A stretch of DNA of 64,000 bases, taken from Comamonadaceae bacterium. GTDB taxonomy: Bacteria > Pseudomonadota > Gammaproteobacteria > Burkholderiales > Burkholderiaceae_C. The notes under the pieces were generated by a model. The model worked only from the letters and a program-made list of their open reading frames with translations, was not told where the DNA came from and did no database searches. Shown piece after piece: positions 1 through 64,000 of this stretch; the first letter of the stretch is position 1, and every line of letters starts with the position of its first letter. The DNA is taken from assembly GCA_947454955.1 (NCBI GenBank), contig CANGLW010000013.1:1-64000 (forward strand), given 5' to 3'. The position numbers were made by a program, and so were the translations under genes.

Positions 1-1
1 G

Positions 2-283
2 CCCATGCTGGGCATCTCAGAGAACTACTTCAACACCGGTCGCAACTTGTTGGCCAAGCCCGCACCGCAAGACCCGATGCAGACGGCGATGAGCTTGAGC
101 TACACCGGCACCGCACGCGATGCGCAAGGTGTGTGGACTTTGGGTGACCCCGCCTCGCATGTGTGTTCGCCACCTGGCGCGACCGCTTGTGAATTCCCTT
201 CAGCCAGCGACGCGCAGGCGCGTGCCCGTTTGGGTTTGTTGGACTGGTTGGTCCGTGTGTCTTTGAAGCCTGCGCAGAAATGA
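2..283 (+). CDS. C-terminal part of an unidentified protein
   Basis: An open frame enters from the left edge and stops with TGA at 281-283, five bases before the carbonic anhydrase start. An internal ATG at base 5 exists, but the frame is open to the window edge, so this is probably the tail of a longer gene. The visible ~93 residues show no catalytic motif. The pattern of a 'GRNLLA' segment followed by a 'GVWTLGD' strand and a C-terminal helix loosely recalls the end of sulfatase/LTA-synthase type membrane enzymes, but this is a weak impression. Two cysteines (VCSPPGATAC) could form a disulfide if the domain is periplasmic. Confidence 0.5.
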   Translation, partial: PMLGISENYFNTGRNLLAKPAPQDPMQTAMSLSYTGTARDAQGVWTLGDPASHVCSPPGATACEFPSASDAQARARLGLLDWLVRVSLKPAQK

Positions 284-287
284 AACC

Positions 288-941
288 ATGAGTGATATTC
301 AAAACCTGTTTGCCCACAACCGCGCCTGGGCCGCGCAAATGGAGCGTGAGCGCCCCGGTTTTTTCACCGGCCTGACCAAGCAGCAAACCCCCAAATACAT
401 GTGGATCGGTTGCTCAGACAGCCGCGTGCCTGCCAACCAGATCACCGGGCTGGAGCCGGGTGAGGTGTTCGTGCACCGCAACGTGGCCAATGTGGTGGTG
501 CACTCCGACCTCAATGCTTTGTCCGCCATCCAGTTCGCGGTGGAGCACATCAAAGTCGAGCACATCATGGTGGTGGGCCATTACGGTTGCGCGGGCGTGA
601 AGGCCGCACTCAGTGGTGCGCGCATCGGCTTGGCCGACAACTGGATCCGTCACATCCAAGACGTGCGCCATCGTCACCGCGACCTGCTGCAAGCCTTGCC
701 CGAAGACAAACGCATCGATGCTTTGTGCGACCTCAACGTCATTGAGCAAGTGGTCAACATTTGTGTGAGCACGGTGATGGTGGACGCCTGGGCCAGAGGC
801 CAAAATGTCACGGTGCATGGCTGGGCTTATGGCCTCAATGACGGCCTGCTGCAAGACCTGCACATGGATGTGAGCAACCCCGTCTTGCTCGATGATTTGT
901 ACACCGCCGCCCTGGCCAGTTTGCCGGCCAAGTGGGGCTGA
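288..941 (+). CDS. can: Beta-class carbonic anhydrase
   Basis: Zinc enzyme that interconverts CO2 and bicarbonate in the cytoplasm; bicarbonate feeds biotin-dependent carboxylases such as the one encoded downstream. The 217-residue length is usual for the family. The zinc and catalytic residues are all visible: Cys42 and Asp44-Arg46 in the CSDSRVP motif, and His98 and Cys101 in HYGC. The ATG follows the preceding stop by four bases, suggesting co-transcription or at least tight packing with the upstream gene. A T-run and a small dyad separate it from the thiolase gene. Confidence 0.95.
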   Translation: MSDIQNLFAHNRAWAAQMERERPGFFTGLTKQQTPKYMWIGCSDSRVPANQITGLEPGEVFVHRNVANVVVHSDLNALSAIQFAVEHIKVEHIMVVGHYGCAGVKAALSGARIGLADNWIRHIQDVRHRHRDLLQALPEDKRIDALCDLNVIEQVVNICVSTVMVDAWARGQNVTVHGWAYGLNDGLLQDLHMDVSNPVLLDDLYTAALASLPAKWG

Positions 942-955
942 TTTTTTTGCAACCT

Positions 956-970
956 AGCCTGTCACAGGCT
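956..970. promoter_or_regulatory. Small perfect dyad before the thiolase gene
   Basis: AGCCTGT and ACAGGCT flank a single C. The 15-base dyad lies between the carbonic anhydrase stop and the thiolase ribosome binding site. A run of seven T precedes it, so it does not look like a terminator for the upstream gene. It could be an operator half-site pair or may be chance. Confidence 0.25.
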
Positions 971-989
971 CATCAAATTGGAGAACCTC

Positions 990-2171
990 ATGTCTGATCC
1001 CGTTGTGATTGTGTCCGCTGCCCGCACCCCCATGGGTGCCTTTCAGGGTGACTTCTCTTCCTTGTCTGCCCATGACCTGGGTGGCGTAGCCATCCGCGCT
1101 GCGGTGGAGCGCGCAGGCATTGCGCCTGAGGCTGTGGGCGAGGTCTTGTTTGGCAACTGCTTGATGGCTGGTCAAGGTCAGGCCCCAGCGCGTCAAGCCG
1201 CTTTCAAAGGTGGTTTGCCCAAGAGCGCCGGTGCGGTGACCTTGTCCAAGATGTGCGGCTCGGGCATGAAGGCCGCCATGTTCGCGCATGACATGCTGAT
1301 GGCCGGCAGCCACGAGGTGATCATCGCCGGCGGTATGGAAAGCATGACCAACGCCCCTTACCTGCTGCAAAAAGGCCGCGGTGGTTACCGCATGGGCCAC
1401 GACCGAATTTTTGACCACATGATGCTCGACGGCCTGGAAGACGCTTACGAGCCTGGTCGCTCCATGGGCACCTTTGGCGAAGACTGCGCAGCCAAGTACA
1501 ACTTCACCCGCGAAGCGCAAGACGCCTTTGCGATTGCCAGCGTCAAGCGCGCCCAAGCTGCTACCAGCTCTGGTGCGTTTGCCGCAGAAATTGCGCCTGT
1601 CACGGTGAAGACCCGTGCGGGTGAAACGGTGGTCAGCATCGACGAAGGCCCAGCCAAAGCCAAGCTCGACAAAATCACCGCGCTCAAACCCGCCTTCAAA
1701 AAAGACGGCACCATCACCGCAGCCAGCTCATCGTCCATCAACGACGGCGCTGCGGCTTTGGTGATGATGCGCGCCTCGCACGCTGCCAAGCTGGGCTTGA
1801 AGCCCTTGGCGAAAATTGTGTCGCACGCCACCTTCGCGCAAGAGCCCAACTGGTTCACCACCGCGCCGGTGGGTTCCACCACCAAGGCCTTGGCCCTGGC
1901 CGGTTGGTCGGTCAAAGATGTGGACCTGTGGGAAGTGAACGAAGCCTTCGCGGTGGTGCCCATGGCGCTGATGGCCGAGCTCAAAGTCAGTCACGACATC
2001 CTCAACGTCAACGGCGGCGCTTGCGCCCTGGGTCACCCGATTGGTGCCAGCGGTGCGCGCATCATGGTCACGCTGATGCATGCGCTCAAGGCCCGTGGCC
2101 TCAAACGCGGCCTGGCCACGCTGTGCATTGGCGGCGGCGAAGGCACGTCTGTCGCGCTTGAAATGCTCTGA
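990..2171 (+). CDS. Acetyl-CoA C-acyltransferase (thiolase)
   Basis: Degradative/biosynthetic type II thiolase of 393 residues, which splits or forms 3-ketoacyl-CoA. The nucleophile Cys89 is in KMCGSGMK, the catalytic His is in the ALGHPIGASGAR segment, and the second Cys is in CIGGGEG near the C-terminus. The ORF track begins at a TTG (978), but that codon overlaps the ribosome binding sequence TTGGAGA; the ATG at 990 is the natural start. It is followed after eight bases by an acyl-CoA dehydrogenase, so the pair probably acts in one beta-oxidation-like route. Chain-length or branched-chain preference cannot be told from sequence alone. Confidence 0.93.
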   Translation: MSDPVVIVSAARTPMGAFQGDFSSLSAHDLGGVAIRAAVERAGIAPEAVGEVLFGNCLMAGQGQAPARQAAFKGGLPKSAGAVTLSKMCGSGMKAAMFAHDMLMAGSHEVIIAGGMESMTNAPYLLQKGRGGYRMGHDRIFDHMMLDGLEDAYEPGRSMGTFGEDCAAKYNFTREAQDAFAIASVKRAQAATSSGAFAAEIAPVTVKTRAGETVVSIDEGPAKAKLDKITALKPAFKKDGTITAASSSSINDGAAALVMMRASHAAKLGLKPLAKIVSHATFAQEPNWFTTAPVGSTTKALALAGWSVKDVDLWEVNEAFAVVPMALMAELKVSHDILNVNGGACALGHPIGASGARIMVTLMHALKARGLKRGLATLCIGGGEGTSVALEML

Positions 2172-2179
2172 GGCACACC

Positions 2180-3313
2180 ATGCTGCTCACCCAAGACCAG
2201 GAAATGATCCGCGACGCGGTTCGGCAATTCGCGCAAACCGAGTTGTGGCCGCACGCCGCGCAGTGGGACAAAACCCACCACTTTCCCAAAGAGGCGCACC
2301 AGGGCCTCGCGGCCTTGGGGGCGTATGGCATTTGCGTGCCGGAAGAGTTCGGCGGGGCCAACCTGGACTACCTCACGCTTTCTCTGGTGTTGGAAGAAAT
2401 CGCCGCTGGTGATGGCGGGGTGAGCACCACCATCTCGGTCACCAACTGCCCGGTCAACGCCATATTGATGCGGCATGGCAATGCGCAGCAAAAGAAAGAC
2501 TGGCTCACGCCTTTGGCACAAGGTCAGTTGCTCGGCGCCTTCTGCTTGACCGAGCCGCATGTGGGCTCAGACGCCTCGGGGCTGCGCACCACCGCGGTCA
2601 AAGACGGTGATGCGTATGTGATCAACGGCGTCAAGCAGTTCATCACCAGCGGGAAGCATGGCGATGTGGCCATCGTGATTGCGGTGACCGACAAGGGGGC
2701 TGGCAAGCGTGGCATGAGCGCGTTTCTCGTGCCCACCAACAGCCCGGGCTATGTGGTGGCGCGTTTGGAAGACAAGCTGGGCCAGCATTCCAGCGACACC
2801 GCGCAAATCAACTTCGACAACTGCCGCGTGCCAGCCGAGAACCTGATTGGCGCCGAAGGCGAGGGCTACAAAATTGCCTTGGGTGCCTTGGAGGGCGGCC
2901 GCATTGGCATTGCCTCGCAAAGCATCGGCATGGCGCGCAGCGCCTTTGAGGTGGCACTGGCTTATGCCAAAGACCGCGAGAGCTTTGGCACACCCATCTT
3001 CAACCACCAAGCGGTGGGCTTCAGGCTTGCGGAGTGCGCTACAAAAATTGAAGCGGCCCGGCAACTCACCTGGCACGCTGCCAGTTTGCGCGATGCCGGT
3101 CGTCCGTGTTTGAAAGAAGCCGCCATGGCCAAGTTGTATGCGAGTGAAATGGCCGAAGAGGTCTGCACCGCCGCCATCCAAACCTTGGGTGGCTACGGCT
3201 ATGTGAGCGACTTCCCGGTCGAGCGCATTTACCGCGATGTGCGCGTCTGCCAAATTTACGAAGGCACCAGCGATGTGCAGAAAATTTTGATCCAACGCGC
3301 CCTGGCCACATAA
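2180..3313 (+). CDS. Acyl-CoA dehydrogenase (short/branched-chain type)
   Basis: FAD enzyme of 377 residues that introduces the 2,3 double bond in acyl-CoA thioesters and passes electrons to ETF. The family motifs 'CLTEPHVGSDASG' and 'GGYGYVSDFPVERIYRDVRVCQIYEGTSDVQK' are present (given here as recognisable blocks). The catalytic base is the Glu of YEGT (about residue 361), the position used by short- and medium-chain enzymes. Isovaleryl-CoA dehydrogenases lack this Glu and use one on another helix, so despite lying in a leucine-type cluster this protein is probably not isovaleryl-CoA dehydrogenase. Co-directional and eight bases after the thiolase. It carries one of the 17-bp dyads inside its coding region (3038-3054). 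Confidence 0.92.
   Translation: MLLTQDQEMIRDAVRQFAQTELWPHAAQWDKTHHFPKEAHQGLAALGAYGICVPEEFGGANLDYLTLSLVLEEIAAGDGGVSTTISVTNCPVNAILMRHGNAQQKKDWLTPLAQGQLLGAFCLTEPHVGSDASGLRTTAVKDGDAYVINGVKQFITSGKHGDVAIVIAVTDKGAGKRGMSAFLVPTNSPGYVVARLEDKLGQHSSDTAQINFDNCRVPAENLIGAEGEGYKIALGALEGGRIGIASQSIGMARSAFEVALAYAKDRESFGTPIFNHQAVGFRLAECATKIEAARQLTWHAASLRDAGRPCLKEAAMAKLYASEMAEEVCTAAIQTLGGYGYVSDFPVERIYRDVRVCQIYEGTSDVQKILIQRALAT
3038..3054 (+). repeat. 17-bp dyad element, in acyl-CoA dehydrogenase gene
   Basis: GCTACAAAAATTGAAGC. Matches the pattern GCT-N11-AGC with an A-rich core seen at eight other places in this window. Here it is read in frame as ATKIEA. Confidence 0.4.
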
Positions 3314-3323
3314 GGAAACACAC

Positions 3324-3737
3324 ATGCCCATCACCAAAGGTTTTCGAGCACTGGTCGACGAGGCCATGGCCGAGGTCACCACCTATTCGGTGCAAGACAT
3401 CTTGGCACGCGCCAACGATCCCACCTTGCAGATCGTCGATATTCGCGATGTGCGCGAACTCAACAACGGCACCGTGACCCAATCGGTGCATGCACCCCGT
3501 TGCATGCTGGAGTTCTGGGTCGACCCTGAGTCGCCGTACCACAAGCCCATGTGGGCCGACGAGTCCAAAGAGTTTGTGTTGTTCTGCGGTGCAGGCTGGC
3601 GCAGTGCTTTGGCAGCCAAAACCCTGCAAGACATGGGCATGCGCAACGTGGCCCACATCGACGGGGGTTACGCAGCCTGGGTCGAGCAAGGTGGCCCCAC
3701 CGAAACCCTGGAACAGCGCAAAGCCAACAAGCGCTGA
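3324..3737 (+). CDS. Rhodanese-domain protein
   Basis: Single rhodanese domain of 137 residues, presumably a thiosulfate/thiol sulfurtransferase in the cytoplasm (no signal peptide). The active-site loop is CGAGWRSA with the persulfide-carrying Cys at about residue 88, and the 'DIRDVREL' strand is typical. It starts 10 bases after the acyl-CoA dehydrogenase and ends one base before the YchJ-like gene. The physiological substrate is unknown. The link to acyl-CoA catabolism may be only positional. Confidence 0.88.
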   Translation: MPITKGFRALVDEAMAEVTTYSVQDILARANDPTLQIVDIRDVRELNNGTVTQSVHAPRCMLEFWVDPESPYHKPMWADESKEFVLFCGAGWRSALAAKTLQDMGMRNVAHIDGGYAAWVEQGGPTETLEQRKANKR

Positions 3738-3738
3738 C

Positions 3739-4143
3739 ATGTTGACACTGGCCCACCAACAGCCTTGCCCCTGTGGCCGTTTGGACCGCGGCCGCGTTGT
3801 GACTTACGGCCAGTGCTGCGGGGCTTACCTGGAGAACGCAGAGCAAGCCGCACCCACACCGCAGGCTTTGATGCGCTCGCGCTACAGTGCCTATGTGCTC
3901 GAGCGTGGCCCCTACCTCTTGGCCACTTGGCACGCTGACCACCGGCCTGAAGATATGGCATTCGAGCCCGGAGTGAAATGGTTGGGGCTGGAGGTGCGTG
4001 GTGACGGTGTGGCGGGAGACCAGGGCTGGGTGCATTTTGTGGCGCGCGTGCGCGATGCCAGTGGCCGTGCCACGCGCCTGGAAGAACGCAGCCGCTTTGA
4101 ACGACAAGATGGCCGCTGGTTTTATCTGGATGCACAGGGCTGA
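3739..4143 (+). CDS. YchJ-family protein (UPF0225), SEC-C like
   Basis: The ORF track extends upstream to 3490, but that part overlaps the rhodanese gene in another frame. The ATG at 3739, one base after the rhodanese TGA, gives 134 residues. The N-terminus 'QPCPCGR...YGQCCGAYL' has the metal-binding cysteines of YchJ/SEC-C proteins, followed by the conserved 'TPQALMRSRYSAYV' helix and a C-terminal NTF2-like fold. Function is unknown in the family. It is the last gene before the palindromic operator. Confidence 0.88.
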   Translation: MLTLAHQQPCPCGRLDRGRVVTYGQCCGAYLENAEQAAPTPQALMRSRYSAYVLERGPYLLATWHADHRPEDMAFEPGVKWLGLEVRGDGVAGDQGWVHFVARVRDASGRATRLEERSRFERQDGRWFYLDAQG

Positions 4144-4183
4144 ACCCAGTGGCTTTCGGGCTTCCAAGTGCGCGCAAGACCGG

Positions 4184-4210
4184 TACAATTGACGTTTACG
4201 TAAACGTCAA
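4184..4210 (+). promoter_or_regulatory. Perfect 22-bp palindrome, LiuR-type operator, before mccB
   Basis: Bases 4189-4210 form a perfect palindrome whose half is TTGACGTTTAC. A -10-like TACAAT (4184-4189) touches its left edge, although no good -35 is visible before it. Alternatively TTGACG is itself a -35, with TAAACC 17 bases later. The location ahead of a leucine-catabolic carboxylase and the TTTACGTAAA core fit what I recall of operators for the MerR-family regulator LiuR. No liuR gene lies in the window. The palindrome is directly seen; the regulator is inferred. Confidence 0.7.
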
Positions 4211-4268
4211 CTAAACCCCGAACCACCCCATCGCCTGCCGCTGATGGGCCAGACAAGAAAGCAAGCTC

Positions 4269-5891
4269 ATGCCTGTCCTGGACACACACCTCAATGTTCG
4301 TTCGGCCGACTTTGCCGCCAACGCGGCGGCCATGCAGACCCTGGTGGACGACCTCAACGCCAAATTCAGCCAGGTGGTGCAAGGCGGTGGCGAGGCCGCG
4401 CGTGCCAAGCACACCGCCCGTGGCAAATTGCTTCCCCGTGAGCGTGTGCAGCGGTTGCTCGATCCGGGCACCCCGTTTTTGGAACTCTCGCCCTTGGCTG
4501 CCTTGGGCATGTACCCCGACCGCGACGGGACAGACAGCGCACCCAGCGCCGGCTTGATTGCAGGCATCGGCCGGGTCAGCGGGGTGGACTGCATGATCGT
4601 GTGCAACGACGCCACCGTCAAAGGCGGCACCTACTACCCGATGACGGTGAAGAAGCATTTGCGTGCGCAAGAGATCGCGCAAGCCAACCGCTTGCCCTGC
4701 ATTTATTTGGTCGACTCAGGTGGCGCCAACCTGCCCAACCAGGACGAGGTGTTCCCCGATCGCGATCACTTCGGCCGCATCTTTTTCAACCAGGCCAACA
4801 TGAGTGCCCAAGGCATCGCGCAAATTGCGGCGGTCATGGGGTCTTGCACGGCTGGCGGCGCGTATGTGCCGGCCATGAGCGATGAGTCCATCATCGTGAA
4901 AAACCAGGGCACGATTTTTCTCGGTGGCCCGCCCTTGGTCAAAGCCGCGACCGGTGAGGTGGTGAGTGCCGAAGACTTGGGCGGCGGTGATGTGCACACC
5001 CGCTTGTCGGGCGTGGCCGATTACCTCGCGCAAAACGATTTGCACGCCTTGTCCTTGGTGCGCTCAAGCATCAAGAACCTCAACAAAACCAAGCCATCTC
5101 AAGCGGTGCTCAAGCAGCCTGTGGCGCCTAAGTTGGATGCCCAAGAGATTTACGGTGTGATTCCGGTGGACACCCGCAAACCTTTTGATGTGCGCGAGAT
5201 CATCGCGCGGGTGGTCGATGGCAGCGAGTTCGATGAATTCAAACCGCGCTTTGGCACCACGCTGGTCACGGGCTTTGCGCACATCGAGGGCATGCCGGTG
5301 GGCATCATCGCCAACAACGGCATTTTGTTTTCTGAGAGCGCGCAAAAAGGCGCGCACTTCATCGAGCTGTGCTGTCAACGAAAAATCCCGTTGGTGTTTT
5401 TGCAGAACATCACCGGTTTCATGGTGGGCCGCAAAGTGGAGAACGAAGGCATCGCCCGTCATGGTGCCAAGATGGTCACCGCAGTGGCCACCGCCAGTGT
5501 GCCCAAGTTCACCATCATCATCGGGGGCAGTTTCGGCGCTGGCAACTACGGCATGTGCGGCCGCGCGTTTTCGCCCCGGTTCTTGTGGATGTGGCCCAAC
5601 GCCCGCATTTCGGTGATGGGAGGTGAGCAGGCTGCCAGTGTGTTGGCCACCGTGCGCCGTGATGGCATTGAGGGCAAGGGCGGTCAATGGTCCCAAGACG
5701 AAGAAGACAATTTCAAAGCCCCGATCCGCGACCAGTACGAGGTGCAAGGCCACCCCTACTACGCCACCGCCCGCTTGTGGGACGACGGTGTGATTGACCC
5801 GGCCGACACCCGCCGTGTGCTGGCCTTGGGTTTGAGTGCGGCCATGAACGCGCCGATTGAAGACACCCGCTTCGGTGTTTTCCGCATGTGA
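4269..5891 (+). CDS. mccB: Methylcrotonyl-CoA carboxylase, carboxyltransferase (beta) subunit
   Basis: Transfers CO2 from carboxybiotin to 3-methylcrotonyl-CoA in leucine breakdown. The 540-residue size and architecture (two crotonase-like carboxyltransferase halves) are those of MCC beta. Diagnostic stretches include '[19 protein letters not shown]' and '[22 protein letters not shown]'. Propionyl- or geranyl-CoA carboxylase betas are the alternatives, but the MCC alpha and HMG-CoA lyase genes downstream favour leucine degradation. It begins the unit behind the palindromic operator. bioA follows after four bases. Confidence 0.93.
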
Positions 5892-5895
5892 GTCT

Positions 5896-7245
5896 ATGAC
5901 GGCCCTGAGTTCCAACGACGCCTGGATGCAGCGCAGCTTGCGCAGCGTGTGGCACCCCTGCACCCAAATGCAGCACCATGAAACGGTGCCATTGATTCCT
6001 GTGAGCCATGGGCGCGGTGTGTGGCTCTACGACCAGCAGGGCCAGCGCTATTTCGACGCCATCAGTTCCTGGTGGGTCAACTTGTTTGGGCATGCCAACC
6101 CGCGCATCAATGCGGCCCTCAAAGACCAACTCGACCAGCTCGAACACGCCATGCTCGCAGGCTTCACCCACGAGCCGGTGGTCAAGCTGTCAGAGAAACT
6201 CAGCAGCCTCACGCAAGGCCATCTGGGTCATTGCTTTTACGCATCAGACGGTGCCTCGGCGGTGGAGATTGCGCTGAAGATGAGTTTTCATGCCTGGCGC
6301 AATGCCGACCTGACACACAAGCAAGAGTTTGTGTGTTTGCAAGGCAGTTACCACGGCGAAACCTTGGGTGCCTTGGCGGTGACCGATGTGGCCATCTTCA
6401 AAGACGCCTACGGCCCCTTGCTGCGCCAGACCCATGTGGTCATGTCGCCCGATGCGCGCCAAGCGCTGCCCGGTGAAACCGCACAGGACGTGGCGCGTCG
6501 TGCTGCGAAGGCCCTGGAAGATTTGATCGTTGCGCGCGAAGGAAAGATTGCCGCGTTCATAGTCGAGCCCTTGGTGCAGTGCGCCACCGGCATGGCCATG
6601 CATGAGCCGCTTTATTTGCAACTGGTGCGCGAGATGTGTGATCGCCACCAGGTGCATTTCATCGCCGATGAAATCGCAGTGGGCTGCGGGCGCACCGGCA
6701 GTTTTTTCGCGTGTGAACAAGCCGGCATTTGGCCCGATTTTCTGTGCCTGTCCAAGGGCATCAGTGGGGGCTATTTGCCGCTGTCCTTGGTGATGACTCG
6801 CGACAGCATTTACCAGGCTTTTTACGACACCGATGTGCGCCGCGGTTTTTTGCATTCGCATTCCTACACCGGCAACCCCCTGGCCTGCCGCGCAGCCTTG
6901 GCTACTTTGCAAATATTTGAAGAAGATGATGTGCTGGTGAAGAACCAAGCCCGCGCACAAGCTCTGAGCGATGCGCTCGCGCCATTGGGTGACGACGAGC
7001 GCGTGACCCAGGTGCGCCAACGCGGCATGATTTGGGCGTGTGATGTGCAACTGCCTGCTGACAAAGCAGCCACGTTTTCACGCCAGTTTTTCACCACAGG
7101 CTTGCAGCATGAATTGCTTTTGCGGCCCATCGGCACCACGCTCTACCTCATGCCGCCTTATGTGCTGGACGATGAGCACATTGCTTTTTTGGGTGAGCGG
7201 GTGCAGACCGTGCTGAAAGATGTCTTGCAAGGCGGTAAGGCATGA
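5896..7245 (+). CDS. bioA: Adenosylmethionine-8-amino-7-oxononanoate aminotransferase
   Basis: PLP enzyme of biotin synthesis that makes 7,8-diaminopelargonate from KAPA with S-adenosylmethionine as amino donor. The BioA hallmark 'WHPCTQM' lies near the N-terminus, and the Schiff-base lysine is Lys287 in CLSKGISGG. The start was moved from 5857 (inside mccB) to the ATG at 5896, four bases after the mccB stop, giving 449 residues. The stop overlaps the bioF ATG (ATGA). Its place directly behind mccB, ahead of the subunit that carries biotin, is unusual. Confidence 0.94.
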
Positions 7246-8483
7246 AGCTGCTGGACCAATTGACCCAAGACTTGGCTGAGCTGGATGCCCGGGGCTTGAG
7301 GCGTGTGCGCCAGGTGGTGCAGACGCCGTGTGCCCCGCATCAAACGGTTGACGGGCAAAGCCGTTTGAATTTCAGCAGCAACGATTACCTCGGGCTGGCC
7401 AAGCACCCGCAGGTCTTGGCAGCTTTGCAAGAGGGCGTGTCGCTGTATGGCGCAGGCAGTGGGGCTTCGCACCTCATCAGTGGGCACAGCCTGGCGCATG
7501 AACAACTCGAAAACAAACTCGCGCAGCTCTACGCGCCTCACATCCCCCAAGCCCGTGCTTTGTCGCTGTGCACGGGTTACATGGCTAACCTGGCGGTGCT
7601 CAGTGCCTTGACCGCTGGCGCAGGCGACGCTGAGATTTTTTCCGATGCGCTCAACCACGCGTCCATCATCGATGGCGCACGTCTGTCGCGCGCCAAGGTC
7701 ACGGTCTACCCGCATCTGGATGTGAACACCTTGCGCGCACAGCTGCGCATCAGCCAAGCCGCCACCAAGCTGGTGGTGACTGACAGCGTGTTCAGCATGG
7801 ATGGTCACATCGCCCCCTTGCCTGAATTGCTGCGCCTGTGCGAAGCCGAAGGCGCGTGGTTGGTGGTCGATGATGCCCACGGCTTTGGGGTGTTGGGCCG
7901 CAGCGGTTTGGGTGCCATTGAGCATGTTGATCTGCACTCACCAAACCTGGTGCTCATGGGCACCTTGGGCAAAGCCGCCGGGGTGGCCGGTGCATTTGTG
8001 GCTGCGCACGCCACCGTCATTGAATGCTTGGTGCAACGCGCGCGTGCTTACATTTACACCACCGCCGCACCGCCCGCTTTGGCGCATGCTGTGCTCACCA
8101 GTTTGGACATCATCACCGGTGCACAAGGCATGGCTTTGCGCGCGCACTTGAACGATCTGTTGGCTGTTTGGCAAACGGGGGTGGCCGACACCTTACCCTC
8201 GCAAGACGATGCCGCGCAAGCGCCTTGGTTGATGACATCAGCCACGCCCATTCAACCGCTGGTGGTGGGTGACAACCGCGCGGTGATGCGTGCCTCGCAA
8301 GCCTTGCTGGACCAAGGTTTGTGGGTCACCGGTATACGCACACCCACCGTGCCCCAAGGCACGGCTCGTTTGCGCATCACATTTTCAGCAGCCCATACAC
8401 ATGACGATGTGGCGCGTTTGATTGAGGGGCTACGTGCCTTGTCTTTCACGCCTGGCATGGCACTCACCGCGGAGGCTGCATGA
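7242..8483 (+). CDS. bioF: 8-amino-7-oxononanoate synthase
   Basis: PLP-dependent alpha-oxoamine synthase that condenses pimeloyl thioester with alanine, the first ring-building step of biotin. Motifs seen: '[10 protein letters not shown]' near the N-terminus, '[10 protein letters not shown]' for the PLP-interacting Asp/His, and Lys244 in [10 protein letters not shown] as Schiff base. 413 residues, slightly longer than typical E. coli BioF. ATGA overlaps on both sides (with bioA and bioD) indicate translational coupling. Confidence 0.94.
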
Positions 8484-9166
8484 CACCCTGGTCTTGTTTT
8501 GTCACCGGCACCGACACAGAAATTGGCAAAACCCTGATCAGCTCGGCGCTCATCCACGCACAAGCTGCAGCTGGTGTGCGCGTGGCCGGCATGAAGCCCA
8601 TCGCCGCTGGCGCGCAATGGCTGGATGGTGCCTGGCACAACGAGGATGTGGACGCCTTGGCTGCCGAGGTGAGTTGCCCTTTGCCCACCGAACTCACGAC
8701 GCCCTATTTGTTGCAAACCCCCGCTGCCCCGCATTTGGCGGCAGCACTTGAGGGTGTGACCATCGAGCCGACAAAGATCTTGGCGAGCTACCGCGGGGTG
8801 CGTGCGCAAGCGCAGGCTGTGGTGGTTGAAGGCGTGGGTGGTTTTCGTGTGCCACTCACCGACACATTTGACACCGCCGACCTGGCACAACAACTGGCTT
8901 TGCCAGTGGTGCTGGTGGTGGGTTTGCGTTTGGGCTGCATCAGCATGGCCTTGCTCACCGCAGAGGCCATTGCTGCGCGCGGTTTGCATCTGGCAGGCTG
9001 GGTGGCCAACACCGCAGACCCTGGCATGACCATGCTCGAGGGCAATGTGCAGGCCCTGCGTGAGCGCTTGTCTGCGCCACTTCTGGGCGTGGTGCCTCGC
9101 CTGAGCCAAGCCAGTGCGGCAGCTGCGGTTGCGCATCTGAACTTTGACCTTTTGACCCCTCATTGA
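8480..9166 (+). CDS. bioD: Dethiobiotin synthetase
   Basis: ATP-dependent carboxylation of diaminopelargonate to dethiobiotin, using CO2/bicarbonate. The P-loop variant GTDTEIGKT is at residues ~10-18, and '[11 protein letters not shown]' carries the second conserved segment. 228 residues. The ATG overlaps the bioF stop. The final step enzyme, bioB, is not in this window, and neither are bioC or bioH. Confidence 0.93.
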
Positions 9167-9186
9167 CGCTTTCAAGGACCCCACGC

Positions 9187-11178
<1,992 letters not shown>

Positions 11179-11181
11179 GCC

Positions 11182-12090
11182 ATGAACTACCCCGAATTCG
11201 TCAAGCTGGTGGATGTGGGGCCGCGCGACGGCCTGCAGAACGAAAAGCAAACCGTGCCTGCGGCCATCAAGGTGGGCTTGGTCCACCGTTTGCAAGACGC
11301 AGGCTTGAAGCACATCGAGGTCACCAGCTTTGTGTCGCCCAAATGGGTGCCGCAAATGGCCGACAACGCCGAGGTGATGGCCGGGCTGCAGCGCCGCTCT
11401 GATGTGCAGTACGCGGTGCTTACCCCCAACCTCAAAGGTTTCGAGGCTGCGGTGTTGACCCAGCCCGATGAAATTGTGGTGTTTGGTGCGGCCAGCGAAG
11501 CTTTCAGCCAGCGCAACATCAATTGCTCGATCGAAGAAAGCATCGAGCGTTTTCGCGAGGTGGTGACCGCCGCACGCGCGGCCAACATCCATGTGCGTGG
11601 TGCGATTTCTTGCACGGTGGGTTGCCCCTATGAAGGCGAGATTGCCCCAGCCAGCGTGGCCAAAGTTACGGGCCTGATGAAAGACATCGGCGTGCAACAC
11701 GTGGGGGTGGCCGATACCATCGGTGTGGGCACACCTTTGAAGGTGCAGCGCGCCATGGAAGCGGCCTTGCAGCATTACGACCTGAACGATGTGTCGGGCC
11801 ATTTCCATGACACCTACGGCCAAGCCCTGGCCAACACCCTGGCTTGTCTGGAAATGGGCGTGTGGCAGTTCGACACCTCGGTGGCCGGCTTGGGCGGCTG
11901 CCCTTATGCCAAAGGTGCCACCGGCAATGTGGCCACCGAAGATGTGGTCTACATGCTGCACGGCATGGGCATCAACACCGGCATTGATCTGGATGGCTTG
12001 ATCGATGCGGGCCAGTTCATCAGCGAGCATTTGGGCCGACCCAGTGGCTCGCGCGTGGCCCGTGCCTTGTTGGTCAAGAGAAGCGTATGA
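11182..12090 (+). CDS. hmgL: Hydroxymethylglutaryl-CoA lyase
   Basis: Splits HMG-CoA to acetoacetate and acetyl-CoA, the last step of leucine breakdown. The 302-residue TIM barrel shows 'VDVGPRDGLQNE' at the N-terminus with the metal-binding Asp and catalytic Arg. The flexible-loop cysteine is in the GLGGCPYAKGATGN signature. It lies three bases after mccA. The hydratase that makes HMG-CoA (methylglutaconyl-CoA hydratase, liuC) is not present in this cluster. Confidence 0.94.
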   Translation: MNYPEFVKLVDVGPRDGLQNEKQTVPAAIKVGLVHRLQDAGLKHIEVTSFVSPKWVPQMADNAEVMAGLQRRSDVQYAVLTPNLKGFEAAVLTQPDEIVVFGAASEAFSQRNINCSIEESIERFREVVTAARAANIHVRGAISCTVGCPYEGEIAPASVAKVTGLMKDIGVQHVGVADTIGVGTPLKVQRAMEAALQHYDLNDVSGHFHDTYGQALANTLACLEMGVWQFDTSVAGLGGCPYAKGATGNVATEDVVYMLHGMGINTGIDLDGLIDAGQFISEHLGRPSGSRVARALLVKRSV

Positions 12091-12326
12091 ATCAAGCTGC
12101 TATCAAAATCGTAGCATCTCGCGTGCCTGCTGCTTTGGCGCAAACTGGCACTGTTCCCTCACCCTGTGTGAGCGTGTGTGCCATGGACACCGCCACAGGT
12201 TTGTGCGGCGGCTGCCTGCGTCAACTCGATGAGATTGCCAGCTGGTCGCGCATGGACGACAACGACAAGCGCGAGGTGTGGGTGAAGATCGGGCAGCGCG
12301 CTCAACAATGTCTTGCAAAACCATGA
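12087..12326 (+). CDS. DUF1289 family protein
   Basis: Small protein of 79 residues with the DUF1289 pattern 'PCVSVCAMDTATGLCGGCLRQLDEI', whose four cysteines suggest metal or iron-sulfur binding. The function of the family is not established. The ATG overlaps the hmgL stop (ATGA) and the stop overlaps the next ATG, so it belongs to the same transcript. The first 13 codons contain a 17-bp dyad element (12099-12115), coding AAIKIVA, which is not part of the conserved domain. Confidence 0.85.
   Translation: MNQAAIKIVASRVPAALAQTGTVPSPCVSVCAMDTATGLCGGCLRQLDEIASWSRMDDNDKREVWVKIGQRAQQCLAKP
12099..12115 (+). repeat. 17-bp dyad element, at the start of the DUF1289 gene
   Basis: GCTATCAAAATCGTAGC, flanked by T and A so that the stem extends to TGCTA/TAGCA. 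Best match to the apparent consensus GCTAYCAAAANNNTAGC. Confidence 0.6.
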
Positions 12327-12967
12327 CCACCATCACCTGTTACCTGGACTTCATCTCGCCCTACGCCTATCTGGCGTTCGAGTCCCTGCCCAAAACCTTG
12401 CAGGGTTGCAGCTACGAGGTGCGCTACAAACCAATTTTGTTCGGGGCTTTGTTGCAACACCATGGCCAGTTGGGGCCGGCAGAGTTCGCACCCAAGCGCG
12501 ATTGGACTTACCGCCAGGTGATGTGGTTGGCCAAGCAGCTCGATGTGCCGTTGGACATGCCAGCGACCCACCCCTTCAACCCCATCGCCTTGTTGCGTTT
12601 GGCCTTGGGCGCGGCCTCGGTGGATGACTTGCCCAGCCGTCGGGTGTGCGAGCAGATCTTCCGTCATGTGTGGCGTGGCGGTGCGGACGCTGCCGACCCT
12701 GCACGCTTGACCGCTTTGCAAGACCAGCTGCCGGTCACACGCGAGCCGCAAAGTGCGGCGGTGAAAGAGCAACTCAAATCGCTGACCCAAGAAGCCATCG
12801 ACGCCGGCGTGTTTGGTGTGCCGACGTTTGAAGTGGATGGCAAATTGTTTTGGGGCCTGGACGCCTTGCCCATGTTGCGTGACTACCTGCAAGGTGATGC
12901 TTGGTTTGACGGACCCGCTTGGGAGTCGTTCACCCATATTCATGTCGGCATCGAGCGAAAGCGCTGA
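12323..12967 (+). CDS. 2-hydroxychromene-2-carboxylate isomerase family (DsbA/GST-kappa fold)
   Basis: Glutathione-dependent isomerase-like protein of 214 residues. The N-terminal 'YLDFISPYAYLAF' carries the conserved Ser that activates glutathione in HCCA isomerases and kappa GSTs, and 'GVFGVPTFEVDGKLFWG' is the cis-Pro segment of the thioredoxin fold. The start at 12323 overlaps the DUF1289 stop; the longer ORF start at 12278 lies inside that gene. Substrate unknown. No naphthalene-pathway genes are nearby, so the specific isomerase name should not be taken literally. Confidence 0.87.
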   Translation: MTTITCYLDFISPYAYLAFESLPKTLQGCSYEVRYKPILFGALLQHHGQLGPAEFAPKRDWTYRQVMWLAKQLDVPLDMPATHPFNPIALLRLALGAASVDDLPSRRVCEQIFRHVWRGGADAADPARLTALQDQLPVTREPQSAAVKEQLKSLTQEAIDAGVFGVPTFEVDGKLFWGLDALPMLRDYLQGDAWFDGPAWESFTHIHVGIERKR

Positions 12968-12998
12968 AAATTCACATGACGAAATAAAAAGCTAGGGT

Positions 12999-13027
12999 TT
13001 GCACGGTGTTTGTCAGCTGTGGATAAG
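12999..13027 (+). promoter_or_regulatory. Possible sigma70 promoter for the MHS transporter
   Basis: TTGCAC and GATAAG separated by 17 bases lie about 85 bases before the transporter start. A CCTCC/GGAGG hairpin (about 13075-13088) follows in the presumed leader. Confidence 0.4.
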
Positions 13028-13112
13028 TTTCGCGTAAGAACGAGGTCAGTGCACTCCCCAACAATGTCTCCACCCTCCCTGTCGGAGGTTTATCTTGAAT
13101 GGAGACAAACAC

Positions 13113-14873
13113 ATGGCAAACGCCGCACCCCGTCCGATGTCGGCCGAAGAGAAGAAAGTGATCTTCGCTTCGTCCCTCGGCACTGTTTTTGAGTGGTACG
13201 ACTTCTACCTGTACGGTTCTTTGGCAGCCATCATTGCCAAGCAATTCTTCGGCGGTTTGGATGAAGGCTCGGCCTTCATTTTCGCGCTCTTGGCCTTCGC
13301 TGCCGGCTTCATCGTTCGCCCCTTCGGCGCGATTTTCTTCGGCCGCTTGGGTGACATGATCGGTCGTAAATACACCTTCCTGGTGACGATCCTGATCATG
13401 GGTCTGTCGACCTTCATCGTGGGTGTGTTGCCGACCTACGCCACCATTGGCGTGGCCGCTCCGGTGATCCTGATTGCCCTGCGTTTGCTCCAAGGCTTGG
13501 CCTTGGGTGGTGAGTACGGTGGTGCTGCCACCTACGTGGCTGAACACGCGCCGCACGGCAAGCGTGGTGCCTACACCGCTTGGATTCAGACCACCGCGAC
13601 TTTGGGCTTGTTCCTGAGCTTGATGGTGATTCTGGGTACACGTACCGCGATTGGCGAAGAAGCTTTTGCCGATTGGGGCTGGCGCGTGCCGTTCATCGTG
13701 TCGATTCTGCTCTTGGGTATTTCGGTTTACATCCGTTTGTCCATGAACGAGTCGCCTGCCTTCCAGAAAATGAAGGCTGAAGGCAAGACCTCCAAAGCAC
13801 CTTTGGCTGAATCTTTCGGCCAGTGGAAAAACCTCAAGATCGTGATCTTGGCCCTGATCGGTTTGACCGCTGGTCAAGCTGTGGTGTGGTACTCCGGCCA
13901 GTTCTATGCCTTGTTCTTCTTGACCCAGGCTTTGAAAGTGGACGGCGCAACCGCCAACATCATGGTCGCGATTTCGTTGATCATCGGCACCCCGTTCTTC
14001 ATCGTGTTCGGCACCTTGTCTGACAAGATTGGCCGCAAGCCCATCATCTTGGCTGGTTGCTTGTTGGCTGCGCTGACTTACTTCCCGGTGTTCGAAGCCC
14101 TGACCAAAGCGGCCAACCCTGACTTGCATGTCGCTCAGCAAGCTTCCAAAGTTGTGGTGACCGCTGACCCAGCCGAGTGCTCGTTCCAGTTCAACCCCAC
14201 CGGCACCAAGAAGTTCACCTCGTCTTGCGACATCGCCAAGCAACGTCTGGCCTCGGCCTCTGTGAGCTACAGCAATGAAGTTGCACCTGCTGGCACGCCT
14301 GCCACCATCAAGGTCGGTGAGACCGTGGTGAAGGTGAAGTACAGCCCTGAAGACATCGCTGAAGCCAAAGGCAAAGCCGAAGAGAAACTGGCTGCTTTGA
14401 ACGCTGCTGAGCCCAAAGACGCCAAGGCCATCGAAGCTGCCACCAAGTCTGTCAAAGACCTGAGCAACGAGAAAACCGCTGGCGCCACCTTGCTGGCTGG
14501 CAACCTGGGCGCTGCTTTGAAAGCCGCCAACTACCCTGCCAAAGCTGACATGGCCAAGTTCGACAAGGTCAAGGTCATCATCATCTTGACCTACCTGGTC
14601 TTGCTGGTGACCATGGTGTACGGCCCGATCGCGGCCATGCTGGTGGAAATGTTCCCCACCCGCATCCGTTACACCTCCATGTCCTTGCCTTACCACATCG
14701 GTAACGGCTGGTTCGGCGGCTTGCTGCCCACCACCGCCTTCGCGATCGTGGCGCAAACCGGTAACATGTACAACGGCTTGTGGTATCCAATCATCATCGC
14801 GGCTGCGACCGTGGTGATTGGTGGCTTGTTCATCAAGGAAACCAAAGACGTGGACATTTTCGCTGGCGATTGA
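13113..14873 (+). CDS. MHS-family MFS transporter with a large periplasmic insertion
   Basis: Proton-coupled metabolite transporter of the major facilitator superfamily, 586 residues instead of the usual ~430-440. The N-terminal 'GTVFEWYDFYLYG' and the 'GRLGDMIGRK' loop are MHS/ProP-type signatures; 'YGPIAAMLVEMFPTRIRYT' near the C-terminus is also typical. Residues ~338-484 form a hydrophilic, Ala/Lys/Glu-rich insertion between the predicted ninth and tenth membrane segments, hence on the periplasmic side. It contains two cysteines (AECSF, SSCDI). The start was set at ATG 13113, eight bases after GGAG, instead of the TTG at 13095. Substrate unknown. Confidence 0.9.
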   Translation: MANAAPRPMSAEEKKVIFASSLGTVFEWYDFYLYGSLAAIIAKQFFGGLDEGSAFIFALLAFAAGFIVRPFGAIFFGRLGDMIGRKYTFLVTILIMGLSTFIVGVLPTYATIGVAAPVILIALRLLQGLALGGEYGGAATYVAEHAPHGKRGAYTAWIQTTATLGLFLSLMVILGTRTAIGEEAFADWGWRVPFIVSILLLGISVYIRLSMNESPAFQKMKAEGKTSKAPLAESFGQWKNLKIVILALIGLTAGQAVVWYSGQFYALFFLTQALKVDGATANIMVAISLIIGTPFFIVFGTLSDKIGRKPIILAGCLLAALTYFPVFEALTKAANPDLHVAQQASKVVVTADPAECSFQFNPTGTKKFTSSCDIAKQRLASASVSYSNEVAPAGTPATIKVGETVVKVKYSPEDIAEAKGKAEEKLAALNAAEPKDAKAIEAATKSVKDLSNEKTAGATLLAGNLGAALKAANYPAKADMAKFDKVKVIIILTYLVLLVTMVYGPIAAMLVEMFPTRIRYTSMSLPYHIGNGWFGGLLPTTAFAIVAQTGNMYNGLWYPIIIAAATVVIGGLFIKETKDVDIFAGD

Positions 14874-14922
14874 TGCGCTGGTGATCACGTGCCTGTGCGG
14901 GGCTTGCTCCGCCAGGCTCAAC

Positions 14923-14949
14923 AGGCCCTCAGCTTGAGGGCCTTTTTTT
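14923..14949 (+). terminator. Intrinsic terminator after the MHS transporter
   Basis: AGGCCCTCA and TGAGGGCCT around a GCT loop, followed by seven T. The T-run ends three bases before the ribosome binding site of the next small gene, so the hairpin may also act as a read-through control for it. Confidence 0.85.
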
Positions 14950-14963
14950 CTAGGAGAGTGAAG

Positions 14964-15185
14964 ATGTGGAAGATCATTGTGGGCTTTGTCTTGTTTGCAG
15001 CCCTGGCCCTGTTTGTGATCATGAAGGGTGGCGACAGCCTGGACATGACTGGCGAAAAACATGGTTCTGAGGCGGTGCACGCCCCCGAGCCAGCCAAGCC
15101 AGCAGAAGCGGCACCCGCAGCACCTGCAGCCCCTGCTGCAGACGCCAAGCCTGCTGACGCACCAGCCGCACCTGCGGCCAAGTGA
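14964..15185 (+). CDS. Small single-pass membrane protein with Ala/Pro-rich tail
   Basis: 73 residues: a short N-terminus, one strong membrane segment (residues ~3-20, 'IIVGFVLFAALALFVIM'), then a hydrophilic tail composed mostly of Ala, Pro and some Lys/Glu. An AGGAG sits eight bases before ATG 14964; the longer ORF start at 14889 would run through the terminator hairpin. I recognise no family function. It is flanked by terminators on both sides (14923-14949 and 15231-15255), so it appears to be a monocistronic unit, or one fed by read-through from the transporter gene. Confidence 0.7.
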   Translation: MWKIIVGFVLFAALALFVIMKGGDSLDMTGEKHGSEAVHAPEPAKPAEAAPAAPAAPAADAKPADAPAAPAAK

Positions 15186-15230
15186 TCTTCAAGCGCCCTT
15201 TTTCGGGGTGCTTGAACTTGGATCAAGACC

Positions 15231-15255
15231 AGGGTCATCTCGATGACCCTTTTTT
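15231..15255 (+). terminator. Intrinsic terminator between the small membrane protein and uvrA
   Basis: GGGTCAT-CTCG-ATGACCC followed by six T. Confidence 0.85.
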
Positions 15256-15313
15256 CATGGGTGCCCCGCACATTCCCTAGAATGTTTGGCTTGCATTTAA
15301 AGGCCAGACTGTC

Positions 15314-18300
15314 ATGCCCCAAGGGATCATCCGCATACGCGGCGCGCGCCAGAACAACCTCAAAAACATCGACCTGGACATCCGCACCGGCGAGTTGACG
15401 GTGGTGACCGGCCCCAGTGGCTCGGGCAAATCCAGCCTGGTGTTTGACACCCTCTACGCTGAGGGGCAGCGGCGTTATGTAGAGACTTTCTCTGCATACG
15501 CGCGCCAGTTTCTGGACCGCATGGACAAGCCAGCGGTCGACAAGGTCGAAGGGGTGCCCCCGGCGATTGCCATCGACCAGACCAACCCGGTGCGCTCCTC
15601 ACGTTCCACCGTGGGCACGATGACCGAACTCAACGACCACCTGAAGTTGTTGTTCGCGCGTGCGGCGCAACTTTTTGACCAACAAACCGCCCGTCCCGTG
15701 CGGCATGACAATGCCGATACGATTTATGACACCTTGAAAGACCGGGTGCAGGCCTTGGCTGTTGAGCCGCGTTTGGTCTTCACCTTCCCTGTTGAGCTGC
15801 CTGCCACCGCCAGTGCCGAAGAGGTGCAGCAGTGGTTGTCGGTCAGTGGCTTCACCCGTGTGCAAGCCGAGCGCGAGGTGGCCACTGTCACCGGGCCGCG
15901 CAAGTTGCTCGATGTGGTGGCCGATCGATTTCGCTTGAGCAACACCGAGCGCGCGCGGGTGGTCGAGGCCATCGAGGTCGCGCTCAAACGCGGTGGGCGA
16001 CTGGCGGTCTATGTGCTGGGCGAAGAAGGCACCGAGCCTGAGGTGTGGAAGTTCTCCACCGGCTTGCATTGCCCCGAGAGCGAGCAGCGTTACAGCGACC
16101 CCTTGCCCTCCATGTTCTCTTTCAATTCCGCGGTCGGTGCCTGCCCGGTGTGCCGAGGCTTCGGGCGGGTGATTGGGGTGGACTACGGCCTGGTGATTCC
16201 AGACAACAAACTCACCCTGCGCAACGGGGCGATCAAGACGATCCAAACCCCGGCTTGGCAAGAGTGCCAGGACGACCTGATGCGCCATGCCGAAACCGCA
16301 GGCATTCCGCGCGACACCCCTTGGTACAAACTCACGCCCGAGCAACAGGGCTGGGTCATCAACGGTTCACCGAATTGGAACGGCAAGTGGAACCAGCAGT
16401 GGTACGGCATCAAACGTTTTTTTGAGTACCTGGAGACCAAGTCTTACAAGATGCACATCCGTGTGCTGCTCTCCAAGTACCGCAGCTACACACCGTGCGA
16501 GACCTGTGCCGGTGCGCGCTTGAAAACCGAGAGCCTGTTGTGGCGCATCGGCAGCCAAGCTGATGCCGATGCGGTGCTCACACCGGCCAAGCGTTTCATG
16601 CCTGCAGGCGTGGGCTGGAGCCGACCGCAACTCGAGGCTTTGCCCGGTTTGTGCTTGCATGACTTGATGCTCATGCCGATTGACAAACTGCGCGCGTTTT
16701 TTGACCGCGTGCAAGCGAATGCGGCGCAGTCGGGCCACCAGGCTGGTGAGTTGCAGGCCTTGAAATTGTTGTTTGAAGAAATCACCCACCGTCTGCGCTA
16801 TTTGTGCGATGTGGGCATCGGTTACCTCACGCTCGACCGTCAAAGCCGCACGCTCAGTGGCGGTGAGGTGCAGCGCATCAACCTCACCACGGCTTTGGGC
16901 ACCTCGCTGGTCAACACCTTGTTTGTGTTGGACGAGCCCAGCATTGGCCTGCACCCGCGTGACATGCACCGCATCATCGAGGCCATGCAGCGCCTGCGCG
17001 ATGCAGGCAACACCTTGGTGGTGGTGGAGCATGACCCCGCGGTCATGCTGGCTGCTGACCGCATGATCGACATGGGCCCCGGGCCTGGCGAGCGTGGTGG
17101 CGAGATTGTGTTTGACGGCGCCACCGAAGACCTGCGTGCGGCCGACACCTTGACCGGCGCCTACCTGGGCTCACGCAAGCAAGTGGGAGCTGGCTTCAAA
17201 CGGGTGGTGGCTGCCAACACGCCGCGCCTGATTTTGGAGGGCGTGACCGAGCACAACCTCAAACACGTGAGTGTGGAGATTCCCCTGCAGCGCCTGGTGT
17301 GTGTGACGGGTGTGTCGGGTTCGGGCAAGTCCACCTTGATTCAAGACGTGCTGGCCCCGGCCTTGCTGCGTCACTTTGGCAAAGCCACCGAAACCCCGGG
17401 TGCGCATGAGCGCTTGCTGGGCGCCGAGCAATTGGGCGAGGTGGTGTTTGTCGACCAATCACCGATTGGTAAAACCGCGCGCTCCAACCCGGTGAGCTAT
17501 GTGGGGGCGTGGGACGCGATGCGCGAAATTTTCGCCACCGCCACCCTGGCCCAGCAGCGCGGTTACACCACCGCCAAGTTCAGCGCCAACACCGGTGATG
17601 GCCGTTGCCCGACCTGCGGTGGCTCGGGCTTTGAGCATGTGGAAATGCAGTTCTTGAGCGATGTGTATTTGCGTTGCCCCGACTGCAATGGCCAACGCTT
17701 CCGCCCGGAAATTCTGGAGGTGAAGATCGAACGTGGTGGCCGGTTTTTGAACGTGTCGGATGTGTTGGAACTCACCGTCAGCGAAGCCGCTGCCTTGTTC
17801 GCCAACGACCGTGATGTGCTGCGTGCTTTGCAACCGATTGTGGATGTGGGGCTGGACTATGTGCGCCTGGGCCAACCGGTGCCCACGCTCTCAGGCGGTG
17901 AGGCCCAGCGTTTGAAGTTGGCCGGCTACTTGGCCGATGCTGCCAAGAGCAGCGCCTCGAGCCGACAAACCCTGGCCCGCAAAGGCACTTTGTTTTTGTT
18001 TGACGAGCCCACCACTGGTTTGCACTTTGATGACATCGCCAAGCTCATGCGGGCCATGCGAAAATTGCTGGATGCCGGTCATTCGCTTTTGGTGATTGAG
18101 CACAACCTGGACGTGATGCGCGCCAGCGACTGGCTGATTGACCTGGGGCCTGAAGGCGGCGAAGCGGGCGGGCAGATCGTGGCCCAAGGCACTCCCGAAG
18201 ACTTGCTGCTGCATGCCACCTCGCACACCGCCAAGGCCTTGCGCGATTACGCCGCGAGCATGGGTGTGGTGCATGAGGTGGCCGAGCCTGCTGCGAAATA

Positions 18301-21142
18301 TCTGGCTTTGTCTGCGATGGATCAGGGCCGTTTTTCAGCAGACGCCGGGGCTACGCCGGGCTCCTCATACGCTGGCGCCGACTCGATTCGCATCGTTAAC
18401 GCCAAAGAGCACAACCTCAAAGGTTTGAGCGTGGACATTCCGCGCGGCAAATTCAACGTCATCACCGGTGTGTCGGGCTCAGGCAAATCCACGCTGGCGT
18501 TTGACATTCTGTTCAACGAAGGTCAGCGCCGTTACCTCGAGAGCTTGAATGCGTACGCCCGCAGCATCGTGCAACCTGCGGGTCGGCCTGAGGTGGATGC
18601 GGTGTATGGCATTCCGCCCACGGTGGCGATTGAGCAGCGCCTCTCGCGCGGTGGGCGTAAATCAACCGTGGGCACGACCACCGAGGTGTGGCACTTTTTG
18701 CGGCTCTTGTATGTGAAGCTGGGCACCCAGCATTGCATCCACGACGGTGCCGCGGTGGCACCGCAAACACCGCAAAGCATTGCTGCGCAGTTGATGAAGC
18801 AGTTCAAGGGCCAGCACATTGGCTTGCTGGCACCCTTGGTGCTCAACCGCAAAGGGGTCTACACCGAGCTGGCAGATTGGGCGCGCCCGCGTGGCTACAC
18901 CCATTTGCGGGTGGATGGGAATTTCTTGCCCACCTCGGGCTTTCCGCGCATCGACCGTTTCAAAGAGCACACCATCGAGCTGCCCGTGTTGAGCTTGGAT
19001 GTCACACCTGAGAACGAACAAGCGCTGCGTGACGGCCTGGCCACCGCGCTCGAACATGGCAAGGGTGTGTTGCATGTGCTCAGCCACATGGACGGCATTG
19101 AACGCGCGCTGGCCGCGGGCGAGTCGACCGAGGCCCTGGGCTCGCTGCAGGTGTATTCCACGCTGCGGGCCTGCCCGGTGTGTGCCACCTCTTACAACGA
19201 GCTTGACCCGCGTTTGTTCTCTTACAACAGCAAACACGGCTGGTGCCCTGACTGCGTGGGCACCGGTGTGAAGCTCAGCAAAGAGCAACGCAAAGCGCTG
19301 GACGATTCGGTGCGAGATGACAAGGACCGCGGGCGCGAGCAAACCTTTGCCGAGCCCGAGGTGGAAGACCTCACCGACACCGTGTGCCCGACCTGTGAAG
19401 GCACGCGTTTGAATGCCACAGCGCGGGCTGTGACCTTTGCGGGCGTGGGCATCACCGAGTTGGCGCGCTTGAGCGTGGACGACATCAGCACCTGGACGCA
19501 CACCCTGGATGCCCAGCGTTTGAGCCAGCGCGAGATGGACATTGCACGCGACCTGATTCCGGAAATCAAGGCGCGTTTGAGTTTTCTGCAAGACGTGGGG
19601 TTGGGCTACCTGACCCTGGACCGCGGTGCGCCCACGCTCTCAGGCGGTGAGGCGCAGCGCATCCGTTTGGCCGCACAACTGGGCAGTAATTTGCAGGGCG
19701 TGTGCTATGTGCTGGACGAACCCACGATTGGTTTACATGCGCGTGACAACCGCATTTTGTTGCGTGCGTTGCAAACCTTGAGCGACAAAGGCAACACCCT
19801 GGTGGTGGTGGAGCACGATGAAGACACCATCCGCCATGCGGACCACATCATCGACATCGGGCCAAGTGCTGGCAAGCGTGGCGGGCGTTTGGTGGCGCAG
19901 GGGTCGGTGGCCGATGTGCAGGCCGCTGCCGATTCGCAAACCGGGCATTATTTGTTGCACGCCATTCGCCACCCTTTGAGTCCGCGGCGCGACATCCAGG
20001 CAAGCAACGCCAAAGCAGACACAGACATTCACGAGTGGCTCACCGTGCACAACGCCAAATTGCACAACCTGGCCGATGTGACTGCGCAGGTGCCGCTCAA
20101 GCGATTGGTGGCCATCACCGGTGTGTCGGGTTCTGGCAAATCCACCTTGGCGCGCGATGTGTTGCTGAGCAATGTGGCCATGGCTGTGGCCAAGCGCAGC
20201 ACCAAGGCCGGGCGTGACGCGCTGGCCGCTGGTGAGCTCTTGCCCTGGACGGGTTGCAGCCACATCAGTGGGTTCGATACCATCGACCGGGTGCTTGAAG
20301 TGGACCAAACGCCGATTGGTAAAACGCCGCGTTCATGCCCGGCCACCTACATCGGTTTTTGGGACACCATCCGCAAGCTGTTTGCCGAGACCCTGGAGGC
20401 CAAGGCGCGCGGTTATGCAGCAGGGCGCTTCAGCTTCAACACCGGCGAAGGGCGTTGCCCCAGCTGTGAAGGGCAGGGCGTGCGCACCATCGAGATGAGC
20501 TTTTTGCCCGATGTGAAAGTGCCTTGCGAGGCGTGCCACGGCGCACGCTTCAACCCAGAAACTCTGGCGGTGACCTGGCGTGGCAAAAGCATTGGCGAGG
20601 TGCTGCAGATGGAAGTGGACGAGGCAGTGACCTTCTTCGCCTCCATGCCCAACATCAGCCACCCCTTGCAGTTGCTCAAAGACGTGGGGCTGGGTTACCT
20701 GACCTTGGGTCAACCCTCACCCACGCTCAGCGGTGGCGAGGCGCAGCGCATCAAGCTGGTGACTGAACTCTCCAAAGTACGTGACGATGTGACCAAGCGC
20801 GGCAACAAAGCGCCGCACACCCTCTATGTGCTCGATGAACCCACGGTGGGCTTGCACATGGCCGATGTGGAAAAGCTCATCCATGTGCTGCACCGCTTGG
20901 TCAACGGCGGGCACAGCGTGGTGGTGATTGAGCACGACCTCGATGTGATGGCTGAAGCCGATTGGGTGATAGACCTGGGGCCAGAAGGCGGCAAAGGTGG
21001 CGGGCACATTGTGGCGGCCACCACGCCCGAAGGCCTGGTCAAGCTGGGCACCCACACCGGCCAAGCCTTGAAGCCTGTGCTGGCCAGAGGTTCATCCAAA
21101 ACATCGATAAAAACGCCTGTGAGCGCCGATAATTCTGACTAA
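15314..21142 (+). CDS. uvrA: Tandem-fused double UvrA (excinuclease ABC subunit A-like)
   Basis: 1942 residues, about twice a normal UvrA, in one uninterrupted frame. Four complete ABC ATPase units are visible: Walker A at ~33 (GPSGSGKSS), ~665, ~1052 and ~1602 (GVSGSGKST each), and four LSGGE(V/A)QR signatures each followed by a DEP(S/T)xGLH Walker B. UvrA zinc modules occur in both halves. In the first half the first CxxC pair is degraded to 'HCPES', while the matching module in the second half is intact (ACPVC...WCPDC); the C-terminal modules of both halves are intact. Both halves keep the region equivalent to the UvrB-binding insertion, more diverged in the first. UvrA acts as a dimer scanning DNA for lesions, so this is in effect a covalent dimer. 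Such fused forms are known among proteobacteria; its role beside a canonical UvrA is not settled. No SOS box was seen upstream. Confidence 0.92.
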   Translation: MPQGIIRIRGARQNNLKNIDLDIRTGELTVVTGPSGSGKSSLVFDTLYAEGQRRYVETFSAYARQFLDRMDKPAVDKVEGVPPAIAIDQTNPVRSSRSTVGTMTELNDHLKLLFARAAQLFDQQTARPVRHDNADTIYDTLKDRVQALAVEPRLVFTFPVELPATASAEEVQQWLSVSGFTRVQAEREVATVTGPRKLLDVVADRFRLSNTERARVVEAIEVALKRGGRLAVYVLGEEGTEPEVWKFSTGLHCPESEQRYSDPLPSMFSFNSAVGACPVCRGFGRVIGVDYGLVIPDNKLTLRNGAIKTIQTPAWQECQDDLMRHAETAGIPRDTPWYKLTPEQQGWVINGSPNWNGKWNQQWYGIKRFFEYLETKSYKMHIRVLLSKYRSYTPCETCAGARLKTESLLWRIGSQADADAVLTPAKRFMPAGVGWSRPQLEALPGLCLHDLMLMPIDKLRAFFDRVQANAAQSGHQAGELQALKLLFEEITHRLRYLCDVGIGYLTLDRQSRTLSGGEVQRINLTTALGTSLVNTLFVLDEPSIGLHPRDMHRIIEAMQRLRDAGNTLVVVEHDPAVMLAADRMIDMGPGPGERGGEIVFDGATEDLRAADTLTGAYLGSRKQVGAGFKRVVAANTPRLILEGVTEHNLKHVSVEIPLQRLVCVTGVSGSGKSTLIQDVLAPALLRHFGKATETPGAHERLLGAEQLGEVVFVDQSPIGKTARSNPVSYVGAWDAMREIFATATLAQQRGYTTAKFSANTGDGRCPTCGGSGFEHVEMQFLSDVYLRCPDCNGQRFRPEILEVKIERGGRFLNVSDVLELTVSEAAALFANDRDVLRALQPIVDVGLDYVRLGQPVPTLSGGEAQRLKLAGYLADAAKSSASSRQTLARKGTLFLFDEPTTGLHFDDIAKLMRAMRKLLDAGHSLLVIEHNLDVMRASDWLIDLGPEGGEAGGQIVAQGTPEDLLLHATSHTAKALRDYAASMGVVHEVAEPAAKYLALSAMDQGRFSADAGATPGSSYAGADSIRIVNAKEHNLKGLSVDIPRGKFNVITGVSGSGKSTLAFDILFNEGQRRYLESLNAYARSIVQPAGRPEVDAVYGIPPTVAIEQRLSRGGRKSTVGTTTEVWHFLRLLYVKLGTQHCIHDGAAVAPQTPQSIAAQLMKQFKGQHIGLLAPLVLNRKGVYTELADWARPRGYTHLRVDGNFLPTSGFPRIDRFKEHTIELPVLSLDVTPENEQALRDGLATALEHGKGVLHVLSHMDGIERALAAGESTEALGSLQVYSTLRACPVCATSYNELDPRLFSYNSKHGWCPDCVGTGVKLSKEQRKALDDSVRDDKDRGREQTFAEPEVEDLTDTVCPTCEGTRLNATARAVTFAGVGITELARLSVDDISTWTHTLDAQRLSQREMDIARDLIPEIKARLSFLQDVGLGYLTLDRGAPTLSGGEAQRIRLAAQLGSNLQGVCYVLDEPTIGLHARDNRILLRALQTLSDKGNTLVVVEHDEDTIRHADHIIDIGPSAGKRGGRLVAQGSVADVQAAADSQTGHYLLHAIRHPLSPRRDIQASNAKADTDIHEWLTVHNAKLHNLADVTAQVPLKRLVAITGVSGSGKSTLARDVLLSNVAMAVAKRSTKAGRDALAAGELLPWTGCSHISGFDTIDRVLEVDQTPIGKTPRSCPATYIGFWDTIRKLFAETLEAKARGYAAGRFSFNTGEGRCPSCEGQGVRTIEMSFLPDVKVPCEACHGARFNPETLAVTWRGKSIGEVLQMEVDEAVTFFASMPNISHPLQLLKDVGLGYLTLGQPSPTLSGGEAQRIKLVTELSKVRDDVTKRGNKAPHTLYVLDEPTVGLHMADVEKLIHVLHRLVNGGHSVVVIEHDLDVMAEADWVIDLGPEGGKGGGHIVAATTPEGLVKLGTHTGQALKPVLARGSSKTSIKTPVSADNSD

Positions 21143-21165
21143 GTAGCTATCAATTTTGCAGCTAC
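21143..21165 (+). repeat. 17-bp dyad element overlapping the GST start
   Basis: GCTATCAATTTTGCAGC at 21146-21162, within a larger perfect GTAGCT/AGCTAC dyad (21143-21165). It begins one base after the uvrA stop and contains the TTG start of the next gene. Confidence 0.55.
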
Positions 21166-21791
21166 CTCTGCTCTACACCTACCGGCGCTGTCCTTACGCC
21201 ATGCGCGCGCGCATGGCTTTGCTCATGGCACAACGCCAGGTGTTGGCGCATGAAATTGTGTTGCGCGACAAACCGCCTGCCATGTTGGCGGCGTCGCCCA
21301 AAGGCACGGTGCCGGTGCTGGTCTTGCCTGATGGCCAGGTCATTGATGAGAGCCTGCACATCATGCAGTGGGCCTTGGCGCAAAGCAGCGATCCAGGCTT
21401 GGGCCTGGTTTTGCAAGACCCCCAAGCACGGGCCTGGATCGATCGCAACGACGGCGAATTCAAGGTCCAGCTGGACCGCTACAAATACCCGCAGCGCTTT
21501 GGTGTGACCGACCGTCAAAGCCCGCGCGATGCGGCGGTGGCGGGCCTGTTGCATGACATGAATGCGCTGCTCAAGCGCCAGGCCTACATGGCCGGCCCAT
21601 CCATGAGCCCGCTCGATGTGGCCTTGTTCCCCTTTGTGCGCCAATTCGCCGCGGTGGATGCGGCTTGGTTTTCATCGTTGAACCTGCCTGCGCTGCAAGC
21701 CTGGCTCAAGCACTGCGTGGACAGTGCATGGTTTACCCAGGCCATGGTGAAGTTGCCTGATCAAACGCCGCAGCTTTTCCCGAATCTTTGA
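21156..21791 (+). CDS. Glutathione S-transferase family protein
   Basis: GST-like protein of 211 residues: N-terminal thioredoxin-fold domain ('LLYTYRRCPYAMRARMAL' with a CPYA motif resembling glutaredoxin-2/omega-type GSTs; 'SPKGTVPVLVLPDGQVIDESLHIMQW') and an all-helical C-terminal domain. The only start that keeps the first beta strand is TTG at 21156; the next ATG (21201) would delete it. No clear Shine-Dalgarno sequence precedes the TTG, and the start lies within a hairpin-forming repeat 14 bases after uvrA. Translation may depend on coupling to uvrA. Substrate unknown. Confidence 0.85.
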   Translation: MQLPLLYTYRRCPYAMRARMALLMAQRQVLAHEIVLRDKPPAMLAASPKGTVPVLVLPDGQVIDESLHIMQWALAQSSDPGLGLVLQDPQARAWIDRNDGEFKVQLDRYKYPQRFGVTDRQSPRDAAVAGLLHDMNALLKRQAYMAGPSMSPLDVALFPFVRQFAAVDAAWFSSLNLPALQAWLKHCVDSAWFTQAMVKLPDQTPQLFPNL

Positions 21792-21851
21792 AGGTCATCG
21801 CCGAGGCCTGCGCAAATCGGTTTATGCTTCTACAAAAAACAGGAGACAACC

Positions 21852-22814
21852 ATGCAACGCCGTCAGGTTTTACAAATGGCTGCGGCCAGTGCTGCCAGCA
21901 CCGCCTTGGCTTCCCAAGCGCAAGCTTTCCCCAATAAGCCGATCAAGCTCATCATCGCGTTTCCCGCGGGTGGGCCGACCGACATCACCATGCGCGCTTT
22001 GGCCGACAATGCCAGCAAGATTTTGGGTCAATCGGTGGTGGTGGAAAACAAGCCGGGTGCGGCGGGCACCTTGCCGGCGCAGACCTTGCAATCCTCAGCG
22101 CCCGATGGTTACACCCTGGCGCAAATTCCCCTGGGCGTGTTCCGTTTGCCCTACACCACCAAGATCAATTGGGACCCGGTCAAAGACATCAGCTACGTCA
22201 TCAACGTCACCGGCTATGCCTTTGGTTTGGTGGTGCCCGCCGATTCACCGCTGCGCACCTGGACGCACTTTGTGGCCTGGGCCAAGGCCAACCCGGGCAA
22301 GTTGAGCTACGGCTCCACCGGCACCATGACCAGCCCGCACTTGACGATGGAGTTGATCGCGCAAAAGCTGGGGCTGGAGTTGCTGCACGTGCCTTACAAA
22401 GGCAGTGCCGACATGATGCAGTCCATCCTGGGTGGCAACATCATGGCTGCGGCCGATTCCACCGGTTTTGCCCCGCACGTGGAGGCCGGCAAGTTGCGGG
22501 TCCTCAACACCTGGGGTGCTGAGCGTTTGGCCAAGTTTCCAGATGCGCCCACCCTCAAAGAGTTGGGGTTGGACTTGGTGCAGAACTCACCCTTTGGCAT
22601 TGGCGCGCCCAAGGGCACACCACCAGCGGTGGTCAAGCGTTTGCACGATGGTTTCAAGCAGGCCATGGAGATGGACAGCTACAAAAACATCCTCAACCGC
22701 TACGACATGGTGCCCATGTACATGAGCACGGCCGGCTACCAGAAGTTCGCGGCCGACACTTTCGAGCGCGAAAAAGCACTGGTGGAAAAACTGGGCCTGG
22801 CCAAGCCGCTGTAA
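21852..22814 (+). CDS. Bug-family (TctC-like) periplasmic solute-binding protein
   Basis: Extracytoplasmic receptor of 320 residues for small carboxylates or related solutes. The N-terminus 'MQRRQVLQMAAASAA' is a signal peptide with a twin-arginine-like start, with likely cleavage after AQA. The Bug signatures 'PIKLIIAFPAGGPTDITMRALA', 'VVVENKPGAAGT' and 'YGSTGTMTSPHL' follow. No TctA/TctB membrane genes are adjacent, so it is an orphan receptor, which is very common in Burkholderiales. A GGAG lies nine bases before the ATG. Confidence 0.93.
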   Translation: MQRRQVLQMAAASAASTALASQAQAFPNKPIKLIIAFPAGGPTDITMRALADNASKILGQSVVVENKPGAAGTLPAQTLQSSAPDGYTLAQIPLGVFRLPYTTKINWDPVKDISYVINVTGYAFGLVVPADSPLRTWTHFVAWAKANPGKLSYGSTGTMTSPHLTMELIAQKLGLELLHVPYKGSADMMQSILGGNIMAAADSTGFAPHVEAGKLRVLNTWGAERLAKFPDAPTLKELGLDLVQNSPFGIGAPKGTPPAVVKRLHDGFKQAMEMDSYKNILNRYDMVPMYMSTAGYQKFAADTFEREKALVEKLGLAKPL

Positions 22815-22823
22815 GGCCAGACC

Positions 22824-24455
22824 TTAACCCGCTGAGCCCAGCGACAAGCCCGCATGCTCACGCAGCGGGTGAAAGTGAATCTTCGGAAAGCGCTCTTGCG
22901 CCAGCCGCACGTCATACGGGCTGGTGCACAGGTAAGCCAGGGTGTCAGCCGCATCACGCGCCATGCGCAGCGGGTAGGCATCCACAAAGGCGCGCAATTC
23001 TGCGGGCGTGTCAGCAGTGATCCAACGCGCGCCGGTGTACTGCGAAGTCTCTAAGCGCACATCGGCGTCGTACTCGCCTTTGAGGCGGTGTTGCACCACC
23101 TCAAATTGCAGCTGACCAATCGCACCCAGCAACATGTTGCCGCCGGCTTCGGGTTTGAAGACCTGAATCGCGCCTTCTTCGCCCAGCTGGGCCAGGCCTT
23201 GTTGCAACTGCTTGGTGCGCAGTGGGTTTTTCAGCACCACGGTCATGAACATCTCGGGCGCGAAGAAGGGCAGGCCTGTGAACTGCAGGTTCACACTGCC
23301 GTCGGTGATGGTGTCGCCCAGCTGCACACCACCGTGGGTGGTGAAGCCCACGATGTCACCGGCATAAGCCTCTTCCACCGCTTCGCGGCGCTGGCTCATG
23401 AAGGTCACCACCGAGGTGGGGCGCAACTCTTTGCTGCTGCGCATGACCTTGAGTTTCATGCCCGGGCTGTACTTGCCGGCACACACCCGCACAAAGGCAA
23501 TGCGGTCGCGGTGCGAGGGGTCCATATTGGCTTGCACCTTGAACACCACGCCAGAAAACGCCGCGTCTTCGGGCAGCACTTCTTTGATGACCGGTTGCTT
23601 GTTGACCACCAGCGAGCTGGTGCGTGAGCGTGGCGAGGGCGCGAGATCAACCAGCGCGTCGAGCACTTCCATCACCCCGAAATTGTTCACGCCTGAACCG
23701 AAAAACACCGGGGTTTGTTTGCCGGCCAAAAAGGCCTCGCGGTCAAACGCGGGTGAGGCGCCGGTGGCCAGCTCCATGCTGTCCACCGCGGTTTCATACT
23801 CGGCGCCAAAACGGCCGATCAACGCGTCCTGGTCGCTCAAGGGGATGGCATCGAAATCTTGCGGGCGGCGTTCGCTGCCCGACTCGAACACCGTCATGGC
23901 CTGGGTGCGCAAATTGATGATGCCGCCGAATTGCTTGCCCTGACCCACCGGCCAGGTCATGGGCACGCAGGGCATGCCAAGCTCACGCTCGACTTCATCC
24001 AGGATGTCGAGCGGGTCGCGCACCTCGCGGTCCATCTTGTTCACAAAGGTGATGATGGGTGTGTTGCGCTGACGGCAAACCTCGATCAAGCGACGTGTTT
24101 GCGCCTCCACACCGTTGGCCGCGTCAATCACCATCAATGCCGAGTCCACCGCGGTGAGCACGCGGTAGGTGTCTTCACTGAAGTCTTTGTGGCCGGGTGT
24201 GTCAAGCAGGTTGATGACATGCTCGCGGTACTGCATTTGCATGACTGAGCTGGCCACCGAGATGCCACGTTGCTTTTCAATCTCCATCCAGTCGGAGGTC
24301 GCGTGGCGACTGGCCTTGCGTGCTTTGACCGAGCCGGCGATCTGGATCGCGCCCGAGAACAGCAACAGCTTTTCGGTCAGCGTGGTTTTACCCGCGTCGG
24401 GGTGGGAAATGATGGCAAAGGTGCGGCGACGCCGCGTTTCAGGCACAAAAGACAT
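22824..24455 (-). CDS. prfC: Peptide chain release factor 3
   Basis: Translational GTPase that recycles RF1/RF2 from the ribosome. 543 residues from the ATG at 24455 (MSFVPETRRRRTF); the longer ORF of the track would run through the riboswitch region. The G1 motif 'SHPDAGKTTLTEK', 'DTPGHKDFSEDTYR' and 'NKMDRE' are all present. Convergent with the Bug gene (stops nine bases apart) and divergent from ahcY. Confidence 0.95.
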   Translation of the reverse strand: MSFVPETRRRRTFAIISHPDAGKTTLTEKLLLFSGAIQIAGSVKARKASRHATSDWMEIEKQRGISVASSVMQMQYREHVINLLDTPGHKDFSEDTYRVLTAVDSALMVIDAANGVEAQTRRLIEVCRQRNTPIITFVNKMDREVRDPLDILDEVERELGMPCVPMTWPVGQGKQFGGIINLRTQAMTVFESGSERRPQDFDAIPLSDQDALIGRFGAEYETAVDSMELATGASPAFDREAFLAGKQTPVFFGSGVNNFGVMEVLDALVDLAPSPRSRTSSLVVNKQPVIKEVLPEDAAFSGVVFKVQANMDPSHRDRIAFVRVCAGKYSPGMKLKVMRSSKELRPTSVVTFMSQRREAVEEAYAGDIVGFTTHGGVQLGDTITDGSVNLQFTGLPFFAPEMFMTVVLKNPLRTKQLQQGLAQLGEEGAIQVFKPEAGGNMLLGAIGQLQFEVVQHRLKGEYDADVRLETSQYTGARWITADTPAELRAFVDAYPLRMARDAADTLAYLCTSPYDVRLAQERFPKIHFHPLREHAGLSLGSAG

Positions 24456-24490
24456 GAGGGATATTCTGTTTAAGGCTAGAATTATGACCT

Positions 24491-24606
24491 TCCGAGGAGC
24501 GTTGCAGCTCAAGTCCGCACGGCAAAGCGCCGATGACACTTGAGTGAGGCTCGGATTGCCGCCGCAGGTGCACACCTGTTCGTGGCCACTCCAACGGCGC
24601 TCACCC
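24491..24606 (+). promoter_or_regulatory. S-adenosylhomocysteine (SAH) riboswitch upstream of ahcY
   Basis: The conserved strings of the SAH riboswitch are present in order: CCGAGGAGCGTTGC (24492-24505), GAGGCTCGGA (24546-24555) and AACGGCGCTCA (24593-24603). TCCGAG pairs with CTCGGA (P1), CTCAAGT pairs with ACTTGAG (P2), and the GAGCG...CGCTC pairing forms the pseudoknot stem. The class turns on SAH-recycling genes when SAH accumulates, which fits ahcY directly downstream. A second hairpin, CTCACC (24600-24605) with GGTGAG (24620-24625), would use the last pseudoknot bases and could be the expression platform. Confidence 0.93.
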
Positions 24607-24678
24607 ACTGTGTTTGTGAGGTGAGTCCCCCCGAATCCCTTCCCGCACGGTGGCTGTCAATTTATTTTGGAGCTAACC

Positions 24679-26121
24679 ATGAGTGCTGTTCTCAAACCCG
24701 CGCAAGATTACGTGATCGCCGACCTGTCCCTGGCTGACTGGGGTCGCAAAGAGATCAAAATTGCTGAAACCGAAATGCCTGGCCTGATGGCTATCCGCGA
24801 GGAATTCGCCAAAGCCCAACCCCTCAAGGGCGCGCGCATCACCGGTTCTTTGCACATGACCATCCAGACCGCGGTGCTGGTCGAAACCTTGGAAGCCCTG
24901 GGCGCGCAAGTGCGTTGGGCCTCGTGCAATATTTTCTCCACGCAAGACCACGCCGCTGCCGCTTTGGTGGCCAACGGCACGCCCGTGTTTGCCTACAAGG
25001 GCGAGACCCTGAAAGACTACTGGGACTACACCCACCGCATTTTTGAATTCGGCGCCAAGGGCAGCAAGACCGAAGGCCCCAACATGATTTTGGACGACGG
25101 CGGCGATGCCACCTTGTTGATGCACCTGGGCGCCCGCGCTGAGAAAGACATCAAAGTGTTGGCCAAGCCCGGCAGCGAAGAAGAGGTGTGCCTCTTCAAC
25201 AGCATCAAGGCCAAGCTCAAGGTGGACCCCACCTGGTACAGCCGTCGACTGAAAAACATCATCGGCGTGACCGAAGAGACCACCACCGGCGTGCTGCGTT
25301 TGAACGAGATGTCGGCCAAAGGCGCTTTGGCTTTCCGCGCCATCAACGTGAACGACTCGGTGACCAAGAGCAAGTTCGACAACCTGTACGGCTGCCGTGA
25401 GTCGCTTGTGGACGCCATCAAGCGCGCCACCGATGTGATGATCGCCGGCAAAGTGGCCGTGGTCGCCGGTTACGGTGACGTGGGCAAGGGCTCGGCCCAA
25501 GCCCTGCGCGCTTTGAGCGCCCAAGTGTGGGTGACCGAGATCGACCCCATCAACGCCCTGCAAGCCGCCATGGAAGGCTACAAAGTGGTGACCATGGAAT
25601 ACGCGGCTGACAAGGCTGACATTTTCGTGACCGCCACCGGCAACAAAGACGTGATCACCCACGCCCACATGCTGGCCATGAAAGACCAGGCCATTGTGTG
25701 CAACATCGGTCACTTTGACAACGAGATCGACGTGACCTCGCTCGAGAAGTACAAGTGGGAAGAGATCAAGCCCCAGGTGGACCACGTGATCTTCCCGGCC
25801 AAAGGCAAGAAGCCCGCCAAGCGCATCATCATGTTGGCCAAAGGTCGCCTGGTGAACCTGGGTTGCGGCACCGGTCACCCCAGCTTTGTGATGAGCTCGA
25901 GCTTTGCCAACCAAACCATTGCGCAAATCGAGTTGTTCACCAAGTCCAAAGAGTACAAGTCGGGCAAGGTCTATGTGCTGCCCAAGCACCTCGACGAGAA
26001 AGTGGCTCGCCTGCACTTGAAGAAAGTCGGCGCCATGTTGTCTGAGCTGAGCGCAGAGCAGGCTGCCTACATCGGTGTGAGCAAGCAAGGCCCTTACAAG
26101 GCCGACACTTACCGCTATTGA
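24679..26121 (+). CDS. ahcY: Adenosylhomocysteinase
   Basis: NAD-dependent hydrolysis of S-adenosylhomocysteine to adenosine and homocysteine. 480 residues from ATG 24679, preceded by TTGGAG; the track start at TTG 24667 overlaps that ribosome binding site. The NAD-binding loop '[18 protein letters not shown]', the substrate Lys/Asp segment '[11 protein letters not shown]' and the C-terminal 'KADTYRY' are diagnostic. It is the first gene of ahcY-tlyA-metF behind the SAH riboswitch. Confidence 0.97.
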
Positions 26122-26127
26122 TCCGCG

Positions 26128-26907
26128 ATGCGGATTGACCAGTTGCTGGTCCAGCGCGGGCTGGCCAGCACCCGCTCTCAGGCCCAGCGCCTGATTGCGG
26201 CGGGTGTCGAGTGGCAAGACGGCGCCGCGTGGCGTCGTGTTGCCAAAAACGGCGACGATGTGCCCGATGACGCCGAGCTGCGTTTGTTGGATGACGCCGA
26301 GGCGCGCTACGTCTCGCGCGGTGGCCTCAAGCTTGAAGCTGCACTCCAAAAAACCGGTGTGCACGTGCAAGGCAAGGTTTGCCTGGATGTGGGCCAAAGC
26401 ACCGGCGGTTTCACCGATTGTTTGTTGCAAGCGGGTGCGGCGCGTGTGGTGGGGTTGGATGTGGGCTCGGCGCAGTTACACCCGCAACTGCGTGATGACG
26501 CGCGGGTGTTGTGCCTGGAAAACGTGAACGCCCGCGACACGGATGCGCTTGATGACGCCTTGAGCGAACACTTAGATGAGTTGGGCATGTCTGAGGGCCC
26601 GGCCTTTGAGCTGTTGGTGGCCGATGTGTCTTTCATCTCGCTCACCCTGATCTTGCCCGCGGTGGTGACCCTGCTCAAGCCCGGTGCGGATGTGCTGTTG
26701 CTGGTCAAGCCGCAGTTTGAATTGCAGCCCGGCCAAGTGGGCAAGGGTGGTGTGGTGCGCGATACGGCCATGTACCCGGTGGTCAAAGAGCGCTTGCACC
26801 AGGCGTGTGCTGACTTGGGCTTGAACGTGCAAGCCTGGTTTGATTCGCCGATCGCTGGTGGCGACGGCAACCATGAGTTTTTCATTCACGCCCAGGTGCC
26901 TGTCTAA
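26128..26907 (+). CDS. tlyA: TlyA-family rRNA methyltransferase
   Basis: 259 residues: an N-terminal S4 RNA-binding domain ('MRIDQLLVQRGLASTRSQAQ') followed by an FtsJ/RrmJ-type SAM methyltransferase ('CLDVGQSTGGFTDCLLQAGA', then 'VADVSFISL'). Members methylate ribose 2'-OH groups of rRNA; some have been named hemolysins. It starts six bases after ahcY. A SAM-dependent enzyme that produces SAH is here inserted between two SAM-cycle genes. Confidence 0.9.
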   Translation: MRIDQLLVQRGLASTRSQAQRLIAAGVEWQDGAAWRRVAKNGDDVPDDAELRLLDDAEARYVSRGGLKLEAALQKTGVHVQGKVCLDVGQSTGGFTDCLLQAGAARVVGLDVGSAQLHPQLRDDARVLCLENVNARDTDALDDALSEHLDELGMSEGPAFELLVADVSFISLTLILPAVVTLLKPGADVLLLVKPQFELQPGQVGKGGVVRDTAMYPVVKERLHQACADLGLNVQAWFDSPIAGGDGNHEFFIHAQVPV

Positions 26908-26936
26908 GTACCTGTGGCGTGAGTTCGGAGATTGCG

Positions 26937-27782
26937 ATGAGTGATGTGACCTGCCCGGTGAGCATTGAGTTTTTCCCACCCAAGTCGCCTGAAGGCGCGG
27001 AGAAATTACGCCTTGTGCGCCAGGCGCTGTACGCCTTGAAGCCCGAGTTCTGTTCGGTCACTTATGGCGCAGGTGGCTCGACCCAGGACGGCACCTTCAC
27101 CACCGTGCGCGAGATCATGGCCGAGGGCCAAGAAGCGGCCTCGCACATGTCGTGCATCGGTGCAACCAAAGCCAGCATGCGTGCCAATTTGGCGCAGCTC
27201 AAGGCCATGGGTGTGAAGCGCATCGTGGCTTTGCGCGGTGATTTGCCCAGCGGTTATGGTGCCGGCGGCGAGTTCGCCCACGCCAGTGATTTGGTGGCCT
27301 TCATCCGCGAAGAAACCGGGGAAGACTTCCACATCGAGGTGGCGGCTTACCCGGAAATTCACCCTCAGGCCAAATCGCCCGAGGCTGATTTACAGGCCTT
27401 GGTGACCAAGGCCCGTGCGGGCGCGAGCTCCGCCATCACCCAGTATTTTTTCAACTCTGACGCTTACTTCAAGTTTGTGGAAGAGGCCGATGCCAAGGGC
27501 GTGCACATCCCCATCGTGCCGGGCATCATGCCCATCACCAGCTCGACCCAACTCATGCGTTTCTCAGATGCGTGCGGTGCAGAAATTCCGCGTTGGATCC
27601 GCTTGCGCCTGCAAAGTTTTGGCGACGACACCGCGTCCATCAAAGCCTTTGGCCTGGATGTGGTGACCGATTTGTGCGACCAGTTGCGGGTCTGCGGCGT
27701 GCCTGCGCTGCACTTCTACAGCATGAACCAAAGCGCGCCCACACTGGAAATTTGCAAGCGCTTGGGCTTGCTGCCCGCTTAA
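26937..27782 (+). CDS. metF: 5,10-methylenetetrahydrofolate reductase
   Basis: FAD enzyme that makes 5-methyl-THF for remethylation of homocysteine to methionine. 281 residues from ATG 26937, six bases after GGAG; the track start is a GTG at 26919. 'VSIEFFPPKSPEGAEKL' and 'SVTYGAGGSTQDGT' are MetF signatures, and 'ALRGDLP' is the folate-binding region. Together with ahcY it closes the SAM cycle, so control by the SAH riboswitch is sensible if the transcript continues through tlyA. Confidence 0.95.
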   Translation: MSDVTCPVSIEFFPPKSPEGAEKLRLVRQALYALKPEFCSVTYGAGGSTQDGTFTTVREIMAEGQEAASHMSCIGATKASMRANLAQLKAMGVKRIVALRGDLPSGYGAGGEFAHASDLVAFIREETGEDFHIEVAAYPEIHPQAKSPEADLQALVTKARAGASSAITQYFFNSDAYFKFVEEADAKGVHIPIVPGIMPITSSTQLMRFSDACGAEIPRWIRLRLQSFGDDTASIKAFGLDVVTDLCDQLRVCGVPALHFYSMNQSAPTLEICKRLGLLPA

Positions 27783-27797
27783 GTCCTGGCGCCTTAG

Positions 27798-27853
27798 CCG
27801 ACTGAGCTCAGCTGACAGCCTCTCTCCGACTGAGCTCAGCTGACAGCCTCTCT
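27798..27853. repeat. Exact 28-bp tandem duplication between convergent genes
   Basis: Two adjacent identical 28-base units (27798-27825 and 27826-27853), each starting CCGACTGAGCTCAGCTGACA. Each unit contains the palindrome CTGAGCTCAG, so the two copies can pair to form a 10-bp stem. The repeat fills nearly the whole gap between metF and rlmJ stops and may serve as a bidirectional terminator (a short T-run follows). Confidence 0.9.
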
Positions 27854-27854
27854 T

Positions 27855-28733
27855 TTAACCGCCGCTTTCCAGTGTGAAAGCGGCATTGCGGTCCAAGCCC
27901 AGGGCCTTGACCATCTCCGGCAGGGCGGGCTTGAGGGCTTCTTTGAGGGTGTAGGGCGGGTTGATCAAAAACATGCCGCTGGCGGGTAGCCCCGGTCGTT
28001 GGGCTTCACCGGCCACCAAGGTGGTTTTGCTGGACTTGATGGTCAGCGTGGCGTGCAGCCAGGGCTTGCCCAGCTTGTTGGCCAGGGTTTTGAGTTTGCG
28101 CGGCACGTCGTGAGCCTCAGGGCGCGGAATCACCGGGTACCACACCGCGTACGTGCCGGTGGCAAAACGCTTCATGTTGTCGGCCACCATGTCCACCACC
28201 CGAGCGTAGTCGCTCTTGATTTCATAGCTGGGGTCGCACAGCACCAGCGCCCGGCGCGAGGGAGGCGGCAAAAATTTCTTCACGCCTTCAAAACCGTCTT
28301 CGCGAAACACCGCCACTTGCCGGCCGGCATCGAGCTGCTCAACATTGCCGCTCAAGGCTTTGATGTCGGAGGGGTGGATTTCAAACAGTTTTAGGCGGTC
28401 TTGTTGGCGCAACAAGTGCTGGATGATGAAGGGCGAGCCAGGGTAGACGCGGCTTTGGTCGGGCCGGTTGAAGCTGCGGATCACGTCCACATAGTCCTGC
28501 AGGGCGGGGCTTAAGTTGTTGCTTTCCAGCAACTTCAGCACGCCTTCCGAGGCCTCGCCGCTGGTTTGGGCGTAATCGCTGTCCAAACGGTACAGGCCGG
28601 CGCCCGCGTGGGTGTCGATCACCGCGATGGCGGCATCCTTGAGGGCCATGTGCCTGAGGGTGGCGATCAACACAGTGTGTTTGAGCACGTCGGCATGGTT
28701 GCCGGCGTGAAAGGCATGGCGGTAACTGAACAT
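27855..28733 (-). CDS. rlmJ: 23S rRNA (adenine-2030-N6)-methyltransferase
   Basis: 292 residues from ATG 28733 ('MFSYRHAFHAGNHADVLKH', the characteristic RlmJ start); the track start lies seven codons upstream. The 'DPSYE' motif corresponds to the N6-adenine methyltransferase (D/N)PP(Y/F)-type active site, and 'FLINPPYTL' is near the C-terminus. Modifies 23S rRNA during ribosome assembly. Convergent with metF and divergent from rplU. Confidence 0.94.
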   Translation of the reverse strand: MFSYRHAFHAGNHADVLKHTVLIATLRHMALKDAAIAVIDTHAGAGLYRLDSDYAQTSGEASEGVLKLLESNNLSPALQDYVDVIRSFNRPDQSRVYPGSPFIIQHLLRQQDRLKLFEIHPSDIKALSGNVEQLDAGRQVAVFREDGFEGVKKFLPPPSRRALVLCDPSYEIKSDYARVVDMVADNMKRFATGTYAVWYPVIPRPEAHDVPRKLKTLANKLGKPWLHATLTIKSSKTTLVAGEAQRPGLPASGMFLINPPYTLKEALKPALPEMVKALGLDRNAAFTLESGG

Positions 28734-28763
28734 GGGCCTATGGTAACCGCCCACGGCCGCAAA

Positions 28764-28775
28764 ACATGTTAAACT
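28764..28775 (+). promoter_or_regulatory. Possible extended -10 promoter for rplU-rpmA
   Basis: TGTTAAACT fits a TGN extended -10 (TAAACT) about 50 bases before the rplU start; no good -35 was seen. Confidence 0.3.
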
Positions 28776-28825
28776 GTAGGGCTCTGTGGAAATCCGTCCG
28801 CAGAACTCACTGAAAGAGATCTCAC

Positions 28826-29137
28826 ATGTACGCGGTCATAAAAACCGGTGGCAAACAGTATCGTGTTGCTGCTGGCGAAAAAATTAAAGTAGAACAGATT
28901 GCTGCGGACGTAGGCCAAGAGATCGTGATCGACCAAGTTTTGGCAGTCGGCGACGGCGCAGAACTCAAAGTCGGCACGCCCTTGGTTTCCGGCGCTACAG
29001 TCAAAGCCACCATCGTGGCACACGGCAAGCACGACAAAGTGCGCATTTTCAAAATGCGTCGTCGTAAGCACTACCAAAAGCGTCAGGGCCATCGCCAACA
29101 GTTCACCGAACTGCAAATCAGCGCGATTTCCGCCTAA
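28826..29137 (+). CDS. rplU: 50S ribosomal protein L21
   Basis: 103-residue ribosomal protein with the conserved start '[14 protein letters not shown]' and the C-terminal '[14 protein letters not shown]' segment that contacts rRNA. Followed by rpmA and, after a terminator, obgE, the near-universal proteobacterial order. Confidence 0.98.
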
Positions 29138-29188
29138 TAACTTTGCGGGGCAGGCAGTGCTTGCCCTCACTTGATTGAGGAAAAGATC

Positions 29189-29446
29189 ATGGCACAGAAA
29201 AAAGGCGGCGGCTCTACGCGAAACGGGCGTGATTCCAAGCCCAAAATGCTCGGTGTGAAGGCTTTCGGCGGTGAATTGATCAGCGCTGGCTCCATCATCG
29301 TTCGTCAACGTGGCACCAAGTTCCACGCTGGCAGCAACGTGGGTATTGGCAAAGACCACACCCTGTTTGCGCTGGTGGACGGCCACGTGTCATTCGCTGT
29401 CAAAGGCGCGATGAACAAGCACACGGTGAACGTGACAGCGGCCTAA
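29189..29446 (+). CDS. rpmA: 50S ribosomal protein L27
   Basis: 85 residues starting '[16 protein letters not shown]', the flexible N-terminal tail that reaches the peptidyl transferase centre. The start at 29189 is preferred over the track's 29171 because GAGGAAAAG precedes it at the right distance. It forms a unit with rplU. Confidence 0.98.
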
Positions 29447-29471
29447 GCCGTCTTGCACTTCCCCTGAAAGA

Positions 29472-29497
29472 CCCTGCGCTGTCGCGCGGGGTTTTTC
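29472..29497 (+). terminator. Intrinsic terminator after rpmA
   Basis: CCCTGCGC-TGTC-GCGCGGGG followed by five T. A TATAAC (29501-29506) just after it may be the -10 of obgE. Confidence 0.8.
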
Positions 29498-29511
29498 GTT
29501 TATAACGCTAG

Positions 29512-30654
<1,143 letters not shown>

Positions 30655-30712
30655 CCACTCCTGAATCTATAGCTGCAGCCCTAAGCTGCACAAGGCCCAG
30701 AACCCCAAAACC

Positions 30713-31843
30713 ATGAAAAGCTCTGAGACCGTGTTGCGCGATGCGCGCCGTATCGTGATCAAGGTGGGCTCCAGTTTGGTGACCAACGAAGGCCGCGGCT
30801 TGGACGAGGCCGCCATCCGTGAATGGTGCCGCCAGATGGCGGAGCTGGTGCGCCAGGGCCGCGAGGTCATCATGGTTTCCAGCGGCGCGATTGCCGAGGG
30901 CATGAAGCGCTTAGGCTGGACCACCCGGCCCCAAGAAATTCACGAACTGCAAGCCGCTGCTGCGGTGGGCCAAATGGGCTTGGCGCAGATGTACGAAACC
31001 CAGCTGCGCGCCCAAGGCTTGGGCAGCGCGCAGGTGTTGCTGACCCATGCTGATTTGGCTGACCGCGAACGTTATTTGAACGCGCGCTCCACGCTACTGA
31101 CCTTGCTCAAACTCGGTGTGGTGCCGGTCATCAACGAGAACGACACGGTGGTCAACGACGAGATCAAGTTCGGCGACAACGACACCTTGGGTGCCCTGGT
31201 GGCCAACTTGGTGGAGGCCGACGCGCTCATCATCCTCACCGACCAACAGGGCCTCTACACCGCCGACCCGCGCAAAGACCCCGCTGCGCAGTTTGTGCAC
31301 GAAGGCCGTGCGGGCGACCCGGCTTTGGAGGCCATGGCCGGTGGTGCCGGCTCCAGCCTGGGGCGCGGTGGCATGATCACAAAAATTCTGGCGGCCAAGC
31401 GCGCTGCAGGTTCGGGCGCCTCCACCGTGATTGCCTGGGGCCGCGAGACCGACGCTTTGTTGCGGCTCGCCCAGGGCCAGGCCATTGGCACCTTGCTGGT
31501 GGCGCAAACCGCCAAGAACGCCGCGCGCAAGCAATGGATGGTCGACCACCTGCAGCTCAAAGGCGCGGTGGTGGTGGACGCTGGCGCGGTGAAGAAATTG
31601 CGCGACGAAGGCAAAAGCCTGCTGCCCATCGGCATGGTGGCGGTGGACGGCAATTTCTCGCGTGGCGATGTGATCGCGGTGCGCGATGAAGCCGGTGTTG
31701 AAATTGCCCGCGGCCTGGCCAATTACGCCAGCGCCGAGGCGCGGCTCTTGTGCCGCAAATCGTCGGTCGAGTTCGAGAGCCTCTTGGGCTACATGGCCGA
31801 GCCCGAGATGCTGCACCGCGACAACCTGGTGCTCAGCCGCTGA
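30713..31843 (+). CDS. proB: Glutamate 5-kinase
   Basis: First step of proline synthesis, phosphorylating glutamate. 376 residues: an N-terminal amino-acid kinase domain ('[14 protein letters not shown]', 'INENDTVV', '[21 protein letters not shown]') and a C-terminal PUA domain from about residue 280. proA is not adjacent. The obgE-proB order followed by rppH/proS is standard in Burkholderiales. Confidence 0.97.
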
Positions 31844-31850
31844 AGAAGCG

Positions 31851-32471
31851 TCAGGCCTGCTCGGGTTGATCGGGTTGACCGATCACGCTGTTTTGCGGGT
31901 CGGGGTCAAAGCTCGCACCAGGCGGCAGGGCCATGTGGCTGTTGCGTTCCATGGCTTCGTTGCGGGGTGAGGGGCGCATGTAACGGCCCCGATGCTCGCC
32001 GCGTGGCAGGTAGCGCGAGAGTTCGGTGAGCGCCATCTCGTACACGCCGCGTTTGAACTCCACCACCATGTCCAGCGGCACCCAGTAATCGTTCCAACGC
32101 CAGGCGTCGAACTCGGGGTGGTCGGTGGCGCGCAGGTTCAAGTCCCAGTCTTGCCCCACCAACTGAAGCAAAAACCAGATCTGTTTCTGACCTTTGTAGT
32201 GGCCGCGCGCATCCCTGCGGATGTAGCGGTCCGGCACCTCGTAGCGCAACCAGTCGCGGGTGCGGGCCACAATACGCACATGCTCGGGCTGTAGCCCGAC
32301 TTCCTCACCGAGTTCGCGGTACATGGCTTGCTCGGGGGTCTCACCCCGGTCAATGCCACCCTGCGGAAACTGCCAGGAGTGGGTGCGTATGCGTTTGCCC
32401 CAGAACACCTGATTTTTCTGGTTCAGCAAAACGATGCCGACGTTAGGCCGAAAGCCATCACGGTCGAGCAT
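31851..32471 (-). CDS. rppH: RNA pyrophosphohydrolase
   Basis: Nudix hydrolase that removes pyrophosphate from mRNA 5' ends, triggering RNase E decay. Start ATG 32471 gives '[17 protein letters not shown]', the conserved RppH start; the track begins at an upstream TTG. The Nudix box is '[22 protein letters not shown]'-like and complete. 206 residues, longer than the E. coli protein because of a hydrophilic C-terminal tail. Convergent with proB, divergent from proS. Confidence 0.95.
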
Positions 32472-32501
32472 AATCAAACCTCAAATTTTTAAACTGAATC
32501 C

Positions 32502-32529
32502 ATTATGCACGGCGCAGGCGCGGCATCAA
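32502..32529 (-). promoter_or_regulatory. Predicted promoter of rppH
   Basis: On the minus strand TTGATG (complement of 32524-32529) and CATAAT (complement of 32502-32507) are separated by 16 bases. An inverted repeat GCATAAT/ATTATGC (32468-32474 and 32502-32508) links this -10 to the rppH start codon. Confidence 0.45.
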
Positions 32530-32607
32530 GGGCAAGACCCTGTGATCGCTGTGGGAGCGCTCTTGTATTCCCTGATTTTTTGACCCAACCGCGGTGCCAT
32601 TGCGCTC

Positions 32608-34353
32608 ATGAAAGCATCTCAATTCCTCGTCTCCACCCTCAAAGAAGCCCCGGCCGATGCCGAGGTGGTCAGCCACAAACTCATGATGCGCGCGGGCATG
32701 ATCAAAAAGCTCGGCGCTGGCATTTACAACTACATGCCCATGGGCTTGCGTGTGATCCGCAAGGTCGAAGCCATCGTGCGCGAAGAGATGAACCGCGCAG
32801 GCGCCATCGAGCTCACCATGCCGGTGGTGCAACCCGCTGAGCTGTGGCAAGAGACCGGTCGCTTTGAGAAGATGGGGCCGGAGTTGCTGCGCATCAAAGA
32901 CCGGCATGACCGCGACTTTGTGATTCAGCCCACCAGCGAAGAGGTGGTGACCGACATCGCGCGCCAGGAAATCAAAAGCTACAAACAGTTGCCGAAAAAT
33001 TTCTACCAAATCCAAACCAAATTCCGCGATGAGCGTCGTCCCCGTTTTGGTTTGATGCGCGGTCGTGAGTTCATCATGAAAGACGCCTACAGCTTCGACC
33101 GCGACGCCGACAGCGCCAAGGCCAGCTACCAGGTGATGGCGCAGGCTTATCGACGCATCTTCGACCGCTTTGGCCTGACCTACCGCGCCGTCGCCGCCGA
33201 CTCTGGCGCCATCGGTGGCGACCTGAGCGAAGAGTTCCAGGTGATTGCCGCCACCGGCGAAGACGCCATCATTTACTGCCCCAGCAGCAACTACGCGGCC
33301 AACATTGAAAAAGCCGAAGCCTTGGCGCCCCAACAGCCGCGCCCTGCTTCGCATGAAACCATGGCCCGCGTGCCCACACCGGGCAAAACCACCTGCGAAG
33401 ACGTGGCTGCTTTGCTGGGCTTGCCGCTGAGCCGCACGGTCAAGTCCATCGTGCTGGCCACCGACCAGACCAACGACAAGGGCGAGATCGTCAAGACCAC
33501 CGTCATCTTGTTGCTGCTGCGTGGCGACCATGAGATGAACGAGGTCAAGGTCGGCAAGCTGCCGCTGTTTGCCCACGGTCTGCGCTTTGCCAACCTGGTG
33601 GAAATTGAGGCCCACTTCGGCTGCCAGCCTGGTTACTTGGGCCCTGTGCAGCTCAAGCAGCCGCTGACCGTGGTGGCCGACCGTGATGTGGCGGTGATGG
33701 CTGATTTTGTGTGTGGTGCCAATGAAGTGGACGCTCACTTAACCGGCGTGAATTGGGGTCGCGATTTGCCCGAGCCCACCCTGGTGGCCGACATCCGTAA
33801 TGTGGTGGATGGTGACCTCTCGCCCGACGGCCAAGGCACCTTGTCGATCGAGCGCGGCATTGAGGTTGGCCATGTGTTTTACCTGGGCACCAAATATTCC
33901 AAAGCCATGAACGCCACGTTTTTGGACGACAACGGCAAGCCTCAGTTCATGGAAATGGGCTGTTACGGCATCGGCGTGACCCGCTTGCCAGCCGCGGCCA
34001 TCGAGCAAAACCACGACGAGCGCGGCATCATCTGGCCCGACGCGATTGCGCCTTTCACCTTGGTGATTTGCATGGTCAGCCCCGAGCGTTCGCCCGAGGT
34101 CAAAGCCGCTGGCGACAAACTCTACGCTGAGCTGCTGGCTGCGGGTGTGGACGTGATGCTGGACGACCGCGGCGAGCGCCCCGGCGCCATGTTTGCCGAC
34201 TGGGAACTCATCGGTGTGCCGCACCGTGTGACGATTGGCGACCGCGCGCTCAAAGAAGGCCAAGTGGAATACCAACACCGCCGTGACGCAGCCGCCACCA
34301 AAGTGCCCGTGGCTGAGGCCTTGGCGTTTGTGATGGGTCGACTCAAGGCCTGA
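32608..34353 (+). CDS. proS: Prolyl-tRNA synthetase
   Basis: Class II synthetase, 581 residues, prokaryote-type with the YbaK-like editing insertion between motifs 2 and 3 (about residues 225-405, '[21 protein letters not shown]'). '[20 protein letters not shown]' holds motif 2, and '[17 protein letters not shown]' is near motif 3. A C-terminal anticodon-binding domain follows. Divergent from rppH. Confidence 0.97.
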
Positions 34354-34396
34354 GTGGTGCCATTTTCAGCCTCATTCGCTGGTTGATCGCCAGTCC

Positions 34397-35026
34397 ATGA
34401 AGCGTCGACAATTCCAAAGCCTTTTAGGCGGCCAAGCCTTGCTGGTTGGTCTTGGATTGCTCTTTTTTTCAGAGCAAGCCCGGGCAGGCCGTCAGCTCGA
34501 AGAACCTTTGGCTGATGCGGTGCGCTCGGCCCTGAGTGCGGCCATCAACAACGACGCGCCCCCCACGCCCGAGTTCAACACCGAGCAAGCGCAACAAGCT
34601 TTTGCACGTTGGCTCGGCGCCATGGACGAGCGGCTGCGGCTGCACAAACCCGACCCGCAAGTGCGCCAAGAATTTTTAAGCACCCTGTGGTACGAGGCCA
34701 AGCGCGCGGGCTTGGAGCCTTCGCTGGTGCTGGGGCTGATTCAGGTGGAGAGCAATTTCCGCAAGTTTGCGGTGTCAAGCGCCGGGGCGCGAGGCTACAT
34801 GCAGGTCATGCCGTTTTGGGTGCGGCAAATTGGCGATGCCGACCACAGCAAGCTGTTTCACATGCAAACCAATTTGCGTTTTGGTTGTGTGATTTTGCGG
34901 CACTACCTGGAGCGCGAGCAGGGCGATGTGTTCATGGCCCTGGGGCGCTACAACGGTTCGCGTGGCAAGCCCGATTACCCGCGTGCGGTGCTGGCGGCGC
35001 AGCGCCGCTGGCAGCACCGAGACTGA
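34397..35026 (+). CDS. Lytic transglycosylase (SLT domain)
   Basis: 209-residue exported peptidoglycan-cleaving enzyme. The N-terminus has a signal peptide (hydrophobic residues ~12-25, likely cleavage after ARA). The SLT domain shows the catalytic Glu in 'LIQVESNFRKFAVSSAGARGYMQV' and a later 'ALGRYNGSRG'. Probably made together with proS, 43 bases upstream; no clear terminator lies between. Confidence 0.9.
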   Translation: MKRRQFQSLLGGQALLVGLGLLFFSEQARAGRQLEEPLADAVRSALSAAINNDAPPTPEFNTEQAQQAFARWLGAMDERLRLHKPDPQVRQEFLSTLWYEAKRAGLEPSLVLGLIQVESNFRKFAVSSAGARGYMQVMPFWVRQIGDADHSKLFHMQTNLRFGCVILRHYLEREQGDVFMALGRYNGSRGKPDYPRAVLAAQRRWQHRD

Positions 35027-35035
35027 AACGGCGTT

Positions 35036-35356
35036 TTATTCGCCGGTGCCCAGCACTTGCTTGAGCTCACCGGATTCGAACATCTCCATCATGATGTCCG
35101 AGCCACCAATGAACTCGCCCTTGACGTAGAGCTGAGGGATGGTGGGCCAGTTGCTGTATTCCTTGATGCCCTGACGGATTTCCTGGTCGTCCAGCACGTT
35201 CACGGTTTTCACAGTTTTGGTGTCCACGCCGCAGGCTTTGAGCACCTGGATGGCGCGGCCGGAAAAACCGCACATGGGAAAGCTCGCGTTGCCCTTCATG
35301 AACAACAGGATGTCATTGGTCTTAACGAGTTCGTCGATGCGTTGTTGGGTGTCCAT
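35036..35356 (-). CDS. grxD: Monothiol glutaredoxin Grx4
   Basis: 106-residue CGFS-type glutaredoxin (active Cys29 in PMCGFSG) that binds or transfers [2Fe-2S] clusters with glutathione. Stop of the lytic transglycosylase and stop of grxD converge within ten bases. Located just downstream of prmC on the same strand. Confidence 0.96.
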   Translation of the reverse strand: MDTQQRIDELVKTNDILLFMKGNASFPMCGFSGRAIQVLKACGVDTKTVKTVNVLDDQEIRQGIKEYSNWPTIPQLYVKGEFIGGSDIMMEMFESGELKQVLGTGE

Positions 35357-35387
35357 CTGAGGTGTCCTTGCAAAAATCTATGCGCAA

Positions 35388-36239
35388 TTATGTCAATTTA
35401 GGCCGTTGCGCGCCGCTGCAGCGTGCAATGCCAGCCAAATCTGGACGGCTTTGCACCTGGGTAAACCCTGCTTTTTGCAGCAAGACGCAGACCGCCGGCG
35501 CCTGGTCGTGGCCGTGCTCCAGCAACAACCAACCCCCGGGTTGTAGCCGCTCCATGGCCTGCTCAATGATCAGCCGCAGGTCTTTGAGCCCGTCCAAGCC
35601 TGAGGCCAGGGCGTTGAGGGGCTCGTGGTGCAGCTGGCTCAAATGCGGATCGCCCGCGGCGATGTAGGGCGGGTTGGAGACGATCACATCGAAGGTTTCA
35701 CTCACCCCGGTCAGCCAAGGGCCATGTCGAAACGCCACCTCCAGGTTCAAACGCTGCGCGTTCAAGCGCGCCACGTCCAGGGCTTCGGGGCTGATGTCGA
35801 TGGCCGTCATGTGGATGGCCGGTCGCTCTTTTTTCAGCGCCAGGGCAATCGCCCCGCTGCCGGTGCCCAAATCTGCGACCTTCAGAGTCTGGTCTGGCGC
35901 GATGAGTTGCAAGGCCCACTCCACCAGAATTTCGGTGTCGGGTCGTGGGTCTAAGACGCGTGCGTCCACCCGCAGGTTCAAGCCAAAAAATTCTTTCTCA
36001 CCGGTGATGTAGGCCACCGGTTCTTGGTGCAAGCGGCGTTGCACCAGCGCCTCAAAACGCGCAGCGGCCTCATGGCCCAGCAGGTCGGTGCTGTGCAAAG
36101 CCAACCAGGCGCGGTCATGCACCGGGCGTTCTAACGCGTGCAGCATCAGCATTTGCGCATCGATGCGAGCCAAGCCGCGGGCCATCGCCTGTTGCAAGGT
36201 GGCTTCGAGCAGGGTGGTGCCTAAAGAGGTGGTGTTCAT
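35388..36239 (-). CDS. prmC: Release factor glutamine methyltransferase
   Basis: SAM enzyme that methylates the GGQ glutamine of RF1/RF2. 283 residues from ATG 36239; the track's 104-residue N-terminal extension lies inside prfA. Motifs: '[18 protein letters not shown]' (SAM) and 'SNPPYIA' (active site). The start overlaps the prfA stop (ATGA), so enzyme and substrate are translationally coupled. Confidence 0.96.
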
Positions 36240-37324
36240 GCGCCTACCTCCAATTCGGCCAATTGCTCGGCTTCTTGAGCGCTGCGCAAGGCGCCCACCA
36301 CCTCGTCCAAGTCGCCTTCCATGATGGCCAGCAATTTGTAGAGCGTGAGGTTGATGCGGTGGTCGGTCAGCCGCCCCTGCGGGAAGTTGTAGGTGCGAAT
36401 GCGGTCGCTGCGGTCCCCACTGCCCACCAGACCTTTGCGCAGGGCCGCTTCTTTGGCCGCGCGTTCGCTGCGTTCTTTTTCTTGAATGCGCGCTTGCAGC
36501 ACTTGCAAGGCCTTGGCTTTGTTGCTGTGCTGGCTGCGCCCGTCCTGGCATTCGGCCACGATGCCGGTGGGCAGGTGCACCACCCGCACGGCCGAGTCGG
36601 TTTTGTTGATGTGCTGCCCGCCCGCACCACTGGCGCGAAAGGTGTCGATGCGCAAGTCCGCCGGGTTGAGCTTGATGGCCTCGGCCTCGTCAGGCTCGGG
36701 CATCACCGCCACCGTGCAGGCGCTGGTGTGGATGCGCCCCTGGGTTTCGGTGGCCGGGACACGCTGCACCCGGTGCCCGCCCGATTCGAATTTCAGTTCG
36801 CCATACACCCGCTCGCCCTCGATGCGCAGCACCACCTCTTTGTAGCCACCCACCTCACCGGGCGATTCGCTCACCAGCTCGGTGCGCCAGCCGCGTTGCT
36901 CGGCGTAGCGGCTGTACATGCGCAGCAAATCGCCGGCGAACAGGGCCGACTCGTCGCCCCCGGTGCCCGCGCGTATTTCCACAAATGCGTTGCGCGCATC
37001 GTCGGGGTCTTTGGGCAGCAGCAGACGCTGCAGCTCGTCTTCAAGTTTGGTGAGTTCAGCTTGGCAGGTGGCCAATTCTTCTTGTGCCATCTCGCGCATC
37101 TCGGCGTCATCGCCGGTCAGCATTTCTTGCGCACTTTGGGCATCAGCTTCGGTTTGCAAATAACGCGCATAGCGCCCCGCAATTTGCGTGACCTCGGCGT
37201 GTTCGCGCGAGAGGGCGAGGAACTGCGTCATGTCGGCCATGATGTCTTCGCGCGAAAGCAAGAACTCCAGCTCTTGCAAACGCAAGGCGTATTTCTCGAG
37301 TTGCTGACGCAAAAATGGTTTCAT
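36236..37324 (-). CDS. prfA: Peptide chain release factor 1
   Basis: 362-residue factor that reads UAA/UAG. '[15 protein letters not shown]' carries the peptidyl-hydrolysis GGQ, and the tripeptide PAT in '[10 protein letters not shown]' is the RF1-type stop recognition motif. Upstream is hemA, downstream prmC, the common hemA-prfA-prmC order. Confidence 0.98.
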
Positions 37325-37372
37325 GGCTCAGAATATTTTGTTACCTGGGGCCAGGCGCAATGGGCCTGGGGT

Positions 37373-37389
37373 GCTACTGAAAAAGTAGC
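37373..37389. repeat. 17-bp dyad element between hemA and prfA
   Basis: GCTACTGAAAAAGTAGC, with a perfect 6-bp stem (GCTACT/AGTAGC). It sits four bases beyond the hemA stop and about 50 bases before prfA (both on the minus strand), next to a CCAGGC/GCCTGG hairpin (37351-37369). Confidence 0.6.
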
Positions 37390-37393
37390 GAGG

Positions 37394-38650
37394 CTAACGC
37401 TTGCGCAGGAAGAAGTGGCGAATGGCCGAGGTTGCGCTGGCGCGCGCGGTGGCATCACCCGCTTGCAGTTCGGCCATCGCGCCGTGCAACATTTTTTGGG
37501 TCAGGCCGCGGCTCATGGCCTCGAGCACCGCGTCCACCGACTCGCCTTTGGCCAGCAGCTTGCGGGCACGGGCCAGCTCGGCGCTGCGCCAATCTTCGGT
37601 TTGGGCTTGGAGTTGCTGAATCAGCGGCACATTGGCGCGCTGGTCCATCCAATGCAAAAAGCTTTGTACCCCGGCGTCGATGATGACCTCGGCCTCGGCC
37701 ACCGCGGCTTGGCGGTTGGCTTGGCCGGTTTGCACCACCGCAGCCAGGTCGTCCACCGTGTAGAGGTACACGTCAGACAAGGCCTTGACTTCGGGCTCGA
37801 TGTCACGCGGCACAGCCAGGTCCACCATGAACATGGGGCGGTGCTTGCGGCGCTTGAGCGCGCGCTCTACCGCGCCCAGGCCAATCAAGGGCAGGGTGCT
37901 GGCGGTGCAGCTGATGACCGCATCAAACTCATGCAATCTGTCGGGCAGGTCGGCCAGGCGCATCACCTCAGCGCCAAAGCGGTTGGCCAGCTTCTCGCCG
38001 CGGTCCAGCGAGCGGTTGGCAATGGCCATACCAGCGGGGTTTTTCGCGGCAAAGTGGGTGGCGGCCAACTCGATCATCTCGCCAGCGCCCACAAACAGAA
38101 TGCGGATTTTTTGCAGGTCTTCAAACAACTGACCCGCCAAACGCACCGAGGCGGCGGCCATGCTGATGGAGTGCGCGCCGATTTCGGTGGCGGTACGCAC
38201 CTCTTTGGCCACGGCAAACGAGCGTTGGAACAGCTGGTTGAGGGTGGAGCCCAGGGCGCCCGCCTCTTCAGCGGCACGCACCGCGTCTTTCATTTGCCCC
38301 AGGATTTGGGCTTCGCCCAGCACCATCGAGTCCAAGCCGCTGGCCACGCGGAAAGCATGTCGGGCTACTTGGGCGTCTTGCAGGGTGTAAGCGTGGTGGC
38401 TGAGCTCGGGCAGGCTGACCCCGCCGCTTTGCGCCAACCAGTTCAGGGTGGGCTGGATGTCAGGCTGCGCCGAGGCGCAATAAATCTCGGTGCGGTTGCA
38501 GGTGGAGATGATGGCCGCCTCGGGCGCGCTGCTCAGGGCGTTGCGCAGGCCGTGCAGGGTGGGGCCAATTTTGTCCACGGCAAAGGCAAACCGACCCCGT
38601 AAATCAACCGGAGCGGTGTTGTGATTGATGCCTAATGCCCAAACTGCCAT
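37394..38650 (-). CDS. hemA: Glutamyl-tRNA reductase
   Basis: NADPH-dependent first step of C5 tetrapyrrole synthesis, 418 residues. '[13 protein letters not shown]' at the start and the nucleophilic Cys in '[10 protein letters not shown]' are diagnostic, as are '[10 protein letters not shown]' and the NADP loop '[15 protein letters not shown]'. Its ATG is only 26 bases from the ATG of the divergent small membrane protein. A TATAAT (complement of 38658-38663) lies seven bases before the ATG. Confidence 0.97.
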
Positions 38651-38676
38651 GTCTCGAATTATAAAATTGTGGAGCT

Positions 38677-38958
38677 ATGAGCTTGCTTGCCCAATGGATA
38701 CACCTGCTTAATCTGGCGCTTCCAGCCGGGTTGACAGCCATCTGTCTAGTTTTGTTGACACTTATTTTGGTGCAAAAACCCCGTTTTGCCTACCGATTTG
38801 TGCTCCAGGGCCTGATTATTTTCGCCACAGGCCTGGCTGCCACTCTGGGCGGGCTGTATCTTTTAGGCCAAGACGGCAAGATGGCCACCTACGCGGTCAT
38901 GGTGCTGGCCATGGGGCTGGTGCAGTCGTTGTGGGTGCTGCGGCTCAAGCGCTTTTGA
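38677..38958 (+). CDS. Small hydrophobic membrane protein, unknown function
   Basis: 93 residues with three predicted membrane segments (about 12-30, 42-62 and 70-88) and a basic C-terminus. No recognised motif. The ATG is preceded by GGAG at rather short spacing. It is divergent from hemA with almost no intergenic room, so its promoter must lie within or at the edge of hemA. A conserved hypothetical of the family is my best guess. Confidence 0.7.
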   Translation: MSLLAQWIHLLNLALPAGLTAICLVLLTLILVQKPRFAYRFVLQGLIIFATGLAATLGGLYLLGQDGKMATYAVMVLAMGLVQSLWVLRLKRF

Positions 38959-39071
38959 CCCTGGTCAGCCCCCGGCATGGCTATTCCATGCACAGGGTGG
39001 GTACATGCTGCGCTGCGGTAAAATCTGCCCTCAGCCGCGTGACCCTTGAAGGCTGACTTTTTGGTCTTCTC

Positions 39072-42000
39072 ATGAACGCTCCTATCCCGCTTGATCTTTT
39101 GCACAGCAGCCCCGATGCGGGCCACGCGAACGAACGCATTCGCGAGATTCCCTACAACTACACCTCGTTCTCCGACCGCGAGATCGTGATTCGCCTGCTG
39201 GGCGAGCCGTCCTGGAATCTGCTCAACCAACTGCGCGGTGAGCGCCGCACCGGCCGCTCGGCCCGCATGTTGTACGAGGTGCTGGGCGATGTCTGGGTGG
39301 TGCAGCGCAACCCCTATTTGCAAGACGACCTGTTGGACAACCCGCAGCGCCGCCAGATGCTGGTGGACGCCCTCAAGCACCGTTTGGGCGAGATTGAAAA
39401 ACGCCGCACCCCGCAGGCGGATGCCGAGCGCGACGCCTGGGTGGGCGATTTGTTGCAAGCCGCCGGCCAAGCCGTGGCCGCGTTTGATGCCAGCTTCACC
39501 GCCATGGCGCAGCTGCGCCGCAAAACCGCCAAGGTGCTGGGGCGCCTGACGGCCAAAGACAACATCAAATTCGACGGCTTGAGCCGTGTGGCCCATGTGA
39601 CGGATGCCACCGATTGGCGCGTGGAATACCCCTTTGTGGTGCTCACGCCTGACTCGGAGGCCGAGATGGCCGGGTTGGTCAAGGGCTGCATTGAGTTGGG
39701 TCTGACCATCATCCCGCGTGGGGGTGGTACCGGCTACACCGGCGGCGCTGTGCCGCTGACCTGGAAGAGCGCGGTCATCAACACCGAAAAGCTTGAAGCC
39801 ATGACCGAGGTCGAGATGGTGCAGCTGCCCGGCTTGGGCAAGCCGGTAGCCACGATTTGGAGCGAAGCCGGCGTGGTCACCCAACGTGTGGCCGATGCAG
39901 CCGAGCGCGGCGGCCATGTGTTCGCGGTGGACCCCACCAGTGCCGAGGCCTCGTGCGTGGGCGGCAACATCGCCATGAACGCCGGTGGCAAAAAAGCCGT
40001 GCTGTGGGGCACCGCCCTGGACAACCTGGCGAGCTGGCGCATGGTCACCCCCGATGCGAAGTGGCTCGAGGTGGTGCGCGTCAATCACAACCTGGGCAAG
40101 ATCCACGACGCTGAGATGGCCAGCTTTGAGCTGCATTATTTCGAGGCCGATGGCAAAACGCCGATCCGCACCGAGCGCCTGGACATTCCTGGCCCGTCTT
40201 TCCGCAAAGAAGGCCTGGGCAAAGACGTGACCGACAAGTTTTTGAGCGGCCTGCCTGGCATTCAAAAAGAAGGCTGCGACGGCCTGATCACCAGCGCGCG
40301 CTGGGTGGTGCACCGCATGCCGGTGCACACCCGCACGGTGTGCCTGGAGTTTTTTGGCAATGCCAAAGACGCGGTGCCCAGCATCGTGGAAATCAAAGAC
40401 TTCATGTTCGCTGAGCAAAAGCGCAGCGGCGTGCTGCTGGCCGGCCTGGAACACCTGGACGACCGCTATTTGAAAGCAGTGGGTTACGCCACCAAGTCCA
40501 AACGAGGAGCCGACCCCAAGGCGTCGTCAAGCCTGCCCAAGATGGTGTTGATTGGCGACATCGTGGGCGATGACGCCGACGATGTGGCCCGCGTCACCAG
40601 CGAGGTGGTGCGCATCGCCAACTCGCGCAGCGGCGAAGGCTTTGTGGCCATCAGCGCCGATGCGCGCAAGAAATTCTGGCTGGACCGCAAGCGCACCGCG
40701 GCCATCAGCAAGCACACCAACGCTTTCAAGATCAACGAAGACGTGGTGATTCCGCTGCCCCGCATGGCCGAGTACACCGACGGCATCGAGCGCATCAACA
40801 TTGAGCTGAGCCTGCGCAACAAAATCAAGCTGTGCAACGAGTTGTTGGCCTTCTTCTCGCAAGGCTCGCTCCCTTTGGGCAAGCAGGACGACGCGGTGGA
40901 CATCGCCTCGGCCGAGTTGCTCGAAGACCGCGTGGCCCAAGCGGTGGCGCTGGTCAGCGAGGTGCGTGGTGAATGGCAAGCCTGGCTCGATGACGTCGAG
41001 GTGCTGTTCCCGCACCTGCAAGACCACACCCTGCGTGCGAGCTGGAAAACCCAAATTCGTGCCGGTCTGCAAGGCATCTTCACCGGCTCGGCCTTCGAGC
41101 CGATTTTGAAAGCTTGCAACGACATCCACCAACGCGTGCTCAAGGGCCGGGTCTGGGTGGCGCTGCACATGCACGCCGGTGACGGCAATGTGCACACCAA
41201 CATCCCGGTCAACAGCGACGACTACGAGATGCTCCAAGCCGCGCACGGTGCGGTCAAACGCATCATGGTGCTGGCCCGCGGCCTGGACGGCGTGATCTCA
41301 GGCGAACACGGCATCGGCATCACCAAGCTCGAGTTTTTGACCGACGCCGAGCTGCAACCCTTTGCCGACTACAAGCAACGCATCGACCCCGAAGGGCGCT
41401 TCAACAAAGGCAAGTTGCTGCGTACTCCGAATGAAAGTTTCACCGCTCGGCCGCCCGAAGGTGAAACACCAGGTGGGCAGCAGGTACACGCCAGTGCCGA
41501 GCGTGGGGGCCACATCCAGGCTGACTTAACCAACGCCTACACCCCCAGCTTCGGTTTGATGGGTCATGAGTCCCTCATCATGCAGCAGTCCGACATTGGC
41601 GCGATTGCCGATTCGGTGAAAGATTGCTTGCGCTGCGGCAAGTGCAAACCGGTGTGCGCCACCCATGTGCCGCGCGCCAACTTGCTCTACAGCCCACGCA
41701 ACAAAATTTTGGCCACCTCGCTTTTGGTCGAAGCGTTTTTGTACGAAGAGCAAACCCGCCGCGGCATCTCCATCAAGCACTGGGAAGAGTTTGAAGACGT
41801 GGCCGACCACTGCACGGTGTGCCACAAATGCGCCAGCCCGTGCCCGGTGAAGATCGACTTTGGCGATGTGTCCATGAACATGCGCAACCTGCTGCGCAAA
41901 ATGGGCCAGAAGTCTTTCCGTCCCGGCAATGCTGCGGCCATGTTCTTCTTGAACGCCACCAACCCCGAGACCATCAAGTTCATGCGCTCGGCCATGGTGG

Positions 42001-43046
42001 ACGTGGGCTTCAAAGCGCAGCGCTTAGCCAACGATGTGCTGCGCACTTTCACCAAAAAGCAAACCGCCAAACCACCGGCCACCGTGGGCAAAGCGCCCAT
42101 CAAAGAGCAGGTGATCCACTTCATCAACAAGAAGATGCCTGGGGGTTTGCCCAAGAAAACCGCGCGTGCGCTGCTGGACATTGAAGACAGCAACTACGTG
42201 CCCATCATCCGCAACCCGCAAGCCACCACGGCCGAGACCGAGGCGGTGTTTTACTTCCCGGGTTGCGGCTCGGAGCGTTTGTTCAGCCAGGTGGGCTTGG
42301 CCACCCAAGCCATGCTGTGGCATGCCGGTGTGCAAACCGTGTTGCCGCCGGGTTATTTGTGCTGCGGTTACCCGCAAAAAGGCTCGGGCCAGTTCGACAA
42401 GGCCGAGCAAATCATCACCGACAACCGTGTGCTGTTCCACCGCGTGGCCAACACGCTGAACTACCTGGACATCAAAACCGTGGTGGTGAGTTGCGGCACC
42501 TGTTACGACCAGTTGCAGGGCTACGAGTTCGAGAAAATTTTCCCGGGCTGCCGCATCATCGACATCCATGAGTTCTTGCTGGAAAAAGGCATCAAGCTCG
42601 AGGCGCAGGGTGCTTACCTGTACCACGACCCTTGCCACAGCCCCATGAAGTTGCAAGACCCGATGAAAACGGTCAAAGCACTGGTGGGCGAGCAGGTGCT
42701 CAAGAGCGATCGTTGCTGCGGCGAGTCGGGCACTTTGGGTGTCACGCGCCCTGATGTGTCCACGCAAATTCGTTTCCGCAAAGAAGAAGAGCTGCGCAAA
42801 GGCGAGGCAGATTTGCGCGCCATGAGCACGGCGGCTAACTTGCCTGCGCAAGACAACGTGAAGATCCTCACCAGCTGCCCCAGCTGTTTGCAAGGCCTGA
42901 GCCGCTATGGCAATGACCTGCAAAACGGCTTGCTGGAGGCCGACTACATCGTGGTGGAAATGGCCCGTCACATCCTGGGTGAAGACTGGTTGCCAGCATA
43001 TGTGCAACGCGCCAACCAGGGTGGTATTGAGCGTGTGCTGGTCTGA
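39072..43046 (+). CDS. Large FAD/[4Fe-4S] oxidoreductase with DUF3683 and CCG domains
   Basis: 1324 residues. Order: N-terminal DUF3683-like part (1-180), FAD-binding type 4 domain (about 190-330, '[22 protein letters not shown]'), FAD-linked oxidase C-terminal domain to ~790 ('[18 protein letters not shown]', 'GEHGIGITK'), two ferredoxin clusters ([11 protein letters not shown] at ~853; [11 protein letters not shown] at ~914), and two CCG domains of the GlpC/GlcF/heterodisulfide reductase type (~1060-1110 and ~1190-1300). It looks like a D-2-hydroxyacid (D-lactate/glycolate) dehydrogenase with flavin and iron-sulfur subunits fused. The substrate is inferred only from family resemblance. Confidence 0.9.
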
Positions 43047-43050
43047 GCTT

Positions 43051-43067
43051 GCTCTTGTTTTTATAGC
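43051..43067 (-). repeat. 17-bp dyad element just before the HIT gene
   Basis: GCTCTTGTTTTTATAGC on the plus strand, or GCTATAAAAACAAGAGC on the minus strand. Ends three bases before the HIT-family ATG. Confidence 0.5.
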
Positions 43068-43070
43068 AAC

Positions 43071-43508
43071 ATGACCGACTCAACCCAGAACTGCGTGCTG
43101 TGCCAAACCGATGGCGGCCATCTGGTGTTTCATGGCGAGCACTACCGGGTCATCCGCGCAGACGAGGCTGGCTTTCCGGCGTTCTACCGCCTGATCTGGA
43201 ACCGGCATGTGGCCGAGTGGACCGACCTCACGCCGCCCGAGCGCAGCGTGTGCATGCAAGGTGTGGCCAAAATTGAAACGGTGTTGCGCGACCTGCTGCA
43301 ACCCACCAAGATCAATTTGGCAACCCTGGGTAATGTGGTGCCGCACCTGCATTGGCATGTGATTGCCCGCTTTGACTGGGACAGCCACTTCCCCGCGCCG
43401 GTGTGGGCTGCCGCGGTGCGCCAGGCCGATGCCGCCCAGCTTGCCGCCTTGCAAGCGCGCAGCCCTGAGGTGGATGCCGCCATCGCGCAGGCCCTAGCAG
43501 GCGCATAA
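43071..43508 (+). CDS. HIT family nucleotide-binding protein
   Basis: 145-residue histidine-triad protein, a nucleotidyl hydrolase/transferase fold. The triad is in 'VVPHLHWHVIARF'. An N-terminal 'CVLCQTDGG' resembles the metal-binding Cys pair of some HIT proteins. Followed after 25 bases by DUF971 and ubiE, a frequent Burkholderiales order. Substrate unknown. Confidence 0.92.
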   Translation: MTDSTQNCVLCQTDGGHLVFHGEHYRVIRADEAGFPAFYRLIWNRHVAEWTDLTPPERSVCMQGVAKIETVLRDLLQPTKINLATLGNVVPHLHWHVIARFDWDSHFPAPVWAAAVRQADAAQLAALQARSPEVDAAIAQALAGA

Positions 43509-43533
43509 TTTCTCGACACCTACAGGACATGAC

Positions 43534-43959
43534 ATGGCAGGTTTGAACGCGCAATCTCCCACCCCGCAAGACATCACCGTGCACGCCCAGTCGCGCGTGC
43601 TGGAAATCAGCTTTTCTGACAGCAAGACCTTCCGCATCCCGTTTGAGTTGATGCGCATTTACTCGCCCTCAGCTGAAGTGCAAGGCCACGGCCCCGGGCA
43701 GGAGGTGCTGCAAACCGGCAAGCGTGAGGTTGTGATCAACGAGCTCGAAGCGGTGGGCAACTACGCCATCAAGCCTTTCTTCTCGGATGGTCATGAGAGC
43801 GGTTTGTTCTCATGGGACTACCTGTACTTTTTGGGTTCGCAGCAAGACGAGCTGTGGGCCGACTACGAGCGCCGCTTGAAAGAGGCTGGCGCCAACCGCG
43901 ACGACCCTATGCCTGAAAAAGCCGGCAGCGCCTGCGCCAGCCACGGTCACACCCACTGA
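43534..43959 (+). CDS. DUF971 family protein
   Basis: 141-residue protein with the DUF971 (gamma-butyrobetaine hydroxylase N-terminal-like) fold: 'VLEISFSDSKTFRIPFELMRIYSPSAEVQGHGPGQ', then 'VGNYAIKPFFSDGHESGLFSWDYLYFLG'. The C-terminal tail CASHGHTH may bind metal. Function is not established. It always seems to travel with ubiE in this order in related bacteria, as far as I recall. Confidence 0.88.
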   Translation: MAGLNAQSPTPQDITVHAQSRVLEISFSDSKTFRIPFELMRIYSPSAEVQGHGPGQEVLQTGKREVVINELEAVGNYAIKPFFSDGHESGLFSWDYLYFLGSQQDELWADYERRLKEAGANRDDPMPEKAGSACASHGHTH

Positions 43960-43989
43960 CATTGCCACTGAACCTGTCACAGAATATTT

Positions 43990-44721
43990 ATGAGCACCAC
44001 CCACTTCGGATTTGAATCGGTCGACGAGGCCGAAAAAGCCAAACGCGTGCGCGGCGTGTTTGATTCGGTGGCCGCCAAGTACGACATCATGAACGACCTG
44101 ATGTCGGGTGGCCTGCACCGCGCCTGGAAGGCCTACACCGTCATGGTGGCCAACCTGCAGCTGGGTGACAAGGTGCTCGACATCGCGGGTGGCACCGGCG
44201 ATTTGGGCCTGGCCTTCTCGAAAAAAGTGGGCAGCACCGGCGAGGTGGTGCACACCGACATCAACTTTGCCATGCTGCGCACCGGCCGCGACCGCTTGCT
44301 CGACGCCGGTGTGTCTTTGCCCACCTTGGTGTGCGATGCGGAAAAGTTGCCTTTTCCCGACAACCATTTCAACCTGGTCAGCGTGGCTTTTGGCCTGCGC
44401 AACATGACCCACAAAGACGTGGCCTTGCGCGAAATGAACCGGGTGCTCAAGCCCGGTGGCAAGCTGCTGGTCTTGGAATTTTCCAAAGTGTCCCCACCTC
44501 TGGCCAAGGCCTACGATTGGTACTCTTTCAAGGTGCTGCCCAAGCTGGGTCAACTGGTGGCGGGCGATGCCCACAGCTACCAGTATTTGGCCGAGTCCAT
44601 TCGCATGCACCCGGATCAGGAAACCTTGAAGACCATGATGCGAGAAGCGGGATTTGGTCATGTGGATATTCACAACTTGACCGCAGGGGTGGTAGCCTTA
44701 CACACGGGCATCAAGTGTTGA
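43990..44721 (+). CDS. ubiE: Ubiquinone/menaquinone C-methyltransferase
   Basis: 243-residue SAM methyltransferase of ubiquinone synthesis. The start '[37 protein letters not shown]' is the UbiE signature; '[10 protein letters not shown]' binds SAM; '[20 protein letters not shown]' is conserved. First of a quinone-linked run (ubiE, Tim44-like, ubiJ, ubiB). Confidence 0.97.
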
Positions 44722-44759
44722 GCTTGTTGCGGCGATCAACATGGTTTGAAGGAGATGGC

Positions 44760-45716
44760 ATGAAATTACTTCCCGTGATCTTGAGTTTGGCGCTGGCCCT
44801 GGGGGCCATCAACGCTGAGGCCAAGCGTTTGGGCGGCGGTAACTCGGTGGGCAAGCAGTCCAACAACGTGACGCAGCGTGAAGCTGCGCCCTCGGCACCA
44901 TCGGTGGCACCTTCTCAAGCTGCAAAACCTGCACCCGCTGCACCGGCTGCTGCACCCGCTGCCGCACCCAAGAAGCCTTGGGGTGCGATGCTTGGCGGTT
45001 TGGCCGCAGGTTTGGGTCTGGCTTGGCTGGCGCATTCCTTGGGCCTGGGTGCTGAGTTCGGTCAGTTCCTGATGTTCGGCCTGCTGGCCCTGGCCATCAT
45101 GGTGGCGGTGGGTTGGTTCATGCGCCGCAAAGCGGCCCAGCCCGAGCGTTCGCCTTTTGCCTTTGAAGGCGCCGGCCGCACTGCGCCCAGCTATCGCCCT
45201 GAAAACGTGGGCAACGACGCTTCGGCCCGTCCCTGGGAGCAAAACCAGACTGCGTTTGACACGTCCAACACCTCGGGCACCTCAGGCGTGGTCATTGGCT
45301 CGGCCCTGGCTGGTTCGCAAAACTGGACCATTCCCGCAGGCTTTGACAAAGACGGCTTCCTGGCCTCGGCCAAGGCCAACTTCATCACCTTGCAGTCGGC
45401 CTGGGACCGTTCGGACATCAGCTCCCTGCGCGCCATGATGACCGACGAGATGCTCATGGAAATCCAGCAGCAACTCGCCGACCGCGAAAAGCACACTGGT
45501 GCCAGCGTGAACCTGACCGAGGTGGTCATGCTCGAAGCGCAACTGCTGGGCATTGAAGACCTGGGCGAAGGCTACATGGCCAGCGTGGAGTTCTCCGGCA
45601 TGATCCGCGAAGAGCCCTCGGCCGGCCCCAACCCCTTCCGCGAGGTCTGGAACATGACCAAGCCCAAGACCGGCCAGGTTGGTTGGCTGGTGGCTGGGGT
45701 GCAGGCCCTGCAATAA
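44760..45716 (+). CDS. Tim44-like domain membrane protein
   Basis: 318 residues from ATG 44760, ten bases after GGAG's start (AAGGAG upstream); the track's 143-residue extension overlaps ubiE. There is a signal peptide or N-terminal anchor (residues 1-20), a low-complexity Ala/Pro stretch (40-65), two membrane segments (~75-120), a linker, then a C-terminal Tim44/MBA1-like domain from ~195. Bacterial members are of uncertain function. The setting between ubiE and ubiJ suggests a link to the membrane or quinone assembly, but this is inference. Confidence 0.87.
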   Translation: MKLLPVILSLALALGAINAEAKRLGGGNSVGKQSNNVTQREAAPSAPSVAPSQAAKPAPAAPAAAPAAAPKKPWGAMLGGLAAGLGLAWLAHSLGLGAEFGQFLMFGLLALAIMVAVGWFMRRKAAQPERSPFAFEGAGRTAPSYRPENVGNDASARPWEQNQTAFDTSNTSGTSGVVIGSALAGSQNWTIPAGFDKDGFLASAKANFITLQSAWDRSDISSLRAMMTDEMLMEIQQQLADREKHTGASVNLTEVVMLEAQLLGIEDLGEGYMASVEFSGMIREEPSAGPNPFREVWNMTKPKTGQVGWLVAGVQALQ

Positions 45717-45766
45717 AGCTGGCCAGCAACTCGCAGGGTTAAGCGCCCTGTGGATAATTGGGGACT

Positions 45767-46297
45767 ATGGCAACACAGTCCCCTTTTTCTTTGCTGGATG
45801 ATGTCTTCAACCAGCTCACCACCCGTTTTCAACCGCCGGCCTGGGTCATCACCGAGGCACAGCGCAAGCTGGTGATCTTGCTCAACCATGTGTTGATGCA
45901 AGAACGCCAAGCCACCGAGCGCCTGGTGCGCCAAAAGGGGCGGGTGGTGCTGTTCCAGTGGCGCCACATTGAATTGCGCTTGCGCATCACCCCTGCCGGT
46001 TTGCTGGAGGTGGATGCGGGCAGCGCTCAGCCCGACCTGAGCCTGGCCATCACCGAAACCTCGCCCAGCACCTTGGTGCAACAAGCCATGAGTGGTGACA
46101 AGCCCTCGGTGCGCATTGAGGGCGATGTGCAACTGGCGGCCGAAGTGAACTGGCTCACCCAACACGTGCGCTGGGACATTGAAGAGGATGTGGCGCGCAT
46201 CGTGGGCGACGCACCGGCCCACATGCTGGGTAAGGCCGCGCGCGCTGCGGCCTCGGCGCTCAAAAGCCTGGTTCAACGCCGCGGGGTGGCTGCATGA
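45767..46297 (+). CDS. ubiJ: Ubiquinone biosynthesis accessory factor UbiJ (SCP2 domain)
   Basis: 176 residues with an SCP2-like lipid-binding domain followed by a helical tail ('[21 protein letters not shown]'). UbiJ supports assembly of the ubiquinone-synthesis complex with UbiB and UbiK in known systems. Start ATG 45767, not the TTG nine bases earlier. The stop overlaps the ubiB ATG. Confidence 0.88.
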
Positions 46298-47859
46298 GCC
46301 GCTTTGTGCGCGGTTTTTTCATCATTTGGGTGGTGTTGCGCTTCGGCTTGGACGAGCTGGTGCTCAGCAGCTTCAAGCACCGCGGCGTGCGCGTGTTGTG
46401 CCGCGTGCTCACCCTGGGGCGTCGCCTGCAGGCCCCGCGCGGGCAGCGGCTGCGTGAAGCGCTGGAGCGCTTGGGGCCGATATTTGTGAAGTTCGGCCAG
46501 GTGCTCTCCACCCGGCGCGACCTCATGCCCACGGACATTGCCGATGAGCTGGCCCGCTTGCAAGACCGTGTGCCGCCTTTCAGTTCTGAGCTGGCGGTGG
46601 CCACCATCGAGCGCGCGTTTGGCAAGCCCCTGGACACCATCTTTACCGAGTTTGACCGCACGCCGGTGGCCAGCGCTTCGATTGCGCAGGTGCACTTTGC
46701 CAAGCTGATTGACAAACAAGGTCGCGAGCGCGAGGTGGCGGTCAAGGTCTTGCGCCCCAACATGCTGGGCGCGATTGAAAAAGACCTGAGCCTTTTGCGC
46801 ACCATGGCCGCTTGGTTGGACCGCTTGTCCACCGATGGTAAACGTCTCAAGCCACGCGAGGTGGTGGCCGAGTTCGACAAATACCTGCACGACGAACTCG
46901 ACCTGGTGCGTGAAGCCGCGAGTGCGGCGCAGCTGCGTCGCAACATGGCCGATTTGGACCTGGTGCTGATCCCCGAGATGTTCTGGGACTACTGCCACCC
47001 CGAGGTCATCGTCATGCAACGCATGAACGGCATCCCCATCAGCCAAGTGGCGCGTTTGCGAGCCGCGGGCGTGGACATTCCGAAGTTGGCGCGCGACGGT
47101 GTGACCATCTTTTTCACCCAGGTGTTTCGTGATGGTTTTTTCCACGCCGACATGCACCCGGGCAACATCCAGGTGAGTGTGGATCCGGCCACTTTTGGGC
47201 GTTACATCTCGCTGGACTTCGGCATTGTGGGCACGCTCACCGAGATCGACAAAGAATACCTGGCGCAAAACTTCACCGCGTTTTTCCGACGTGACTACAA
47301 GCGCGTGGCCGAGCTGCACATCGAGTCGGGTTGGGTGCCACCGCAAACCCGGGTGGATGAATTGGAGTCGGCCATCCGCGCGGTGTGCGAGCCGTATTTT
47401 GATCGGCCGCTCAAAGAAATTTCCCTGGGCATGGTGCTCATGCGTTTGTTCCAGACCTCACGCCGTTTCCAGGTGGAGATTCAGCCGCAACTGGTGCTCT
47501 TGCAAAAAACCCTGCTCAACATCGAAGGCCTGGGCCGCGAGCTCGACCCCGACCTGGACCTGTGGAGCACGGCCAAGCCTTTCTTGGAGAAGTGGATGCT
47601 CGAGCAAATCGGGCCGAAGAAATTCTGGGAACAACTCAAGGCCCAAGCGCCGATTTACGCCACCTTGTTGCCCGAGTTGCCACGCTTGCTGGCCGAATAC
47701 CTCAAAGCCAAGCGCGAGCCTGACAACCACGAGCTCAAGCAACTGCTGGCAGAGCAAAAACGCACCAACCGTTTGCTGCAAGCTTTGGTGTGGGGCGGCT
47801 TGGGCTTTGCCTTGGGCTTGATGCTCATGCAGTTCTTGATCCGCGTTCAGATGTTCTAG
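46294..47859 (+). CDS. ubiB: Ubiquinone biosynthesis protein UbiB (ABC1/ADCK kinase-like)
   Basis: 521-residue atypical kinase/ATPase of the UbiB family. The family-specific KxGQ motif occurs in '[19 protein letters not shown]', the ATP-site alanine-rich loop in '[14 protein letters not shown]', and the metal motif in 'LDFGIVGTL'. Two membrane helices lie at the C-terminus ('[20 protein letters not shown]'). Coupled to ubiJ by an ATGA overlap. Confidence 0.96.
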
Positions 47860-47867
47860 GAGGTTCT

Positions 47868-49325
47868 GTGCTGCTCACGTTGGTGCTCTTGTATTTGCTG
47901 GTGACCATCGCCATCGGATTGATGGCGGCCAAACGTGTCAAAAGCTCGGCCGATTTCGCCATTGCCGGGCGTGGTCTGCCGCTGGCCATGATCGTGACCA
48001 CCACCTTCGCCACCTGGTTCGGTTCGGAGACCGTGTTGGGCATCCCGGCCAAGTTCGTCAACGGTGGTTTGGGCAGCGTGGTGGAAGACCCCTTTGGCGC
48101 AGGCAGCTGCTTGATTTTGGTGGGCATGTTCTTCGCAGCGCGCCTATACCGCATGAACCTTTTGACCATCAGCGACTACTACCGCGAGCGCTATGGCCGA
48201 CTGGTGGAGGTGGTGTGCTCGGTCATCATCATGGTGAGTTATTTGGGCTGGGTCTCAGCGCAGGTCACCGCCTTGGGGCTGGTGTTCCATGTCTTGTCAG
48301 GTGAAGCCATCAGCGTGTCGCTGGGCATGGTGATTGGTGTGGTTTCTATTCTGGCTTACACGCTGTTTGGGGGCATGTGGTCTGTGGCGGTGACCGACTT
48401 CATCCAGATGATCATTTTGGTTGGCGGCCTGGCCATCCTGGCGGTGTTTGCCGGGCACCAAGCCGGTGGCGCTGACAAGGTGGTGGCCCTGGCGGTGAGC
48501 CGCGACATGTTCCACTTCTGGCCCGAGCCCAACTTCAAAGACGTGGTGTTTTTCTTTGCCGCAGCCATCACCATGATGCTGGGCTCGATCCCGCAGCAAG
48601 ATGTGTTTCAGCGCGTCATGTCGGCCAACAGCCTCAAGGCCGCCACGCGCGGACCGGTGATTGGCGGCATTTGCTACATCTTGTTCGCGTTCGTGCCCAT
48701 GTTTTTGGTCACCAGCGCGCTCATCATCATGCCCGAGCAAACCGAGGCGCTGCTCAAAGACGACCCACAAAAAATCCTACCCACCCTGGTCATTGAGCAC
48801 ATGCCGTTTGTGATGCAGGTGCTGTTTTTCGGCGCCTTGCTCTCGGCCATCAAGTCCTGCGCCTCGGCCACCTTGCTGGCCCCCAGCGTGACGTTTGTGG
48901 AAAACATCTGGCGCCAGTTCAGCCCCCGCATGAGCGACCAGCAAGAGCTGCGCACCATGCGCATCACCGTGCTGTGCTTCAGTGGCCTGGTGTTGACCTA
49001 TGCCATCCTCATGCAAGGCACCTCGATTTACGAGATGGTTTCAGGTGCTTACCAGGTCACCCTGGTTGGCGCCTTTGTGCCTCTGGTGGCCGGCCTGTAC
49101 TGGCAGCGCGCCACCACCCAGGGCGCGGTGTTTGCCATCGTGCTGGGGCTGTTGAGCTGGGGCGTGTTTTTGGCCACCCCCGCCGGTGAAGAGTTCCCCG
49201 CGCAGCTCGCAGGCGTCTTGGCCGCTGCGGTGGGCATGGTGGTGGGGTCGCTCGGCCCCCAGGCCATTGCCAGCAAGCACGCCTCGCACCACCGGCACGC
49301 GGGCATGAGCGAAGCTGGCGGCTAA
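47868..49325 (+). CDS. Sodium:solute symporter family protein (GTG start)
   Basis: 485-residue transporter with about 13 predicted membrane segments and the SSF-type opening 'SADFAIAGRGLPLAMIVTTTFATWFGSETVLGIPAKF'. The start is GTG 47868, preceded by a perfect AGGAGG; the ATG assumed by the ORF track lies 78 bases upstream inside ubiB. Located eight bases after ubiB. The solute is unknown. Proline/pantothenate-type SSF is the nearest class I can suggest. Confidence 0.9.
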   Translation: MLLTLVLLYLLVTIAIGLMAAKRVKSSADFAIAGRGLPLAMIVTTTFATWFGSETVLGIPAKFVNGGLGSVVEDPFGAGSCLILVGMFFAARLYRMNLLTISDYYRERYGRLVEVVCSVIIMVSYLGWVSAQVTALGLVFHVLSGEAISVSLGMVIGVVSILAYTLFGGMWSVAVTDFIQMIILVGGLAILAVFAGHQAGGADKVVALAVSRDMFHFWPEPNFKDVVFFFAAAITMMLGSIPQQDVFQRVMSANSLKAATRGPVIGGICYILFAFVPMFLVTSALIIMPEQTEALLKDDPQKILPTLVIEHMPFVMQVLFFGALLSAIKSCASATLLAPSVTFVENIWRQFSPRMSDQQELRTMRITVLCFSGLVLTYAILMQGTSIYEMVSGAYQVTLVGAFVPLVAGLYWQRATTQGAVFAIVLGLLSWGVFLATPAGEEFPAQLAGVLAAAVGMVVGSLGPQAIASKHASHHRHAGMSEAGG

Positions 49326-49450
49326 GCCCTTAGCTCAGCGGCGGCTCATGCAGCGATTAATTCTGCGGCCATGACGGCTGATCCGTCTGCCCCCATTTGA
49401 AGGGCTGTCAGATCGGCTGGCCACAGGCCCTTGAAGAGGGGGCAAGCGCC

Positions 49451-49456
49451 TATAAT
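49451..49456 (+). promoter_or_regulatory. Candidate -10 box before the FmdB-like gene
   Basis: Perfect TATAAT 37 bases before the start. The only TTGAAG upstream is 14 bases away, too close for a usual -35. Confidence 0.35.
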
Positions 49457-49492
49457 TAGGGGTTTTGCCCAACCACTGCCTCGACCTGCGCC

Positions 49493-49867
49493 ATGCCAAT
49501 TTACGCTTACAAATGCGACGCCTGCGGCCACGCCAAGGACGTTTTGCAAAAAATTTCTGATCCCGTCCTCACCGACTGCCCCGCTTGTGGGGCGGCCAGC
49601 TTTCAAAAGCAGGTCACGGCTGCGGGTTTTCAGCTCAAAGGTTCGGGCTGGTACGTGACCGATTTTCGTGGTGGCAACAGCGCCCCGGCGGGCGACAAAT
49701 CTGACGCCTCTGGCGCGCCCAGCACCGCGGTGGCACCGGCCACCACAGCCGCTAGCGCCACGCCCTCAAGCGCTGCGCCTACAGCGTCTACCCCCAGTGC
49801 TGCACCGACCACGGCACCGGCCGCCGCGCCTGCGGCTAACACACCTGCCTCCACCTCGGCCACCTGA
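49493..49867 (+). CDS. FmdB-family zinc ribbon protein
   Basis: 124 residues. The N-terminal half is a zinc ribbon with Cys8-Cys11 and Cys29-Cys32 ('MPIYAYKCDACG', 'DCPACGAASFQKQV'), as in FmdB putative regulators. The C-terminal half (about residues 65-124) is almost only Ala, Pro, Thr and Ser, a disordered tail of variable length. Function is not established; it lies next to DUF502 and aspS as in other Burkholderiales. Confidence 0.9.
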   Translation: MPIYAYKCDACGHAKDVLQKISDPVLTDCPACGAASFQKQVTAAGFQLKGSGWYVTDFRGGNSAPAGDKSDASGAPSTAVAPATTAASATPSSAAPTASTPSAAPTTAPAAAPAANTPASTSAT

Positions 49868-49875
49868 AAGCACCC

Positions 49876-50523
49876 ATGTCCAAATTACGCAAGTGGTTGT
49901 TTGCCGGTCTCTTGGTGATCGTCCCGCTGATCGTCACCGTTGGGGTGCTCGACTGGATGGTCACCACCCTGGACAAAACCCTGCAAATCTTGCCCCAAGC
50001 GTGGCAGCCCGATTTGCTGCTGGGCCTGCATGTGCCCGGGCTGGGCGTCTTGTTTGCTTTGCTGGTGCTGCTCATCATCGGCGCGCTGGCCTCGAACTTT
50101 GTGGGCAACAAACTGGTGAGCTGGTGGCACGCTTTGCTCAGCCGCATCCCGGTGGTGCGCAGCATTTACTCCGGCGTCAAACAAGTTTCCGACACCCTGT
50201 TTTCTGAGAAGGGCAACGCCTTTCGCCAAGCCCTTTTGGTGCAGTGGCCGCATGAAAACATGTGGACGATTGCTTTCCTGACCGGCACGCCCGGTGGCGA
50301 ACTCAGCAACCATTTGCGCGGCAACTACATCAGCGTGTATGTGCCCACCACCCCCAACCCCACCGGTGGCTATTTCGTGATGGTCAACAAAGACCGCTGC
50401 ATCGAACTCGAGATGAGTGTGGATGAAGCCCTGACCTATGTGATTTCCATGGGCGTGATCGTGCCCGGTGGTGCCAAGAACCCCTCCTTACAAGCGGCCC
50501 AAGGCCAAACCTCCAACAGCTGA
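49876..50523 (+). CDS. DUF502 family membrane protein
   Basis: 215 residues, two predicted membrane segments (about 5-30 and 55-80), then a soluble domain with 'RIPVVRSIYSGVKQVSDTLFS' and 'VYVPTTPNPTGGYFVMV', the DUF502 hallmarks. Function unknown. Eight bases after FmdB and nine before aspS, so probably one transcript. Confidence 0.9.
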   Translation: MSKLRKWLFAGLLVIVPLIVTVGVLDWMVTTLDKTLQILPQAWQPDLLLGLHVPGLGVLFALLVLLIIGALASNFVGNKLVSWWHALLSRIPVVRSIYSGVKQVSDTLFSEKGNAFRQALLVQWPHENMWTIAFLTGTPGGELSNHLRGNYISVYVPTTPNPTGGYFVMVNKDRCIELEMSVDEALTYVISMGVIVPGGAKNPSLQAAQGQTSNS

Positions 50524-50532
50524 AAGATTTTT

Positions 50533-52371
50533 ATGGCGATGCGCTCCCACTACTGCGGTCTGGTGACCGAGGCCCTGCTGGGCCAAAACGTGACCTTGTG
50601 CGGCTGGGTGAACCGCCGACGCGACCACGGTGGCGTGATTTTTGTGGACCTGCGCGACCGCGAAGGTTATGTGCAGGTGGTGTGCGACCCGGACCGCGCC
50701 GAGATGTTCAAGGCCGCTGAAGGCCTGCGCAACGAGTTCTGCATCCAGATCAAAGGCCTGGTGCGTGCTCGCCCTGAAGGCACCACCAATGACAAGCTCA
50801 AGAGTGGTCAAATTGAAGTGCTGTGCCACGAGTTGACGGTGCTCAACGCGTCGGTCACGCCCCCGTTCCAGTTGGACGAAGAGAACCTGTCGGAGACCAC
50901 GCGCCTGACCCACCGTGTGCTGGATCTGCGCCGCCCCTACATGCAAAACAACCTGATGCTGCGCTACCGCGTGGCCATGGAAGTGCGCAAGTTTTTGGAT
51001 GCGAACGGCTTCATCGACATTGAAACGCCCATGCTCACCAAGAGCACACCCGAAGGCGCGCGTGACTACCTGGTGCCCAGCCGCGTGCATGACGGCCAGT
51101 TTTTCGCGCTGCCCCAGTCGCCCCAGTTGTTCAAGCAGCTCTTGATGGTGGCCGGTTACGACCGCTACTACCAAATCACCAAATGCTTCCGTGACGAAGA
51201 CCTGCGCGCAGACCGCCAGCCTGAATTCACCCAGATCGATATTGAAACCTCGTTCCTGACCGAAGAAGACATCCGCGAGATGTTCCAGGGCATGATCACC
51301 TCGGTGTTCAAAAACACCATCGGTGTGGACCTGGGCGAGTTCCCGGTCATGACCTACCAGGACGCCATGCACCTGTATGGTTCCGACAAGCCCGACCTGC
51401 GTGTGAACCTGCAGTTCACCGAGTTGACCGACGTCATGAAAGACGTGGACTTCAAGGTGTTCTCCGGTGCGGCCAACATGAAGGGCGGCCGCGTGGTGGC
51501 CTTGCGCGTGCCTGGCGGCTCGGTCGAAGGCGGCGGTATCAGCCGCGGCGAGATTGACGCTTACACCGAGTTCGTGAAGATTTACGGCGCCAAGGGCTTG
51601 GCCTATATCCGTGTGAACGATGCTGCCAAAGGGCCAGACCTTGAAGGCCCCTCGCGGTGGCCGGGTCTGCAATCCCCCATCGTCAAAAACATCCACGACG
51701 CGGCTTTGCAAGCGGTACTCGAGCGCACTGGCGCGCAAGACGGCGACTTGATTTTCTTTGGCGCTGACAAAGAAAAAATCGTCAACGACGCCATCGGTGC
51801 CTTGCGCATCAAGGTGGGCCACAGCGAGTTTGGCAAGAAGAACGGTTTGTTCACCGCGGGCTGGCGCCCGATGTGGGTGGTGGACTTCCCCATGTTCGAG
51901 TTCGACGAAGAGAACGACCGCTACACCGCGGTGCACCACCCCTTCACCGCGCCCAAAGAAGGCCACGAGGACTGGATGGTCACAGCGCCTGAGAAGTGCA
52001 TCTCGCAAGGCTACGACATGGTCTTGAATGGCTGGGAAATGGGCGGCGGCTCGGTGCGTATCCACCGCGCCGACGTGCAGCAAAAAGTGTTCGATGCCCT
52101 GAAAATCACGCCTGAAGAAGCACAGATGAAATTTGGCTTCTTGCTCGACGCGCTGCAGTACGGCGCGCCCCCGCACGGTGGTTTGGCCTTCGGTCTGGAC
52201 CGTATCGTGACCTTGATGACCGGTGCCGAGTCGATCCGCGACGTGATTGCTTTCCCCAAAACCCAGCGCGCCCAGTGCTTGCTCACCCAAGCGCCGAGCC
52301 CTGTGGACGAGAAGCAGCTGCGCGAATTACACATTCGCCTGCGCAACCCCGACGCGGTCAAAACCGCTTAA
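50533..52371 (+). CDS. aspS: Aspartyl-tRNA synthetase
   Basis: 612-residue bacterial-type class II synthetase: OB-fold anticodon domain ('[26 protein letters not shown]'), catalytic domain with '[18 protein letters not shown]' (motif 2), the bacterial GAD insertion (about 290-420), and motif 3 '[10 protein letters not shown]'. Whether it is discriminating or also charges tRNA-Asn depends on gatCAB elsewhere. Ends with a strong terminator. Confidence 0.97.
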
Positions 52372-52438
52372 GGTCTGCGGCAAGCTTGCTGCAGGTCAAG
52401 ATAGCCTCAGGCGCTTTAGCCTGGTCTGCTGCACAATC

Positions 52439-52467
52439 AAAGGACGCCTTGATGGCGTCCTTTTTTT
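52439..52467 (+). terminator. Intrinsic terminator after aspS
   Basis: AAGGACGCC-TTGAT-GGCGTCC followed by seven T. Confidence 0.9.
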
Positions 52468-52532
52468 GTGCCCATTTTTTGCCTCATGTTGTGCAAGCTC
52501 ATGACGACTGTCTGAAGGTAAACATGAAAATT

Positions 52533-52549
52533 GCTACCAAAATAATAGC
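52533..52549 (+). repeat. 17-bp dyad element just before nudB
   Basis: GCTACCAAAATAATAGC, ending three bases before the nudB ATG. Very close to the copy at 12099-12115. Confidence 0.6.
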
Positions 52550-52552
52550 TGC

Positions 52553-53029
52553 ATGAGCATGCCCCACAAGATCCCGGCCTCGGTTTTGGTGGTCATCCAC
52601 ACCCCGCAACTGGAGGTGCTGCTGATACGCCGCGCCGATGGCGAGCCCGACCTGCCTTTTTGGCAATCGGTCACCGGCAGCAAAGACCATGTGGATGAGC
52701 CCTGGGCGCAAACCGCAGCGCGCGAGGTGTGGGAAGAAACCGGCATCGACTGCCGCCCCGGCACCGCCTTGGCAGACCAGTTGCGCGATTGGGCCATGGA
52801 AAATGTCTACGAAATCTACCCCCGCTGGCGGCACCGCTATGCCCCGGGTGTGACGCACAACACCGAGCGCTTGTTTGGCTTGCAGGTGCCCGAATGTGTG
52901 CCGGTGACCTTGAGCCCGCGCGAACACACCGCGTTTGAATGGTTGCCCCACCACGAGGCAGCCCAGCGTTGCTACTCGCCCAGCAACGCCGAAGCCTGTT
53001 TGTGGCTGCCCCGAATGTTAGCTACATGA
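52553..53029 (+). CDS. nudB: Dihydroneopterin triphosphate diphosphatase (Nudix)
   Basis: 158-residue Nudix enzyme of folate synthesis that removes pyrophosphate from the FolE product. The Nudix box is 'GSKDHVDEPWAQTAAREVW' continuing EETGI; 'FWQSVTGS' before it is typical of NudB. The aspS-nudB order is also found in E. coli. The stop overlaps the next start. folE, the previous pathway step, lies about 2 kb downstream in this window. Confidence 0.9.
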   Translation: MSMPHKIPASVLVVIHTPQLEVLLIRRADGEPDLPFWQSVTGSKDHVDEPWAQTAAREVWEETGIDCRPGTALADQLRDWAMENVYEIYPRWRHRYAPGVTHNTERLFGLQVPECVPVTLSPREHTAFEWLPHHEAAQRCYSPSNAEACLWLPRMLAT

Positions 53030-53772
53030 CATTTCGCGAGACATCCGTCCTGCGTGTGGTGAGCTACAACATCCACAAAGGCGTGCAGGGGGTGGGGCCG
53101 GCACGGCGGCTGGCCATCCATGACCTGGCGCAGGCGGTGGCCGGTTTGAACGCCGACCTGATTGCCCTGCAAGAGGTCAGCGCTTTTCACCACCGCGAGG
53201 CGCTGTTTTTCCCCCATTGGCCTAGCCAACCGCAAGCAGATGTGTTGGCCCCGCCGGGCTTTCATGCGATCTACCGCAGCAACGCCATCACCCGCCATGG
53301 CGAGCATGGCAATGCTTTGCTCTCGCGCTGGCCGGTGCATGCGCATCAGCATGAAGACATGTCCGACCACCGCTTTGAGCAGCGCGGCCTCTTGCACTGC
53401 GAACTTGACTGGCAAGGCCGTACCCTGCATGTGGTGGTGGTGCATTTGGGTTTGATACGCGCCAGCCGCGCACGCCAGGTCACACAGCTGATGGACTTCA
53501 TCGCGCGTGAGGTGCCCACCCATGAACCCTTGCTGGTGGCCGGCGACTTCAATGACTGGGGCTTGCGCAGCACCCGCACGCTGGCTGGCGTGGGCTTGCA
53601 CAGCGCGCAAGCCGGGCAGCACCCCACCTTCCCCGCGCGCTTGCCGCTGGCGCAGCTCGACCATGTGTACGCCCGCGGCTTGCACGTCACGCAGGTGGAG
53701 GTGCCGCGCGGACGGGCCTGGTGGCGCCTGTCGGACCACCTGCCCATCATCGTGAGCCTGACCCTGCCATGA
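53026..53772 (+). CDS. Endonuclease/exonuclease/phosphatase (EEP) family protein
   Basis: 248 residues from ATG 53026 (ATGA overlap with nudB). All EEP motifs are present: 'VVSYNIHKG', 'DLIALQEV', 'VAGDFNDWG', 'LDHVYARG' and 'LSDHLPI'. No signal peptide. Like E. coli YbhP it is paired with a ClsB-type cardiolipin synthase, so a phosphodiester in lipid metabolism is a possible substrate, but this is only an association. Confidence 0.9.
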   Translation: MTFRETSVLRVVSYNIHKGVQGVGPARRLAIHDLAQAVAGLNADLIALQEVSAFHHREALFFPHWPSQPQADVLAPPGFHAIYRSNAITRHGEHGNALLSRWPVHAHQHEDMSDHRFEQRGLLHCELDWQGRTLHVVVVHLGLIRASRARQVTQLMDFIAREVPTHEPLLVAGDFNDWGLRSTRTLAGVGLHSAQAGQHPTFPARLPLAQLDHVYARGLHVTQVEVPRGRAWWRLSDHLPIIVSLTLP

Positions 53773-55046
53773 GCCAGCGCATCTTGCCCATGCTGGCGCC
53801 GGGCCACCACATCGAGTTGCTTGAAGGCGGCGACGCTTATTTTCCCGCGCTCATCCAAGCCATGGACGCAGCGCTGCACGAGGTGCGGCTGGAGACCTAC
53901 ATCTTCAACGACGACGCCTCGGGCCAACAGGTCATGCAAGCCTTGATTCGCGCCGCACAGCGGGGCTTGCGGGTGTATTTGACGGTCGATGGCCTGGGCA
54001 CGCCGCACTTGCCCCAACCCTGGTTGCAGGCACTCACCCAAGCGGGCGGGCAGTATTTGCAGTTCCGCCCCCTGGGCCGCTTGGGGCTGCTCTTGCCTGG
54101 CCAGTGGCGGCGTTTGCACCGCAAGCTCGCGCTCATCGACAACGAGTTGGCGTTTTGCGGCGGCATCAATGTGTTGGACGATTGGCTCGAACCCGGCGAG
54201 CCCCCGCTCACAGCCCCGCGCTTTGACTTTGCGGTGGCGGTGCGTGGCCCCCTGGTGGCCCAGGTGGCCACAGTCATGAAGCAACTCTGGTGGCGCGCCC
54301 GCGCGGTGCAGTCGGCCCGCGATGTGGACTTTCGCGGGGGCTGGGAAGCCCTGCAAAACGTGGCCAGTGCCCGCGGCCCAAGGGCCTCAGCCTCGAATGC
54401 GGCTAGAAGCGCGAGCAAATCTTCAGCGCCGTTGAAGAGCCGTGGGGCAGGGCAGGCGTCATTGACGTCCATGCCGGTGCGCGCTGCGCTGCTGCTGCGC
54501 GACAACGTGCGCCACCGCACACAAATTGAGCGGGCTTACCGCAAAGCCATCGGCAGCGCGCGGCAAGACATCTTGATTGCCAACGCTTACTTTCTGCCCG
54601 GTCGGCGTTTGCGCCAGGCCCTCATCCGCGCGGCACAACGCGGGGTGCGGGTGCGCTTGTTGCTCTTGGCCCAGTTCAGCTGGCCGCTGCAAGCCAACGC
54701 GGTGCGCTGGATGTACCGCCCGCTGATGGACGCTGGGGTGGAAATCCATGAATACGCTTCGAGCTTTTTGCACGCCAAGGTGGCGGTGGTGGACGGGCAA
54801 TGGGCCACGGTGGGCTCGTCCAACCTCGACCCTTTGAGCCTGCTCTTGGCCCGCGAAGCCAATGTGGTGGTGCAAGACCCGGTGTTTGGCGCTCAGCTGC
54901 GCGAGCGTTTGCTGCAAGCCCTGGCCCAAGACGGGCGGGTGGTGGACCGCGCTGCGGTCGATGTGCCGCCCTGGAGCCGCTGGCTGGACCACCTGGCTTT
55001 TGCCTTGCTCAGGCTCATGGTGGTCATTGCCGGGCGCAGGTATTGA
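53769..55046 (+). CDS. clsB: Cardiolipin synthase B-like phospholipase D family protein
   Basis: 425 residues with two HKD motifs: 'LHRKLALIDNE' (about residue 120) and 'LHAKVAVVDGQ' (about 335), the PLD catalytic pair that exchanges phosphatidyl groups. Start ATG 53769 overlaps the EEP stop. A low-complexity Ser/Ala/Arg linker (about 200-235) separates the two halves, longer than I would expect for E. coli ClsB. Acts at the inner membrane. Confidence 0.92.
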   Translation: MSQRILPMLAPGHHIELLEGGDAYFPALIQAMDAALHEVRLETYIFNDDASGQQVMQALIRAAQRGLRVYLTVDGLGTPHLPQPWLQALTQAGGQYLQFRPLGRLGLLLPGQWRRLHRKLALIDNELAFCGGINVLDDWLEPGEPPLTAPRFDFAVAVRGPLVAQVATVMKQLWWRARAVQSARDVDFRGGWEALQNVASARGPRASASNAARSASKSSAPLKSRGAGQASLTSMPVRAALLLRDNVRHRTQIERAYRKAIGSARQDILIANAYFLPGRRLRQALIRAAQRGVRVRLLLLAQFSWPLQANAVRWMYRPLMDAGVEIHEYASSFLHAKVAVVDGQWATVGSSNLDPLSLLLAREANVVVQDPVFGAQLRERLLQALAQDGRVVDRAAVDVPPWSRWLDHLAFALLRLMVVIAGRRY

Positions 55047-55121
55047 TCTGGTGCAAGGCGTCAAGCGTCGGGCCAACAACAATTTCATTTATCGACATTG
55101 ATTCGCTGTTAGCATAAGGGG

Positions 55122-55838
55122 ATGTCTGATTTACCCACTTCTGGCCCGCACGCCCATGAGGGCGTGCCTGTCTCGGTCAAAATCCGCGAGCGCATCATGG
55201 CGGCGCGCAAGCGTTTCAATGCCAATGACAACATCGCCGAGTTCATCCAGCCCGGTGAACTTGAGCAGTTGCTCGACGAAGTCACCGGCAAAATGGAAGG
55301 TGTGCTCGACAGCTTGGTGATTGACACCGAGCGCGACCACAACACCGGTGACACCGCGCGCCGCGTGGCCAAGATGTACGTCAACGAGGTGTTTCGCGGC
55401 CGCTATGTGCATGGCCCGAGCATCACCGAATTCCCCAATGCTGAGCACCTCAACGAGCTCATGATCGTGGGGCCAATCACCGTGCGCAGCGCCTGTTCGC
55501 ACCATTTCTGCCCGGTCATCGGCAAGATCTGGATCGGCGTGCTGCCCAACGAACACACCAATGTGATTGGTCTGTCCAAATACGCCCGCCTGGCCGAGTG
55601 GATCATGGGTCGCCCCCAGATTCAGGAGGAGGCGGTGGTGCAACTGGCCGACCTGATTCAGCAAAAAACCCAACCCGATGGCCTGGCCATCGTGATGGAA
55701 GCCAGCCACTACTGCATGGCCTGGCGCGGTGTGAAAGACATGGACAGCAAGATGATCAACTCGGTCATGCGCGGTGTGTTTTTGAAAGACGCGAATTTGC
55801 GTCGTGAATTTTTGTCCCTGATCCCAAGGAACAGCTGA
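55122..55838 (+). CDS. folE: GTP cyclohydrolase I (type IA)
   Basis: First step of tetrahydrofolate synthesis, GTP to dihydroneopterin triphosphate. 238 residues. Zinc/active-site segment 'SACSHHFCPVIGKIWIGV' (the CxHH motif) and the later Cys in 'ASHYCMAWRGV' are present; the C-terminus 'NLRREFLSLI' matches the family. Some positions differ from the common E. coli-like form (e.g. 'AEWIMGRPQIQEEAV' in place of the usual 'ARRxQVQERLT'), so it may be a specialised paralogue. The BLUF gene starts one base after its stop. Confidence 0.92.
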   Translation: MSDLPTSGPHAHEGVPVSVKIRERIMAARKRFNANDNIAEFIQPGELEQLLDEVTGKMEGVLDSLVIDTERDHNTGDTARRVAKMYVNEVFRGRYVHGPSITEFPNAEHLNELMIVGPITVRSACSHHFCPVIGKIWIGVLPNEHTNVIGLSKYARLAEWIMGRPQIQEEAVVQLADLIQQKTQPDGLAIVMEASHYCMAWRGVKDMDSKMINSVMRGVFLKDANLRREFLSLIPRNS

Positions 55839-55839
55839 T

Positions 55840-56262
55840 ATGTTGGTACGTTTGCTTTATGTGAGCCGTGCGGTTGACACCTCGAGCGAGATGATCGAGA
55901 CCATCCTCACCAAGTCCCGCTCCCACAACCCCTCAAGCGGTATCACCGGCATTCTTTGCTATGGCGGCGGTATTTTTCTGCAGGCCATCGAAGGCGGCCG
56001 CTCTGCGGTGAGCGATCTGTACCGCATCATCCAAAACGACGCACGCCACAAGGATGTTGAGTTGCTGCATTTTGAAGAAATCACCGAGCGACGCTTCAGC
56101 GGCTGGACGATGGGTCAGGTCAACCTCACCAAAATCAATACCTCGATTTTGTTGAAGTATTCCGAAAGGCCCGAGCTTGACCCGTACGCGGTGTCGGGCA
56201 AAGTGTCCATGGCCCTTTTGGAAGAGCTCATGGCCACCGCCTCGATCATCGGCCGCGCTTGA
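55840..56262 (+). CDS. Short BLUF-domain blue-light photoreceptor
   Basis: 140-residue single-domain BLUF protein (blue light using FAD). Photocycle residues are all present in the right places: Tyr7 (LLYVSRA), Asn30, Gln48 in 'IFLQAIEG', and Trp89/Met91 in 'FSGWTMG'. There is no output domain, so like PixD/YcgF-N type short BLUFs it must signal through a partner protein. The ATG follows the folE stop by one base, which indicates translational coupling, and a DUF429 frame follows nine bases after its TGA. Confidence 0.96.
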   Translation: MLVRLLYVSRAVDTSSEMIETILTKSRSHNPSSGITGILCYGGGIFLQAIEGGRSAVSDLYRIIQNDARHKDVELLHFEEITERRFSGWTMGQVNLTKINTSILLKYSERPELDPYAVSGKVSMALLEELMATASIIGRA

Positions 56263-56271
56263 ACGTCAGGT

Positions 56272-57117
56272 TTGAGCTCTAGGACAGTTGTCGGCTGCGA
56301 TTTTTCCAGCCGGCCTTCACGTCAAAAACAAATCGTTGTAGCGCTCGGCGCCTTGAGTGGCGAGCGTTTGGTGCTCTCAAAACTAGAGCGCTACACCACC
56401 CTTGAAGATTGGCAGCAGTGGCTGCGCACCCCGGCCGATTGGGTGGGTGGCTTTGATTTACCCTTTGGTTTACCGCGCGAGTTGGTGCAAACCTTGGGTT
56501 GGCCCACCGACTGGGCCGCGTGCATGCAGCACTATGCATCGCTGACCCGCGAAGAGATCCGCGAGACCTTTGCTGCGTTTTGCAGTGCCCGGCCTGTGGG
56601 CGGTAAATTCGCCCACCGCGCCACGGACAAACCCGCAGGCTCCAGCCCCTCGATGAAATGGGTCAACCCACCCGTGGCGTACATGCTGCACGCGGGCGTG
56701 CCTGCCCTCATGGATGCGGGCATTCACTTGCCCGGTTTGTGGGCAGGTGCTGCTGACAACCGCGATAACTCAGGCCAGGCGCGCCGTGTGGGCTTAGAGG
56801 CTTACCCCGGATTGCTGGCGCGTGAGGTGCTGGGTGCGCGCAGCTACAAGAGCGATGACCGCGCCAAGCAAACGCCTGAGCGTCTGATTGCCCGCAAAGA
56901 CCTGATCACCGCGCTTGAACATGGCCAGACCCGTTTGGGCCTGCGCCTCAAACTCAGCCACGCGCAACGCGACCACTTGATTGACGACGCCAGTGGCGAC
57001 GCGCTCGATGCGGTGCTGTGCATGGTGCAGGCCGCGTGGGCCAGCCAACAAGGCGCGCCCTGGTATGGCTTGCCGCCTGACCTGGACCCCTTAGAAGGTT
57101 GGATTGTGAGCGCTTGA
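56272..57117 (+). CDS. DUF429 family protein, TTG start, in frame with the BLUF gene
   Basis: 281 residues; DUF429 proteins are predicted to have an RNase H-like nuclease fold. The N-terminus 'VVGCDFSSRPSRQKQIVVALG' is the conserved first strand with its Asp, and 'GGFDLPFGLPRELV', 'KWVNPPVAYML' and 'DDASGDALDAVLCMVQAAWA' (C-terminal Asp pair) follow. The only start that keeps the first strand is TTG 56272. It lies in the same reading frame as BLUF, three sense codons beyond the BLUF TGA, with only a weak AGG as ribosome binding site. Contains one 17-bp dyad element. Confidence 0.85.
   Translation: MSSRTVVGCDFSSRPSRQKQIVVALGALSGERLVLSKLERYTTLEDWQQWLRTPADWVGGFDLPFGLPRELVQTLGWPTDWAACMQHYASLTREEIRETFAAFCSARPVGGKFAHRATDKPAGSSPSMKWVNPPVAYMLHAGVPALMDAGIHLPGLWAGAADNRDNSGQARRVGLEAYPGLLAREVLGARSYKSDDRAKQTPERLIARKDLITALEHGQTRLGLRLKLSHAQRDHLIDDASGDALDAVLCMVQAAWASQQGAPWYGLPPDLDPLEGWIVSA
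56373..56389 (+). repeat. 17-bp dyad element inside the DUF429 gene
   Basis: GCTCTCAAAACTAGAGC, read in frame as LSKLE. Stem GCTCT/AGAGC. Confidence 0.45.
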
Positions 57118-57171
57118 GCACCCGCCGTTTTGGCGCTGAGCTTTAAGCGAACGTCGGTGAATGCCAACCGA

Positions 57172-57792
57172 TCAATGCAGATCGGTCGAAGCCCTGAACT
57201 CGATGGTCGAGGCGCTGAGGTACTGCTGCGCGGCGTCGTGCGTGCTCAAGGCGCTGAGGTAGCGGCTGTCCACACAAATGCAATTGCCACCGCGGCTTTG
57301 TGCGGCCAGCAACTGGGCCAACACACGCGCCATCCACACACTCACCTCCGAGCGCACCCACAAAGGTGCAAAGGCCGCGCCAATGCTGGCGGTGAGCGGC
57401 TGGGTGAGTTGGGGGTGTTGCAGGTCTTGCACCATCAGCTGCAAACGCTGGGTCACCTCCAGGCCATGGTCGGCCTGGCAGTCGTGCAAGACCACACCAA
57501 ACACCTGGTGGTCGATCAAGCCCACACGGTCTTGCGGGCGCAGGCTGGCGCACAAGGCTTGGCCCATGTGCTGCAGGACCTGGCCATGACCCGCGTCTAA
57601 GCGATCGGGTTGCAACATGATCATCATGGAACTCTCGCCGGACCGGGCGACCCAGTCGATCTCCTGATGCACCATGTCCAAAAAACCACGTTGGCTCAGC
57701 AGCGAGACGGGCGCACTGACCTGCGGGCGCAACGCTTCCCCGGACGGCTGAGGCGCCGTCTCAAGTTGGGGGCGTACGTCATCGGTCTGCAT
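57172..57792 (-). CDS. Degenerate GGDEF-domain protein
   Basis: About 206 residues from ATG 57792; in-frame TTG/GTG codons upstream (to 57879) make the start uncertain. The fold of a diguanylate cyclase is recognisable ('LLSQRGFLDMVHQEIDWVARSGE', 'LRPQDRVGLIDHQVFGVVLHDC', 'LTASIGAAFAP'), but the GGDEF signature is replaced by IDHQVF, so it cannot make c-di-GMP. There is no I-site or membrane segment. Possible roles are GTP or protein binding. Convergent with DUF429 and divergent from the nuclease gene. Confidence 0.75.
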   Translation of the reverse strand: MQTDDVRPQLETAPQPSGEALRPQVSAPVSLLSQRGFLDMVHQEIDWVARSGESSMMIMLQPDRLDAGHGQVLQHMGQALCASLRPQDRVGLIDHQVFGVVLHDCQADHGLEVTQRLQLMVQDLQHPQLTQPLTASIGAAFAPLWVRSEVSVWMARVLAQLLAAQSRGGNCICVDSRYLSALSTHDAAQQYLSASTIEFRASTDLH

Positions 57793-57891
57793 GGTTGGGA
57801 CGTTGTTGTCCAATCCATTGTCTGAGTCCTTGAGCGGTCCTAGTCCCGCATAAACCCTCAAATACACACCTAATCCCAAGGTTTATGCTGC

Positions 57892-58557
57892 ATGTTTGAC
57901 GCTTCGCAAGCCCTTTTGACCATGAGCCCACAGCGGCGCGGCTTTCTCTCCCTCATCCTGGCGCGCGCGCTGTGTTGGCTCTGTGCGTGGAGCTTGATGT
58001 CCTCTGCGCAGGCACAAATCGCTGGGCAACCATCATGGCCAGGGCGCGTGACCTGGGTGAGCGATGGCGATACGGTGTGGGTGCAAGACAATGTGGGTGC
58101 CACCCACAAAGTGCGCTTGTTGGGCATCGACGCCCCAGAAATTTGCCAGGACCATGGTCATGCCGCCAAAGAAGCCCTGCAACAGTTGTTGATGGGCCAC
58201 CACGTGACGGTGCAGGGCCAGCAGTTGGACGACTACGGCCGTTTGCTGGCGCGCCTGTACATCACCCCTGCCGCCTCAGGTCAGCCATCGCAACGGGAGG
58301 GGCAAGAGGTGCCGGCCGCACTGCCGGGGGAGCTGTTGGGGGCTAAGGCTGGCACCCAAGACGTGGGTCGCTGGATGGTGCAGCGCGGCCACGCCTGGTC
58401 TTACCGTTACCGCAACGACCCAGGCCCTTATGTGCAAGACGAGCAGGGCGCGCGAGCGGCTGGTTTAGGTTTGTTTGCGGCTGGTCGAGCGCAGCGCCCT
58501 AGGGATTTTCGACGTCACCATGGGCCTTGTCATGAGCCCTGGGTGCCGCACAGCTAG
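57892..58557 (+). CDS. Secreted thermonuclease (SNase) family protein
   Basis: 221 residues: signal peptide (hydrophobic ~20-38, likely cleavage after AQA), then a staphylococcal nuclease-like domain with 'VSDGDTVWVQD', 'VRLLGIDAPEICQ' (Arg and Glu of the active site) and 'DDYGRLLARLYI' (second Arg). A proline/glycine-rich insertion ('ASGQPSQREGQEVPAALPGE') interrupts the domain. Start may be 57892 or the Met at 57922. Confidence 0.87.
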   Translation: MFDASQALLTMSPQRRGFLSLILARALCWLCAWSLMSSAQAQIAGQPSWPGRVTWVSDGDTVWVQDNVGATHKVRLLGIDAPEICQDHGHAAKEALQQLLMGHHVTVQGQQLDDYGRLLARLYITPAASGQPSQREGQEVPAALPGELLGAKAGTQDVGRWMVQRGHAWSYRYRNDPGPYVQDEQGARAAGLGLFAAGRAQRPRDFRRHHGPCHEPWVPHS

Positions 58558-58561
58558 GGTT

Positions 58562-59314
58562 TCAGTGCGCTTGTCCGCACACCGGACAGGTCGGGTTGCG
58601 CGGCAGGCGCACCTCTGAGAAGCTCATGTCGCGACCATCGAGCATGGTCAGCGTGCCGGCCCGCGTGGTGCCCGCGCCGCTCAGAACCTTCAAGGCTTGC
58701 GCGGCTTGCATGGTGCCGATGATGCCCACCAGTGGTGCAAACACGCCCATGGTGGCGCACAGGGTTTCTTGCACACCTTCGTCGGGCGGGAACACGCAGG
58801 CATAGCAAGGCGAGGCTGCGTCGCGCGGGTCGTACACCGCCAACTGCCCATCAAAACGAATGGCTGCACCTGAGACCAGCGGCTTGCGGTGTTTCACGCA
58901 GGCCGCATTGACCGCGTGGCGGGTTTTGAAGTTGTCGCAGCAGTCCAGCACCACATCGGCTTGGGCCACCAGATCGTCGAGCAGCGCCGCATCGGCGCGT
59001 TGCTGCACGCCACTCACCCGCACCTCGGGGTTGATGGCGGCCACAGCGGCAGCGGCTGACTGCACCTTGGGCAGGCCCACGCGGTCCATGGTGTGTGCCA
59101 CTTGGCGCTGCAAATTGGTCATGTCCACCACATCGTCGTCCACCAGGGTGATGTGCCCAACACCGGCCGAGGCCAGGTAAAGCGCCACCGGTGAACCCAA
59201 GCCGCCTGCGCCAATCACCAACGCATGACCGGCCAAGATGCGCTCTTGGCCTTCAATACCCACCTCGTTGAGCAAGATGTGGCGCGAGTAGCGCAGCAGT
59301 TGGTCGTCGTTCAT
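58562..59314 (-). CDS. moeB: MoeB/ThiF/HesA-family adenylyltransferase
   Basis: 250-residue E1-like enzyme that adenylates the C-terminus of a ThiS/MoaD-type sulfur carrier. 'VIGAGGLGSPVALYLASAGVG' binds ATP, 'DDDVVDMTNLQRQ' has the catalytic Asp/Arg, and zinc cysteines are in CYAC and CPVC. There is no rhodanese domain, so MoeB or ThiF; I cannot separate the two. Same strand as ctpA and gpmA, a usual betaproteobacterial trio. Confidence 0.9.
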   Translation of the reverse strand: MNDDQLLRYSRHILLNEVGIEGQERILAGHALVIGAGGLGSPVALYLASAGVGHITLVDDDVVDMTNLQRQVAHTMDRVGLPKVQSAAAAVAAINPEVRVSGVQQRADAALLDDLVAQADVVLDCCDNFKTRHAVNAACVKHRKPLVSGAAIRFDGQLAVYDPRDAASPCYACVFPPDEGVQETLCATMGVFAPLVGIIGTMQAAQALKVLSGAGTTRAGTLTMLDGRDMSFSEVRLPRNPTCPVCGQAH

Positions 59315-59359
59315 GGCGCAAGCGCTTGCACGTGAGGCGGGGCCAGCCCGCTCACGCGC

Positions 59360-60796
59360 TCAGTTGTCCTTGGGCTCGTCTTTGCGTTCGGTTTGGGTCT
59401 TGCTGACCACCACCGGTTGGCCCTTGAGTTTGTTCAGGGCCTGTTGCAACTGGAAGTCTTTGTCGCTGCCGAACTCGGGCAGTTTGCGGTCGGTTGGCGG
59501 TTTCTTGGCGTCTTCTTCGAGTTTCTTCAGCGCGGCTTCGCGGGCTTTCTCACGGGCCTCGTCTTTTTGCTCGACGTTCTGGCCGCTGCTCAAATGTTTC
59601 TCCAGATCCGCCTCACGGGTGCGCAGCACCGAGAACAAATTGCCTTCCAGGGTCTCATCCACCATCACATCGGGCACGATGCCACGGGCCTGGATGGACT
59701 TGCCATTCGGTGTGTAGTAGCGCGCGGTGGTGATCTTCAAACCAGTGTCCGGGCCGAGCGGACGCACGGTTTGCACCGAGCCCTTGCCAAAGGTTTGGCT
59801 GCCCATGATGACCGCACGTTTGTGGTCTTGCAGGGCACCGGCCACGATCTCGCTGGCCGAGGCCGAGCCTTCGTTCACCAGCACCACCAGGGGAATGCTC
59901 TTCATGAGCGCGGGCAACTTGCGCAGCGGGTCGCTGGTGCCGGGACGGCGGTAGTACTCAGGTGCAGCTTTGTAAACCGCTTTGCTGGACTCCAGCTGGC
60001 CGTTGGTGGACACCACCGTCACGTTCTCGGGCAAGAACGCGGCAGAAATCGCCACCGCCGCATCGAGCAAGCCACCGGGGTCGTTGCGCAAATCAAGCAC
60101 CAGGCCTTTGAGGTTGGGTTCTTGCTTGAGGATCTCTTCAACCTTGCGGGCAAAGTCATCCACCGTGCGTTCCTGGAACTGGCTCAAGCGCACCCAGCCG
60201 TAACCGGGCTCGATGAGCTTGCCCTTGACCGACTGGGTTTTGATTTCTTCACGCACGATGGTCACCGGGAAAGTGCGGCCTTCGTCTTTGCGGAAGATGG
60301 TGAGTTGCACCTTGGTGTTGGGCTCGCCGCGCATGCGCTTGACGGCTTCATTGAGCGTTAAGCCCTTCACCGCAGTGTCGTCAATCTTGGTGATCAGATC
60401 GTTGGTTTTCAAGCCAGCGCGAAACGCGGGCGAACCTTCGATGGGCGACACCACCTTGACCAAACCGTCTTCCTGGGTGATCTCAATGCCCACGCCTACA
60501 AAGCGGCCCGAAGTGCCTTCACGGAATTCTTTGAATGTTTTTTTGTCAAAGTAGACCGAGTGAGGGTCCAGGCTGGAGACCATGCCCGAGATCGCGTCGG
60601 TGATGAGTTTTTTCTCATCGACCTGTTCCACATAGTCAGACTTGACCATGCCAAAGACAGCCGCGAACTGCTGCAGCTCTTCCAGCGGCAACGGTGCCAG
60701 GCTGCCGCGTGCCACGGTTTGCAGCGACACCGTGGTGAGCACGCCCGCCATGGCGCCCACGGAAATCCAGCCGGCAATTTTCAATTTCTGACCCAT
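59360..60796 (-). CDS. ctpA: C-terminal processing peptidase, S41 family
   Basis: Periplasmic serine protease of 478 residues from ATG 60796. An N-terminal signal/anchor (about 8-30) is followed by a PDZ domain ('GRFVGVGIEITQEDGLVKVVSPIEGSPAF') and the S41 domain with nucleophile Ser in 'NEGSASASEIVAGAL' and Lys in 'QTFGKGSVQT'. The C-terminal ~100 residues are charged and Lys/Glu-rich. Degrades or trims periplasmic and envelope proteins. Lies between gpmA and moeB. Confidence 0.94.
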   Translation of the reverse strand: MGQKLKIAGWISVGAMAGVLTTVSLQTVARGSLAPLPLEELQQFAAVFGMVKSDYVEQVDEKKLITDAISGMVSSLDPHSVYFDKKTFKEFREGTSGRFVGVGIEITQEDGLVKVVSPIEGSPAFRAGLKTNDLITKIDDTAVKGLTLNEAVKRMRGEPNTKVQLTIFRKDEGRTFPVTIVREEIKTQSVKGKLIEPGYGWVRLSQFQERTVDDFARKVEEILKQEPNLKGLVLDLRNDPGGLLDAAVAISAAFLPENVTVVSTNGQLESSKAVYKAAPEYYRRPGTSDPLRKLPALMKSIPLVVLVNEGSASASEIVAGALQDHKRAVIMGSQTFGKGSVQTVRPLGPDTGLKITTARYYTPNGKSIQARGIVPDVMVDETLEGNLFSVLRTREADLEKHLSSGQNVEQKDEAREKAREAALKKLEEDAKKPPTDRKLPEFGSDKDFQLQQALNKLKGQPVVVSKTQTERKDEPKDN

Positions 60797-60875
60797 ATGT
60801 GTGACCTCTGAGGCCCAATATACACGCTGCTGGGCAGCGCGTGTGTGGGCCTGGTAAAAACCTTGTTGTCTGGCC

Positions 60876-61619
60876 TCAGGCTTTGCCTTGCGCAGCCACT
60901 GCCGCAGCGGCTTTGGCCACCGCTTGGGCGTCGCCCAGGTAGTAGTGGCGCAGGGGTTTGAGCTCCGCGTCCAACTCATACACCAGCGGGGTGCCGTTGG
61001 GGATGTTCAGGCCCACGATGGCCTCGTCCGACACATCGTCCAGGTACTTGATGAGCGCGCGGATCGAGTTGCCGTGCGCGGCCACGACCACACGCTTGCC
61101 GGCCTTGATGGCAGGGGCCATGGACTCGTTCCAAAAGGGCAGCACGCGCGCCACCGTGTCTTTGAGGCACTCGGTCAGGGGCATTTGCTCGGGCGTGAGC
61201 TTGGCGTAGCGGCGGTCACCTTTTTCGCAGCGCGGGTCATTGGCTTCCAGCGCCGGGGGCGGCACGTCGTAGCTGCGACGCCACACCAAGACCTGGTCGT
61301 CCCCGTACTGCTTGGCCACCTCGGCTTTGTTCAGGCCTTGCAGGGCGCCGTAATGACGCTCATTGAGGCGCCAGGTGTTGACCACCGGCAGCCAGGTGCG
61401 GTCCATCTCGTCGAGGGTGTGCCACAGGGTGCGGGTGGCGCGCTTGAGCACGCTGGTGTAGGCCAGGTCGAAGTCGTAGCCTTCGGCTTTGAGCAAGCGA
61501 CCGGCGTTTTTCGCCTGGTCCACCCCGGTGGGAGTGAGGTCCACATCGGTCCAGCCGGTGAAGCGGTTGTCCAGGTTCCAGGTTGATTCACCGTGGCGGA
61601 TGAGCACAAGTTTGTACAT
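60876..61619 (-). CDS. gpmA: 2,3-bisphosphoglycerate-dependent phosphoglycerate mutase
   Basis: 247 residues from ATG 61619 ('[15 protein letters not shown]'). The phospho-histidine is in RHGE, the second His in '[10 protein letters not shown]', and '[13 protein letters not shown]' is the substrate loop. Glycolytic/gluconeogenic 3PG-2PG interconversion. Divergent from the rhodanese-grxC-secB-gpsA run, the common order in Burkholderiales. Confidence 0.96.
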
Positions 61620-61751
61620 AGCTAGGTCCAGAAGTTTCAATAGGGGGCTGCGCCTTCAAGGCTTTGGCAGGTGTTTTTGCAGGTCTTGATGCAGCGTTTA
61701 ACCCGACATTCTAAAATCTCAGGCTTTGCTGCTCAAAACCCAAGGATCCTT

Positions 61752-62156
61752 GTGAAATTTCTTATCGACAACTGGACACTGCTCTTGATCGCTTTGTCCT
61801 CCGGTGGCTTGTTGCTTTGGCCGGTCATCAAGGGTGCCGGCCCGGGTCTGAGCCCCTCGGCCGCGGTGCTGCAGATCAACCGCGACAAGGCGGTGGTGGT
61901 TGATGTGGGTGATGCCGCCGAGTACGCGGCCGAGCACATCGGTGCGTCCAAACACGTGTCGCTCGCGGAAATCAAGGCCAAGTTGCCTGAGGTGGTCAAG
62001 TCCAAAGACACGCCCATCATTTTTGTGTGCCCCAAGGGCATGCGCTCGAAAACCGCGGCCAGCCTGGCCAAAGACATGGGCTACACCCGTGCCGATGTGC
62101 TGTTTGGCGGCATGGTGGCCTGGAAAGAAGCCGGCCTGCCCACCGATAAAGCCTGA
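61752..62156 (+). CDS. Membrane-anchored rhodanese-domain protein (GTG start)
   Basis: 134 residues from GTG 61752, six bases after AAGGA; the longer ORF start at 61671 has no ribosome binding site. One N-terminal membrane segment ('WTLLLIALSSGGLLLWPVI'), then a rhodanese domain with Cys in 'FVCPKGMRSKTAA'. Probably faces the cytoplasm or periplasm as a small sulfurtransferase. Upstream of grxC, secB, gpsA. Confidence 0.88.
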   Translation: MKFLIDNWTLLLIALSSGGLLLWPVIKGAGPGLSPSAAVLQINRDKAVVVDVGDAAEYAAEHIGASKHVSLAEIKAKLPEVVKSKDTPIIFVCPKGMRSKTAASLAKDMGYTRADVLFGGMVAWKEAGLPTDKA

Positions 62157-62194
62157 TTGGCCTGATTGACTGGCCTGATTCACCAAGCCTGATT
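62151..62194 (+). repeat. Four near-regular copies of GCCTGATT
   Basis: GCCTGATT at 62151, 62173 and 62187 and G-CCTGATT at 62160, the first overlapping the rhodanese stop codon. A T-rich tract (62191-62216) follows. Looks like slippage-derived microrepeats. Confidence 0.6.
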
Positions 62195-62230
62195 TTTTAG
62201 TTTTTTATTTTTTCCACCGAAAGTCCCGCC

Positions 62231-62491
62231 ATGCAAGCCGTCAAGATGTACACCACCGCTGTCTGCCCTTACTGCATCCGTGCCAAACAGGTGCTCAAAG
62301 CCAAGGGCGTTGAGGTGATCGAAGAAATCCGCATCGACACCGACCCGGCTGCGCGCGAAATCATGATGAGCACCACCGGGCGCCGCACCGTGCCGCAGAT
62401 TTTCATTGGCGACACGCATGTGGGTGGCTGCGACGACCTGATGGCTCTAGACGGGCGCGGCGGCCTGGTGCCCCTGCTGCAAGGCGCCTGA
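62231..62491 (+). CDS. grxC: Glutaredoxin 3
   Basis: 86-residue dithiol glutaredoxin with CPYC (Cys12, Cys15) and the 'TVPQIFIGDTHVGGCDDL' glutathione-binding cis-Pro segment. Glutathione-dependent disulfide reductant of the cytoplasm. The usual neighbour of secB. Confidence 0.96.
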   Translation: MQAVKMYTTAVCPYCIRAKQVLKAKGVEVIEEIRIDTDPAAREIMMSTTGRRTVPQIFIGDTHVGGCDDLMALDGRGGLVPLLQGA

Positions 62492-62572
62492 GCGACAAGC
62501 TGCCCTGCACTTGCGTGGGGTGGCTGGGCCAGACGCATTAAGATGCCCCCTGATTTCCGAAGATTCCCCTGT

Positions 62573-62602
62573 CCCGCCGCGCAATAACGCGCGCGGGTTT
62601 TT
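62573..62602 (+). terminator. Intrinsic terminator between grxC and secB
   Basis: GC-rich stem CCCGCCGCGC / GCGCGCGGG around AATAAC, followed by five T. Confidence 0.65.
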
Positions 62603-62623
62603 GATGATTGATTGAGAGACCCC

Positions 62624-63070
62624 ATGGCTGACCAGCAAGACCCCGTGTTCCAAATTCAACGCGTTTACCTCAAAGAGGCTTCGCTGGAGCAACCCAATTC
62701 CCCCGCCATCCTGGCTGAGCAAGAAAGCCCGTCGGTGGACATTCAGCTGGGTGTGGAAGGCGCGCCGGTCACCGACGGTATTTTCGAAGTGGTGGTCACC
62801 GCCACCGTGCACACCAAGATCAAAGACAAAACCGTGTTTTTGGTGGAAGTGCGCCAGGGCGGTATTTTTGAAATCCGCAACATCCCGCAAGACCAGATGG
62901 GTCCCATCATGGGCATCGCCTGCCCGCAGATTGTGTACCCCTACTTGCGCGCCAATGTGGCCGACATCGTGCAGCGCGGCGGCTTCCCGCCGGTGCACTT
63001 GTCGGAAATCAACTTCCAGGCCATGTACGAGCAGCAGCAAGCCGACGCTGCCGCCCAGCAGGTTCAATAA
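62624..63070 (+). CDS. secB: Protein-export chaperone SecB
   Basis: 148 residues from ATG 62624 (the track adds four residues). Binds unfolded precursors and hands them to SecA. '[19 protein letters not shown]' near the start, '[38 protein letters not shown]'-type core (quoted as recognisable family segments, 'PQIVYPYLR' being the central one) and a Gln/Ala-rich tail are typical. Precedes gpsA as in other proteobacteria. Confidence 0.96.
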
Positions 63071-63085
63071 TGCCTGTAGGCATTA
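63068..63085 (+). promoter_or_regulatory. Short perfect hairpin at the secB stop
   Basis: TAATGCC-TGTA-GGCATTA, starting in the secB stop codon. No T-run follows, so it is not a clear terminator. Confidence 0.5.
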
Positions 63086-63102
63086 CCCCTGTTGGTGATG
63101 CC

Positions 63103-63119
63103 GCTATTCAAACCATAGC
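63103..63119 (+). repeat. 17-bp dyad element abutting the gpsA start
   Basis: GCTATTCAAACCATAGC, stem GCTAT/ATAGC, ending at the base before the gpsA ATG. It occupies the place where a Shine-Dalgarno sequence would be expected. Confidence 0.55.
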
Positions 63120-64000
63120 ATGAAGATTCTGGTCGTCGGCGCAGGTGCTTGGGGAACCGCCCTGGCCATCAGCGCGGCGCACCAGCACAGCGTCTCGCTC
63201 TGGAGTCGCGATGCCATGCAAGCCGCGGCCATGCAAGCCGCGCGTGAGAACGCCCGCTACTTGGCGGGTCAGTCTTTTCCCTCTGGCCTGAACGTGGTGC
63301 ACGGCGCAGATAAGGCCACCTTGGCCACTCTGGCCAACGCGCACGAGCTGGTGATTGTGGCCACGCCCATGGCCGGTTTGCGCGAGGTGCTCACGCGCAT
63401 CGCCCACACCGCCACGCCAGTGGCCTGGTTGTGCAAAGGTTTTGAGCCCGTCCAAGGTTCTGCGCCTTTTGGGCTTTTGGCCCATGAAATTCAAGCCCAG
63501 GTTGCTCCTAACTTGATAGCTGGCGTGCTCAGTGGCCCGAGTTTTGCACAAGAGGTGGCGCGCGGCCAGCCCACCGCTTTGGTGGCCGCCAGCGCCCACA
63601 AAACCTTGCGCGATGTGCTGGTGCATGCCTTTCACAGCGCGAGCTTGCGGGTGTATGCCAACGACGACCTGGTGGGCGTTGAAGTGGGTGGCGCGGTGAA
63701 AAACGTGCTGGCCATTGCCACTGGTTTGTGCGATGGCCTGAACCTGGGTTTGAACGCTCGCGCAGCCCTCATCACCCGTGGCTTGGCTGAGATGACCCGC
63801 CTGGGGCTGGCCCTGGGCGCCAAGGCCGAGACCTTCATGGGTTTGTCAGGTTTGGGCGATTTGGTGCTGACCGCCACTGGCGACTTGAGCCGCAACCGCA
63901 AAGTGGGTTTGTGCCTGGCCCAAGGCATGACGCTTGAGCAGGCCGTTGCATCGCTGGGTCATGTGGCCGAAGGCGTTTACTGCGCGCGCACCGTGGTGCA
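63120..64000 (+). CDS. gpsA: Glycerol-3-phosphate dehydrogenase [NAD(P)+], cut by the window end
   Basis: ATG 63120 starts '[16 protein letters not shown]', the GxGxWG dinucleotide-binding loop of GpsA. 293 codons are visible without a stop; the family is about 330 residues. Further motifs: 'WLCKGFEP', '[19 protein letters not shown]', the catalytic Lys region '[16 protein letters not shown]' and '[16 protein letters not shown]'. Makes sn-glycerol 3-phosphate for phospholipids. It is missing from the ORF track because the frame does not close. No clear ribosome binding site; a dyad repeat abuts the start. Confidence 0.96.
63504..63520 (-). repeat. 17-bp dyad element inside gpsA
   Basis: GCTCCTAACTTGATAGC on the plus strand, or GCTATCAAGTTAGGAGC on the minus strand. 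Read in frame as APNLIA. Confidence 0.4.

Follow-up and report, generated by a model that had tools for sequence, protein, structure and literature searches.

Short BLUF photoreceptors and the folE gene

Short BLUF proteins are common and, to our knowledge, their output partners are mostly unknown. PixD from Synechocystis and TePixD (Tll0078) lack an output domain and need a separate partner, which in the PixD/PixE system is the response-regulator-like PixE. The PixD decamer comprises two pentameric rings, and light makes it release its partner (PMC5899715). On the enzyme side, GTP cyclohydrolase I displays a D5 decameric architecture, and the animal enzyme GCH1 carries GFRP pentamers on its five-fold faces, with this small pentamer-forming protein capping the axes of the decamer and shifting its activity (PMC7750480).

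The sequence-only reading of the DNA studied here named folE as a member of light-induced gene sets, which is right for Pseudomonas: in the PmSB-LOV/PmlR2 system of Pseudomonas mendocina, which includes folM-folE-folX, the gene of a short, flavin-based blue-light receptor lies near folE, the receptor acts through a DNA-binding regulator (class II LitR), and folE is light-induced (PMC9758184). In Rhodobacter, folE2 is part of the singlet-oxygen regulon controlled by RpoE (PMC7074977). E. coli BluF (YcgF) likewise combines a BLUF domain with a separate effector, but this effector is the MerR-type repressor BluR, BluF has a second domain, and no link to folE is known (PMC9758184).

The locus described here, in which the gene of a short BLUF protein directly follows folE, resembles PixD/PixE in the short photoreceptor without output domain that needs a separate partner, whereas the partner gene encodes a metabolic enzyme, and the folE-linked BLUFs form a separate, far tighter subfamily (191−237 bits, versus at most 139 for the other BLUFs). 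The likeness to GFRP is a proposed one and concerns the capping of the FolE decamer; GFRP has no sequence relation to BLUF, and the input proposed here is blue light, in place of phenylalanine or tetrahydrobiopterin. PmSB-LOV is a LOV and not a BLUF protein, and its regulator is missing from the present loci, with no MerR-type LitR gene common to the surroundings of the pair in 40 order-level loci. A search of open-access papers returned no earlier report of a BLUF-folE unit; the protein families are each known, and their pairing and the proposed mode of action appear to be new.

A related system is that of Cupriavidus metallidurans CH34, which carries the pair on its megaplasmid, with a FolE of the same subtype, 67% identical to the enzyme described below, and a BLUF gene right behind it. 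The FolE_IA of CH34 is described as strictly zinc-dependent and single mutants exist, in a paper that makes no mention of BLUF (PMC13192273); judged by its type and not by locus tag, the folE of the CH34 pair is probably this studied enzyme.

Architecture of the folE-BLUF-DUF429 locus

The window, meaning the whole 64,000-nucleotide stretch that was analyzed, contains three consecutive genes on the forward strand: (i) folE (55122−55838), encoding a GTP cyclohydrolase I of the GCYH-IA type, (ii) the BLUF gene (55840−56262), encoding a short blue-light photoreceptor, and (iii) a DUF429 gene (56272−57117) with a TTG start. As the sequence-only reading claimed, the triplet shares one strand with intergenic gaps of 1 and 9 bases, and all three products match their Pfam families (PF01227, 146 bits; PF04940, 105 bits where 25 are required; PF04250, 25.4 bits where 23 are required). 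The host genome, about 95% complete, contains a single BLUF gene and three photolyase/cryptochrome-type matches.

The window FolE scores 150.7 bits against the TIGR00063 equivalog, below the cut-off of 181.6, and thus represents a divergent GCYH-IA subtype, with an N-terminal extension and a loop carrying the motif N143-x-H145. Its Cys125, His128, and Cys198 align with Cys110, His113, and Cys181, the zinc ligands of E. coli FolE, so that the ligand positions are kept. Neither a second PF01227 protein nor a FolE2 (PF02649) was found in the host genome, leaving this folE as the sole GTP cyclohydrolase I found.

The BLUF protein is of the PixD-type short class, with a single BLUF domain (residues 2−92, covering the whole profile, positions 1−92) and no output domain. 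The nearest solved structure is that of TePixD (PDB code 1x0p, 82 bits), and the phmmer alignment extends over residues 2−131, including the C-terminal part. The AlphaFold monomer is poor (pLDDT 55.8), so that decamer formation by the window BLUF is put forward from homology only. The full photocycle set announced for this protein, Tyr7, Asn30, Gln48, Trp89, and Met91, is indeed present, and all five residues are kept in 125/125 folE-linked BLUFs, even though the identity of these proteins to the window BLUF falls to about 46%.

The BLUF gene begins 1 nt past the folE stop codon, preceded by an AAGGA sequence that sits within folE. The median distance between folE stop and BLUF start amounts to 3 nt within Comamonadaceae and 11 nt in the loci of other groups, which makes translational coupling likely. 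No natural folE-BLUF fusion was found among the loci, and one pair overlaps by 1 nt (L026). In the window, the BLUF and DUF429 genes share a reading frame (56260−56272), with one TGA stop and the TTG start between them, so that readthrough would give a BLUF-DUF429 fusion. Facing the DUF429 gene, a weak GGDEF-type open reading frame (35 bits) lies on the reverse strand at 57172−57879; as GLIDHQVF replaces the GGDEF signature, its product looks catalytically dead.

A putative extended −10 promoter of the TCGCTGtTAgcAT type is located upstream of folE (55104−55115, forward strand), 6 nt before the ATG, a spacing that predicts a leaderless folE transcript. The corresponding TGnTAnnAT motif occurs upstream of folE in 75 of the 80 Comamonadaceae loci, where shuffling gives an expectation of 3.8, and in 45 of these 75 the start codon follows 5−7 nt downstream. 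The motif is confined to Comamonadaceae (1/39 loci outside the family); an order-wide promoter or regulator site was sought and not found. No riboswitch was detected near folE, the best Rfam match (E 0.93) lying far below its cut-off.

Conservation of the folE-BLUF pair

Two sets of loci define the extent of the linkage, (i) 80 Comamonadaceae-type loci from a scan of public genomes, and (ii) 300 genomes spread over Burkholderiales, in which the FolE subtype was delimited by at least 63% identity. In the family set, all 80 loci have folE immediately upstream of BLUF. At the order level, a BLUF gene follows directly downstream on the same strand for 54 of the 77 genes of the FolE subtype, and for 51 of 57 when at least 70% identity is required. 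Among these six, the case of G020 stems from a break in the assembly: its folE lies 137 bases short of a contig end, and a linked-type BLUF is located about 350 bases from the end of another contig. Seen from the photoreceptor, the linkage is tighter still: the profile of the linked BLUFs gives 55 matches of at least 191 bits in the 300 genomes, of which 54 stand directly behind folE and the 55th is that of G020, the subfamily spans 191−237 bits while the next-best BLUF reaches 138.6 bits, and no free-standing member of the subfamily was seen among these genomes.

The adjacency of folE and BLUF is far beyond chance. The pair is present in 12 families of Burkholderiales and, beyond the order, in two further families of its class and in one family from a different class; conservation thus exceeds close relatives, contrary to the outcome that the sequence-only reading had named as refuting it, and there is strong support for the proposed connection of BLUF with folE (80/80 family loci and 54/55 subfamily members at the order level). 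In 40 order-level loci drawn from many families, the next most frequent neighbor family within 5 kb of the pair recurs only 7 times, and none of the other window genes is found near the pair in these loci, outside Comamonadaceae. With no other conserved surroundings, the pair does not owe its conservation to conserved gene order. Accordingly, the conserved unit comprises two genes, folE and BLUF, with DUF429 outside it; clsB, eep, nudB, and aspS were considered as members and rejected as local synteny only.

In a phylogenetic tree, the linked BLUFs form one group with 97% support, except for two extremely long-branched rows. The presence of BLUF mapped on the FolE tree requires 7 changes versus 23.7 when labels are shuffled, consistent with BLUF having been gained rarely and lost several times. 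The enzyme itself does not need the photoreceptor, since five FolE genes of at least 70% identity in the order-level set, the contig-break case aside, live without an adjacent BLUF.

The FolE loop tends to change when BLUF is lost, as judged from the aligned sequences. N143-x-H145 is kept in 120/122 linked FolEs. Among 117 positions that are otherwise conserved, His145 is altered most often, with changes in three of four BLUF-less lineages, and Asn143 is among the next most altered (two of four), in a post hoc comparison that comprises only 5−6 independent pairs, for which a sign test has no power and is not significant. In one genome (G245, locus L120), a BLUF of the linked subfamily stands behind a FolE that groups with a mostly BLUF-less sister clade, as if the enzyme had been exchanged and its partnership with BLUF either retained or formed anew.

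FolE as candidate output partner

No gene for a PixE-type response-regulator partner was found near BLUF, folE being the only shared neighbor in the 40 order-level loci. Because no gene other than folE invariably accompanies the linked BLUF, it is simplest to regard FolE itself as the output partner. The view that we tentatively favor, at a little short of an even chance, is that folE and BLUF constitute a co-translated unit in which the PixD-like BLUF would be a dedicated, light-dependent partner of FolE, most likely binding the FolE decamer. What we infer is contact between the two proteins, a change in activity, and the sign of the response to light: BLUF would bind the decamer directly, as pentameric GFRP binds animal GTP cyclohydrolase I; in the dark it would stay bound and damp FolE activity; and blue light would loosen the binding, raising the output of dihydroneopterin triphosphate for folate and pterin synthesis. 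Dark damping with release in the light is a guess at the direction, by analogy with PixD and with the induction of folE genes by light or singlet oxygen in other bacteria. A full shut-off in the dark is unlikely because in 19 of the 53 sampled pair-bearing genomes no other FolE or FolE2 was found. In a stricter form, which gene coupling and symmetry suggest and which we consider possible but rather doubtful, the pair would be a light-gated GTP cyclohydrolase I, with a five-fold BLUF ring docking on the FolE decamer as a direct blue-light switch and making contact near N143-x-H145.

The main rival is transcriptional control, in which BLUF acts through a separate, unlinked repressor or activator, as E. 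coli BluF does through BluR, light raises the expression of folE and other genes, and adjacency reflects co-expression only. It finds a precedent in the short LOV protein with PmlR2, where folE rises 1.6−3.3-fold in the light (PMC9758184), and the predicted folE promoter conserved in Comamonadaceae speaks for it. This rival is nonetheless unlikely, since the 40 order-level loci have no regulator gene in common, the promoter motif is missing outside Comamonadaceae, and a distant regulator would predict free-standing BLUFs of the subfamily, which the 300 genomes do not display. Gene transfer offers a different account of the linkage, that of a selfish operon whose passengers, folE and BLUF, were co-transferred horizontally, so that adjacency records transfer history and not joint function. 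Transfer as such is likely, given that members of single families are scattered over the FolE tree (f21, f22, f27, and f9, for example) and that pairs occur in another class, and it could yield part of the same linkage pattern; yet the tight junction, the photocycle residues intact in 125/125 proteins, and the change of the FolE loop on loss of BLUF point to joint function, and the FolE of G245 indicates that the pairing was kept or remade, which leaves transfer history as an improbable explanation on its own.

A further alternative, that in Comamonadaceae DUF429 is the output partner and forms with BLUF a nuclease or repair unit under light control, draws on the gene following BLUF in 67 of the 80 loci of this family, within 500 nt in 40 of them and behind an inserted gene in 27, and on its fold. 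DUF429 has been assigned to the RNase H-like (RNHL) superfamily (PMC3985635), and the model of the window protein (pLDDT 89.5) has its best Foldseek matches in RuvC and terminase nuclease (E about 0.02), so that an RNase H-like (RuvC-like) nuclease is predicted. The inserted gene, of about 293 codons, appears to encode an EamA-type transporter, a name that comes from reading the sequence and not from a profile search, and separates BLUF from DUF429 in 27/80 loci (L004, L034, L060, and 24 others). DUF429 is displaced in these loci, and none of the 40 order-level loci outside Comamonadaceae has it near the pair. It therefore cannot be the general output partner of BLUF that the sequence-only reading had offered, and even the restricted form of the idea is very improbable; the gene is most reasonably viewed as a local passenger of the unit, specific to the Comamonadaceae lineage.

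With FolE as the favored partner, comparative genomics points unusually clearly to the counterpart of a short BLUF, here a core metabolic enzyme and not a regulator. Binding, if true, would place the folate and pterin synthesis of heterotrophic bacteria directly under the control of light and possibly offer an optogenetic handle on an essential enzyme, and a light-gated FolE would be the bacterial equivalent of GFRP regulation in animals, with light as its input. The N143-x-H145 loop gives mutagenesis a target, and the idea is testable in C. metallidurans CH34, which is genetically tractable and carries the pair.

The surroundings of other FolE genes provide two minor observations. Three ECF-type sigma-factor genes lie near BLUF-less FolE paralogues (L155, L164, L169, L179, L180, and others), possibly marking a stress-regulated version of the same enzyme subtype, and neither photolyase nor MerR families are among the neighbors listed for the BLUF-less FolEs. 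In two genomes a FolE2 gene stands directly upstream of the folE-BLUF pair (G110:C112:12786−13541, locus L113; G259:C35:8380−9129, locus L108), so that both types of cyclohydrolase adjoin the photoreceptor there.
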